The translations under genes were made by a program, and so were the position numbers. This document shows positions 1 to 64,000 of a DNA stretch of 64,000 nt, piece by piece (position 1 is the stretch's first letter; the number at the start of each line of letters is the position of its first letter). Below the pieces are notes generated by a model. That model was not told where the DNA came from. It ran no database searches and worked only from the letters and a program-made list of their open reading frames with translations. The stretch spans positions 19,841,255-19,905,254 of the forward strand of contig NC_091138.1 in assembly GCF_041381155.1 (NCBI RefSeq), read 5' to 3'. This DNA comes from Argopecten irradians (taxonomy: Eukaryota > Mollusca > Bivalvia > Pectinida > Pectinidae).

Positions 1-242
1 CAGTCATCACGCAACAATATAAATAGTCCACATTGAATCATAACTAAATGACAATAGCACAACATCATTATCAAATATTACTACCGATGAAATGCTTCGA
101 GTGACAAATCTCCCAGGATCCATCGCTGGTGTCTTGCTACCAGAACCAAACCATATTTAGTTTGGTCAAAACTTTACAGTAAATAAAACTTACTGTTATA
201 GTGAACCGCGTAGGGTAGACTCCATTGGGCCAGTGGTGATAG

Positions 243-252
243 NNNNNNNNNN
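243..252. other. assembly gap (10 N)
   Basis: Ten consecutive N bases. The real distance between the flanks is unknown, and bases 1-242 may not be directly adjacent to what follows. Confidence 0.99.
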
Positions 253-1180
253 AGTAAGCATGTAATCATTCGTAGTTTGTCCGCTCAGGAAGATTGATAC
301 GGGTTAGTTCTTAGGAAATTGAATACGTGCGGCATTATTATTGTGTGTTGTGATTTTGTTTTCATGAATTAACACTGCTTGTGGTTTATGTCGATGTGGG
401 TCATGAGTTGTGGGTTACCGGACTTCTGTGGGATGATGATAGCTCAGTGGCGGCGTATTGTATATGTCGGTGCGGTAGAGTTGGAGGGGATAAAACCACA
501 AATGAGGAACAGGAGATAAAAAGATTACCATCAGTAAAATGGCAACGGGGGGCATATGGACACATGTGGCGATGGGGTTTGGGGGGGTGGGCTGAGTGGA
601 TGTTGGGGAAGGATTCGGCAAGGCATTGACAGGGTTCGGTTGTGGATGTTTGGGATGATGATGCTAGCCTGGGCAGGTTTGGTTGTGCACTCGTTGGTGG
701 GTGGGTGGAAATAGGGTAAATCAATTAGGAAAGTGTTTAAGTCATTTATCCTTGGCGGTAGGGAGCACGTGCAAGGAAGGCGGGGGGGGGGTGGGGAGAG
801 GTAACAGTTGGGGGCACGTGAGGATAATGCAGTGGGTATTAACACAAAGTTTGGAGGGTGCATCGTGATTTATAACATGGGGACGAGCGATGCGGGGGAC
901 ACTTTGGGATGGCTTTTGCTGTTAGGCTGCTCGTTAGGTTTTGGATGTTGTTTGCTTGCCTTCTTGGGTGTATGGTGGCAAGTAGTTCATGGTGTTGCGA
1001 ATAACACCTTCCATGGGGGGGAAAAGTAGGAGTGGGGGTGCGGGGTTGCCGAGGGGTTTGCGTGGATGTATTGACCATTGGGGGTTTGAGGGTATAAGTA
1101 GTGATCATCTAGTTCTTCGGAGTTAATGTACGCAAGGCGCAGCTGCAAAGGTGAGGGGAGAATAGTGCCCCCCCCCCTCG
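253..1180. other. G/T-rich low-complexity block, no supported gene
   Basis: The plus strand is strongly enriched in G and T, with long G runs near 780-800 and 1014-1022 and a C run near 1167-1176. Several overlapping open frames occur on both strands, but they encode biased Pro/Ser/Thr or Gly/Trp strings with no domain character. I read them as products of base composition. The block abuts the assembly gap. Confidence 0.6.
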
Positions 1181-4100
1181 GGTATTTGGCTCTTAAATTC
1201 CAGTCAAGTACTTGGGGAAAAGTCGCATGTTTAACTTTGTTAGGTGTGGTTGAACTTTCAGATAAATAAACACATCTGAATCGGTTTAGGGCAAAGAATA
1301 TTTATCAGCTCAAGGTTTGTTAATGTCCTAACAAATTTTGGTGGAGCGGAATGGTCTGCTTAGAGGTTCTATTCTATAGACGTATGAAATTAAGTATGCC
1401 ATTGAAGCATCGAGGTCTTTGAGGTACAGAAGTGTATACAGTTTTACGGTACCATGTATCGTGGCGTTAATTGGGATTTGGTAATAAGGAAGTTCCTTAT
1501 TATGGGAGTTCAGTTGACAAAACTGTTTTAATGAAAGTGTCAGTTAAAATATTGATATGGGTTCTGGTACCATGTGTATATGATTGGCCATATTACCTGT
1601 ATAGGATACTTTTACGTTGCTCATTTTACTGTATCCTTGATGACTAGTGATTCCACTTAACTGAACCAGGACATGCACACAAACTCCATATTTGACATGT
1701 ATTTTGTTGAATCTATTTATGTATAATTCCACATGTTATATGTGGGAATAGCCTTCCACATCATTGATATAACGCTTTGAAATGGCTAAATCCATACTTA
1801 AAATATGTCACAGTGGTTGAGCCTAATAGAAAACTTTCCGTTGAGTTGATTTCTACCTGTGTATATATTGTTAAGGGAAGAAGCTTACACCAGTTTAGAG
1901 TTGGTCAAATGAAAGGGATGGACGGGGAAGGGGGGCTTTGAAATCTTGGGCTACTATAAACAATTTGCTGCATACTTTTGTGGAATAATCTATCAACTGG
2001 GGAAGTGGGTTAGTAATTAATAACACATATAGACATGTGTGTTAAGTATTTGAAAAGGCACGTTAAACAAGGGAAGGTGGTTTTTGAAAAATCATAGAAA
2101 AATGTTTAGAGATTGAACATTAATTGTGCTGATCGGCCAGCTCATTGTTCAGGTAGTTTAATACTGAGCAATTAAAACAGGTTGTTTTCTTTGGTTAGGT
2201 TCGGGCGCCCCATTTAACTGGGCGACAAAGATCGACCACTCATCAACACTTTCCACACTCGTACACTTTGATGAAGATCTCATCCTACTTTACATTAAAT
2301 CTTCAATTTTTGATCTATGCGGAGTAGGTTTTTACTTTTACTCCTTTCAGGTGCTGTGGAAAGGGATTTGTGACACAGCAATTACACAGGCGTCCATCTG
2401 TCGGGGCTCCCTAATCGATAATATCTCCAAAAAGACATTTTGTTTATAATGACGTATATTGATTTTTCTCAAGAAATCTGTAATTGTTTCTTTAAGTCAA
2501 AACTTAACATTGAGTAACAATGTATTAGACCTGTTTGCCATATGTTAATAGTATTTGAAATTTGTTTTTATTGATTTAGCAATTTCTGCTCATTTTATTG
2601 TTCACATCAACAATGATGTAAACAAAACAAAGTATTGTTTCGCTCTTTTGAAATATTGACTACAGACATACTGACGGTTTTTAAGCATTGAACATGACTT
2701 TTGTTGCTGTGATTCAATCAGTTATAGTCCATTTATCTTCTTTTGTTGATATTACTCATTGTGGAGGAAACCAAAGGAATAAATCTTATCGCCAAAAATA
2801 GGTTAGACTAAGTGTGTTGAGGAGCGTTTAGAGTAAAAACTTTATCGCACTGCGGAGACTGGGTGTCCTTCGCCAACATACGAAATAGCATAACAATACC
2901 TACAAAATGTGTTACTAATTGTCTCCGTATGACAGAGTCCCCCAAATATAGAAACACCCCGATATACTCTAGATGATACTCACGCCCCCGCCTGTGTACC
3001 CCCCCAAACACCTTGCTGCCGCTACCCCACTCCTATCGTACGCTTCCCCTTGCCCACCCGCTTTAATAGCCCATACTAACTCACGTTGGCCCCTACTCTG
3101 TGAAAGTATTTTACTTGAAATTGTTGGTACTTTGGTGGATTGTAATGGTCTTCCAGAAGAAATTAGTCAAATTCATTTGACAGTCCTTAATAAAATATGT
3201 GTAGACTTAGAGTAAGACTTCCAGTTAAAATACAGTGGTAATTATTTTGTATATAAATTGTTCAACTCTGACAACAGTCTTCAAATTTAAAATAGGTTAC
3301 CTTCGAGAAATTTTACTGTAAAAAAGTAACGGTCCTAACTTATTTATGTTGACTAAAAGTGAAGGGAAAGGGCCATCCATAAGAGACGGTCTACCTTTCC
3401 GCATTTACAGTTCTCCTGAGAAACACATAGATTGGTCTATATAATATACAGGCACCGTAATAAATATGAAGTGTTGCGCTTATTGAAGTTTGATCTGTTG
3501 TCAGACCTCGGTCCAACTGCTGCATATGTTCCAGTCTACACGACACTGACATAACCCATGTGTCGAAAAATTAGCCTCATTCCTGTCCGACTCCCATCCC
3601 CGTTATTATCTGAAAAAGCTACGTCCCAGGTAACGAGGCCCACCTCTCCGGAGAAGCACGGGCCAAAAAAACTTCACCACTGTGCCAGGACAACTCCAAA
3701 TATCTTATTGATAAAAATTGGATGATCTAAAAAAGCATTTAACCTTAATTTTCCTGTGAAAGGAAAACAAATACAAATGGGGATTTAGCAATGGGGCTGT
3801 GTGCCCAGAAGCTTTAGGCTTTAGTGAATATAGAAGATACCTAATGAGTATTATGATTGAACCTGGGGTCCTGTATTTACAGTGCTAGGGAAGACTCCAG
3901 TCTGACTGCAGATTAACCCTTCTCATTTGTCTACTAAGTTTGTCTAAATTAAATTGGCTTTTTGCTGTACCTTGACTGTAATATAATTACAGGCCAGTGT
4001 TGTGTATGTAGTCGGTGCACACGAGGAGCTTTAATTAGATAGCATGAGGTAAAGGCAAAACAGGAGATGCACATGCACTGTAGGTACTCTGAACGTCGTG

Positions 4101-6251
4101 CGGTCTCAAGCATCACTGATGATAGAATCTTATTGGCTCCAAAGCAGTATGGAAGAGAAACAGCGAAATTTGTGAACAGACCACAGGGTTTTTCCTGTAT
4201 GTCAATAATGTTCTAACAAGATCAATTTATAAATGTTTGACAGCTGAAAATTGACTTAACATCAGTTTGCAGATCCTCAATTGAATATCATCAATTTGTG
4301 GTAGAGGAACATCCATGTCTGCATTAATGGGGTTTAACATGGTGCTGTAGGCTACTGTCTTAACCGCACATTATATATCTTATTATGTTTGTTTCCTGTT
4401 ATGTACAGAGACTCCAAGATATCTAACGAGTTTTGTTTTTTACAAATATATGTAAATGAGTAATAACATTTGATAAATTCAGACACATTAGAGTATTTTA
4501 TAACATAGGAGTACAGGTGATGTATTGCCTATACTAGAAAAGCTGAAACAGTATATAATTCTGTTATCTTTAATTATGTTCATATGATACAATATCTTTT
4601 ATGATAGTTATCTCAATTGCTATTTTCTCTTGTTTAAATGGTCCTTTGGTCCTTATTTTATAACTTTTATATATATATTGTCTTGTTTAAATAACAGCTT
4701 TATATAAAGACCCTTACGAGTAAAAAGAATATCAAATATATTAAACGTGAGATTTACATGTTTTAAAGCAGAGAGAGTTACGATAAAACAATATATCAAG
4801 ATATCTGCAATATGTTTTTTTTATAACGAACTTTGCTTGTAACGAAATATTTTTTTTTATCCCATGAGGTTCGTTATAACCATGTATTTTAAGAAAAAAA
4901 TTGATATGTAGGTGCTGGGTCTAAATTACTATATGGTCAAAATGGCAAAAGGCAATTTATATCCTGTCATGGGATTACTCTGATAACATGAAAATACACA
5001 AAATTAATTGGTAAATTTGATTTAACCTATATGACTCATTTATAATAATGAGTGTTATTTTTATGGAATTACCTAGATTCCACCTCAATATTGTTAAGGT
5101 CACATACCAGTATCTGTAGACATATAGAAACAGGATGAGATAATTCTTGTAATTCCATAATGACAGCCGTTTATCTCAGCTATTTCTTTAATCAACCTTT
5201 CTCAAGCAATGATAATTACCCTTTTGATCATCAAGGAATATTCCCTAATGAGCCCTAATCGAGAGAAACTTGCCAAATATTTCCTATAATCATTTGAAGA
5301 CCTTTTTAACTCGCATTGGTGTGTGGAATCTTTATTTCAACAACATAATCGTTAAAGTTTGTGCTGTTTGAGTTACGAGATATTTCAGCTTAGAATTTTG
5401 AAATGATTAATGTGTATGGCGGGTAAAGTAAAGTTTTAGTCTGTGTGGTACTCTTACATAGGACTAGCTGTTAGGGCCGGGCCATCCCTGTCTAAGATCT
5501 GGATTTCATTTTACTTAAGATGTTGTCAATTATCAGATAATTATTTATTAACACAATCAAAGGAAACGCTGCATGTTTAACTTGTGCCAGAGTAAAAATG
5601 TCAAAAGAATCCCTTTCTTTTTAAGTTTAACATTCTTCTAGCAAGGCTGGGATTTTCTCAAGCAGGTTTTTCTTATCTTTAGAACATTCGTTTAAGTAGA
5701 TAAATAAATTTTGTCTTGTAAATTTTCCCTTTGGACATAAAAGACTTAAAATTTACTGTGAGTTTAGGGACTAGATTAAATTAAGCCATTAAAAATGAAA
5801 GGATTCCCACAATCAGATTTTGCCTGTGGTGGATGATACTGGACCAGCTAACAGCCCTATTTAGTGCCAACATGTAGCAACTTATAATTTTTAATTCGTG
5901 TCTTACAAACCTTTAATGAATTTCTAGGTCACTTAAGATGAAATGTCTTGTTGTGGTTGTCTTTCATCTGGCAATGTTGTTCAGTTTACAATTTTGATTT
6001 CTGAAAAGGTCCAGGATTCCATGGTCATGGTACCAGAGGGGTGCAGCCAAAGTTGGTTTTGTTGATTACTTGCTTTTCAAATGTTTATTCACATGAATGA
6101 TGTTTTAGAACTGAAATGCGTCCGTTATGATATTCAATATATTTTCTAAATGCTTTAGTATTTCCATTGTGGTTTTAGTAAGTTTTCACTTTTGTTAGAG
6201 AAAGAGGATTTTATCCTGCAAATGATAACTAGGTCAACCTGAAAAATAGAT
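1181..6251. other. non-coding stretch, one doubtful exon
   Basis: AT-rich sequence with frequent stops in all frames. The only coding-like patch is the candidate exon at 3070-3211, listed separately. Near 4825-4895 a degenerate inverted TTCGTTATAAC-type motif may be debris of a pogo-like transposon. I see nothing else. Confidence 0.5.
3070..3211 (+). CDS. doubtful isolated coding exon
   Basis: A 142-bp open segment lies between a pyrimidine-rich 3' splice site (ending TTTAATAG) and a good 5' splice site (TTAGA|GTAAGA). Its frame encodes a leucine/isoleucine-rich peptide that looks helical (contains ILLEIVGTLVDCNGLPEEI). Upstream in the same frame the peptide is proline-rich and not protein-like, which fits a real exon boundary. 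No partner exons were found nearby and I recognise no family. It could be a chance open frame or pseudogene debris. Confidence 0.22.
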
Positions 6252-6607
6252 CACTTGTACTGTAAACGGTGTGTTAGGGAATCACGAAAATAAACCCACA
6301 TCACACTTGTACTGTAAACGGGTGTTAGGGAATCACGAAAATAAACCCACAAGACACTTGTACTGTAAACGGGTGTTAGGGAATCACGAAAATAAACCCA
6401 CATGACACTTGTACTGTAAACGGGCGTTAGGGAATCACGAAAATAAACCCACATGACACTTGTACTGTATGTGGGTGTTAGGGAATCACGAAAATAAACC
6501 CACAAGACACTTGTACTGTAAACGGGTGTTAGGGAATCACGAAAATAAACCCACATGACACTTGTACTGTAAACGGGTGTTAGGGAATCACGAAAATTAA
6601 CCCACAA
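6252..6607. repeat. 51-bp minisatellite, 7 copies
   Basis: Seven nearly identical 51-bp units, each containing CACTTGTACTGTAAACGG and GTTAGGGAATCACGAAAATA. The period is divisible by three and the unit lacks stops in one minus-strand frame, giving an open 17-residue repeat (core YFRDSLTPVYSTSV). Copies differ by single bases without a synonymous bias, and there is no flanking gene structure, so this is read as non-coding. Confidence 0.95.
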
Positions 6608-7466
6608 GTGACTGTTTAGATACAGGTAAAGTGGAACTGTTTAGATACAGGTAAGGTGTAAGTACACAAGTTTAGATCATGAAATTAAATCTCTACAAAA
6701 ACATGCTAAATGTACAAAAATGTGAAATTAAATCGCTGCAAAAATATTTTGGTTTGCTGTAATTATTTAATGAAAGAAAGGATAATTCATCACTAAATTC
6801 AAAATACCTAACCCATCAATACATTAATGATACAGACAATTGGATATCAATTAAATAGTTTATTGTCATTTTCATTATGATCAATGTTATACATGTATCA
6901 ATGAAATTTTCTCTGTACAACACTACCCAATATCCCCTCTTCTTACCCTATTTAGCCCTCTTACCCACACCCCAAGTATTCCCTCTCCATACCCTATTTA
7001 ACCCTCTTTCCCCCACCCCCACCCCCACCCCAAGTGTTCCTTAAAACTCATCCTCTCCTTATTCACTAATGTCATATTGTGCTTTCTATATATAATTCAG
7101 TCATTCTGTCTTGCAAATCACAGTTCTTTCCAAATGGAAGAGTCCACAAGCACACAAAATGTATTTGATATTTGAAGTTATTTTGAAATTCTCCTGCTGT
7201 CTTTATCCTGGAATACCATTTGATTTACATTCCAATGTTTATCTGATGGTATCACTGTCAGTATTCCATATAGCATCATTGATGAAATATTTTCAATTTC
7301 CATGAACAAAAGCATAAAATTCCGAAAAATGAAATAATGGTTATTTAAGGTGAATAAATCATTGAAAATTTTTAAACATATTCACATTGATGTTATGATT
7401 GTTACATATCCATCCAGGCAAATCACTATTTCACAGTATTCTCAAACCACAGGAGCCAGAGGTATG
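6608..7466. other. non-coding stretch 3' of the BTB gene
   Basis: Short 20-bp duplications occur at 6610-6655 and C-rich runs at 6920-7040. TTTATT at 6859-6864 reads AATAAA on the minus strand and is a candidate poly(A) signal for the BTB gene, although far from its stop codon. No gene is seen. Confidence 0.45.
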
Positions 7467-7467
7467 G

Positions 7468-7627
7468 TTACAAATCCTTAAACAATTTTACTTTTTGGCT
7501 CATTCTCATAATTTTCTTCAAGATCCACAAAGATTTGACGCCTTTGCGTGAGTATTTAGCACTATCTGTAGCTTTGTAAGGTGTATGAAGGTCATACAGA
7601 TCAACACCATGTTGGTTCCTGTCACCT
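7468..7627 (-). other. possible alternative C-terminal coding of the BTB gene
   Basis: The BTB frame stops at 7622, but the +1 frame overlapping its end stays open to 7468 and encodes about 52 residues of ordinary composition (contains GVDLYDLHTPYKATDSAKYS). The junction sequence CTACAG|GTGACA could act as a 5' or a 3' splice site. An alternative terminal exon, a frameshift or pure chance are all possible. Confidence 0.25.
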
Positions 7628-9124
7628 GTAGCCGTGGGCATGATGGACCTCTGCTTTCTTAGAGCCAGGGTTTCCAAAAGCGTTATTAGACACTATGTTT
7701 TGCACTAGATTCATTGCGGGTGGCATCGTAGGTGTACCTGACGCAGACTGAAGAGCACTTGCCGCTGTCGAACTTCGCGAGTCGCCATTCTGGCTACGAG
7801 ACATGTTATTACTGTTTAAGATGGCAGTGGACGGAATGACTCCCGCAGTCATGGGTACAGTCACTGGGTCCGTATTACGAATCACATTTGGCCGAACACT
7901 TTGAACAAGTTGAGAGGAAGTTAGATTCTGAACGAAACTCACCGGTTGATTATTTAAGCTTTGAACAAGAACACTGTGATTGAGAATGTTTTGCTCCATG
8001 TTGGAGTGCGACAGTTGATTGGACGACATGGTGCCATTGACCATGTTTGATTGCAAGTGATGAAGGTTTGATATCTGATCTGTTGACTGAGCCCGACTCG
8101 ACAGAGCACTTGGTGTAAATGATCGGGATTGATAATGGCGTGGCGTATACTGCAATCCGACAAATTCTTCCTTAGCTTCAGGTAAGTCTTTAAAACAATG
8201 ATAGTGCACAGCGTTACTAACCAAAACCTGCACTTGGGGAAAGTTTTTGAATGCGCCATTCTTCTGAAGTTGATAGAGAATGCGTCTGTGAAGAAATGGG
8301 TAGCGTATGTTGACAAGTATGTCCTCGATGAGAGTTTTGTCACTAAGATTGTTTTTCTTCATCCAGTCTGTCGCGGAAGTGAGGATCAAATTCTCCTCTG
8401 CCATGCAGTCATCTGACCGAATCAGGTCGCATACAAGTTGCCAACTGCATGTTTGCCACCGGTCGGATTGCACAAGCTCCTTGAATTTGGCACACAAGAC
8501 TTTGAACGATAAATCCCGTATGTCCTCAGGGAATAAGTTACACTCATAAAGATCACAGACCACCTCGACTTGAAATCCACGAATGTTTTCGTAAACTCCC
8601 ATCATATTGTGTAGTATTTGAGTTACGTAACTCTGACAATGATGTACTAGAGACTTGACAGAATATTTCGCCGCCAGCTTGTGAAGTGGGAGCACGTAAT
8701 CACGATGAAGCCAAACAGCACCGCTGTATATAAAATAGAGAAATCGACTAAACACAAGACTACACTCAATAGACTCGTGTAGGCACAAGGACGGTTTTTC
8801 ATCCGATTCCAAACCACTTGTTTCGTTTAATAATGCAGCTAGAGTATCACTTTTCATTCCCAATATCATTTTATGGCCATTGAACACAAATTGGCCATCG
8901 TTGACATTAAGAATGACATCACTCAATGTTTCGTTGTCAAAAAGTGATTCAAACGACTGTGTTGTTTTCACTTTTTTACTTCCATCATTGATATTGTCAG
9001 CGTTGATTTCCTCCGGCCCGTTTTCTGGGGGCTTGGATGGGTCAGGATAGTGTTGGCCGCTTGGACTGAACCTTTTCATTCTCTGACAACTGCATCTTAC
9101 CACAAGGCCGGCGGAAGTGTTCAT
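7622..9124 (-). CDS. BTBD17: BTBD17-like BTB/BACK domain protein
   Basis: Intact 500-residue frame. A BTB/POZ fold spans about residues 60-170 (LSDVILNV, GHKMILGM, LPLHKLAAKYSVKSL), then a BACK domain at about 180-290 (SDRWQ, LIRSDD, ending NIRYPFLHRRILYQLQ). Order and signature segments match BTBD17 as I remember it (SDVVLRV; PLHRLATKYGVSSL; IRYP...LFQLQ). BTB domains mediate dimerisation and often recruit CUL3; this protein's role is not established. Residues 330-500 are a Ser/Asn/Gln-rich disordered tail where vertebrate BTBD17 has a further folded region. The ATG is preceded in frame by TAA 12 codons upstream, so the start is firm; Met16 is an alternative. No signal peptide is apparent, unlike vertebrate BTBD17. 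Other BTB-BACK proteins such as BTBD3/6 fit less well. Confidence 0.85.
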   Translation of the reverse strand: MNTSAGLVVRCSCQRMKRFSPSGQHYPDPSKPPENGPEEINADNINDGSKKVKTTQSFESLFDNETLSDVILNVNDGQFVFNGHKMILGMKSDTLAALLNETSGLESDEKPSLCLHESIECSLVFSRFLYFIYSGAVWLHRDYVLPLHKLAAKYSVKSLVHHCQSYVTQILHNMMGVYENIRGFQVEVVCDLYECNLFPEDIRDLSFKVLCAKFKELVQSDRWQTCSWQLVCDLIRSDDCMAEENLILTSATDWMKKNNLSDKTLIEDILVNIRYPFLHRRILYQLQKNGAFKNFPQVQVLVSNAVHYHCFKDLPEAKEEFVGLQYTPRHYQSRSFTPSALSSRAQSTDQISNLHHLQSNMVNGTMSSNQLSHSNMEQNILNHSVLVQSLNNQPVSFVQNLTSSQLVQSVRPNVIRNTDPVTVPMTAGVIPSTAILNSNNMSRSQNGDSRSSTAASALQSASGTPTMPPAMNLVQNIVSNNAFGNPGSKKAEVHHAHGYR

Positions 9125-9216
9125 GTATGGCGTTGGCCTTCGTTTTGTCAGCAGTGGTTACCTTCTCTGGTCTACACTACTGCCTAGAATACACCACTCA
9201 CCTCACAGTGTCAAAT
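9125..9216 (-). promoter_or_regulatory. 5' UTR segment and 3' splice site of the BTB gene
   Basis: On the minus strand a long T-rich tract ending TTATCATTTCAG precedes base 9216, a near-ideal 3' splice site. About 92 bases of 5' UTR then lead to the ATG at 9124. A non-coding first exon, and hence the promoter, should therefore lie at higher coordinates. I could not place it. Confidence 0.5.
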
Positions 9217-10652
9217 CTGAAATGATAAAAAAAAATCCAAGCTCTAATTGAATGTAAATCTTGATAAAAACACATATATGAAATTTAAGTTGCACTAAAT
9301 TGATTGTGCATCAAAGTTTAACAGTTGAAGTGTGTCAGGCAAAGCTAGATAGACAAAGACGTTTTACGATGTCAGTGTGTGTTTAAAAGTGGAAGAATTG
9401 CTAATCCATTACTTTGAAGCCTGTCACAAATAGAGCCCCACATACTTCACTTAGACGCAGTAGGCTGAACAAATCTCACATTAATTTGCCCTTTTGAAGA
9501 CGTCCCAAACTTTTTACTCCACGTACATAAATGTCATATCCAGTGTGTGATTTTGTGTAAGGTACACCTTTAGATATAGTCCCAAAGAAATGTTTCTGTG
9601 ATATCAAGCTGGAAATATCACCTGCTAGAGATGAGTATTAAATTGTTTGGGAGAGAGGTCTGTGTTAGGGGTTCTGTGGGAGCACTGGCGATATACTCCT
9701 CACGCAGTCCTATATATGTACAGTTCATCAGTCACATGATTAAGACATGATGTCAGTTAATTAACACTCTACAATCAATAATATATGCAAAATAAAATCT
9801 TGTCTGGCTGTGCAAGCTGATGAATGCATGTGTAGGATGGAGAACTTGAAATTAATATCCTTCCCTCTGCTGTGAACCCTTCACCCTCCCTCCCTCTTTT
9901 CCACCTCCCCTCCCTCCTCTCCACCCTCTTTCCCTCCCCTTTCCATCTCTCTCCTTCCCGCCTGCCTGTCAATGCACCACTGAATCCTCACTCCCTTGGG
10001 GACCCCACATGCACTTTTGGTTCTCACAAAGGCATTAATTTTTCCAAACTGCCCAGGTTACAACCAATTACAGAGAAATGCATAGCTTTGTGCATTGGGT
10101 ATTTGAAATAAATTTTCTACTTCTACAGAACAAAACGTGACATTTTGACATGGGGGTGGAAAGGGAGGCTAATTATGTTATCACTGTCTGATGGAAAAAT
10201 GGAGAGGAGGGTTGTCACATAATTCAGCCTAATCATCAGCAAGTTAATTATCTCGTTAACACACCTGAACTTCACAGGTAACGTGATATGTCATTAATCA
10301 GAATTAAATTGTTCCAGTTTTGTGTTTCTATACAGCTGCTAACAGATCCATATTGAGATAGAATCACAGAAATATAAGTGAAGCAATAGTTTATGGCTAC
10401 TTTTCCTTCCACTTCAGATAAAACTGCTTGGCTTGATACCGTTCACATAAATATCTTTTTATTTCACAGTATCGGTAATTTCCTCAAGTTAGGTCCTGTA
10501 CAACAACCTGGGTGTTCTATAATCTATACGCTAGATATGGAAAATTTATTCCTAATACCTTTATATCATAACTCCTTAATATCGTCATTTTTCAATAAAT
10601 ACTTCATCCTGCAGAATGTTATTATGTACAGCAGTCTGTATAAATAACTCCC
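9217..10652. other. upstream of the BTB gene, no gene seen
   Basis: Intron or promoter-side DNA of the BTB gene. A pyrimidine-rich CCCTCC tract occupies about 9880-9965. Open frames here are low-complexity Pro/Ser or Arg/Glu-Gly strings and not convincing. Confidence 0.4.
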
Positions 10653-10810
10653 TTGTATAATGCAGAACAGAGCAGTATAAGTTTTGTATAATGCAGAACA
10701 GAGCAGTATAAGTTTTGTATAATGCAGAACAGAGCAGTATAAGTTTTGTATAATGCAGAACAGAGCAGTATAAGTTTTGTATAATGCAGAACAGAGCAGT
10801 ATAAGTTTTG
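10653..10810. repeat. 31-bp tandem repeat, 5 copies
   Basis: Five near-perfect 31-bp units with core TATAATGCAGAACAGAGCAG. A minus-strand open frame crosses it, but the period is not a multiple of three, so the peptide merely cycles through frames. Confidence 0.95.
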
Positions 10811-13800
10811 AATGCAAATAGCTTATTATAACATCATTATGTATTTGTGAGGAAGTTATCATATGAAGGAACGCATCGTATATCAGATGTCATATGTTTT
10901 TATAAACAAAGAAATAATCTACAACTGTATAATTGTTAATATCTAATATAATTGTTTATCAATTTAAAAGGAAACAGAATCGAACTATTCATACACAGTG
11001 GTATTTACAACATAGTAAAATAGAATCTGGAAATAAGAAAAATAACACGATTTACACATGTATTGTAATGTTTTTACAACCCTAGAGCTATAAGAAGATT
11101 TGAAAATGAAGTACTATTGAAAGCCATTGATAAAGTAATAAGAGTACTTGAACAATACTTAAATGTGTATATATATAGTGTAGTACATTGAAGGAGCTGA
11201 GAGTATGTATACTATACTTACCCCGGAGTCTATACCTATAGGGCTCTCTGATACCTGCTATAATAACCCGTATTTAAACTGCCCCAGCCTTTATGCTGTT
11301 ACGCAGACTATTTGTCTGACAAGCATAATCTGGCTTAATGCAAATGTTTACTGGACGATTGATTTGCATTGGCCACTAGATTAGGAAGTTTATATATGCC
11401 TTCACTCAGGCTATCAACATTGCGGCTTTTCTCCGTGTGTCAATCATGTGAGCCAGATCGATCAGATTGACTATGATATAGAGTACGTGTTTAACAATGA
11501 TTCGTGTGCCCTTTTGTGTAAAAATGGTTAGTACTTTTTTTCTGAGCAGTGTTTTCATTTTTTCTCTTTATCGGCTGTACAAATTTTAGCAGTCTCGCTG
11601 TCTGGGAGGGGTGGCACTAGCGCATTTTATCATTAGTTCTTTTCAAAGTCTTTTTCAAAACTATGGGCGAGTTTAAGTGGTGTCTGAGAGGGCATATAAG
11701 GAAATTACTAGTGTTCGAGGACATCTATCAGTGCAGCTGACTAAATTTATTTTTTTTCTCAGTCTGAGTCAGGACGTTGATTTGCATGGCCGTCCAACTC
11801 TTGTCACATGATTCTCATACTGCTCATCAAAACCATCATTATGCTAGAATTTGCAGTGATAAAGTATCAAAATGTCGAGACTTCAGAAAGACTGCAACGA
11901 TTAAGAAGTTCTAAGAATAAGCAGATCTTGATTACTGATAGGCTTGCTTAGCATATGGAAAGTTGTGTCTTGGGGCTTACAAGATGTCTGCTGGCTATCT
12001 GAGGCCCCAACAAGCAGTAATTTATTGGCCTTAAGCTCCCCTGAAGGTCAAAATACAGACAATGTAATCTCCATGGAATAATTCAAAATACATTAGCATT
12101 GGAATTCTAATTCCTCTTTTGTACAGTTATGAAAATTTATGTAAAATGCTTTTATTTTGACATATTGATTTAATGAAATTAAGATATTTTTTAAATGAAA
12201 TCTTTCCCAAAAAAAAGAAGAAATGTTTCAAAGACCACAATCTTAAAGTGAACAGTCGGGCAAGGATAGCTAAAGTCGGTAAAAATGGTGTGAATGTATC
12301 CAGTATAATTTCTTATGAAATGGAAAAATAAAATCTCTCGTCAAAATCTGTCTGCGTACGAAGAAATTGATATAAAGTATGGAAATTCTAAAACGTCCTC
12401 CCGGCTCACTATGTCCATGGTTACATTTCCACGCAGCCTCGCTTTCAATACTTTCAACTTTTCTTTACTTTAATAGTCAGAACTGGGAAACTAAGCAGAA
12501 CTTGACCATCGTATTAATATGTGAGAACTTTTGGAAGGCCAATGAACACATTTAGACTGGTTTTCTTTGCCCGACTATTCACTTTAATGGTATTATAAGA
12601 TTAATTTAGATGACATTGTAGTCTGCATAAAGAGTACTGTTTTAATTGATGAATTAATTATATAAGTACCTCATATAGAACATATCTATTTTATTGTCAC
12701 CAGCTATGAGATAAATTCCTGAGATATTCCATTTTTGACCACGACCACACATACAGATGACCAAACCTTTGACCATAGACTTTTTAGGGATATGAACACA
12801 TAATGACCGGACCAAGGCAGACATAAAACTTCATGGACATAATAAACTAGAGGATAGTCTTTGGGTGATGGAGAATTACAAGACCTTTTTCTGACAGTTA
12901 AGGAGGTGTTCGTGGACAGAATGTCCACTCAATGGTCACTAACGTCCAATTGCAGTGCATGGTCATTGCACAGATGTCTGCACTCTGGCGACGGAGGTGT
13001 CAAGCGAAGGTGTCGCTACAAATGGACGACCTGCGGCTATTTGTTTTGGACATGGTGGCATGTCCAGTTTGATTGACAGAGCGTAGACAGGAAGGCCCAT
13101 ACAATTGACCGGTGCGATGGTTATGATTGGTTATGATGGGCGGGATGCCCCATTAGTTATACTAGCACTTGGAGCCGATGTGGAGGGCCAGCGACGACTT
13201 GTAGTCTATTATGGTGAGGGCCAGTGATAATAGATAGGCCTAATCATGATTGATATATATACCATACGTAGTAATGATGGCTGTCATGGTCGACTGATGA
13301 CAACACCTAATAATCACCGCAGATTTGGGTCTACCAAGTCTTTTTTATTGATTTCTATGGTAATTCAGCCTCTAGCGTAAAAAAAGGAAAATCAATATAT
13401 TATAAAAATAATTCAATATTTTTGCAAAAATAGTAGGGGAAAGTCATAAATAACTAACTTAATTTTTATTCCAAAAACATCTTTAAAGCAATGAAACATC
13501 ACTTAAAATACAATTTGATTTTAAATGCTTAAAGAAAAATTTAAAAGCATATAATCTTATATGTTTGGGGGAAAACTGAACAAATTTAATTTTAAATCAA
13601 TTTGAGATATAGAGCGTTAATGGAGAAGGAATACTGAAAAGCTTTTAAAGAAGGCATCCTAACATTTCTTTTGGTCTTCAATGAGAATTACAATTAAGTT
13701 TTAAACCTTTCCATAAAGCAGATGGATTGGTTCAAACTAGGAGATTCCATTAAAATTCAACTTGATGTGTGTTTTACTCGCTCCATTACAAATAAAAGTA

Positions 13801-15055
13801 AATATTTATAAGTCTGTGAAGCCTTGTTATACAGTCACTTTTTATCGGATAAACTTTCTCGGCCTGACGGTTTATTTTACAAGTCCTTATTTTACCCACA
13901 TTACAAGCCTGCTTCTTTCATTGATTCTGTTTCCCTTTCTCTATTGATTTTGTGGCTTGAATCGGTCTGTTTCCTGGTAGATTGTATCAGCAGACTTTGT
14001 TGTTTGGGCCAGGTAATTCTACCTATAAAAGTTAATGACTGTTCTCCTCATAGCCTCTCGTTAGACTTGATTTATGAAAGTCAATATTATATGTACAGAT
14101 GTAATGGGGAGGGTTGGTTGTAATAGGGAGGGTCGTTCTTTTTTAGCATTAAATACTTTTATGAGTTTTTGATGAGCCCCAGGGACAGGTTACTTTACTA
14201 CATAGATGTACTGTTGGTTAGTTATAAATCACATTCTACCTTCAAACATTGGACCAAGTAACCCTTATATATACTTACTGATAAAACAAGACAGGTAAAA
14301 TATCTCTGTTTTCAAATTATTACTTCAACTGCTTCAATATAAGAAATTTATACCTGATATTATTGTTTTACAATTATAGTGATTTTGATTGATATGATCC
14401 TAAACTCTCTTTTCTGTCATAATTAGTTGTGCTTTCTACCAATTAAATAAATGATTAAAGTGTTAAGCTAAGTATTGCTGGATTAGGTTTGAGTATAGAA
14501 GCTTGCAGAACAAACCAATAATTCATGAAGTATTTACACCGCTACTCTACACAGGAGCAGGCGGCAAGCAGCCCTAACATATTTCATGGTATGATCATGC
14601 CATTACACTTGATTAGGCGGTGCTCCAGATGATCACCTATGGCCTCAAACAGCTACGATCATCAAACACCACACAGGGGGGCCCACAGGAAAGGCCCATT
14701 ATCCTAGGCAGGCCGAGATCTGATCAGGACCAGTGCAGACAGAATGGAGCAACATTATATAGCATGATTGACACTGAACAACAACTGAAAAATGTAGAAA
14801 AAAAGACATTTCAAGTCGACATTTTTATCACCCATGAAAGATCTTAAGAGCCATGTGAGAGTTGTTTCTATAATAACCATGTCATGCTGTTGGCCAAGGA
14901 TGTAAGATAAAACCAAGAGAGGACAGGCTAAAACACTAGAGGAAAATTCTATACTATAAAGATCCATAATTTTACAAATTACAATAACGGGTAGCTTGCT
15001 CATGACAAAAACTTGCTATTATAATTGGCAGAACGGCGGAAGGTTCTTCATAAAT
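10811..15055. other. long non-coding stretch with an octamer cluster
   Basis: No convincing exon on either strand. Three perfect POU octamers lie at 11338-11345, 11362-11369 and 11780-11787 (listed separately). The stretch 12890-13220 is somewhat richer in GC and CpG but has no usable frame. The rest is AT-rich. Confidence 0.45.
11338..11787. promoter_or_regulatory. candidate enhancer with three POU octamers
   Basis: Exact octamers: ATGCAAAT at 11338-11345 and ATTTGCAT at 11362-11369 form an inverted pair 16 bases apart; a third ATTTGCAT is at 11780-11787. A SOX-like AACAATG lies near 11493. The site is about 2.2-2.7 kb upstream of the BTB coding start. POU and SOX factors often bind jointly in neural enhancers; a link to this gene is inference. 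Confidence 0.3.
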
Positions 15056-15179
15056 GTACCTGATAGCAAATGGAATACAAAATATAAAAAGATCCAGAAT
15101 GTATGGTTTCGAGAGTAGTACCTGATAGCAAATGGAATACAAAATATAAAAAGATCCAGAATGTATGGTTTCGAGAGTA
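15056..15179. repeat. 62-bp direct duplication
   Basis: Two apparently identical 62-bp copies, 15056-15117 and 15118-15179, each starting GTACCTGATAGCAAATGG. The identity implies a recent duplication. Confidence 0.95.
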
Positions 15180-18100
15180 AATATGAAAGAGGCAATGGTT
15201 CTGTACATTGGGTCTAAGACCAGGTAGAACCTTCAGTATTGAATTTGAGACAGGTGTTCTGATACAAGTTGGAAATGTGTTTATAAACAGTCTCTGAATG
15301 TAAAGGTACAAAGCTTTGAAGGTCAAAAGTGTACAACATTAGCTGATGATTGCAAAGGGCAGGCAAGTGTCCTCAAAACCTCCCTAGCACTGGAGAACAT
15401 GTAATCTTCCCGGCTAGAATATTTCTCCATAGTAATTGGATTGTATGATAGCTAGCAGATATGATGAATGGCAAGAGATGTTATATGTTAACATGGTGCA
15501 TCTGTCAAGTATCTTGTATTCAACAGGAAGCTCAAATCTATAGTCTGAAATTTGTGTTTCATACAAGTTTGGAATCGTCAATGTTTTTATGCTCCTGTCA
15601 GGAATATGTTTCTGTAGTAAAACAGATTTGTTGTGAATTGTTTTAAGAAACAAAACAATGAAACAATTTTGTATCAAAACTAATCTAATTTAATAAAAAA
15701 AGGAAGCTTTTCTGTTTAAGAAAAGATTTTAACGTACTTTAAGTTTTTTTTATGCCAAGGAGCAATTGAAGTAGTTTTGATAACAATTAAGTCATTATAG
15801 AATTATGTGGATCATTATTAAATACTCTCTTTGTTGAAATATTTGATTCTGAATGTCAAGAGTAAAACTTGATTCAGAAAGAAATTAAGTGAATTAAGTT
15901 TAGTTTTGTTCCAAATATTTAAAATTAAACTATAATGTATTATTGCTTATAAGATTAACGTAAGTAATTACTTTTGAGGTGATTTCTTTACAATATGTAT
16001 TAATTTGTTTTTATCTTATGAATCTGATTCCGTTAAAAGAAATGCCTGTAAATGAAGTCTGGAAGGAGAAGGATGGCTTCTCCCTTTGTACCCAATAGAA
16101 CAAGAATTACCTAATTTGTTTTGACATTTACTTGAGCTAAGATAGATTAATTTACAGCATGACAAACAGAATGAAGTGGTTGTAAGTGCCTTATGCTGTT
16201 GGGAATGTTGAAAAACAAGCAATCGTTTTAAGGTGATAAACAAATTAGCATAGGCCCATGTTGTCGTTAGAGTGTCGACCTGGCGTTCGTTTGTTCGGAT
16301 AATTCCTATACAAACACCGAAAGTTAAGTCTGCGGACACTTTTGATCCGTTAGGAGGAGCGGTTGTTATCATTTCGACTGTTGACTCCATTTCTCTAACT
16401 CAAACACACCTACACAAGCCTTACACAGAGAATAATCGTGGCTGTATAGAACATCATAGCACTATATCCTGTTTGACTTGACATGTCATCGTCAAATTAT
16501 TATCCCAAACTTGTAAAAGTCCTCTCTTTTAATCCTAATCCTTTGAAAATAGAAATAGAGAATGTATTAGGTAAAAATGTTATGTTTTTTCTGTCCGCAT
16601 TTTACACAGGAAATACAACCCTATTAGGTGGTATAATAGAGGTAACTACATGTTAATCAGATAGTAGTTAATGTGGAGAATTTTTCGTGTATGAATCATA
16701 CATAGTTTGTGTCATTATGTTTAACAGAATAAGAAAATCTGAGGGAATCCTAACAGACTGGCTAGAGACCTGGTGTTAGGGTAGTAAATGTTGACAGTGG
16801 TTTTTTGCCAGGTAGACATTGTTCTGATGATTTGCCGACTATCCTACATTGTGTCAACATGTTTAAGCTAGGGATTTAAAGAGATCAAAGATGATCGTAG
16901 TTCTTACCTGAGAAGTCCTTACGAGGACGGAACCAATCAACGTGGTGTACCTCAGTTTTTACCTGTGCTGATTGCACATGAGGAGAAAACAAGAACGGTG
17001 TTTTCAGTATTAATGGAGACACACAATTATATAAATATGATACTAACCTCAAGATCCTGTAAAACTAGAGAGATATATCCGTTGAATGCTATACTCCATT
17101 CATTGAATAGTTTAAACACTATGACGCCAGTGGAGTACTGGACTGATGTGAGCCCCGTTGTTTGTGTGTGTGTGTGTACTGGTAGCTTTAGATAGCATGG
17201 TTTCTGTAGTGCACTCTGATTGGGTAAGTGTATGTTGTTGTAGTAAGAGTCGCTCAAGCATATCGGCAGACATGTGTCTCCAACTTTCGGCTCCTGGGCA
17301 AAAAAGGTTGGGCCATTGAGGTCATTAGGGAGTATTGTACAGGACGGCAGGAAACGGTCCTGTTCAAATCGTCACTTATCCTCAAATCACTTATTATATA
17401 CACACAATAAACAAGAACAAAATAGCAAGCGAACATTTACAACAAGACCCAATAAGAAATAACAGACCCTTCCCCAAAAAAACTTTTTAAGTACCAATGA
17501 CTTAAACATTGTCAAAGGTAATTTACTTGGAGCCTTTGAAAAGGCTAATAACTGAGCTCTTGGTGAAAAAGAAATATGATAGTTCAAATAGAAATTAAAT
17601 GGCGTTCACTTCTACTGATTGCCTCTGTCAGGTCTGTGGGAAATTTTATATATGACTCGCAATGCAGAAAGTCACCTGCTTCAAGTGATTTTTTTCCCCT
17701 TATCTTTTTCTTCTTTTTTTAAAACATAATTTGTCTTTTCCCCACTTAGAGCTTTCGCCTTGTCTTTGAAGTATGATTGATGGCCACTCTTTGCTGGATT
17801 CATATGATGGCCATAATTCAAGCTTAGAGTGAAGTTGCAAAAGTTGAAATGATATTACATTACATGTCTGTTACTTGTGTATAATAGGTATTACAGATCT
17901 ATTGCATATAAAAAGACTTTTGATTGAATTTCTAAAAATAAAATTATGATTAGCCAGACAATATGAACCTTTCAAAAACAATTTTTGAATTCTTCTCAAT
18001 AACTTGATGGAAAATTGATCATTTTATAATGAAAGAAGCAATACGCTAGAGCATACGGGCATATTTTTAAAATAGTTGACCTTGACCTATTTTGCAACAA

Positions 18101-18998
18101 AAAATATGAAGTAATTACAAGACTCAGTCATATTCAGACAATAAGTTATAATATCTGTGTTTTATCAGTTGATTGTTACTCTGGCATGTTCTCCTCCTGT
18201 ACATGTATTTATTATACCTTACATCAGTTTCTTTACTTTGAGTCTTATAATCTCCTTAATATTCTTCAGTTCTTTGAAAGAGTCGGATATTTATTGGGTA
18301 AAATGTGGTATACCAGTACATTACTGTAATGACAAGTCAGAGGATGTTAATTGGGTAAAATACAGAGTGCCAGAATGTTTGTGTACCAACAAGTAAGTAG
18401 AGCTGTGTTCAGACTGAACATACAAGTAAATGGATTTGTTAGCATACATCTGGTAGATGTGTGAGAGGTTAAACAGGGACTGTATACTGGGGTAGGGTCA
18501 CCAGGTACGCCTTCACTCACATCACCTTAGGTATATAGCGTCATCTCAAAAATATATTGACGGTAACTTTTATGCTTGCCAACCCTCCCTATTTTGGAGG
18601 GAGAATTCCAATTTTGAACCCCAATTTTAGGCCATTTTAGCAAGTCCAAATTCTTTATATTCAAAATGTAAAAAATCTGCATGACTATACCATCAGAAAG
18701 AACAGGTCAAAATATGCAAAAACCAACCTTTAATTTCTTCATAGAGAGATACTATAGAGTTCTTGGAGGTTAAAAGCTTAAACACATGAAATTACTCCCA
18801 TGGGATTTGAAAAAGCTGGCAAGTATGCACTTTGATGAGAGTTGTTGTTTCAATGAAAAATTTCCCTTTTTTGCAAGTCTCAGCAGATAATTAGCTTTTT
18901 TCATTGCTTCATTTCTTAGTATCCAACAATTCAGAGTTTTAGTATAAATACTTAATTTGAAAATAAAAATAATAGAAGTGAAAGATTAATTTTTTTTT
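15180..18998. other. non-coding stretch
   Basis: AT-rich with a short (TG)n tract at about 17161-17177. A CpG-rich patch at 16255-16390 stands out (see findings). A minus-strand 124-residue frame overlaps that patch, but only its first 37 residues look protein-like and I cannot connect it to other exons. I see no other gene. Confidence 0.4.
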
Positions 18999-19494
18999 GG
19001 CCCACCTTCATCAGATGGGGTGGGCTATTCAAATCGCTTTTCGTCCATGGTTCATGGTCCCTCGTCTGTCCTTCCGTCCATCCCTTAATAATTCTTGCTA
19101 ACACTATATTTCTCAGAAAGTACTGAAGGGATCATTCTTAAATTTCACATGTGGATTTCCCCCGGGCCCTAGTTGTGCATATTGCGTTTTGGGACAGATC
19201 GGTCGACAAGATGGCCACTAGGCCAACATCTAGGATTTTGATTGTTAAAGTTTGTTATGGCTATTTCTCAGAAAGTATTGAAGGGATCATTCTCAAATTA
19301 CATCTGTTGGTTTCCCTAAGGCCATAGTTGTGCATATTGCGTTTTGGGACCGATCGGTCAACAAGATGGACGCCAGGCCGACATCTAGGATTTTGGTAGT
19401 TGAAGTTTGAAAAGAAGTGAAAAGATCGATCTGCCAATTGTCAGACTTAGATCAATCTTTGGTGGGCACCAAGATTCCTCTAGGATTTCTTGTT
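18999..19494 (+). mobile_element. interspersed repeat family A, copy 1
   Basis: Starts GGCCCACCTTCATCAGATGG and ends with a GGTGGGCACCAAGAT...TTTCTTGTT segment. Two further copies occur in this window (59556-59868 reversed, 62010-62374). The body holds an internal duplication: the module from CTCAGAAAGTA through GATCGGTC to CAAGATGG is present twice. It is non-coding, and it has no long terminal inverted repeat of its own. Recurrence in the window shows it is a mobile or formerly mobile family; the class is unknown. Confidence 0.8.
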
Positions 19495-19998
19495 GAAAGA
19501 TAGAACCTGTTGGAATTTCCTGTAATTGATCAGTAACCTAGTGATATGTGTATATTGTAAGAAACAACAAATTAGCCATATTACCAATAATTTCCTGAGA
19601 AAACAGGCACAGTTAGCAGTGCATTGGTTTGGACATTCTTGATGGAGCCGGTAATGATAAGCTGATTGAGTTAATAGGTAACACCATTCTGGCAGTGGAC
19701 ATGGTACAGGGAGTGGTGATCAATGCCATGTTAATTATTTATACCCATGAGTGTAGTTAAGTACCATTGTACAACACCTACACTGAATTCTTACCTTCTA
19801 ATCGCTAATTACTGTTCCTTTATCTATTGGCTTCTTTACTTAGTGTGCTAAGGCTATATGTACTGATCAGAGCTGTAGATCCATCAGGTCCGTCAGAGCT
19901 GCAGGTCCAATGTACATGTTACTATAGCCTGCATTGCTTCCTCTGATAGCGCTGTGTGCTCAGATTGATTTCTTGCTTGCTGACCCTGCACATTATTA
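19495..19998. other. non-coding stretch
   Basis: Nothing recognised apart from AT-rich unique sequence leading into the 42-bp array. Confidence 0.4.
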
Positions 19999-20385
19999 CA
20001 TGATAACAGACCCTAGCATGCTTTTTCCTGTATGATGTAATAAGGGTCCTGACCCAAGCAGGCTTTGTTCTGTTTGATGTAATAAGGGTCCAGACCCTAG
20101 CAGGCTTTGCCCTGTATGACATAATAAGGTCCAGGCCCTAGCAGGCTTTGCTCTATATGATGTAATAAGGGTCCAGGCCCTAGCAGGCTTTGCCCTGTAT
20201 GACATAATAAGGGTCCAGGCCCTAGCAGGCTTTGCCCTGTATGACATAATAAGGGTCCAGGCCCTAGCAGGCTTTGCTCTATATGATGTAATAAGGGTCC
20301 AGGCCATAGCAGGCTTTGTTCGGTATGACATGATAAGGCTCCAGGCCTAAGCTAGCAGGCTTTGTCCTGTATGATATAGTAATTG
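19999..20385. repeat. 42-bp minisatellite, about 9 copies
   Basis: Units of 42 bp with core TCCAGGCCCTAGCAGGCTTT and a variable GACATAATAAGGG or GATGTAATAAGGG part. Edge copies are diverged and middle copies nearly identical. The period is a multiple of three, so a minus-strand frame is open across it; the 14-residue repeat shows no protein character. Confidence 0.93.
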
Positions 20386-22228
20386 TCCTAGCTCTCTCTG
20401 GTTAGATGCGATACCTTGAGTAAGCCCACCAATGAATTTCTTTTTTCTACACTACTCTGTTTTCTAGATTCTTTTTTTAACAGCTTGATGTTTCAGGTAA
20501 AAAATGAGTGAAAGGTAAAAATTAGGATCCAAATGCTTGGTGTTTTTGTTTATCATTTACCTTCATTGGAGCAGATTGATAAAGATCTTACCGAAAACAT
20601 TTTAATTCAGCCAGTATTTAAAATATTTTCAGTTTGTTTTCTATTGAATTTTGTTTTACATTTTCCCTCCTCTTCCCATGGAGCACCATGACTTGCTATC
20701 AGATGTTTTACATTGCATTAGTAAGGTGTTACCGTGTTTGATACAGTATGGAGGGAAGAGGATCTGTTCAGGGAATGAGGAATACACTTAGTGCTGTAAA
20801 ATGAAGGGTATGTCTTGGCGTTCACACAGTGATAGAAATCGTAATTGATGCTCCTCGATTCCAGTGATTAGATGGGACAAACTCACACCCAGTACCTAAT
20901 TAGTATATGTAACCTTCAGTAGCACTCAATGCTCCTTCTTTTTCTCAGTAATGTTTCACTTTGGCCACAAAACCAATATATCTAATCCTCACAATTCCAC
21001 TCTGTCTAAAAACCTCCATTTTGTATCCCGACTCCCTGGACTGTGGATGTGATTTGATGTATCTGTACTAAATTGAAGGATTCCTACCTCCCGTTGTCTA
21101 ACATATCTACCACCCAGGGGGTTTCCAGTCCCACCCCATTACAGGTAATCATCATCTTTAAATAGACACCTGCCTCGACAAATCCATCTTCCTCTCAACT
21201 GACTCAGCATCACCGAGGTGACTAAGGGATGACTACACCCTCCCTAATTTGTAGATTAAATTATTTATTTGTGTTGTATTTAGGTGACTTATTCTAGCTT
21301 TATCATAATGGAATTAGACCCTTCCTAATGGTAGGCCAATCTTCATTCTGTATCAGCAGTGTGTCTGAGTCAGTGTTAATTCTCCACCCCCAATCCACCT
21401 CTCTAAGCCCAGTAACATGGCATATAGATAAAACTAATCAAAATGATGTAAGCATGTTAGTTTGTTTTCCTGAAACTTGTTATAGCTACAATTATTGCTT
21501 CATCTCTCCTTCCAGTAAGTGTTCACTTATCTTTCTTTAGCAGATGTTTCTTTATTAGCAGTTGTTGTCTTTTATCAGTAATAAGGAGGTGTCTCTTAAT
21601 CAGTGAGTGTCTGATCAGGAGGTGTCTCTTCATCAGTAAGTGTCTGATCAGGAAGTGTCTTTTCATCAGTGATCAGGAGGTGTCTCTTCATTGGATGACT
21701 TCCAATCACTAGATTGTCTCCTCATCTCTTGATATGTCTTCATCAATATATGTCCCACATCAACAGGTCAGCAGGTGTATTTTCATCAATGTTTCTCTCC
21801 ATCAGATGTCTTCCACTCAGTAATTGTCTCCCCTTCTCAGTAATTGTCTCCCCTTCTCAGTAGGACTGTCTATTCATAAGAGATGTCACTTTGTCAGCAC
21901 ATATAGAAGATGTTTCTCCATTTCTTCCTTTAATAGGCTTCCTGCATATATTGGTTGAGCTCTTTCCCCCTTCTCTCTTCTGAAGTTACCACCAGAAAGA
22001 TTGACCACTGTCCTTATTCCCTTGACCACTATAAAACTTGTACAGCTGTTAATTATCTTTACAACTGGTTCGTAACCCTGGGCAGAAAAATAACCAAGCT
22101 GATCTTACATAAAGTATTCTCACTTTCTCCATTTGTCTACTTAGTAGTGATAAGATTGCTGGAGGGGACAGAGAGACCTGTCCCGTGTCACCCTAATGAA
22201 AGACCTCAGATCTGTCACCTGATGGAGC
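20386..22228. other. non-coding stretch with irregular short repeats
   Basis: At 21590-21870 there are irregular copies of an AGGTGTCTCTTCATCAGT-type motif and a 22-bp tandem duplication (CAGTAATTGTCTCCCCTTCT) at about 21835-21880. No gene is seen. A 113-residue plus-strand frame at 21955-22296 runs into the foldback element and is not convincing. Confidence 0.4.
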
Positions 22229-22360
22229 CGGTGTCATATCAAATTTGTATCCCCCATCAAAAAAGTATCCGGATACTTTTTTGTCCATCAAAATAGTATC
22301 CGGGGATACTTTTTTGCCCATCAAAAAAGTATCCCCCCTATCAAAAAAGTATCCCCCCCA
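22229..22360 (+). repeat. left terminal inverted repeat of the foldback element
   Basis: Matches the reverse complement of 28883-28985 with a few indels. It contains several CATCAAAAAAGTATCC units, some fused head-to-head as AAAGTATCCGGATACTTT, itself a palindrome. Confidence 0.8.
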
Positions 22361-23229
22361 TGACATCAATAGTGATTGTTATAATTTTAGTTGGCAGTAA
22401 ATCAAATGGTCATAAAGATATACCAGGAGTCCCTTTACAAGTACCAGGTAACTAATTACACCTGGTCAGGTATTACCTAACTACCTAATTAGTGGTGGGA
22501 CGGACAGGTACAGGTGTGTCTATATATAGGCACTGTCAGATAGTCACCTGTACACAGTGGTATTACCAAATGTTTACCTGTACAGGTACATCATCCCATG
22601 ATTTTATTGTGCTTGCAAATTGATACAATTTATTTATGTTTTCAACCATATGTTTAAAACGATATATATATATAGCTCATTACTTGCATACATATTTTCA
22701 ATTCATATAAATTATGATTATTCAATTATCAAGACCTTGGTTATATAGATACAAACACATTTATAAGCTTATATGTCTATATATGTACCAATTGATACAT
22801 AGGGGGGATACATATTTGATTGCATGATTTTGGATCTGGAAAAAAAAAATAAAATAAAACTTGTCATATATATTTCAGATAATATATTTACTAATTTGAT
22901 GAATACAAATGTAAATCATTTTATGAGTGAATATAAGTGTAAAATGGTATGTCAATTGTAATTCAACTTTATATTAGGATATACACTATATATATGCAGG
23001 TATATATATATATAGTTGCATGAATCTGGAAATAAATCTACAGTTTTGTTGAAAACATCTCAGGGAGATACTTATATTAAAAGGATGTGCGTGTGGACAA
23101 AAATTATACAATATATCATGATGGGGAGGTACAGTACAGTTATAATTATAATGTCCATCAGAGGGAAAATTAATTGATAAAATATCTATAGATTGAAATA
23201 AATATATATATATTTAAATACATGACCAA
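22361..23229. other. left inner flank of the foldback element
   Basis: AT-rich, with ACAGGTA-type motifs at 22440-22580 that are inverted relative to 28690-28810, and short TA-rich microsatellite runs. No gene. Confidence 0.6.
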
Positions 23230-25004
23230 AAGAAAGTATTTGGGGGAGATACTTGTATTATCAAAATGTGGGATTAGGGGGATACATATTTCATGGTCAT
23301 CAAAAAAGTATCTAGGGGAGATTTAAGTGTCATATCTAGAAGGAATTAATACATATTTGTATAGCCATAGAAAAAGTATCTATGGAGAGAAGTCTACTAT
23401 CAAGGGGTACGTAATATATATTTGATGACCATAGAAAAAGTATCAAGGGGGAGATGAGTCTAATATCTAGAGGGGATACATATTTGATGGCAATCGAAAA
23501 AGTATCTAGGAGGTAATTAGTATGATATCTAGGGGGGATACATATTTGATAGCCATAGAAGAAGTACAGTGTGTATATAGAATCAGATTTCTTTAATAAC
23601 TAGGGGGGATACATATTTGATGGCCATAGAAAAAGTATCTAAGGGGGAGATGAGTCTAATATCTAGGGGGGATACATATTTGATGGCCATCGAAAAAGTA
23701 TCTATGGGGAGAGTATAGTCTAATATCTAGGGGGGATACATATTTGATAGCCATCGAAAAAGTATCCAGGGGGAGATTAGTCTAAATTCAAGGGGGGATA
23801 CATATTTGATGGCCACCAAAAAATGTATCTAGGGGGAGATTAGTATGATATCAAGGGGGGATACATATATGATGGCCATCGTAAAAGTATCTATGGGGAG
23901 AGTATAGTCTAATATCTAGGGGGGATACATATTTGATGGCCATCGAAAAAGTATCTAGGGGGAGATTAGTATGATATCTAGGGGGGATACATATTTGATG
24001 GCCATAAAAGAAGTACAGTGTGTATATAGAATGAGATTTCTCTAATATCTAGGGTTGGATACATATTTAATGGTCATCGAAAAAGTATCTAGGGGGGAGA
24101 TAAGTCTAATATCAAGGGGGATACATATTTGATGGCAATCGAAAAAGTATCTATGGGAAGATAATAGTCTAAAATCTATGGGGGATACATATTTGATAGC
24201 CATCGAAAAAGTATCCAGGGGGAGATAATAGTCTAAAATCTATGGGGGATACATATTTGATGGCCACCGAAAAAGTATCTAGGGGGAGATTAGTATAATA
24301 TCTAGGGGGGATACATATTTGATGGCCATCGAAAAAAAATATCTAGGGGGAGATTAGTCTAATATCTAGGGGGGATACATATTTAATAGCCATCGAAAAA
24401 GTATTTAGGGGGAGATTAGTGGAATATTTAGGGGGGAGACATATTTGATGGTCATCGAAAAAGTATCTAGGGGGGGATACATATTTGATGGCCATCAAAA
24501 AAGTATCTAGGGGAAATTAGTCTAATATCTAGGGGGATACATAATTGAAAGCCATTGAAAAAGTATCTAGGGGGAGATTAGTCTAAATTCAAGGGGGGAT
24601 ACATATTTGATGGCCATCAAAAAAGTATCCAGGGGGAGATTAGTATTATATCTAGGGGGGATACATATTTGATGGCCATAAAAGAAGTACAGTGTGTTTA
24701 TAGAATGAGATTTCTCTAATATCTAGGGGGGATACATATTTGATGGCCATAGAAAAAGTATCCAGGGGGAGATTAGTATGATATCTAGGGGGGATACATA
24801 TTTGATAGCCATTGAAAAAGTATCTAGGGGGAGATTAGTATTATATCTAGGGGGGATACATATTTGATGGCCATAGAAGAAGTACAGTGTGTATATAGAA
24901 TGAGATTTATCTAATATCTAGGGGGGATACATATTTGATGGCCATCGAAAAAGTATCTAGGGGGAGATTAGTATGATATCTAGAGGGAATACATATTAAA
25001 TATT
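23230..25004 (+). repeat. left (G-rich) arm: about 28 units of 62 bp
   Basis: Units read CTAGGGGGGATACATATT, then TGATGGCCATCGAAAAAG, TATCTAGGGGGAGATTAG and a short variable tail. Copies are diverged, especially before 23500. A variant unit carrying AGAAGTACAGTGTGTATATA recurs about four times (near 23560, 24005, 24680, 24875), marking higher-order duplication inside this arm. Confidence 0.93.
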
Positions 25005-27175
25005 AACTAATCTCCCCCTAGATACTTTTTCGATGGCCATCAAATATGTATCCCCCTTGATATTAGACTTATCTCCCCCTAGATACTTTTTCTATGGCCA
25101 TCAAATATGTATCCCCCCTAGATATTAGACTTATCTCCCCCTAGATACTTTTTCTATGGCCATCAAATATGTATCCCCCTTAGATATCACACTAATCTCC
25201 CCCTAGATACTTTTTCGATGGCCATCAAATATGTATCCCCCCTAGATATTACACTAATCTCCTAGATACTTTTTCAATGGCCATCAAATATGTACCCCCC
25301 CTAGATATTAGACTTATCTCCCCCTAGATACTTTTTCGATAGCCATCAAATATGTATCCCCCCTAGATATCACACTAATCTCCCCCTAGATACTTTTTCG
25401 ATGGCCATCAAATATGTATCCCCCCTATATATTAGACTTATCTCCCCCTAGATACTTTTTCGATAGCCATCAAATATGTATCCCCCTTAGATATCACATT
25501 AATCTTCCCCTAGATACTTTTTCGAAGGCCATCAAATATGTATCCCCCCTAGATATCACAGTAATCTCCCCCTAGATACTTTTTCGATGGCCATCAAATA
25601 TGTATCCCCCCTAGATATTAGACTTATCTCCCCCTAGATACTTTTTCTATAGCCATCAAATATGTATCCCCCTTAGATATCACACTAATCTCCCCCTAGA
25701 TACTTTTTCGATGGCCATCAAATATGTATCCCCCCTAGATATTACACTAATCTCCTAGATACTTTTTCTATGGCCATCAAATATGTATCCCCCTTAGATA
25801 TCACACTAATCTCCCCCTAGATACTTTTTCGATGGCCATCAAATATGTATCCCCCCTAGATATTACACTAATCTCCCCCTAGATACTTTTTCGATGGCCA
25901 TCAAATATGTATCCCCCCTAGATATAATACTAATCTCCCCCTAGATACTTTTTCTATAGCCATCAAATATGTATCCCCCTTAGATATCACACTAATCTCC
26001 CCCTAGATACTTTTTCGATGGCCATCAAATATGTATCCCCCCTAGATATTACACTAATCTCCTAGATACTTTTTCTATGGCCATCAAATATGTATCCCCC
26101 CTAGATATCACACTAATCTCCCCCTAATTACTTTTTCTATGGCCATCAAATATGTATCCCCCCTAGATATCACACTAATCTCCCCCTAGATACTTTTTCG
26201 ATGGCCATCAAATATGTATCCCCCCTAGATATTAGACTTATCTCCCCCTAGATACTTTTTCTATGGCCATCAAATATGTATCCCCCTTAGATATCACACT
26301 AATCTCCCCCTAGATACTTTTTCAATGGCCATCAAATATGTATCCCCCCTAGATATTAGACTTATCTCCCCCTAGATACTTTTTCTATAGCCATCAAATA
26401 TGTATCCCCCTTAGATATCACACTAATCTCCCCCTAGATACTTTTTCGATGGCCATCAAATATGTATCCCCCCTAGATATTACACTAATCTCCTAGATAC
26501 TTTTTCTATGGCCATCAAATATGTATCCCCCCTAGATATCACACTAATCTCCCCCTAGATACTTTTTCGATGGCCATCAAATATGTATCCCCCCTAGATA
26601 TTAGACTTATCTCCCCCTAGATACTTTTTCTATGGCCATCAAATATGTATCCCCCTTAGATATCACACTAATCTCCCCCTAGATACTTTTTCAATGGCCA
26701 TCAAATATGTATCCCCCCTAGATATTAGACTTATCTCCCCCTAGATACTTTTTCGATAGCCATCAAATATGTATCCCCCCTAAATATCACACTAATCTCC
26801 CCCTAGATACTTTTTCGATGGCCATCAAATATGTATCCCCCCTATATATTAGACTTATCTCCCCCTAGATACTTTTTCGATGGCCATCAAATATGTATCC
26901 CCCCTAGATATTAGACTTATCTCCCCCTAGATACTTTTTCGATAGCCATCAAATATGTATCCCCCCTAGATATCACACTAATCTCCCCCTAGATACTTTT
27001 TCGATGGCCATCAAATATGTATCCACCCTAGATATTCACTAATTTCTATCTAGATATTTTCTCGATAGCCATCAAATATGTATCCCCCTTTGATATTACA
27101 CTTATCTCCCCTAGATAATTTTTCTATGCATGCATGGACATCAGATATGTATCCCCCCTAGATAACACACTTATT
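25005..27175 (-). repeat. right (C-rich) arm: about 35 units of 62 bp
   Basis: Reverse complement of the left-arm unit (TAATCTCCCCCTAGATAC, TTTTTCGATGGCCATCAAA, TATGTATCCCCCCTAGATAT). Copies are much more uniform than in the left arm. A 4-base-deleted variant (TAATCTCCTAGATAC) recurs about four times, and the left-arm 'AGAAGTACAGTG' variant was not seen here, so the arms evolved separately after inversion. Confidence 0.95.
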
Positions 27176-28882
27176 TATCCTCCCTGTTTGTAAAATTCCA
27201 GTTAAAACATATTGAGGATTGAATTATTGATGTATATATATGTATATATGCTTTCCAAATCTTAAAGCTATATGGTCCATAGCGGGGTGAAATGTTTGAT
27301 GGTGTGAAAATCATTCAGATTGAAAGATAAACATGTTTTTGATCTATGCAGGTTTAGATGAAAACATACCTACAGAAGTCCATTCACAATATTACTAAAT
27401 AACACTGTGGAAATGTGAAATGAATTTGTAGACCACACCCACATTAAATTTTTTACCTAATTAGTTTTAATGCATATAAGTACGCATTTCACTGTATGAT
27501 TGTTGCAGTGGTTGATTTACTGCCAAAATTCATTTTGAACTCTTAATTATTATTTGTACACGTAAATTGTGATATATGCATTCCATAATTGGATTTAAAG
27601 ATATTTACTTTGTAATCTCCCTAAGATATTTTATGAGCACCATACATGCATGTACATACAGTAGTATTTTAGTTTAAAGATGATTTCATTGAAAAAAAGA
27701 TAATGATTGATTATAATTGATTTTCAAATTCATTTATATATTATAGTAGATAGTCGGATGTTGACGCATATCAAACACAAAAAACCCTGAATGATGTTAT
27801 AAAAATTTGTACAGGTAATTTTTCAAAACTCATATATTGGCAGCTCAATGTTCAACCCCATCCAATATCTTCTGTCTGCCTCTGTGTCTGCATCCATAAA
27901 ATGCTAAAACAGGTCCCCACCTATTGTATTAATTGTTGTGTGGTATTGATAAAAACAATGCTAGCTACATGTATAGCCCTGAGATAATCCCTGATAATTA
28001 TATCCTTTCTTCTACATGTGTATTACAAATTAATGTCAATTATTGATCATGGTATTGTATAATGTATTTTATCTTGATCAATGCAGACACTTTAACAAAC
28101 AAATTGATCATAAAAAAATATATACATCACATTGTATACACCATTTATTTATTGGAAAATATTAGGTTTCCAATTTGCAATAACATTTATATCTGCAGGC
28201 ATGTTCATAATGCTTCATTATATTGGGGTCTTCTTCGAACACCAACTCTAATTATTTTAATGATCGAATCATATTGGAACTCATATTGGAACATATATAT
28301 CAGCATAATATACCATGATATTAAAAAAGTTTCTGATTGTATTTAATTTAATTGTGTATTATTTTGTTGATCACATAAAATTAGTTAAAGCATTTTTAAC
28401 ATTAGTTTTTAGATATTATCTATTCTCTATAATCATTATTATTTCCTTACTATATACATGTATTTAATTACACTTATATGACTATAGTGCATGCAGTTAG
28501 TATACACAGCTGTCGCTTATTTAATTGTGTATACATAAAATGCAAGTTTCATGTTATATCTGTACACTAAAAAGTATAATTAGATAGTTACATTTCAAAA
28601 CAAATTTTATCTCATAGTTTGGTTTTGGATTGATGCTTATTCTCACTGTTGTGATGATGTGGTAGCTATATATATATATATACACACAGGTAATTTTATA
28701 GGTGCCCTCTACCTGTATCAGTGTCAGGTGTGACCCCCCCCCACTGTGCTGTTATGTAATACAGGTAGACCAGGTGTAATTTACTACCTGTACAGTCACT
28801 TTGTCACCTATATAGGCATATACTGCTGATTTTCTGTTTATTTTCTTAACATTACCAATCTTTATTTGGAAAGCATAAACAG
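27176..28882. other. right inner flank of the foldback element
   Basis: AT-rich sequence with a TA microsatellite at about 28668-28681 and ACAGGTA motifs at 28690-28810. About twice as long as the left flank, so the element is asymmetric; extra unique DNA may have been inserted. The 94-residue plus-strand frame at 28062 is AT-driven and not convincing. Confidence 0.5.
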
Positions 28883-28985
28883 ACAATGGGGGGATACTTT
28901 TTTGATAGGGTGGATACTTTTTTGATGGGCAGAAAAAGTATCCGGATACTTTTTTGATGGGGGATACTTTTTTGATATGACACCG
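28883..28985 (-). repeat. right terminal inverted repeat of the foldback element
   Basis: Inverted counterpart of 22229-22360, ending TTTGATATGACACCG at 28985. It is shorter than the left copy by about one motif. Confidence 0.8.
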
Positions 28986-31608
28986 TCACTCGTACGCTTC
29001 ACTCTATAAATAGATTTAAATCTTAAAAGGTTGTGTAACATCATATCACTGTGGTGTGTTAGACTGGATTATAACACCGTTTGGTGTCACCGGGCTAATT
29101 ATCCTTATACAAATCTATATAACATCACAACAACCTAGTCTAGGCTGTTCAGCAATAAAGCTTCAATTGTTGATATCAGCAGGTTGAAGTATTGTTCAAT
29201 TGAAATTTGTGACTAAGAAAATAATGAATTAGTTTTGTTAGGTATTGATAGATACAAGAAATTAGGACATATAATATGAGATGTAAAGTAAATTGTTATC
29301 AAGTTTCAGAGAATAAGGGTTCTTTTATTCACAAAGTGAATGTTAGTGTGTGTGTGTAAAACATAGGATTTTCTCGCCAAAAGTTCTAACCAATAATATG
29401 CTATGAGAATATTTGACGCTGAAGGATGCAGATTATATGCAAGACAACAAAGAAATGACATCATGTCCTGTCTGTGGAGTGAAGTCATCCCGTTTGGGTG
29501 TGACGTCCTGTCAGATGTGCCATTCCTGTCACAAATATGCCCCTATGCACCTAAGCAGTAATTTTCTCCTGTCTCAAAGAACTCAAATCACAAAAGATAT
29601 TTTATAATGCTATGAAAATGATGGACTAGAAAAAAAAACATATTTTCCTTTGGTAATAGTGGTTAAGATGGGTGTTTTCCAAAGATCTAAAATTTAAAGA
29701 TTTAGAGATGAATTGCACATGAGTAGATAAATCATTGTGCATAAATATTCTGGTAGTTATTGTGGCTTCCAATACTGGTAATTGTGAAGAAGAAAAAAAA
29801 TGCTCAAAATTTCATAAATAAGTCCAATTCTGCACGCATTTAGCAATTTTCAATAATTACCCTTAAATTATATCCTATCATGCCTCCACTTGGCAAAACA
29901 AATTGTAAATCATGTGTTAATACAATAAATTATATGGTAATGGCTGCAGAAAGCCAACAGTTTCCCAGCCCAGGGTGACCTATAAATTATAGAGCTGATA
30001 GCTTGTGGTTGGTCTAGTGGAGATAGAATTAATCATATGATTTAGCTCAATTACTCAGTAAGTGCTCCCAGTATCAGATACAACTTATATTATCTTTATG
30101 GATGGGTAGACAAATAAATGGCCTCCAGCGGAAACTTGAGCCGAACAAAAAAAATGTCAACAGAATTGAGGTTTGAGACAGAAATTTTTGTGTAGGCTTT
30201 GATACAAGGGCCATAGAATAAGAAATGTTTTATTATTTATCGAGATGCTCAGTGTCCTCAAGGGGCAAGCATTCTAAATACAAGGGAACTCTGTCCTAAT
30301 CTATGTCTGATATGTTTAATTTGATAATGTTAGGGTAAGCTCAAGATTGTCCTAGGATCTAGTATTCATGAGACTTCATTTGGTGTGTCTGCCACAATAT
30401 CTCACGATATCTCTTATTGGGATTTGATAAGGCGGTGCTGCAGTATGCATCTAAATGTCAACAAAACTGCAATCTAAAGCAAGTGGGAACTTCTGGTCTA
30501 TGAATATGTTAAATCTTTATCTTCCCCCAGATATCTGTGATCTAGAGGAAGCCAGCAGTCTTTATCAAGGATTTATACTATCTGTGTCCAGGGCGTCTGT
30601 AGTGTTTATGAATTTATGTCCATATCTTTGCTATCTGTAGAGTCCGGAGTCACAGTTCTGCCTGAGTCTATCTCTCCAGTAGCGGGTCTGTGTGTCCAGG
30701 GCCGGAATTAGGGGAAGTGGAGTAGACAGTTGTATAGTAGAGTATATGTGTTTATATCGTGGCCGTGATACCTGGTAAACACACAGCACCCCATCTGTCT
30801 GACCGGCAACACTTGTAACCAATATATGTACCCTGACACCTGATAACATGGGTACACCTCTGTATCTTTACCTGATAGACCCTTTACCCCAGTTACGTAA
30901 CGTTGTTATAGGTCTCAACAAAGGTAAGGCACAACTTGGAGTCCAGAAAGTTATAGAGTAACCATAGGCTATGAGTAGCATACAGTAATAGTGGGGAGGG
31001 GGGTCATGATGTGGCAGCATTCCTCTTAAATACTGAAACTACTTACTGAGGTTGAATTCAAGTTAAACAAAAGCTTCAAACTGATCAAATTTGAGATATT
31101 GTTGAATCTTTAAAAAAAAAAAAAAAGGAAAAAAGCCATTGAAGTACCCAGAGGAGAATGACCGACCTCCAATCAATACCTGGCAACTGCCCACCCAAGG
31201 TGGGTATCACTTTCAACTCAGGTGTGGAGAGTTAGTGATAGTCGTCTTGAAAACTCCGCGATTCTGTACAAAAAACTTTGTAGACAGTTAGTAGTAGTAC
31301 TAGTAGCAGGTTCAATCCTTAATCATCTGTTGTAATATTACATCAACATGTTGATAAGGAAGCTACAAAGGTAGACAAAGGTGTCGGTGAGGGATCGAGG
31401 GATTGGTGATGTGATAGGAAATGACATGTAATTAGGAGTCCAGTGCCAATTTCTACTGATCACTGTGACAGCTGAGCCAAAATGGTGTAACGCTTCCCAG
31501 CAGCTGTATTTCCTAGTTACATAGCTTCCTGGCAGGTTAGTACTGCTTTGTTGGTTTTGGAGGAGTGATCATCTGACAGGAGAAACAAACAGTAGGTATA
31601 AGGACTTT
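28986..31608. other. non-coding stretch with one Cys-rich patch
   Basis: Mostly AT-rich without coding character. It contains the Cys-rich open patch at 29432-29557 (listed separately) and an A-run near 31111-31125. A strong 3' splice-like site (CTTCCCCCAG) near 30530 precedes a short frame, but no matching 5' splice site was found. Confidence 0.4.
29432..29557 (+). CDS. doubtful Cys-rich exon (zinc-finger-like)
   Basis: Open segment encoding a CxxC-x11-CxxCxxC pattern (CPVCGVKSSRLGVTSC, then QMCHSCHKY). The spacing and the residues CGxKSSxxGVTSC recall the first zinc module of nuclear-receptor DNA-binding domains, where the usual gap between Cys pairs is 13 rather than 11. The flanking splice sites (GATGCAG| and AGCA|GTAATT) are weak, with no pyrimidine tract. 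It could be an exon of an unknown gene, a fossil, or chance. Confidence 0.22.
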
Positions 31609-32887
31609 GGGTAGGGATAGTCTTAGAACTGAGGTTAGGTAGGGGGTTTGGATGGGTAGGGATAGTCTTGGAACTGAGGTTAAGTAGGGGGTTTGGATGG
31701 GTAGGGATAGTCTTGGAACTGAGGTTAGGTAGGGGGTTTGGATGGGTAGGGATAGTCTTGGAACTGAGGTTAAGTAGGGGGTTTGGATGGGTAGGGATAG
31801 TCTTGGAACTGAGGTTAGGTAGGGGGTTTGGATGGGTAGGGATAGTCTTGGAACTGAGGTTAAGTAGGGGGTTTGGATGGGTAGGGATAGTCTTGGAACT
31901 GAGGTTAGGTAGGGGGTTTGGATGGGTAGGGATAGTCTTGGAACTGATGTTAAGTAGGGGGTTTGGATGGGTAGGGATAGTCTTGGAACTGAGGTTAGGT
32001 AGGGGGTTTGGATGGGTAGGGATAGTCTTGGAACTGAGGTTAGGTAGGGGGTTTGGATGGGTAGGGATAGTCTTGGAACTGAGGTTAAGTAGGGGGTTTT
32101 GATGGGTAGGGATAGTCTTGGAACTGAGGTTAAGTAGGGGGTTTGGATGGGTAGGGATAGTCTTGGAACTGAGGTTAGGTAGGGGGTTTGGATGGGTAGG
32201 GATAGTCTTGGAACTGAGGTTAAGTAGGGGGTTTGGATGGGTAGGGATAGTCTTGGAACTGAGGTTAGGTAGGGGGTTTGGATGGGTATGGATAGTCTTG
32301 GAACTGAGGTTAAGTAGGGGGTTTGGATGGGTAGGGATAGTCTTGGAACTGAGGTTAGGTAGGGGGTTTGGATGGGTAGGGATAGTCTTGGAACTGAGGT
32401 TAGGTAGGGGGTTTGGATGGGTAGGGATAGTCTTGGAACTGAGGTTAAGTAGGGGGTTTGGATGGGTAGGGATAGTCTTGGAACTGAGGTTAGGTAGGGG
32501 GTTTGGATGGGTAGGGATAGTCTTGGAACTGAGGTTAGGTAGGGGGTTTGGATGGGTAGGGAAAGTCTTGGAACTGAGGTTAGGTAGGGGGTTTGGATGG
32601 GTAGGGATAGTCTTGGAACTGAGGTTAGGTAGGGGGTTTGGATGGGTAGGGATAGTCTTGGAGCTGAGGTTAGGTAGGGGGTTTGGATGGGTAGGGATAG
32701 TCTTGGATGGGTAGGGATAGTCTTAGAACTGAGGTTAGGTAGGGGGTTTGGATGGGTAGGGATAGTCTTGGAACTGAGGTTAGGTAGGGGGTTTGGATGT
32801 GTAGGGATAGTCTTGGAACTGAGGTTAGGTAGGGGGTTTGGATGGGTAGGGATAGTCTTGGAACTGAGGTTAGGTTGGGGGTTTGGA
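31609..32887. repeat. 45-bp G-rich minisatellite, about 28 copies
   Basis: Units of 45 bp containing GGGATAGTCTTGGAACTGAG and TAGGTAGGGGGTTTGGATGG. Two variants (TTAGGTAGGG and TTAAGTAGGG) alternate through the first nine copies, then the G variant dominates to the right. A partial unit sits at about 32700-32720. The period is a multiple of three, so plus-strand frames of 144 and 198 codons run through it with a 15-residue repeat; stop-free by composition rather than selection, in my reading. Confidence 0.95.
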
Positions 32888-34869
32888 GGAAGTTATAAGA
32901 GAATTCTAAAAGAAAGACCATCAGTATTGATATACATATGAAGTTCGGGTGAGAATTGTGGAGACAAAATGAGGGAGGGATTAGGGTGTCTGTAGAAGAG
33001 GTTGAGAAGTGATCAGGGAAAGAGTCTAAAGACAGATGACAGACAGTGTGTATTTGAAATAGAGCCAAATAAAGCCAATTTTGTTTAGGATATGTGACTT
33101 GTAATATCAGTCCTGTGTATATATAGGTAAAAATTAAAGGTTGTTTATTATGTAGATATAATGGTAGTGTTATGGGTAAGGCTGCAATATAAACCCCAGC
33201 ATTCAAAGTTTTAAGGATTAGAATTGTCTGTGTAATAAGTATAGTTTATCCATTATTCGAGGTCTTGGATGAACAGTGAGTATTAACCTTGATGATTATT
33301 TTGGGGTAGTATTGATGCCCTGAAGACAGTACCTTACTGTCCCTCACCAATCATCAACATTCTGGACATTCTGTGTTGAGAAATGTTAGTAAACTCTACA
33401 GATGCTGCTCAACACATCAAAGCATGTTTAACAATAAATTTAAAATAAGTAATTATAGCATTCATTGTTGTGTATTTCCACCCAGTGCAGCCTCAATATT
33501 TTACTTCCTGACATTTCTGTCCACATTTGAGTTTTCCCTGGACTATTGGCGTCTGGATTACCGTGGCTCTACTGTAGAAATTGGCTATAATCTAATTTTA
33601 GATGAACTACTCTAATCAGTACACATTGTTCTTCGGGATATATTGGTCTGGGGGATACACATTTTTTTTTCTATAAAATGTGTAAGAAATTGTAAGTGAA
33701 TAAGTGAATAGAAATTATTCTGGCACCAGAACCTATCACAAAGTACATATAAGACATAAGCTAAACAGTTTGCCCACAGGTCTCAAAGTCAAATCATGGT
33801 GGAAATAGCCATTAGAATGTTTCACCACGGAAACAGATTTAATTTGTAGGGGGTCTGAGGTAACAGGCCGACATCCAGCTGTTGCTATGGCTCCAAAGCC
33901 CTTAATATTTGTGTGCCTTTTGACTCTCCTCGCCTTTCTCCCCGATCTGATCCTGTGTCGGGCCACATCTATCCATTAATGTATCATATAAATATAGCAG
34001 AGGAAGTCCAACAGGGGCAGGCATTATAACCGATATAAAATCCTGGTATGAAAATGTTTCACAAATAAACTACAACTGATAGATATTCAGTACTTCTCCA
34101 ATTCCTATTTCTTTATATTCGGATTAGTGCCATAAAGTTCACACAGAAGCTAGTTTATATTACCTTATTTGGATACAGCAATTATAGACGGGCATTCTAT
34201 AGCTCCATAAATTATCTCTTTATTGGTTGGAACTGAATTACATGTATTTTAACCTGAAGAATACATTGTGTATGTATGAGGCAGCACTACTCATGATGGA
34301 GAATTTCCATATTAATTTACTGCTATAACATTGGTTATGAGCAACACTCTTTATTATTCACCCATTTGGCTTAATTCAAATGTCACGAGTTGTAATGAAA
34401 ATAGAAATTTAAAATGAAATATTTCCGTATTGTTGATGATGTGTGAAGTTGATTAACTCATGTTCATTGAAATGTTTATTATGATGTGTTGAGTAATGTG
34501 GCATGCTTTATGCTCTTCAGGACCGGGGTTTAATGAGATGATCAAGTTAAGACCACTTCAATTTATTGTGAATACCATATTTAACCCATTAAATTGTCCT
34601 TATCCTCATCAAATTATCAGATGTACCAAATTTATGTTTGTAAATGGGCTTGTACTTTGATAAACATAAAGAGAATATATAATGACTTTGTATCAAATCA
34701 CTGCTTATATACATGGCTATCACATTTTTAATTGAAATAAATTGTAGGTTATGAGTGACATCAAAATTGACTTTGAATATCTATTTAATGGTGCTAATCA
34801 CAATTTCTAAAGATATCAATCTAATACAGAAAAAAAGATTAAGTAATTTTGCTATAAAGATTATAAAGA
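32888..34869. other. non-coding stretch with a pogo-like fragment
   Basis: Bases about 33505-33582 match the right end of the pogo-like element at 49099-49417 (shared CTGACATTTC, TATTGGC and a degenerate terminal CTCTACTG). The small basic frame at 33736-33966 (minus) is not convincing. Confidence 0.4.
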
Positions 34870-35060
34870 GTGATTGGCAGTGGTCATTACCACAAGCCCT
34901 CCACCACACGGTTGTGAGTTTGAATCTCATGTAGGGCAATTGATAGGTACTGGTTGTTGGCTGGTGGTTTTCTCCCCGGGTACTCCGGCTTTCATCCACC
35001 ATCAAATCTGGCACATCCTTCAATGACCCTGGCAAACCAAACTTATATACATAACTATAC
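34870..35060 (+). mobile_element. tRNA-derived SINE
   Basis: A tRNA-like head carries a Pol III A box (TGGCAGTGG, 34875-34883) and B box (GAGTTTGAATCTC, 34916-34928) at tRNA-like spacing. It is followed by a segment with CTCCCCGGGTACTCCGGCTT (about 34971-34990), which resembles the conserved central domain of broadly distributed animal SINEs. No long poly-A tail is visible. Confidence 0.65.
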
Positions 35061-38000
35061 AGCATTTTGTCATGACCTCAGAGCCAGTTGATGGCAAAGA
35101 CAAGTAAGCTATAGTGTACCTTATGATACAATGTTGGTGTTGTATTATAATAATGGAGCTGAGTAGCTGGAATTCTGTTGGGAAAGTTTTGTGGTTTTTG
35201 ATGGTTTTGTGGTGGTTGTCAGGCGACCCACTTTCACTGCTTTTGCCTTAGTTTATGTAATGCTATCTAAAGTTTGCTAACAAGGTATGTGAAAAATGCA
35301 GCGTGAAATCAATTTTTCTATCACAATTAGCAGCATATGGATATACAAGGCAATAAAGTCAGAAATTACAGGCGGGGAAATCACATTTTACATGACAATG
35401 AGAATTCCAGAACGAACTCAGGCGACATATATGTATTAATTAAGAGAAAGGTCATAAGCAGGGTTACACAAGGTCAACAAAAAGATTGACAAAGTCTCCA
35501 AATCGAGATACATATCTTCAAGTTTGCATTCCCCAAACACACAACTGCACCGATCAGGAGATATCAGCACAGCTTTCGCAGACAGTGTGGGGGAGAAATC
35601 ATAGCTAGCAGGACCATGAAAATAAATTGGCGTTTAATTGTTGCCATATCTTTGGTTGAGGACAAGATTGTCTTTCTTTAGGGTAGAGTTATAAGTTATG
35701 GTTTACTATCACTGGGAAAGTTTGTAACCGTTCAAAAGATTATACAGGGAGAAAAAGTTTGTAATTTTGTATAGACCAATATGGATAGAGGAAAAAATTC
35801 TCTCTGTACAAAGAGCAATATGTAGAAAAAAAATTGTCTTTAAGAGTGGAATTTGAACAGCAATGAACTGTAAAGCATTTCAAAATAGGTTTTGAATGGG
35901 CATTTGTGATTTTGTATATACATATGCAGATGATAAAAAAGTCGGAAGTGTTTTCATGGAATCTTAGTGTTTCTTCAGATTGTTCATTTGAAAAATTGTA
36001 TTATGATTATGTCTATTTGTTCATTCCATCACTTCTACTGTGATGTGCTTTGCATTACAGCAAATAAATAATAAAGAAAGCCATTTTCTTTATAGTAAAA
36101 ACTTCAAAAGGCATAGCAAATGAGAGACAAAATTTAGTATGAGCAATATATGGACGGGCAAATCAAGTATAATCTAATGAACACAAATATAAGCAAGTCA
36201 TGAATTAAAGGCTAAAGAGAAACAGAATATTCAGCTGACAAAATCAAGTCAGAGTAAATAAGTGACAGTAAAAACTGAAGAAAATAAGTGAAGTTTTAGC
36301 AAGTAAGAAAAATAAAATTCTGATTAAGTGTTCAGGAGCAAAAAAGAAGACTTTAGCATGTGATAAGTTATATAAAGTCTGGGTGCATGTTAGCCAGGTT
36401 TAATTGCATGTGGTAATGTCATAACAAAGTCTCATAAATCTGGTTTTACTTTGATACAGAAATAAATGTAGTAATTATTGATGAGTAATAAAAGTGATGG
36501 CCAATTGATAGTGTTGTGTTGACATTAAGACGATACAGGTGGCCTTTCTTCTGTGATTGCATGATGCATTCAAATTACAGATACCTGTGTGACTTAGTGA
36601 TGCTGAACCACTCTAGACTAGGGCATAATACATAAATCAGTGGTAACTACCGTCTGGTGGGAACAGGTAGATAAAAGTATTTCAAACATATTTCACTGCT
36701 ACCTGTTATTGATTTGTTGTGAGCACAACCAATTATCAACTAGGATGTTTAGTATTTCAGATGATTTGATAATTCCTTTGTATTACTCAAGGCTTACCTA
36801 AGTGGAAATTTCAGTGAAACAGTATTTAACCCATGAAGATCTACATTATATGTCCGTGTAAGGCCTGGCACCTCTTATTTTTTCATTGTGCTTAATTCCA
36901 TGACTGACATGTTGTAAGGTAAAACATGCCTTAATACAAGTCTTATATAACTTACACAATAAATAAATATTCATATACCAGTATTTTATTTGAAACAAAA
37001 CCTAATTGTGATGGCTGGCTTTAGTTAAAATGACTGGCCGGTCCATTGTCTTGATTATTGACATCCATGTTAGATGTCAAACTTTTCCATTTGTAAATGT
37101 ATACCTAAATGATGTGGCTATTACATATTACTTTATTTGGATCTGTCTGATTACCTGCTATAGGCCTAAGTTCTACCTAAAAGTTTGACTAATATATTAC
37201 ATCATGATCTGAATTCAGCTACGATAACCAGGAGTGCATGTACCTATTATAATGTGCCAGTAGGCTATAAGGGTAGATAACTCTGGTGTCAAAATGTTTT
37301 TAGATGAGAACCTATAGGGATATTTGATAGATAATGGTTAAAAAATAGTCAGGGATATTTTGTCATTTTGAGAAATTTACCTCTTGTTTGGAAAGTTAGT
37401 ATAACATCATATTTGCATCTGAAATATTTTAGGAGATGACACATACATGTATTCAACAAAGAAGGGAGACAACTTATTCAAACAAGGTACACCATTCATG
37501 GTAACAAATAAGGGCAATTTATCAGTTTATAAATAAGGACCACTCAGTTTTGGGTTAAGCAATTTAATGTTAATCTAAACACTTTTGCAATGAGAAGTTA
37601 TTCCAAATTCATTAAAGTTCAGACAAGATATTAAATTTCTTTAGTGTTATTAACAATGAAACAGGTTAACATAAAACATGTGCATTAAAGGATTAAAAAT
37701 CAAAAGATCACAAAAAAACTATCAAAATGTAAAGCTTCCTTTACAACATAACTGTCATGTTAAATTTTATAGAGACAGTATATAGAGGTCTAACAAATGA
37801 AAGCATATATCACTGTTTTATATTCTTTGTTTGTCAGTAACAGGAAGTCAATGTCGACATTAAAATTTAATCTGATTATTGTTAGTCTGTAGGCTTTAGA
37901 GGAAAACACAAAAGCTATAAATAATTGATTGTTTTTTAACGTTTCATTGATGTAAATTACCACAAAAACATACTGTTCCGTAAATTATGTATTTATGGAG

Positions 38001-39379
38001 ATGTCGCGGTGACGTACAATTAGGCGTAATGATTTCATAGATAGGGCTTTGTGTTGTAGATATCAACGTCTTAAGACATGTTTTAGACATTGATCAAGAT
38101 ATATCTGTTGCTGCATTAATTAATCAAGAACGGATAAAAATATTGCTTTATTATACCAAATTTGAAACGGTTAATTAATGTTTTGTTAATTCAGAAAATT
38201 ATTTCATTCAAAACTAACTGTATAATTAACTTTAGATTTAAAATGATGTTTCATTTGCTAAGCTGTACATGAGCAATTCTGACAGAACAAATTATTCATG
38301 ATGATTGTGTTGTATCCAACAAAGGTCTCTCTCATATGTGAATAATTAAATTGTTTTATCTCTCTGATGGCAGGTTTTTATGTCAAAGCGAATTGTAAGG
38401 CAGAGTCTAATTTCTTTAGAGAAACATTTGATCTTTTGAATATCTGATGTCTTACTTTCTCTGTAATTCATTCAAGATATATGTCGATGTTGCTTCACAG
38501 ACATGATATCATGTCTTAATTCCTGGTCTGATTTGTGCCTGGGCTGTTAATGATCTCCATATGTCTTTATTTCATCCAAATTACACATTTATAATTCAAT
38601 ATGAACTCCACTGAGCATGGGAAAATACTGTGTTACTATGGCAGATAGAGCCCAGATAGAGCCCAGATAGAGCCAGCCTATTAGTCTTTTGGGAATAGTT
38701 TCTTATCAGTATAGATATCTAGATTTCTGGTTTTGATTAAATACTGTATGTTACATATAAGTACAAAATCAAAATATGACCAGGGGGAAAAGACATAAAA
38801 TACAAAATTTCTGAAGAAAAGACATAACCCCACTTATATAAAATGGCTAGGGAAAAGGACTAATATCTGTTACATGACTGGGGAAATAAGATGTATGGAA
38901 TATGTACCAATTACTGGGGAAAATATGTATGCATACAAAAGGACTGGGGAAGAAAATATAAATACAAATTGACAAGAAATGACCCTGCCATATGAAACCT
39001 CATTTCACCTTCTTCAGATAATATATGGTCTATCAATTATATACCTATGTTACCACCAGATTTAGTAGTAGCCTTATCTGAATTGTACAATTTCCTAAAT
39101 TGTTAAATATTCCTGTGTTCTTAATTTATTCTTTGACTAGCTGGTAAGCGATTACACGAATCTGAAGCTTTAAGGAGTTATCTCCCCTCATTGAGTTAAT
39201 TCAAGAAAATTGGAATTTTTGGAATAGTCTTAATTATACAAATCTTCTTCATTATTCCAATATCTCTAAATTGGTTCAATTAAAATTGTTAATTCTGAAT
39301 ACTTCTCTTCATTGGGAAAAATCCATTTGATGTGTTTCAGTACATTAAGTTTTTCCAAGTTTGACCAATTAACATCTCT
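35061..39379. other. long non-coding stretch
   Basis: No coding-like segment. A 12-bp motif (AGATAGAGCCC) is tandem at 38644-38675. Near 37990-38250 there is a run of homeodomain-type TAATTA cores beside GTGACGTAC. Otherwise featureless AT-rich DNA. Confidence 0.4.
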
Positions 39380-40745
39380 ATATAATTAACTATATATAAC
39401 TAGCATTCAGTACTTAGTATTTACTTACATAGCTGGAAAAGTATCTTAGAATGATATAATTAACTATATATAACTAGCATTCAGTACTTAGTATTTACTT
39501 ACATAGCTGGAAAAGTATCTTAGAATGATATAATTAACTATATATAACTAGCATTCAGTACTTAGTATTTACTTACATAGCTGGAAAAGTGTCTTAGAAT
39601 GATATAATTAACTATATATAACTAGCATTCAGTACTTAGTATTTACTTACATAGCTGGAAAAGTATCTTAGAATGATATAATTAACTATATATAACTAGC
39701 ATTCAGTACTTAGTATTTACTTACATAGCTGGAAAAGTGTCTTAGAATGATATAATTAACTATATATAACTAGCATTCAGTACTTAGTATTTACTTACAT
39801 AGCTGGAAAAGTGTCTTAGAATCATATAATCAACTATATATAACTAGCATTCAGTACTTAGTATTTACTTACATAGCTGGAAAAGTATCTTAGAATGATA
39901 TAATTAACTATATATATAACTAGCATTCAGTACTTAGTATTTACTTACATAGCTGGAAAAGTATCTTAGAATGATATAATTAACTATATATAACTAGCAT
40001 TCAGTACTTAGTATTTACTTACATAGCTGGAAAAGTGTCTTAGAATGATATAATTAACTATATATAACTAGCATTCAGTACTTAGTATTTACTTACATAG
40101 CTGGAAAAGTATCTTAGAATGATATAATTAACTATATATAACTAGCATTCAGTACTTAGTATTTACTTACATAGCTGGAAAAGTATCTTAGAATGATATA
40201 ATTAACTATATATAACTAGCATTCAGTACTTAGTATTTACTTACATAGCTGGAAAAGTATCTTAGAATGATATAATTAACTATATATAACTAGCATTCAG
40301 TACTTAGTATTTACTTACATAGCTGGAAAAGTATCTTAGAATGATATAATTAACTATATATAACTAGCATAGATAATACTTATTAATATACATTCAGTAC
40401 TTAGTGTTTACTTACATAGCTGGAAAAGTGTCTTAGAATGATATAATCAACTATATATAACTAGCATTCAGTACTTAGTATTTACTTACATAGCTGGAAA
40501 AGTATCTTAGAATGATATAATTAACTATATATAACTAGCATTCAGTACTTAGTATTTACTTACATAGCTGGAAAAGTATCTTAGAATGATATAATTAACT
40601 ATATATAACTAGCATTCAGTACTTAGTATTTACTTACATAGCTGGAAAAGTGTCTTAGAATCATGTGAATTGTTCACTTTCTGGAAAAGTGTCTTAGAAT
40701 TATGTGAATTGTTCAATTTCTGGAAAAGTGTCTTGGAATCATGAG
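39380..40745. repeat. 74-bp AT-rich tandem array, about 17 copies
   Basis: Units contain TAGCATTCAGTACTTAGTAT, TTACTTACATAGCTGGAAAA and AACTATATATAACTAG. Copies are nearly identical apart from a few single-base differences (GTATCTTAG/GTGTCTTAG) and one insertion near 40370-40392. Shorter derivatives carrying only CTGGAAAAGTGTCTTAGAAT continue at 40660-40745. Confidence 0.95.
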
Positions 40746-42712
40746 AATCACTTATTCACCTATTCATCCAGTGAAATGGCTGATGGCCTGTATGAAATAT
40801 GGAAACAAATATGTAATGTCTAATGCACTAAAATTTCTCATCTCATTCCAGTGATTTTATCTTTTTTCAGTGATTTTATCAGTTTGCTGGTCTTTTAGAA
40901 GTATGATTCCATGGTGATAGGCATGAGTATGTGTTGACTTACCTCATCAGCGAAGATTTGTCAGTGATACCGCGACTGTGACAGGTGCAAAGGGATAACT
41001 CAATCGGAATCTGTATCACTACAAAGCTCAATCTCAATCAACACACTCATATATCATTGCGTTCTCAGAGAAAAAACGTCATCCCCTAGAAACTTGTGAA
41101 GCCGTTCTGGTCCCTGTCAGTGCCAGCACAAATCATGTCTCTATCTCCTAACAAATGTTTCTCTTGACATCTGATTTATAAAACTTAGTAGAAAAAATGG
41201 AAAGATAAAATAAAAACTGATGTTATTCTGTGAGACATTTATATTAAACAGTGAGATTTGATATAAGAAATGTATGATTTAGGGAGACATGTGCTGTATA
41301 TATCCCCGGATAGTCACAGAGTCTGCTGCCCTTATTAGTCCTCATATTACCATAAACATAACATCATTACAGCCCTTAGGGATCCACTGAAGTTCCCAGG
41401 GAAATTATTTCTACAAATATACATCACTCCACAAGTTTACATCCATAACTGTGGTATATACATGTGTGGTTCACAGAACCAATGAAATCTGGTCATTCTG
41501 AAGTGCATACATGTGGCACATTTTAACGTTCAAACAGCACCCTGTTTAGCACATAGACCCCAGTACTTTATTTCACATTAGGCTTGTCTGTATATACTAG
41601 ATTTCCTGAGTTCGGGGCCTGGTATAGTAAGGCTTTTGTACTAGACCAATGACAGTTATATTCTTGTGGAGCCTGTTTTCGTAGATTTGTAAACTTTGTA
41701 TGACTTTATGACCCGCGGCTCCCAAGATAAGAATGAGATGTTGGTGGTTCAGACTCACCTCCAGTGACACCTATTGCTTTTTTTGTCAAGATTTTTGTAA
41801 ATTGTATTTATAATGATGAAGTTTTACTGGTAAATATATATACTACCAGTACCATAGAAAGATCTGCTTTCTTTGAGAATTCGTATCAACACAGGATCCT
41901 CTTTACGGACCGGTCTCGATAGTTTCAACAGATTTGTACCGTAGATATTATCTGTTCTGTAACAAGTTCAATAAAGACATCATCCTTGTAAGACTGGGTA
42001 GAGATTTCCACAATTTTTCTGGTAACCTGCATTAGGATTTCCACTATTTTACTAGCTATTTTATATTTCACAAGCAACACATACTTATGTTCTATGCTCT
42101 TAACAAGTGTATGATATATCAACAATTTTGTGTAAGTAATTCAATCACATCACCCTTTGTACTGTCTTTCATTTACACAGCAACAATAATAGTAACAACA
42201 GTGTGTACAATATATTAAAGAACGTAATTATTATTCTTCCTTTTGAAAGTGCATGGGTATTCCAGCCCTTTGAATATATAGCTTCATTAACTACCAAACA
42301 TTTCAATATGCCATGTGCATGGTATCGATCTTAACAGTTGCTAAAACAAACTTTTTACCTATAATTATTCTTACCTACTGAAAATTGTTTTTAATTTGTG
42401 ACAAAAAAGAACATGACACATGAAAACACAAAAACATATTGAAGCAATCTTTCTGTTGTATGGCTTGAAAATCATGTTTGATTTAGTTATAGTCATGTTC
42501 CATTGGTCTTATCTGAATATGAACGCGAAATACAATACAAAATTGTACCTACTTAAGTCCTGCTGACATGAGCTGCATGAGGTTCATCTGTAAGTTTGTG
42601 AGACCATTCCTTTTTGTTATAACGTGGGACCTTTTGACACAGTTAAGAATCTTATTTATTCTATGATGCTAATAAGATAGATGTAATGATGTTTGTGATT
42701 TTTATGTTACAG
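40746..42712. other. intergenic or upstream-intron stretch
   Basis: Presumably intron upstream of the first visible exon of the plus-strand gene. A good minus-strand 5' splice site (GATGAG|GTAAGT, exon side from 40943 upward) lies next to an open frame of about 30 codons. A possible decayed tRNA-derived fragment is at about 41705-41760. No plus-strand exon was found. Confidence 0.35.
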
Positions 42713-42832
42713 TCTGTTTGTGGAGCAGTGTTTCAAGCCTTTCTCAGCCGACATTGTCCAGGAAGGGGTTTACAAACGTCTATGTGCTGAAACCAGCCAG
42801 TACCTCACCGACCTTACCATAAAGGTCAAAAA
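42713..42832 (+). CDS. exon 1 of visible set, unrecognised gene
   Basis: 3' splice site TTTTATGTTACAG|, 5' splice site AAAAA|GTAGGT. Enters with one base completing a codon and leaves with two bases. Encodes 39 full codons including VEQCFKPFSADIVQEG. Confidence 0.8.
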
Positions 42833-45800
42833 GTAGGTCATGAGTGTAAAAGTAGGGCACACATTTAATTTGTGCCCATCATCACATTCAGGTAAAAAAA
42901 GAGGATTATACTGATATAACTTTCAAAAATCAAATCATTCATATCTACGTAGTCCGAACTTCTCAAAACAGTTCCTATCCTGATTGTTACCTATAACAAC
43001 ATATGTTTTCAGATCTACTGTTAATGCTTTACATGTGTATGTCAGATAGGTGTTCATTTTGTGGTGTTTATAATTAATACATAAAGGATCTTCCACTCGT
43101 GGCTGTGTGATATGAAATTTGTATATATCAAACGAGTTCAATAATTTCATATGCCACGAGCCTTAAGGCCGTATGTCATGATTGGACTAGCCAGTTATGG
43201 GATAAAAAAATGTATCCATCAATTGATCTTGAGTGGTACAAAACCTCTGCATGGCAGTTGCCAGCCAAAAAGGCAAGTGAGTTTATGTCATGATGCTTTG
43301 TCCAGGGTTTATGTCGTGATGCTTTGTCCAGTGTTTATGTCATGATGCTTGTCCGGTGTTTATGTCATGATGCTTTGTCCAGGGTTTATGTCATGATGCT
43401 TTGTCCAGTGATGTTGTCAGTGTTTATGGATGCTTTGTCCAGTGTTTATGTCATGATGCTTTGTCCAGTGTTTATGTCATGATGCTTTGTCCAGGGTTTA
43501 TGTCATGATGCTTTGTCCAGTGTTTATGTCATGATGCTTTGTCCAGTGTTTATGTCATGATGCTTTGTCCAGGTTTATGTCATGATGCTTTGTCCAGTGT
43601 TTATGTCATGATGCTTTGTCCAGTGTTTATGTCATGATGCTTTGTCCAGTGTTTATGTCATGATGCTTTGTCCAGTGTTTATGTCATGATGCTTTGTCCA
43701 GTGTTTATGTCATGATGCTTTGTCCAGTGTTTATGTCATGATGCTTTGTCCAGTGTTTATGTTGATGCTTTGTCCAGTGTTTATGTCATGATGCTTTGTC
43801 CAGTGTTTATGTCATGATGCTTTGTCCAGGGTTTATGTTATGATGCTTTGTCCAGTGTTTATGTCATGATGCTTTGTCCAGGTTTATGTCATGATGCTTT
43901 GTCCAGGTTTATGTCATGATGTCTTTGTCAGGCTTGCCAGTGTTTATGTCATGATGTCCGGGTTTGTCATGATGCTTGTCCAGAGTTTATGTCATGATGC
44001 TTTGTCCAGGGTTTATGTCATGATGCTTTGTCCAGGGTTTATGTCATGATGCTTTGTCCAGGGTTTATGTCATGATGCTTTGTCCAGTGTTTATGTCATG
44101 ATGCTTTGTCCAGTGTTTATGTCATGATGCTTTGTCCAGTGTTTATGTCATGATGCTTTGTCCAGGGTTTATGTCATGATGCTTTGTCCAGTGTTTATGT
44201 TATGATGCTTTGTCCAGGGTTTATGTCATGATGCTTTGTCCAGGGTTTATGTCATGATGCTTTGTCCAGTGTTTATGTCATGATGCTTTGTCCAGTGTTT
44301 ATGTCATGATGCTTTGTCCAGTGTTTTGTCAGATGCTTTGTCAGTGTTTATGTCATGATGCTTTGTCCAGGTTTATGTCATGATGCTTTGTCAGGTTTTA
44401 TATGTCGTTATGATGTGCTTTGTCCAGGGTAGTCATGATGCTTTGTCCAGGTTTATGTCATGATGCTTTGTCCAGTGTTTATGTCATGATGCTTTGTCCA
44501 GTGTTTATGTCATGATGCTTTGTCCAGGGTTTATGTCATGATGCTTTGTCCAGGGTTTATGTCATGATGCTTTGTCCAGGGTTTATGTCATGATGCTTTG
44601 TCCAGGGTTTATGTCATGATGCTTTGTCCAGTGTTTATGTCATGATGCTTTGTCCAGTGTTTATGTCATGATGCTTTGTCCAGTGTTTATGTCATGATGC
44701 TTTGTCCAGTGTTTATGATGATGCTGCTTTGTCCAGTGTTTATGTCATGATGCTTTGTCCAGTGTTTATGTCATGATGCTTTGTCCAGTGTTTATGTCAT
44801 GATGCTTTGTCCAGTGTTTATGTATGATGCTTTGTCCAGTGTTTATGTCATGATGCTTTGTCCAGTGTTTATGTCATGATGCTTTGTCCAGTGTTTATGT
44901 CATGATGCTTTGTCCAGTGTTTATGTCATGATGCTTTGTCCAGTGTTTATGTCATGATGCTTTGTCCAGTGTTTATGTCATGATGCTTTGTCCAGGGTTT
45001 ATGTCATGATGCTTTGTCCAGGGTTTATGTCATGATGCTTTGTCCAGGGTTTATGTCATGATGCTTTGTCCAGGGTTTATGTCATGATGCTTTGTCCAGT
45101 GTTTATGTCATGATGCTTTGTCCAGTGTTTATGTCATGATGCTTTGTCCAGGGTTTATGTCATGATGCTTTGTCCAGTGTTTATGTCATGATGCTTTGTC
45201 CAATGGCCGGCTGTTAACTTTTCTCTTTAAACAACTTTATTATTAAGTTACTGTGGTAAACCATGGGGAAGTCTTCATGACACTCTATGGTCATTAACAT
45301 TACACAATAATTAGCAGATAGTAGTTGAGGGATTCAAGTCCATTTAGCCCTCCTTCTTCAGACACCTTGGAATTCCTCCTCTTCCAAAAGCTAACATGTC
45401 CTTCAGTGATATTCTGATCCATCAAGAGTTACTCCCCTTTGTCCCTTCTCTGGTATAGCAGCAGTCCAAATTGACAATCAATAGACAATAGTTATAAAAT
45501 CAGTAGCTTTTATCATTAAGTTTTCAAGATAACATGTGTCTATTTTGTTTTTATCAAATTTATTACACTTTTTATGTATGTGCTTTATTTAATGGATTAA
45601 TTTGATACCAGATACAATAGCTTTACCACCATATAACATGAAATTTAAATATAATCTGTTAACTTTCAGTCGTGAGAAAAACCTGAACACTGGCCTCCAT
45701 CCTGATATACAGAGACGCATCAAATTACCAGAACGGGAGCTCAAGGTAAGATTGTTATAGACTATATAAGGCGTAATGGTTAAAGGGATAGGTGGTAAAG

Positions 45801-48800
45801 GGCCCATGGTAGGCTTGGTTTAGAGAATCAGGGGTTCAAACTTCAAGGTAGGCTTTTTAGAGTGGGTATGAGAGTATTTAGGCTTGTAAAGGTAGGCTTG
45901 CTTTAGATTTCCTGAAGTGAAACAACTGCAGGTAGGCTAAGAGAATCTTGGGTTTAAAGGCTGAAAGGAGTTTTGATGTGGGAGATTATTTGCTTGAAAT
46001 ATTAAATTTGTAGAATCATGATCTTAATATTTGGAAAAACAAATGGCATTTACTGACTTGAGAGGTCTTATTTGGTCCCACATAAGCACTCACAAAGGTC
46101 TTACTGTAGGTGTTTTTTTCGCTGCAATATAGAATATCTATTTATAGCTCTCAACATTTCCTTTGTGATGACAAAGACTATCTATTATTATTAATAATTT
46201 GTGTTTGGTATGTTTAAAGAAAGATTTTTTTTATGATTTTCTACCATTTATCCCTAAACAGCTTTCCATTTTGAATGCTGGTAAACTGTTGGAGAAGTTT
46301 TATACCGAACGTGTCTTTCCGAAACTGCTGATGCCTGAAGTGGAATTCTGGGAAGGAAAAGGCTTGGAATTTCGAGACTGGAGAGGTTGGTATCACTCGG
46401 ACCACCTTTGACCTTTATTAATCAGGTTTTCTATGATAATGAAGATTGATATTGGAAATAATACAAATACTGAAAAGAAATTTCAAAAATGTATGCTGTT
46501 ATTTGGTCCTGACAAAACGTTTGACAGCTGGGACAAAAAGAGTCACATGGACCAAATTATATCAGAAAATGCAGTATTTATTAGGCCCCGCTTTGGTGCT
46601 TCAAATTGTAGTTTTTTTTAATTTACCATACATCTATCTTGCTTTCATCTCCATACTATTATAGGTTAATGGTTGTTTTTACATGTTTGTACTTCTTGCT
46701 AGATATCAAGGTCACCTTGGAAGGAAAATCTATTTTTGAATATATTAATGATGATTTTAATGTTATAGGACTTGCCAGCAAGAAATTCATAGAGATCTTC
46801 TCCAAGACCTTTCTTATACCTTTGGAGGACACTGATAACCATTTTGAACTGGAGGTAAGCTCAGAATAAGCACACAATTGACCTTTGAAATCAATTAGTA
46901 AATAACAAATTGATTTGGGAGATTGTATGTTTCCCTTGGTTACACAGACAATGAATGTTATACAATAAAATCTACAAGCATATAGAATAAATCTTGATCC
47001 AATTGCAAAAGTGCTAAAATAATTGCAAATATAATGACAGATATGATTTGTATGGATTCTCCTGAAGAAACAGGCTTCAAAAATACCTGGTATACAAATC
47101 TGTGTTCATCAAACTTTCATTTACATGTTTTCTTTAAAATTTCTTATTTGCAGGTTAACCACATCAACATGGAGAGGTACATCAAAATGGTTGCCACCGG
47201 AGATTTCCATGATGACCTTGACCTTGTTACGGAGATCCACACACCATCTGGTAGGAAAGCCAGTACCATACATAATAAATTCTGATCTACTATTAATACA
47301 GTGGAACTTCCCTAAACCGATCATGGTTGGTGCATAGAATTTTGGCCGGTTTAGAGAGGGTTCGGTATGGAGAAGTAAACCGAATATCGATCATTACGAT
47401 CCAGATTTTATTGATCAGAAGTTGTTTTCTACACTTCACTGTGCTGCCTAGTGTTTTCGTTATAACTGACCGATATTAATTGTTAATGTAAATTTTATCA
47501 CAAAAGAGAAAATCATACGATTAAAAGGAATGGATTATAACAATCCTGACTTTGTTACCGCTTATAAACGTAATTAGTTGCATGAATGTTCTTGGGGATG
47601 TTCTCGTCTGAACTAACCTACATACGGCAGATCGCTTCAAGTTACGTCAAGAGTCAAATTCAATATGGTCTAATTACATGATGATCAGTCGATGCCGAGC
47701 ATCATATGACAAAATAATTCATGGCTTCGGCTTCTTCATACATATAATTTACGTGATCCAACAACTACTTAAATAAATAATCTGTGTGAGACTCTCAAAA
47801 TTGAATACGAAACTTTCTGTTTATTACTAGCTCTGCTTGTTTTCCTACAGTAAACAAACTGCCAGTGCACGTGGTAGACCTTCGTTAAATACCTAAACAA
47901 TAGACATGATTAAATAATTACACCACCGTCTCTGGTATAATTACCGTGTACATATACCTATAGCCTTCACACCTGTATACATGTACATGCCCTCAGGACA
48001 TGGCATACGACAACTATGGATACAGGTACGTGTGTATTTCACTGTGGGTTGATCAGACCTCAATGCAAACTATTAGTGTCGCTCAGGTAAGGCCGGTTTT
48101 CAGAAGTGTATTTTAGTTACATTTGACTATTCCGATCTCAAAATCGGTCCGGTATTCGGAATTGGGAGGGATCGGTTTTGGGAAGTTTTATTTACTATTA
48201 AAATTCATTCCGTACATGACAAATATGTTCGGTTTCTAGAGGTGATCGGTTTTGAGAAGGTTTCAGTTTCAGGAAGTTACACTGTACCTATGTCAGAAAA
48301 CTTCTGTTATATTTATCCCCAGTTTTCATTAAATAAGTATTTGTTGAAGTTATATTAATTCAAATTGTCCTTCCCTTCATTTGTTCATCACACTTTATAT
48401 ATGTGCAGTAACTGCAAGGAATGCTATTATCAATCTTGTTGGAGTAATGACTACTTAATAGAAAAAAAAAGTCTTCTTACACATTTTATCCAGGTTTTCG
48501 TTTAGATAAGTCACATGGTTAAACGCCATAAGAGCTTAGCCAGAGCTAAACTTGATTTACCCTCTTCTACTTAGGTATAGAATATAGTTTCTCATCACTC
48601 TTCTTTTGGAAGCTCTTCCATCTATGAAGTGGATGACATTTTGAAAAAACCAAGTTGAGCTAAGATTTGATTTACCACTTCTGATGGCTACACTAAAATG
48701 TAAACCAATTAGCTTAGGATTCAAAATCCAAAGTTAATGCCTTATAGGCATGTCTATGTGTGACATTCAGCTGATGTTTACTGACAGAGTTGTAGCCCTT

Positions 48801-50401
48801 GATTAATTACAAACATCATATCAGATCATTGAATTAAACCTTGGATCAAGTTTAGGTTAAATTCCTAAGAATATCAAGGTCAGGATGCTTCGATTTCCAC
48901 AACAGTATATTGTTTTTTGTTTACAGGTGAAGTGAGTGCCAAGGCTCCACAGATGGATCTCCATTTCTTTGACCCGAGCCAAGTGATCCTACAGACAACC
49001 AGATATCACACACCAAGGTATTCAACACACATCATCTCTGTCATGTCTTGAACTAATAGAATTTTTAATATGATTTTTAATCAGAAAGAATTAAAGTACA
49101 GTGGACCCTCGATAATCTGGACTGTTCCCAGCCTAAACACCCGTGGCTTTAATCTGGCAGCCGTCGTTATGACAACACACACAGTGTCAAGTGGTAGTGT
49201 GTACACATGACTATAGCTGGCCTTGGATTTTCCTGGCACGAGGCGACAGAAAATTGTCCGGATTATTGCGGGAATTTATTAACGAAAATTACATTACGCT
49301 GCCAGAATTTCCGGACTAGTGGGTATAAATAACATTATGGAAATCCGTTCCCTGACATTTCCGTCCGGATTGTAAGTTTTCTGGAGTATTGGCATTCGCA
49401 TTATCGCGGGTCCACTGCATTTAAGTCTAAAAAGATTCTTAAATGTATAATGTTTTCAGTGTCTGAATGAATATCACAGAATACCACATAGAACATCACT
49501 ACAATTATTACCATTTATGCTTACTTGTGGGACTTTATGCCTATAAAATGAAAATGAAGCATGTCATAAACAGAGGTTGTTTGTCTTTGTTAATTTCCAG
49601 ATCAAGGTCAAAACCATGGAAACCCATTCTGAAGGAGCTTCAGTTTGACAAATTACAGATCCCGCTACCTATCCCACACCCGGTGGTCATAGCTGTTCTC
49701 ATATACAACAGGTAACGCATGTGGAACCTGTATAGACTGACATCAAATTCATGATAGAACCTGCTTAAATTGACATCTATAATGGAATTTGCATTAATAA
49801 TTCTGCTTAATCTGACTTTAGAATCATAAAGGAACCTGCTTAAACTGACATAAAATTTATATTAAAGAATTGAACCTTTAAAACTGACACCAATTTCACA
49901 AAAGACCCTGCTTTAATCAACAGAACATGAATGATGATGATCTGTTTATGTTACAGAGACCATGACCAGAACCCTATTGTCTACGAGGACGTGTACTGCC
50001 AGAGGATCCTACGGGCCACAAAAGAGGTACCTTTTGTTGCTATGGGCGAGTCAGTGTCCTCCGAGATGTGTGATATAGAATTGAGTACACCTGACAATAC
50101 AATAGACTCTGAAAGCGCCTTCTGTCACTTAGCACAGCAGGAAAGAACTTTCTCTGAGGAAAACATGACTTATCCTTTCAATCATAGTCCCGCTCCTGAA
50201 CAGCGCGTCCAAGTTGTGGTCCATAGCATGTTAGATAAGTCAGAGGGCCGGGGTCGGGTTAGGGTCAAAGGTCAAGGGGAGGAGCAAGATAGAGATGATG
50301 GACAAGCTCGAGTTGTCTATGCAGAAAAAGAGAAAGACAACAGTTGTGTAGTAAACTTTGGTGATATTAGTAACGGAGACGATGATGCTACGATGGTGTG
50401 A
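42713..50401 (+). CDS. unrecognised conserved-looking protein, last eight exons
   Basis: Eight exons (42713-42832, 45670-45745, 46262-46385, 46703-46854, 47154-47250, 48927-49017, 49601-49711, 49957-50401) join without a frame break to about 404 residues; every junction is GT-AG and every phase matches. The first visible exon starts inside a codon, so upstream exons are missing. The first 280 residues look folded, rich in aromatic and hydrophobic positions (PEVEFWEGKGLEFRDW; LQIPLPIPHPVVIAVLIYN). The last 120 are acidic, polar and probably disordered. No signal peptide, membrane helix or catalytic motif is evident. I could not assign a family. AATAAA at 51308-51313 is a candidate poly(A) signal. 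Confidence 0.85.
43281..45202. repeat. 26-bp satellite inside an intron, about 73 copies
   Basis: Units contain TTTATGTCATGATGCTTTG then TCCAGT or TCCAGG. Most copies match exactly; clusters of damaged copies (about 43905-43985, 44325-44440) interrupt it. It fills most of the 2.8-kb intron between visible exons 1 and 2, and the sense-strand transcript would carry it. Confidence 0.97.
45670..45745 (+). CDS. exon 2 of visible set
   Basis: Between AACTTTCAG| and CTCAAG|GTAAGA. Encodes a basic segment (TGLHPDIQRRIKLPERELK). Its upstream intron carries the 26-bp satellite. Confidence 0.85.
46262..46385 (+). CDS. exon 3 of visible set
   Basis: Between CCCTAAACAG| and GGAGAG|GTTGGT. Encodes 41 codons with the most distinctive motif of the protein, EVEFWEGKGLEFRDW. 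Confidence 0.85.
46703..46854 (+). CDS. exon 4 of visible set
   Basis: Between CTTCTTGCTAG| and CTGGAG|GTAAGC. Encodes 50 full codons with a probable helix SKKFIEIFSKTFLIPL. Confidence 0.85.
47154..47250 (+). CDS. exon 5 of visible set
   Basis: Between TTATTTGCAG| and CATCTG|GTAGGA. Encodes 32 full codons with GDFHDDLDLVTEIHT. The following intron contains a pogo-like element. Confidence 0.85.
47299..48284. mobile_element. pogo-like non-autonomous element, 986 bp
   Basis: Imperfect terminal inverted repeats: CAGTGGAACTTCCCTAAACC on the left, CAGTGTAACTTCCTGAAAC on the right (reverse complement). It is flanked by TA on both sides, the target duplication of Tc1/mariner/pogo transposons. Subterminal GGTTTTGAGAAGG-type inverted motifs are also shared. 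No transposase frame. Confidence 0.75.
48927..49017 (+). CDS. exon 6 of visible set
   Basis: Between TTTGTTTACAG| and ACCAAG|GTATTC. Encodes 29 full codons with MDLHFFDPSQVILQ. The following intron contains a second, shorter pogo-like element. Confidence 0.85.
49099..49417. mobile_element. pogo-like MITE, 319 bp
   Basis: Terminal inverted repeats CAGTGGACCCTCGATAAT and CAGTGGACCCGCGATAAT (right end reversed). TA precedes the left end; the right flank is CA, so one target base has decayed. A right-end fragment of the same family lies at about 33505-33582. Confidence 0.75.
49601..49711 (+). CDS. exon 7 of visible set
   Basis: Between TTAATTTCCAG| and AACAG|GTAACG. Encodes 36 full codons with the proline-patterned strand LQIPLPIPHPVVIAVLIYN. 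Confidence 0.88.
49957..50401 (+). CDS. terminal exon of visible set
   Basis: 3' splice site TTTATGTTACAG|, then 147 codons to TGA. The first 20-odd residues continue the folded part; the remainder is Ser/Asp/Glu-rich. An internal GAG|GTACCT at about 50026 could act as an alternative 5' splice site that would remove the acidic tail. Confidence 0.85.
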
Positions 50402-51313
50402 TTTATACATGTGAGAGTTACGCTACAACAACAGAGGGGCTGAATCTTTAGGAAACAAACAATTATGCAAGTTGTTTTTCCTGAATGGAGCAAAATGTAA
50501 AGGTGATTTTAAAAAAGGATTATTTTAGTGAATTTGACTTTTAATAGAAGACTGCTGAGGACATTTGCCTGCCTCAGTTACATAGGTGTTGGCTGTAAAT
50601 GGGGGAAGTTATGTGGAGGCTGATAGCACTAATCCATGTACCATGTGATACCTGAAAATGTTTGTGTGGGTCTATTGTTTCTATTGATGATGGAATGACA
50701 CTAAAAGATGATGTCCCACACCACTAAAAGACTAGTGTCATTTTAGTGGGAAGATTACAAAGAGCTACATTCCATCACCACTGGAGATACTAGACCCACA
50801 CAAACATTATCAGGTATCATGTGGTACATGAGGTCCCAATATAAGGAAAGCCATATTAGTTTGGTTCTCTTAACTTGTGTTATGGTGTATGTGACACATC
50901 TTCTGTAATTATGGAACTAGTACAAACGAGAATATCAATCACATGTTACCATGTGTATAAGTGCGAGATGAAATCCTCCTAGAAAGAACTTTACAGTAAT
51001 TTACAGTAACTAAAGGCAATGAGATTATAGCGTGTGCAATGAGTGATGTCTCATACTCCAATATCTAGTTACCACTAAAACCCAATCATGTAACCCTTGT
51101 ACTCAGTTCTTTGGGAAAGAACGATTGTCACATAATAGCAGAGGCATGGAATACATTTTTGCATCATTAGAATTGTTCATGTCTGGCGTTTTAAGCATGA
51201 TTCGAGCCTATCCTATAGATTATACCATCCATCACGAGTGTTCCCGTCCCTATACTTCAGGTCGGAGGTACCTACAGTGCTATATTTTCATGCTATTTTT
51301 GCTAACTAATAAA
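50402..51313 (+). other. 3' UTR of the eight-exon gene with a hairpin
   Basis: From the stop codon to AATAAA at 51308-51313. An imperfect nested palindrome spans 50637-50828: outer arms of 37 bases (34 matching), then inner GATGGAATG/CATTCCATC and CACTAAAA/TTTTAGTG pairs. It may be a small foldback MITE or a structured UTR element. Further AATAAA sites lie downstream, so the true 3' end is uncertain. Confidence 0.55.
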
Positions 51314-52769
51314 CTGTAATATCACCAGTAGATGCACATTCTTCACACCAAGCTGATTTACTGCTAACCGCGCTTCCTAACTGTATCTTCTGCGTGGCAA
51401 AAATGGAGATTTAGTGAACTACTGTACAAATGTTTGAAATGAAAGACTGAAAGAGAAAGTGACTCTTATAGGTGAAAATAATGCAAGTCTCAGTATTAAT
51501 CTTTGTATCGGTTTTACTATTTCAATGATTCTGTCAGCACCATACCAAATTTGGTTCTGTCAAAAAAATACTGTAGAAAGAAATGATAAAATTTCCTTTA
51601 GTGAGCAGAGTAAACACCATCCCAGTACCACAATAAAAATGGCTGTACAATCTTGAAATTTTCTTGAAATTTTCAAATGTTTGTTAAAACTTTAATACTG
51701 TACTGAACATCATTGTGCTAAGGGAGTTCTCTTCTGATTATCATACAAGTGAAATTCCAATTTTACTTTGTCTGATAGTCAGAAAAATAGGACTTTAAAT
51801 AGGCATTAAAGGAGATTTAAAAACTCTACAACTGTAAAACTTTGGAATAGAAAGGGGAAAAACTGATTTATTTATTTAATGTATTATAAATACAGTGACC
51901 CTGCTTTAAAGATGGTTTGTTCAAAATCTGAGAATGTTATGTTTACATAATACGTGTACATGTATTTTAACAAATCAGCTAGTTGGTTGCATCTAGAATT
52001 TCAGACAAAAATGAACAAGGTTAAATATATCAATACACTGATTGCGGAATACGCTATAAGCTGATACAGCTTTGTTGTCGTTGTGCTAATTTGATAAATA
52101 TTTACTTAGTGCTGAAATTCGATTACACTAATATATGTAAATTTACAGTACACATACGAGCTTTATTACACTGTAGATCAACATATGTATACCTGTAAAT
52201 ACAAAACCAGTTCTATACAATTACAATTATACACATACATAATTTATAAATCTATATATCTAGTCTTTGTTTCTTGTCTTCCAAGTATTTTCTTCTCAAA
52301 TGAATACCCGATCATGCCAGCGTTATTTTGTTTGTTGGTGTATACGATTATACTTGTTATGTCCAATTTTTGTTTCAATTTAGTTTTTTTTTGTTAATCA
52401 TGACAGTATTTATAGCTCAATCCCATTTTTTGTTGTCTTTTTTTTTACGAGTTAGTTATTTTTAATACTTTATTTTCTGTCTATGTTGTTGAATGTTTTG
52501 CTATTATTATGAGCTCACCTATGTAACTGTGAGCTATTTCTGTCACTCCAGGGTCTGGGGCCTTGTCTCAATATATACATGTTCCTATGTTATTAATTAT
52601 TAAAGCTTATACATGTAATGCAGTGAACACTAGGAGGGGATTAATGGCCTAAATGACAGGTATGATGGTAAGGATAAAAAAGATAGATAGTGACCAGTTT
52701 TGACAATACTTTACAGAGAATAGATCACCTGTATCCAGCTGGTTTTTGATAGGGAACTGTTCAGTTTTT
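51314..52769. other. non-coding stretch
   Basis: AT-rich; possibly extended 3' UTR (a second AATAAA near 51633). No gene is seen. Confidence 0.4.
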
Positions 52770-53019
52770 ATACCCCTCGCAACGAAGTTAAGGAGGGGTA
52801 TAATGGATTGGGTCGTCTGTCTGTCTGTAGACACAACTTTGTCCGACAAACTCCTAAACTACTTGACAGATTTTGATAAAATTTGGTTCACAGAACCCTG
52901 ACATAAAGAGGAGTTAAGTAAACTATATAGGGTTCTGCAATGTCCCCTATAAATGGAGTTATTACTAAATTTGTGCAGCGGGGGGTATTAGTCATCCTTT
53001 CTGGCGACAGTTCTAGTTT
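52770..53019 (+). mobile_element. interspersed repeat family B
   Basis: A 250-bp non-coding unit starting ATACCCCTCGCAACGAAG, with GAGGGGTATAATGG, GTCTGTCTGTCTG and ending CGACAGTTCTAGTTT. I recognise this type of sequence from mollusc genomes as a dispersed repeat; only one copy is in the window, so the assignment rests on memory. Confidence 0.5.
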
Positions 53020-56000
53020 CTCCTCTTTTCATTTTCTAATTATGAGTCAAGGATTTTATCATTTTTCATACAACACATTTTCAATATCGTAACTATCATT
53101 AAAATAACAAATAGATTTAGCATACACCAAGATTCCTGTTTTTAAAAAAAATCTATCTACAAGCATACCACTGACTTTTTCACACACAAAAAAATGCATA
53201 ATCCAGTTAAGCTAGTTCACGCATGACTTTTTTCAATATGGTAGTTTACGCATTTTTGCTTTAATTTGCTTTGTACATATATAAAATAATGATGTCGTGT
53301 GTTTGTTTTTCATCGCTGTTTTGTTATATGCATGATGTGTTCAGTTTATTTTTGTTTGTTTATAAACTATGCAATTTTCAGGTATCGGCCCAGGCTGAGT
53401 GAAGTTCCGAGGGGTATCTTGTGTGTACCGAACTGTATGGTATCATTGGTTTTCTCTTCACAACTTAACTCACTCTCTGTGCACTTTCTATTCTCATTGT
53501 ATATGTATTTATTATTAACAAAGAAAACCCCTCTTGGTTTTGTTTTGTATAGATTACAGTTTATATGATATGATACCTGTATGATGAATTGTTGATATCA
53601 CAAAAATCTCCTAAAACTTGTGTACAACTCACAAACTGTGTAACCATTAATGGTCCACAAGGTCTCGATACCTCTGTTTACTGTTACTGTCACATAATTA
53701 GACGTTTTTATATATTATACCAGCTTAACATTGATTAATTGATTGAAAGAATTGCAAAATTAAAATGAAATGATAGATAGTCAATGGTACAAATGAATAT
53801 TATTTCACGATAAATTGTTTGGGACTTATTTGTGGGGTTTATTTTTGTGAATCGTTTTGATTAACTTGGAGAATCATTCTTACAAGAGGCTATAATATGT
53901 AAAACCTTGATTTTGTTAAATTTCACCAAGTAATTTGGATTGATATATAATGTTAATGCTAACAAAAATCCAATTAGCAATGATCTTTACATTGACTGAT
54001 TTTCATAGTTGTAGTTAAAATTATTTAAACCAAATTTAGTGATGTTCGCATTTAAGGATTTGTAGTTAGAATGAATTATTTATTAAATTTTTATTGCATA
54101 ATTGAATTTGTGAAGTTTCTAACATTTTCTTGATTTTTGATGTTGATCTTTGTGTGTGGTTTCTCCTTTTTAACAATTTTTAAAACATGGTCATGAATAA
54201 TTTGTCTTCCTTTTGATGAATTTACATACATGTACTAGAAGAGTCACAATTAGAATTATTTTTTCATGTCATTTTGATTTTTGAATCAATTTAATATTTT
54301 ACTTTTATTCTTGAAAGTTTATCATGTTTATTTTTTCTGTCAAGCATGACAAATGTAAATCTGAGCTGTAATTTTTAACCACATGACACACACTAGCAAT
54401 ATATGATTGTTTTATTAAGTTCAGTAAAGTTTATTTTGGCTTTTTCCGTAGCTTTATCCGGAAAAAAATAATAAAATTACTTTATGAATACATGTAATTA
54501 TTTTTGTAACCCTTTTCATAATTTCAAACTTTCACCTTAAACAAGCTTAAGCAAGCCACTCAGTTTCTTTGTACATAAGAAGCTGGAGCATAAATCTTTA
54601 AAAGATGTATTTTTGTATCAACAAAGCTTAATATAAATGTTTAGTTATTTAAATATATTGATGAAAAAATGTGAATTCGGAGTTTATTATTCAATATAAC
54701 CTTATATCAGACTATTATTTGGGCATGTGATAGTGAATTTGTTTTCTTACGGTGAAGATTTCAATTTGCACAAGAAAACTTTACTGCTTTTACACAAATA
54801 AGTCTATAATTTTATGCAAGCCTCTTTTGAAATTGATGACATTTATAGCAAGTGCTAGTCTTTACCAGCTGCATGGATTTATACTGTGTATTTGTTGGTG
54901 GTTTGCTGTGGTTGCACATGGACACTTCATTTCCTTGCTTGTGTAGCCTTGTTCTGTAGGTTTTTTGCATGTTTGATTTCTCCTATTTACAACATGTAAT
55001 GGTCAAGGGGACATAACCTCATTACTAGTTTTCTATCATACATGGGAGGAAACTCTGTCACACTTCATTCTCCTCGAAAACATTTAATTATCTGACAATT
55101 AAAAAGCAAGGGGACAAACTATTGAAAAAATTGCATTAAACTTCTCTTTGCAATTATTTAATTGAAGGAAACATGTTTTATGAATTATGATAGTTAAAAA
55201 AAAAACCATTGGATATTAATAGGATCGTGTACTGTTTGGGGCTTGGATTGAATGCATAGGCTGCAGTTTTCAATTAACTTTAATTCATAATTCCATGCAT
55301 TCGTTTTGGCTGTCCTTACAAAAAGTTGTTAAACTTAGTGTTGATGTATATATTTATTTGTAAATATCAAATCTGAATACCAGCGCAGTAATTAAATATC
55401 TTTCCTTCTTTTTTCTTCTCATTCAATGATGTTTCTGATTATTTTGTGCCTTGCTAATTATTGGCGTTAATTTTTAGGATGAATATCTTCCTACTAAATG
55501 GTTGTGATCTTTGCTTGTTCATGTTAAAATCCTTGTATTCTGTACATGTGGTTGTATGATATATTCTATTTTATCAAAGTTTGATGTAGAACAGGCTGAT
55601 ATATAGTTTTATAACGGAACATGGATGATGAATTATGTGACAATAAGAACATGTAAATAAAATACAAACATGGTTTATTTTATAACTCGTGCTTGCATAA
55701 CTTGATATATTGAATGTGAAAACCTTCAATATGTAACAGGAAGGGGAGACAACCATCAATAAGTCACATAACAGGGAGATTAATTTCAGGGAAGGGATGT
55801 AACTTTCAGTAAGCCATGCTAAAGTGGAAATCAGCTTCATTTGTAGGTAACAAAATTGTTATTAATCACTATCTATTCCCTTGTCAGTCCTGCACAATCA
55901 ACACTTTTATGAGATAAAGACATATTTACCAAGGTAATTTGGGAATCTGATTTTATTGTTTGACATGTATACTCAAAGTATATGCACATTTTTTAGATGA

Positions 56001-56633
56001 ATATTAACTAATGTATTGATAATACTAATTATTGTGAAAATGACCATTTTGTTGAATTCTTTTGTCAGAATAAGGATCAATCTGAATAATAATTCCATAT
56101 CTAATAAAGATAAGCTTTCAAATGCATATTAAATTTGGAATTGAATTTAGCTTTAATTGTTTTCACGATAATATATATTTTCCTCTTTGATTTCACTTCC
56201 TTTGAGGTTGTTGATGTATGAAATGTATTGTTCCTCTTTGGTAATAATATATCTCACAAACTGAGATGGAATGGGAATAATTATGAAAAATTTGTCTTGC
56301 AATGTCCTGTTATCATTGTTGTGAAATATTTCTTAATTACCAATAAGAATTGTTCAATATAGTTTGTGTTTGTAATTAAGCTTGTTACATGAAATATGGC
56401 TGCATGCTTTATTTCATAGGTTGATTCTTCAAACTCATTTTATGTGTACAGATAGCTTTTGCTGTTATATATCACTTGTCATACACTAAAAAATGTTTAC
56501 AACAGTGAAGCCTGTAATTTTAAATATTCTGTACATGTATTTGCACATAAGTAAATTTGGATAACTTTTGAATATATTTTCAAGCTTTCTCACAAAATGT
56601 CACGGAAATTTGTATCACACAAAAATAAAGTTA
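53020..56633. other. AT-rich non-coding stretch
   Basis: A good 3' splice site (CAATTTTCAG|) near 53381 opens a short frame; spliced from the internal donor at about 50026 it would add only six residues before a stop. Otherwise unstructured AT-rich DNA. Confidence 0.35.
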
Positions 56634-57063
56634 AATTTTAGTGTCAGATTAGACAGGTTCACTGAATCACTCAAATTATCTGTCCAGATTTTAGTGTCAG
56701 ATTAGACAGCTTCACTGTATCACCCTAATTATATGTCCAGATTTTAGTGTCAGATTAGACAGGTTTCACTGTATCACCCTAATTATCTGTCCAGATTTTA
56801 GTGTCAGATTAGACAGGTTTCACTGTATCACCCTAATTATCTGTCCAGATTTTAGTGTCAGATTAGACAGGTTTCACGTTAGACAGGTTTCACTGTATCA
56901 CCCCAATTATTTGTCCAGATTTTAATGTCAGATTAGACAGGTTTACTGTATCACCCTAGTTATCTGTCCAGATTTTAATGTCAGATTAGACAGGTTCACT
57001 GTATCACCCTAGTTATCTGTCCAGATTAGACAGGTTCACTGTATCACCCTAGTTATCTGTCCA
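56634..57063. repeat. 54-bp tandem repeat, about 8 copies
   Basis: Units contain ATTTTAGTGTCAGATTAGAC, AGGTTTCACTGTATCACCCT and ATCTGTCCAG. Copies vary in length, with partial units near 56870-56895 and 57024-57063. Confidence 0.93.
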
Positions 57064-59555
57064 CTCTGTATCATGGTGCTATTTTCAGTTCTATATAACC
57101 TAATGTTGTATGTGTAATCTTAGGAAGCTGGTAGTCTGTCACAAACGTAGGAGTGAATTCTAAACGAGAAAAAAGTCATACTGAGGCGTGAAAATGGGCT
57201 TACTAGTACTTATTGAAAAAAATAGGTGAGTAATATGTCGGTAGTGGTATCTATTACATTGGCCAGGTGTATTAATCTTTGACACGTTACCTCACCATGC
57301 ACTAAAGGATCTATATTTCATCACTCAGATAACATTACTTTTATTTCCATTTTTCATGAAATCAAATCCAGACTATTTTGATGGACCTTTTACATTGAAA
57401 TATATATAGAATATAGAATTGTATTTGACCCAATAAGCAAATAAGCTAGCATAATCTGAAGTAAAATTAAAACATCCTATTTGGAAGGTCAAATTTATCA
57501 GAACGGATAAGGCTACAGCTAACAATGTGATACCAAATCAATTTGACAGATAGGATTGATGACAACCATTAATAAAATTGAGCTCAGTGGAGTTAAATGT
57601 TGTTCATGGTTTCATGTTTTGATATTTGACGTCTTTACTGGTACCAACATTTATTAATACCCAGAGTACCTACTTAGTAATGGGTCAAATATGTTACATG
57701 TGTATAGTGAGCTGATGTGTAATAGTCAACTACATTGTGGACAAAATGGTGGTTTTAGTGAGGAAATAGTCAACTACATTGTGGACAAAATGGTGGTTTT
57801 AGTGAGGAAATTACATCGGTGAAAGACCAACAGTGTCTTGATATAGCTGATTGTAATATCACAGATTTGAAAGAAAGCAAATAGTTTTTCAAAATGCATT
57901 AATTGTTGTTAAATCAGATTTTATTGAACTATAAACTGCAACATTATCATCTTAATTATTTCTGCTTTATTTGAAAAGAAGCAAATGATATCTGTGTAAA
58001 TTTCTTATGTCATACTGGAACTAAAACATTGTCATATTGAGAGTAGACATCAGCTCCTGTCTGATCTAGCCCATCATGTCCATCTAAACCAAACAATACT
58101 AGGCTAAAGCTTGCTGCTTTTTAGATCTGAAATTTCTTGAATGGGGTTATAAAAAATTGCATCTATTTACTTTTTTCCTGTTAAGTAACACTTTAACCAG
58201 TTTTAAGTTTAGAAGGCTCTACAAACATGTCTGCAAACCAATGTGTACAGTATGTCGGAGAACATGACTGAATACTAGGTAGGATATTATCAACTTAATC
58301 AACAAACTTGTGTAAAATTATCTGTTTTCCATTGTGATGCATAATATTTTTTTTATATCTTAAGTCAATGATAAATGGATGATTCTTCTTTCAACAAAGT
58401 GTGCCAGGATATACAAAAATCTTAACGACTCTTGACAAAAACAAGAACTAGCTTGGATGGAAATTCACCCAATTTCACCTCTAATGAGATGAAGGATTTT
58501 TTTATATCAACAATATTTACCTGTGTGACTTGAAATGTGCTATTGTTAATTAAGAATATAATGATGTTAATTAAGTTATCACCTTGAGATTAACCCACAC
58601 ATATTATATATATATATATATATAAACCGTTAGTAAGATAACAATGTACGGCTGCATTTGCTGATCATGAATAATATATCATGTAAAATTAAATATAGAA
58701 ATATATCATCTGTGTTGTGTTTCTTTTATTTTCATTATTAAGTGTTTTCACTACCTAAATAATCTTGAGTTCCAGTTTCCTCCTGAGAGTTTCAAACTTT
58801 TGTATGTATCTATCATATTAGGTTAGCTGAGATAAATGACCTTATTTTTTTCCGTAGTGATCGATGTTATTCATTTGAAAACATTTTTTTCTTCAAAAAT
58901 TGGCACCAGTGATTGAGCTCTGGTGAAATTTGTAGAGAACTTCCTAGAAAATGCCGTTATTGAACTTATCACTATTTGAGGATGGCTTAGTTAGCATAAC
59001 GTCCTCGTCGATTTAAAATGTGACTTATAGCTCTCTTACACCTTATAAAGAGATATTACGAATTAAGAAATCCACTAACATGACTACTTTTTATAAAAAA
59101 GTTATGATTTACCATAACTTTTGGATTAGAAAAGTTATGGTTTTACATAACTTTTGTAAATTGTGAATTTCCATAACTTTTGCTATCAGGAAGCATTAAT
59201 TATAAGGTTCTTGTTAAACAGAGAAATGTTTATTTTAAACCACCACTTGCTGACCATGGATCACTTGTATAGCTGTGTGGGGTGTAAGCCATTGCATGAA
59301 TGAAGCATAGTTAGCATGCACAGAGATATATGATGTACATCATTGCATCATTTTGACTTTGTTAATATCATAACATATGTTTTTCAAAGTAAGTTAGCTT
59401 TATTTATTTAGATTTTTTGTTTTGTTTATATATAAAGGAGCAAGACTTCGGTGATAATACCGTATTTAGAAAAATTGTTTTTCACTTTTATCAAACTCAT
59501 GTAGTCAATACATATAGTAAGGTTATGATCAAAATCAGAATTGAAATGATTTATC
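57064..59555. other. non-coding stretch with small repeats
   Basis: It contains the 44-bp duplication at 57721-57808, a TA microsatellite at about 58603-58624 and the AAAGTTATG/CATAACTTT hairpin cluster at 59096-59181. No gene is seen. Confidence 0.4.
57721..57808. repeat. 44-bp perfect tandem duplication
   Basis: Two apparently identical copies, 57721-57764 and 57765-57808, beginning AATAGTCAACTACATTGTGG. Confidence 0.95.
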
Positions 59556-59868
59556 AACAAGAGATCCCATATGGATCTTGGCGCCCACCAAAGAATTATC
59601 TAGGTCTGACAATGGAAAGAGGATCTTCTCTCTACTTTTCAAACTTTTACTACACATAACTACATACGCAATGTGAGAAAGATCCTTTGAGATATTTCAC
59701 AATAACAATGAAGATTATCAAAATCCAAGAAGGCCAAGAGGGCTATAGCTACCTGTCAGCCATCTTGTTGACCGATCGGTCCCAAAATGCAATATGCACA
59801 ACTAGGGCTATAGGGGAAACTACATTTCTGAAAGCGAGTTGAATTGCCCATCTGATGATGGTGGGCTG
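59556..59868 (-). mobile_element. interspersed repeat family A, copy 2 (reversed)
   Basis: Begins AACAAGAGATCCC with GGCGCCCACCAAAGA and ends CCATCTGATGATGGTGGGCT, the reverse of copy 1. The middle is shortened to one copy of the internal module. Confidence 0.8.
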
Positions 59869-59939
59869 AAAAAGGAAATTATTTTACAAACACTCTCAAA
59901 ATGTATTCAGATTTAATGCATCTCTTTTGTACATATACA

Positions 59940-60925
59940 ATGTACCTTGCATCAACAGGCAGGAATGAATCCTTTTCAACATCAATGGAAATTACAGAAT
60001 TTATGCCACATAAGCAAAATGACTGTTCATATTGTCAACCTGATACCGAAAATTAACATGGCAAACATTCAAAAGGTTTACTTAACCAACACCAGTTTGT
60101 GAACATATACAAAGAAAAAGTTATTTGGATTCATTGATGGAAATATCTGAAAACTTGTCTGAATATATTAGCTGTACTCGGTGATACCCCGACTCACAAA
60201 ACAAAAGAAGATCCATATCACGGAAACAAAAACAAAAACGAACTTACGATATATACTAACATTCATAAAGACAATGAAAGGAATCAAAAGCAATTTTCAA
60301 ACATTTTAGAACTTACACACTTAGATATTTCGAAGTACTTGCATGAACAAAATGAGCCACTTGTTACTTTAATTCATTCGCAAAATCTACAAATTATTGA
60401 CATTTTAGAGTGATGTAACATTTTGACAAGCGATACTACTGGAAAGTTTGTACCAACTGCGGAATTCTCATTTTGTAGGACTTGTAAGTTTACTCATGAA
60501 TCTGACAATTCTTTCTTTGACAAACGGTCAGAATACTTTAGACATAATTGGAAGTTCAGATAAAAATCCTTCATCATCAGAAATACCATTACCATCATCA
60601 GGGAATGTATTGTTTGTCTTTGACAATGCAAAAATGATCGGCAAAATCTGGAGTATCAAACCACTAGACAAAATCAAATCATATGTGATCACTGCTGTTG
60701 CAGCAATGGAGTTGGATGCAGAGATGAAGTTTGAATGTAAAATTTATCATCCAGCAGAATGGTTCACAAGAGCAAAAGGTTCACAAACTGGTGGTGGGTT
60801 TGGTTGAAGGTGAAGGAAGTACGAATGATGACTCAAAGACAATCCAATAGACCATATACGGTATATGTGACGGCAATCTTCGAACAGCTAACAGAGGAAA
60901 AAGATGGTACAATCAGATACAATTG
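59940..60925 (+). pseudogene. decayed ORF of unknown (perhaps transposon) origin
   Basis: One frame from ATG at 59940 runs to 60563 with only three internal stops. The next part (about 60564-60788) continues in the +1 frame, and the first frame resumes to 60925, so two frameshifts are implied. The peptides look genuine: ISKYLHEQNEPLVTLIH, FVPTAEFSFCRTCKFTHE, NVLFVFDNAKMIGKIWS, RPYTVYVTAIFEQLTEEKDG. A Cys pair pattern (CSYC, CRTC) hints at zinc binding. I recognise no family. Reversed family-A repeats lie on both sides, so the whole may be a dead element; a decayed host gene is the alternative. Confidence 0.5.
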
Positions 60926-61639
60926 ACAAATTACTTGCCGAAATTCAACAATCCATAGATTTTAAGATCTGCTTGGACTGCAGTATTCTCCTTCCAAAAT
61001 CTACTGTATTCACTGTAATTAGTACCCAGGGCGCTTAAAAATTGTAACAAATGGAGTGCTTTTCAGTGAACCAAAATGTAAGTTGTGGACGAAAAATGTC
61101 AGCCATATATTAACTCTTTCTGTATTAATGACTCATTATCTCTACCGTTAATATACATATGCCTTTTTACCTTTGAGTTGCATTATTTTGTCATTATTTA
61201 CATGTAAACCGCTCGCAAGTTCCTGTGATATGGGATATAATTCTGATGTCAGAGGCATCACATGGTGTAAAACATAATTAAATCCATGGGATGGGGACGT
61301 TTATACAACTTCAACTCCTTCTCCAGAAAAGGGATGGACGCTTATAGGGGAGGGGCGCTAATTACGATGAATTCAGTAACTAAGACTAACATTGAAGATG
61401 GAAACAACGAGACCGTGGACAATAAATCTATTTCCTCATTCACCCAAAAGAGACGGTCAACTTGGCTACTTTATCTACTAGATATGACCATGTGACAAAC
61501 AATCATGAGATGCAAGATATATGCATATGAAAATGATTTATGCTGTGCAGAGAACACTGATCCCAGATGACCTGAAAAGTTCATAAAAAGGCATGAATCA
61601 ATGAAGATAACAGACTAGAAAGGATAAGGTTTTGAGTTG
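60926..61639. other. stretch between the two pieces of coding debris
   Basis: No readable frame that continues the decayed ORF. A 69-residue open frame at 61286-61495 cannot be tied to it. Confidence 0.35.
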
Positions 61640-61895
61640 ATTTTGAAGAAGTCAACAAGACATCAAGTCTTGGCTCTATTGTGGACCATTAGGATGTGGC
61701 AAAATGTTTGCAGAAGCCATGACAATTTGAAAAAAAAATCCCTGGGCAGATTTTACAAATGTTACACCAAGAAAGTGAAGAGAATAAAGTTAGAAAGATC
61801 GACATGGAAGCTGCCATTTGTGACTGGAGGATTCTTCGGAGAGAAAAGGAATATCTGTCCAAAGAATATCATTGTCAGGTACACCTTTAAACTAC
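61640..61895 (+). pseudogene. coding debris downstream of the decayed ORF
   Basis: One frame reads about 80 codons with two internal stops and ends at a possible 5' splice site (CATTGTCAG|GTACAC). Its last part (QMLHQESEENKVRKIDMEAA, then DWRILRREKEYLSKEYH) has the charged pattern of a coiled coil. It may be a further piece of the same dead gene or element. Confidence 0.35.
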
Positions 61896-62009
61896 AATCT
61901 GTATTTACAAGAGAAACAGAGCAAATCAAACAGTCAAAATAATTGACAATACCGTATCATAGTAGACTTCATTGAAGCTGTCCCTGATGCAGATGTTAAG
62001 GACACATTT

Positions 62010-62374
62010 ATTCGAATCGCCTTTCGTCCGAGGTCCGTCATCCGTCCGTTAACAATTCTTGTTACCGCTATTTCTCAGAAAGTACTGAAGGGATATCTCT
62101 CAAATTTCATAAGTAGGTTCCCCTAAGGCCCTAGTTGTGCATAGTACCTTTTGGAACTGATCGGTCAACAAAATGGTCAACTGGCCGCCATATTTGATTT
62201 TGATAGTTGAAGTTTGCTACCGCTGTTTCTCAGAAAGTACTGAAGCGGACTGTCTCAAATTTTATATGTAGTATGTTTGAAAAAGTTTGAAAAGCAGGGT
62301 AAAGATCCCCCTTTCCATTGTCAGACACAGATCATTCTTTGGTGGGCACCAAGATCCCTCTGGGATCTCTTGTG
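62010..62374 (+). mobile_element. interspersed repeat family A, copy 3
   Basis: 5'-truncated copy (starts TTCGAATCGCCTTTCGTCC) ending GGTGGGCACCAAGATCCCTC then GGGATCTCTTGT. A partial extra module follows to about 62420. Oriented opposite to copy 2. Confidence 0.8.
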
Positions 62375-62862
62375 ATAATTGAAAAGTACTGAAAGGATCT
62401 TTCTCAAATTTCATATCCTTTGGACGGCCGTAACGTATTTATGCGTAATTATTCATTTGCCCCATTTCATGCACCCTTCTGGAACCCCACTGAGACAGTT
62501 GAAAACTAAATACTAGTTTTTTTTTTAAAAGGAGATGTTCATCCCTATATAGCATGTCAATATCGGGGTCTGAAATCCGGATTTTAGTGTGTGCCCGGAA
62601 ACCTGTCTTTGTGAGCTAAATTATCAAGATACAGACATGCGCAGGTTTTTGCCTCCCATGACCTGTGCGTGGTGACCTTTAGGGGACTTCCGGTGACTGT
62701 TTTTGCTTGTTTGTAGTAGTGTGTACTGTTTGTTATCATCGTGAAAATGGCATCAAACCGAAATCTAGATGCAAACTGCTTTCATAGATGGCATTTGTTA
62801 TAACCTACTATCAAAATTGAGTCAAGTTCGAATCCTGCCAGCCGTCGAAAGGATATGTAGTA

Positions 62863-63396
62863 ATATGTAGTTTATTTTAACGTCCTATTAACATCAAGGG
62901 TCATGTAAGGACGGCCTCCCATGTATGCAGTGTGTAGCTTGTGTGAAGTGCGAGGTGCGTGTTTTGGGAGACTGCGGTATGTTCGTGTTGTGTCTTCTTG
63001 TATAGTGGAACTGTTGCCCTTTTTAGAGTGCTCTATCACTGAAGCATGCCGCCGAAGACACCAAGCAACACACCCCACCCGGACACATTATACTGACAAC
63101 GGGCGAACCAGTCGTCCCACTCCCTGTATGCTGAGCGCTAAGCAGGAGCAGAAACTACCACTTTTATAGACTTTGGTGTGCCAGGGGACAGAACCCAAAG
63201 CCTTCCTCACAGGGGCGAACACTCAACTCAAGGCCAAAAGTGAGGCGGTGCCAAGGGAGGCATTAGGAAAGATAAAGTCAGTTAGGAAGAAGAGAAAAGA
63301 TAATATCCTAAATCTAGTCGCCTTTTACGATCATGCAATAGGGGCAGCAGGTACAATTCTAACGCCCTACCTGCATGCAGGGCCATGGAGTCCATG
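62863..63396 (+). mobile_element. interspersed repeat family C (non-autonomous)
   Basis: About 530 bp, GC- and CpG-richer than its surroundings, with ACGTCCTATTAACATCAAGG, GAAGCATGCCGCCGAAGACA and GGACAGAACCCAAAGCCTTC. Just upstream is an isolated tRNA-like B box (GTTCGAATCC, about 62826). I recognise this as a common dispersed mollusc repeat from memory. Open frames inside are consequences of the composition. Confidence 0.6.
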
Positions 63397-63570
63397 AATG
63401 AAATATGTGATACACTTTGATAGTGCATTCAAATCAGATTTAAGAAACGATTCCAAATCATATATATAACCCAAACCACATTTTTTAAAATTCCAATCTC
63501 AACTGTAAAATCCAGCTATGATTATTTTCTTCCGTTTCTAATTTTCCTGATAATAGATCAAGTTAGAAGA

Positions 63571-63648
63571 AAAACACTACTAATGCTATGGTATATATTG
63601 AAGAAACTCTTCCAAGTTAAATATATACCATAGCATTAGTAGTGTTTT
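63571..63648. repeat. perfect 29-bp inverted repeat, 20-base loop
   Basis: Arms 63571-63599 and 63620-63648 are exact reverse complements (left arm begins AAAACACTACTAATGCTATG). It could be a microRNA-like hairpin, a tiny foldback or a palindromic duplication. Confidence 0.9.
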
Positions 63649-63723
63649 CTCCACACCAAGTACTCTAAGTCTTTTTGAGAAGCTTTTTCTCCACACCAAG
63701 TTCTCTAAGTCTTTTTGAGAAGC
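63645..63723. repeat. 40-bp tandem duplication
   Basis: Two copies starting TTTTCTCCACACCAAGT, one mismatch, period 40. The first overlaps the end of the hairpin arm. Confidence 0.93.
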
Positions 63724-64000
63724 TGCTGTGTACCTTTTCAATTTCAGGAGCTTTATGAAATCCCTATATTTCACATCTTTAACTCAAAACACAAATAACG
63801 TAAGAACATACTATTTCGATTAATTAATCATAACAACACTTAAATTTATCTCATATTAGGAAAACATGCACCATTATTGCGCAAATAGCCTAATTCCCCA
63901 TGATAAAATAACATTTAATTACTTTTATATGTAACAGTTCTATAGACAGGCTATCAAGCAATATCATAATCAACAGAAGACACCAAATCAAAATTGGTAA

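Follow-up and report, generated by a model that had tools for sequence, protein, structure and literature searches.

Ginger1 transposons have TGTNR ends, terminal inverted repeats (TIRs) of about 40-270 bp and target site duplications (TSDs) that are CCGG in 75% and CCGT or ACGG in 24%, according to the accessible part of PMC2836005, which also gives approximately 2.6-7 kb for full-length elements (Bao, Kapitonov and Jurka 2010, PMC2836005). Foldback arms have so far been described, in the accessible portions of the literature, for transposons of the P (Galileo) and Mutator (Tm1) kinds. Galileo has foldback-like arms with internal tandem repeats, changes in arm length and exchange between copies (PMC3573991, PMC4168063), and its arm repeats contain binding sites for the transposase domain (PMC3688188). 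Tm1 is a Mutator-like foldback element with 9-bp duplications and occurs in transposase-bearing and MITE-like forms (PMC3169594). Tetris is an apparently non-autonomous foldback element whose internal tandem repeats fed satellite DNA (PMC4079207). Among open-access titles and abstract openings we found no description of a foldback Ginger. A satellite of C. gigas, CgiSat41, is annotated as DNA/Ginger1 in a table of PMC8268682, which bears on a link between Ginger1 and satellites.

Here we describe such arms together with Ginger1 features in Argopecten irradians. The window, a stretch of 64,000 nucleotides (C5:19841255-19905254), was analysed along with 845.8 Mb of genome sequence. It contains a transposon that starts with TGTCATATC and finishes with GATATGACA (Table 1). 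The first-pass annotation, made from the sequence alone, had described a foldback-type transposon with two opposed arrays of 62-bp units, and both TRF and a self-alignment agreed. TRF returned units of 62-64 bp, with about 27 G-rich copies as two overlapping rows and 34.6 C-rich copies (25000-27128), and a stricter motif count gave 26 and 35 units, close to the roughly 28 and 35 that had been proposed. The arrays meet at about 25000, next to the predicted junction near 25005. The arms are inverted repeats that align at 84% over 1752 bp in the BLAST self-alignment. Arm symmetry varies among copies. The central 1401 nt were folded into a single hairpin of -565.9 kcal/mol (DNA parameters; an energy without a shuffle baseline).

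Table 1. Features of the foldback element and its target sites in the window. Block matches are to GGGGATACTTTTTTGAT, with up to 4 substitutions and in both orientations.
Feature	Position	Strand	Basis and remarks
Left target site CCGG	22228..22231	.	Target-site comparison; CCGG before 41 of 57 exact ends genome-wide
Whole transposon	22232..28982		6,751 bp; ends set by comparison of copies
Left TIR	22232..22358	+	Begins TGTCATATCAAATTTGTATCCCCC; 7 block matches
Left unique segment	22359..23276	+	Within the 1048-bp left end common to other copies; 2 block matches
G-rich array, 62-bp units	23277..24997	+	About 26-27 units (TRF, motif count); 37 block matches
Array junction GGGAATACATATTAAATATTAACTAATCTCCCCC	24985..25018	.	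Comparison of copies
C-rich array, 62-bp units	25000..27164	-	About 35 units, with an additional period of 431 bp; TRF stops at 27128, remainder to 27164 set by eye; 53 block matches
Right unique segment	27165..28887	+	Within the 1821-bp right end common to other copies; 0 block matches
Right TIR	28888..28982	-	Terminates ...GATATGACA; 4 block matches
Right target site CCGT	28983..28986	.	Mismatched to the left CCGG in the window copy

The TIRs, previously listed as the third layer of the structure, were recovered at 82% over 111 bp (22229-22338 versus 28888-28985). With as many as 3 mismatches allowed, the 24-nt end pattern occurred in the window solely at 22232-22255 and 28959-28982, and in none of 100 shuffles. 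The proposed second layer of inverted flanks did not hold up. Its sole match, of about 43 bp (22441-22481 versus 28751-28793), was equalled or exceeded in 4 of 100 block shuffles, and BLAST between the unique flanks listed no further inverted pair. The limits had been drawn at 22229 and 28985; by comparison of copies the ends lie three bases further inside, and the extra CGG and CCG belong to the target site. At gathering scores the window contained no Rfam match, and ARAGORN called no tRNA gene in the window or in L016.

The ends, the target sites and the protein-coding relatives tie the element to Ginger1. It has the TGTNR-type ends (here TGTCA), the TIR length (about 95-127 bp) and the CCGG duplication of Ginger1; the latter is seen in the majority of the family, but not in the window copy with its CCGG and CCGT. 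The relatives have an integrase-type H2C2/DDE transposase, and H2C2, a DDE core and a GPY/F motif (GPF, by eye) were found together only in the relative on C2 described below. Unlike the Ginger1 elements of PMC2836005, where the accessible text mentions no arrays, this element carries opposed 62-bp arrays as foldback arms, and its transposase-bearing relative measures 22.9 kb, whereas the sizes given there are about 2.6-7 kb.

Long inverted arms of tandem subrepeats are the architecture of foldback elements. As far as the published descriptions could be accessed, the window element resembles Galileo in its foldback-like arms of internal tandem repeats, varying arm length and exchange between copies, and it has the foldback structure in common with Tm1 and with Tetris, whose repeats are about 220 bp compared to 62 bp here. 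With arms so alike, long, inverted and internally repetitive, and in Galileo containing binding sites, one could think of the Mutator or P superfamily as the home of this foldback element. However, the TSDs here are 4-5 bp and mostly CCGG, compared to 9 bp in Mutator-affiliated Tm1 and 7 bp in Galileo of D. willistoni, and the transposase in the relatives is of the integrase type and not of the kind that belongs to those superfamilies. We therefore regard such an affiliation as highly improbable. Galileo further differs in its TIRs, which span about 0.3-1.2 kb and reach 4.2-4.7 kb in a single copy from D. willistoni. The Ginger1 transposase is related to LTR-retrotransposon integrases, and foldback structure in this group suggests that hairpin arms evolve repeatedly.

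It had been proposed to search the genome for elements with the same terminus, and further copies do exist. With the left 372 bp as a query we obtained at least 73 matching pieces (40 of 105 candidates scored), and with the right 386 bp at least 42 (40 of 109 scored); 20 further left-end loci were taken for comparison. The length from end to end was 4.7-7.2 kb in 13 elements (the window copy and 12 others), and the median pairwise substitution among 14 copies was 0.67% in the left end and 0.66% in the right end. L018 combines a young left end with a right end that stands apart at about 7%, so this copy seems chimeric. Not all copies are independent insertions, since L022 and L025 have the left flank in common, and by eye the right flank too, and one left flank is also common to L013 and L019. 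The numbers of G-rich and C-rich units varied, with extremes of 10/24, 23/5 and 74/7, the last in a copy (L015) that is entangled with its neighbour L023.

Palindromes and arrays are easily misassembled, and the first-pass annotation had stated that an artefact at the palindrome centre must be excluded. Of 16 copies, distributed over several contigs, 13 had exactly the junction GGGAATACATATTAAATATTAACTAATCTCCCCC; it was reverse-complemented in L009 and different in L018 and L024. The same junction in so many copies, though their array lengths vary, together with one inverted instance, argues against an assembly artefact, which we consider extremely unlikely. In L009, most of the units that border the junction belong, on either side, to the type of the opposite arm, which is what a central inversion via exchange between the arms would give. 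Among the unit types of 14 copies, 143 were found in the G arm, 116 in the C arm and 10 in both; when the 15 copies without L009 were compared, the arms had 4 types in common.

The exact 24-nt end pattern was found 57 times in the genome and its reversed form not once. This number is not the number of events, since an element can contribute two ends and duplicated insertions enter the count as well. The ends of the family are of the TGTCATATCAAA type, usually with CCGG duplications. In 10 of the 12 copies with both flanks read the target duplications matched (CCGG in seven, CCGC, ATTAT and ACCCG in one each), so that two of the ten are 5 bp rather than 4; the unmatched ones were L017 and the window copy. 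The pattern CCGGTGTCATATCAAA had 80 matches in the genome, 39 of them outside the 57 exact TIR ends, and these include true ends with small differences, namely the neighbour of L009 and the right end of L025. Six other places with this pattern that we fetched (L037-L042) were rejected as family ends, as by eye they all represent one unrelated dispersed sequence.

For the empty sites, which had been suggested as a check on mobility, we joined the flanks of 12 sites with one duplication and searched six of them (L012, L013, L014, L021, L022 and the window copy). Contiguous matches to the joined flanks were obtained for five: L012 on C549 and C236 (99%), L013 on C13 (100%), L014 on C315 (98%), L022 in many members of one repeat, and L021 at two places (98-99%) and also in many members of a dispersed repeat (about 91%). 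These empty sites are either allelic or paralogous. The joined flanks of the window copy gave no empty site, so the check succeeded for other copies and not for this one. The foldback element is real and probably recently mobile. The window copy and L024 (C5:19980791) lie in inverse orientation 117 kb apart, with the left flank in common at about 83-85.5% (85.5% over 400 bp) and without a match between the right flanks. The pair may reflect an inversion or a duplication.

Next, we consider the source of the transposase. With the protein frame of the C2 relative as a query, tblastn (E up to 1e-3) found nothing in either the window or the 20 stretches that had been fetched. Since the foldback copies have no gene, any movement must be in trans. 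The leading 9-10 kb of the large relatives contained no transposase among the open frames listed, but arrays and short frames only. The route to the transposase was a search for OTU domains (67 matches), which led to L043 and from there to the C2 relative. L043 itself (L043:226-2055, C27:119925-121754) holds a 610-aa Ginger1 frame with H2C2, rve and OTU above the cut-offs, and open copies of this type, 99-100% identical, are present on C27, C327 and C674. They represent a further Ginger1 family, possibly an active one.

The C2 relative (C2:21763228-21786091) is 22,864 bp long and is bounded by the ends of the foldback family. Its G array comprises about 50 units (21764169-21767798) and its C array about 90 (21777191-21782844), and a satellite of 23 bp is present in about 172 copies (21768121-21772101). 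The arms of this element align at 80-81% over 3.7 kb. Between the two arrays, on the minus strand, there is an open frame of 643 aa (21775190-21777118) with Pfam matches to Integrase_H2C2 (3e-21) and rve (1.6e-12), both above the cut-offs, and with D-35-E and a GPF motif, both read by eye. Ginger1 transposases further have a YPYY motif upstream of the zinc finger, not located here, and a C-terminal OTU or Ulp1 domain, with PHD. Downstream of this frame a PHD match reached 17.9 bits, below the cut-off of 24, and a stretch with a Ulp1-like motif has no Ulp1 match in Pfam. The target sites of the C2 relative are CCGG on the left and GATG on the right, and because of this mismatch it may be rearranged. 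Compared with the window copy it is 97% identical over the first 372 bases and 87% over 861 aligned bases on the left, and 90% over the last 386 and 77% over 1,295 bases on the right. Judged by sequence, the C2 element is a cousin of the window copy and not its parent.

When 69 of 3068 candidates were scored, the C2 frame had at least 20 matches in the genome with E values of 1e-60 or below. Four of the listed matches lie near family ends (C2:21775190, C16:34441557, C16:34405964 and C731:15335), and the C2 copy is the sole open frame, the C16 pair and the C731 copy being broken. These three have the same orientation relative to the right end; no left end was found for either C16 copy, and the C731 right end lacks a match over its last 59 bases. 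In both copies that could be read at this point (C2 and C16), an array is positioned directly upstream of the transposase exon. In C2 a CTAG follows 85 bp after the start of the last array unit, and C16 shows a similar arrangement. The CTAG looks like a splice acceptor, so the array is probably located in an intron or leader of the transposase gene. We infer a further exon upstream.

The same ends, the opposed arrays and an integrase-type frame in the 22.9-kb relative point to a non-autonomous, foldback-armed Ginger1 that was very probably derived by internal deletion from a larger array-bearing Ginger1 and spread in trans. The ancestor would have been a larger Ginger1 with opposed 62-bp arrays in subterminal position and an integrase-type transposase gene in between. 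An internal deletion with both breakpoints within the arrays would have removed the gene and brought the arms together. The short form would afterwards have spread with a Ginger1 integrase moving it in trans. This enzyme would act on the TGT.../...ACA ends, and insertion would yield 4-bp, at times 5-bp, target duplications that are mostly CCGG.

By eye, the 62-bp unit consists of two opposed copies of the block GGGGATACTTTTTTGAT, which also fills the TIRs. The remaining 57 kb of the window had 2 matches to the block, and 50 Markov sequences of the element's length had a mean of 0.48. Since the unit shares this block with the TIRs, and the arm repeats of Galileo bind the transposase domain according to the accessible part of that work, our best guess is that the arrays would serve as extra transposase-binding sites. 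It could tentatively be added that foldback arms arose independently in Ginger1 as amplified binding arrays, that non-autonomous copies, at about 100 sites each, may titrate or outcompete the transposase, and that the arms flip and exchange by recombination, as in the L009 inversion and the L018 chimera. If the shared block is a binding site, the family would make it possible to study the number of sites that an integrase-type transposase requires.

There is a real chance, though short of a probable one, that the arrays are passengers, a satellite-like expansion in non-coding parts with no role in transposition. Conservation of the block does not significantly exceed that of the remaining unit (the same level is attained by 15 of 45 rotations), and the 22.9-kb relative carries its 23-bp satellite as well. 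Moreover, a Ginger1 frame that is 49% identical (C2:64787184) has a different tandem array directly upstream, so arrays may simply accumulate there. End-only palindromes, including one with a CCGG duplication, also fit with passengers, and if they moved in this form the arrays may be dispensable. Against it, the unit and the TIRs have their building block in common, and in the 22.9-kb relative the transposase lies between opposed arrays built from that unit. The arms could also be a putative source of double-stranded RNA that feeds small RNAs, in line with their extensive self-complementarity. This seems rather unlikely, as the two arms of some copies differ greatly in length (L012 has 5 C-rich units and L015 has 7), so that not every copy retains a long duplex. 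Binding sites remain our preferred guess for the arrays.

The same genome harbours foldback copies that are young, an end-only palindrome of 78 bp and a relative with an open transposase frame. The palindromes are L050 (C12:19713617-19713694, 78 bp, flanks CCGG/CCGG) and L051 (C10:37456375-37456451, 77 bp, flanks CCGG/CCAG), and they either moved in that form or collapsed in place. The array upstream of the C2:64787184 frame is found at L049:353-1329 (within C2:64785700-64787250) and has periods of about 127-190 bp. Other tandem arrays in the window are located at 6252-6606 (51-bp units), 31608-32887 (45-bp), 39380-40661 (74-bp) and 43281-45202 (26-bp).
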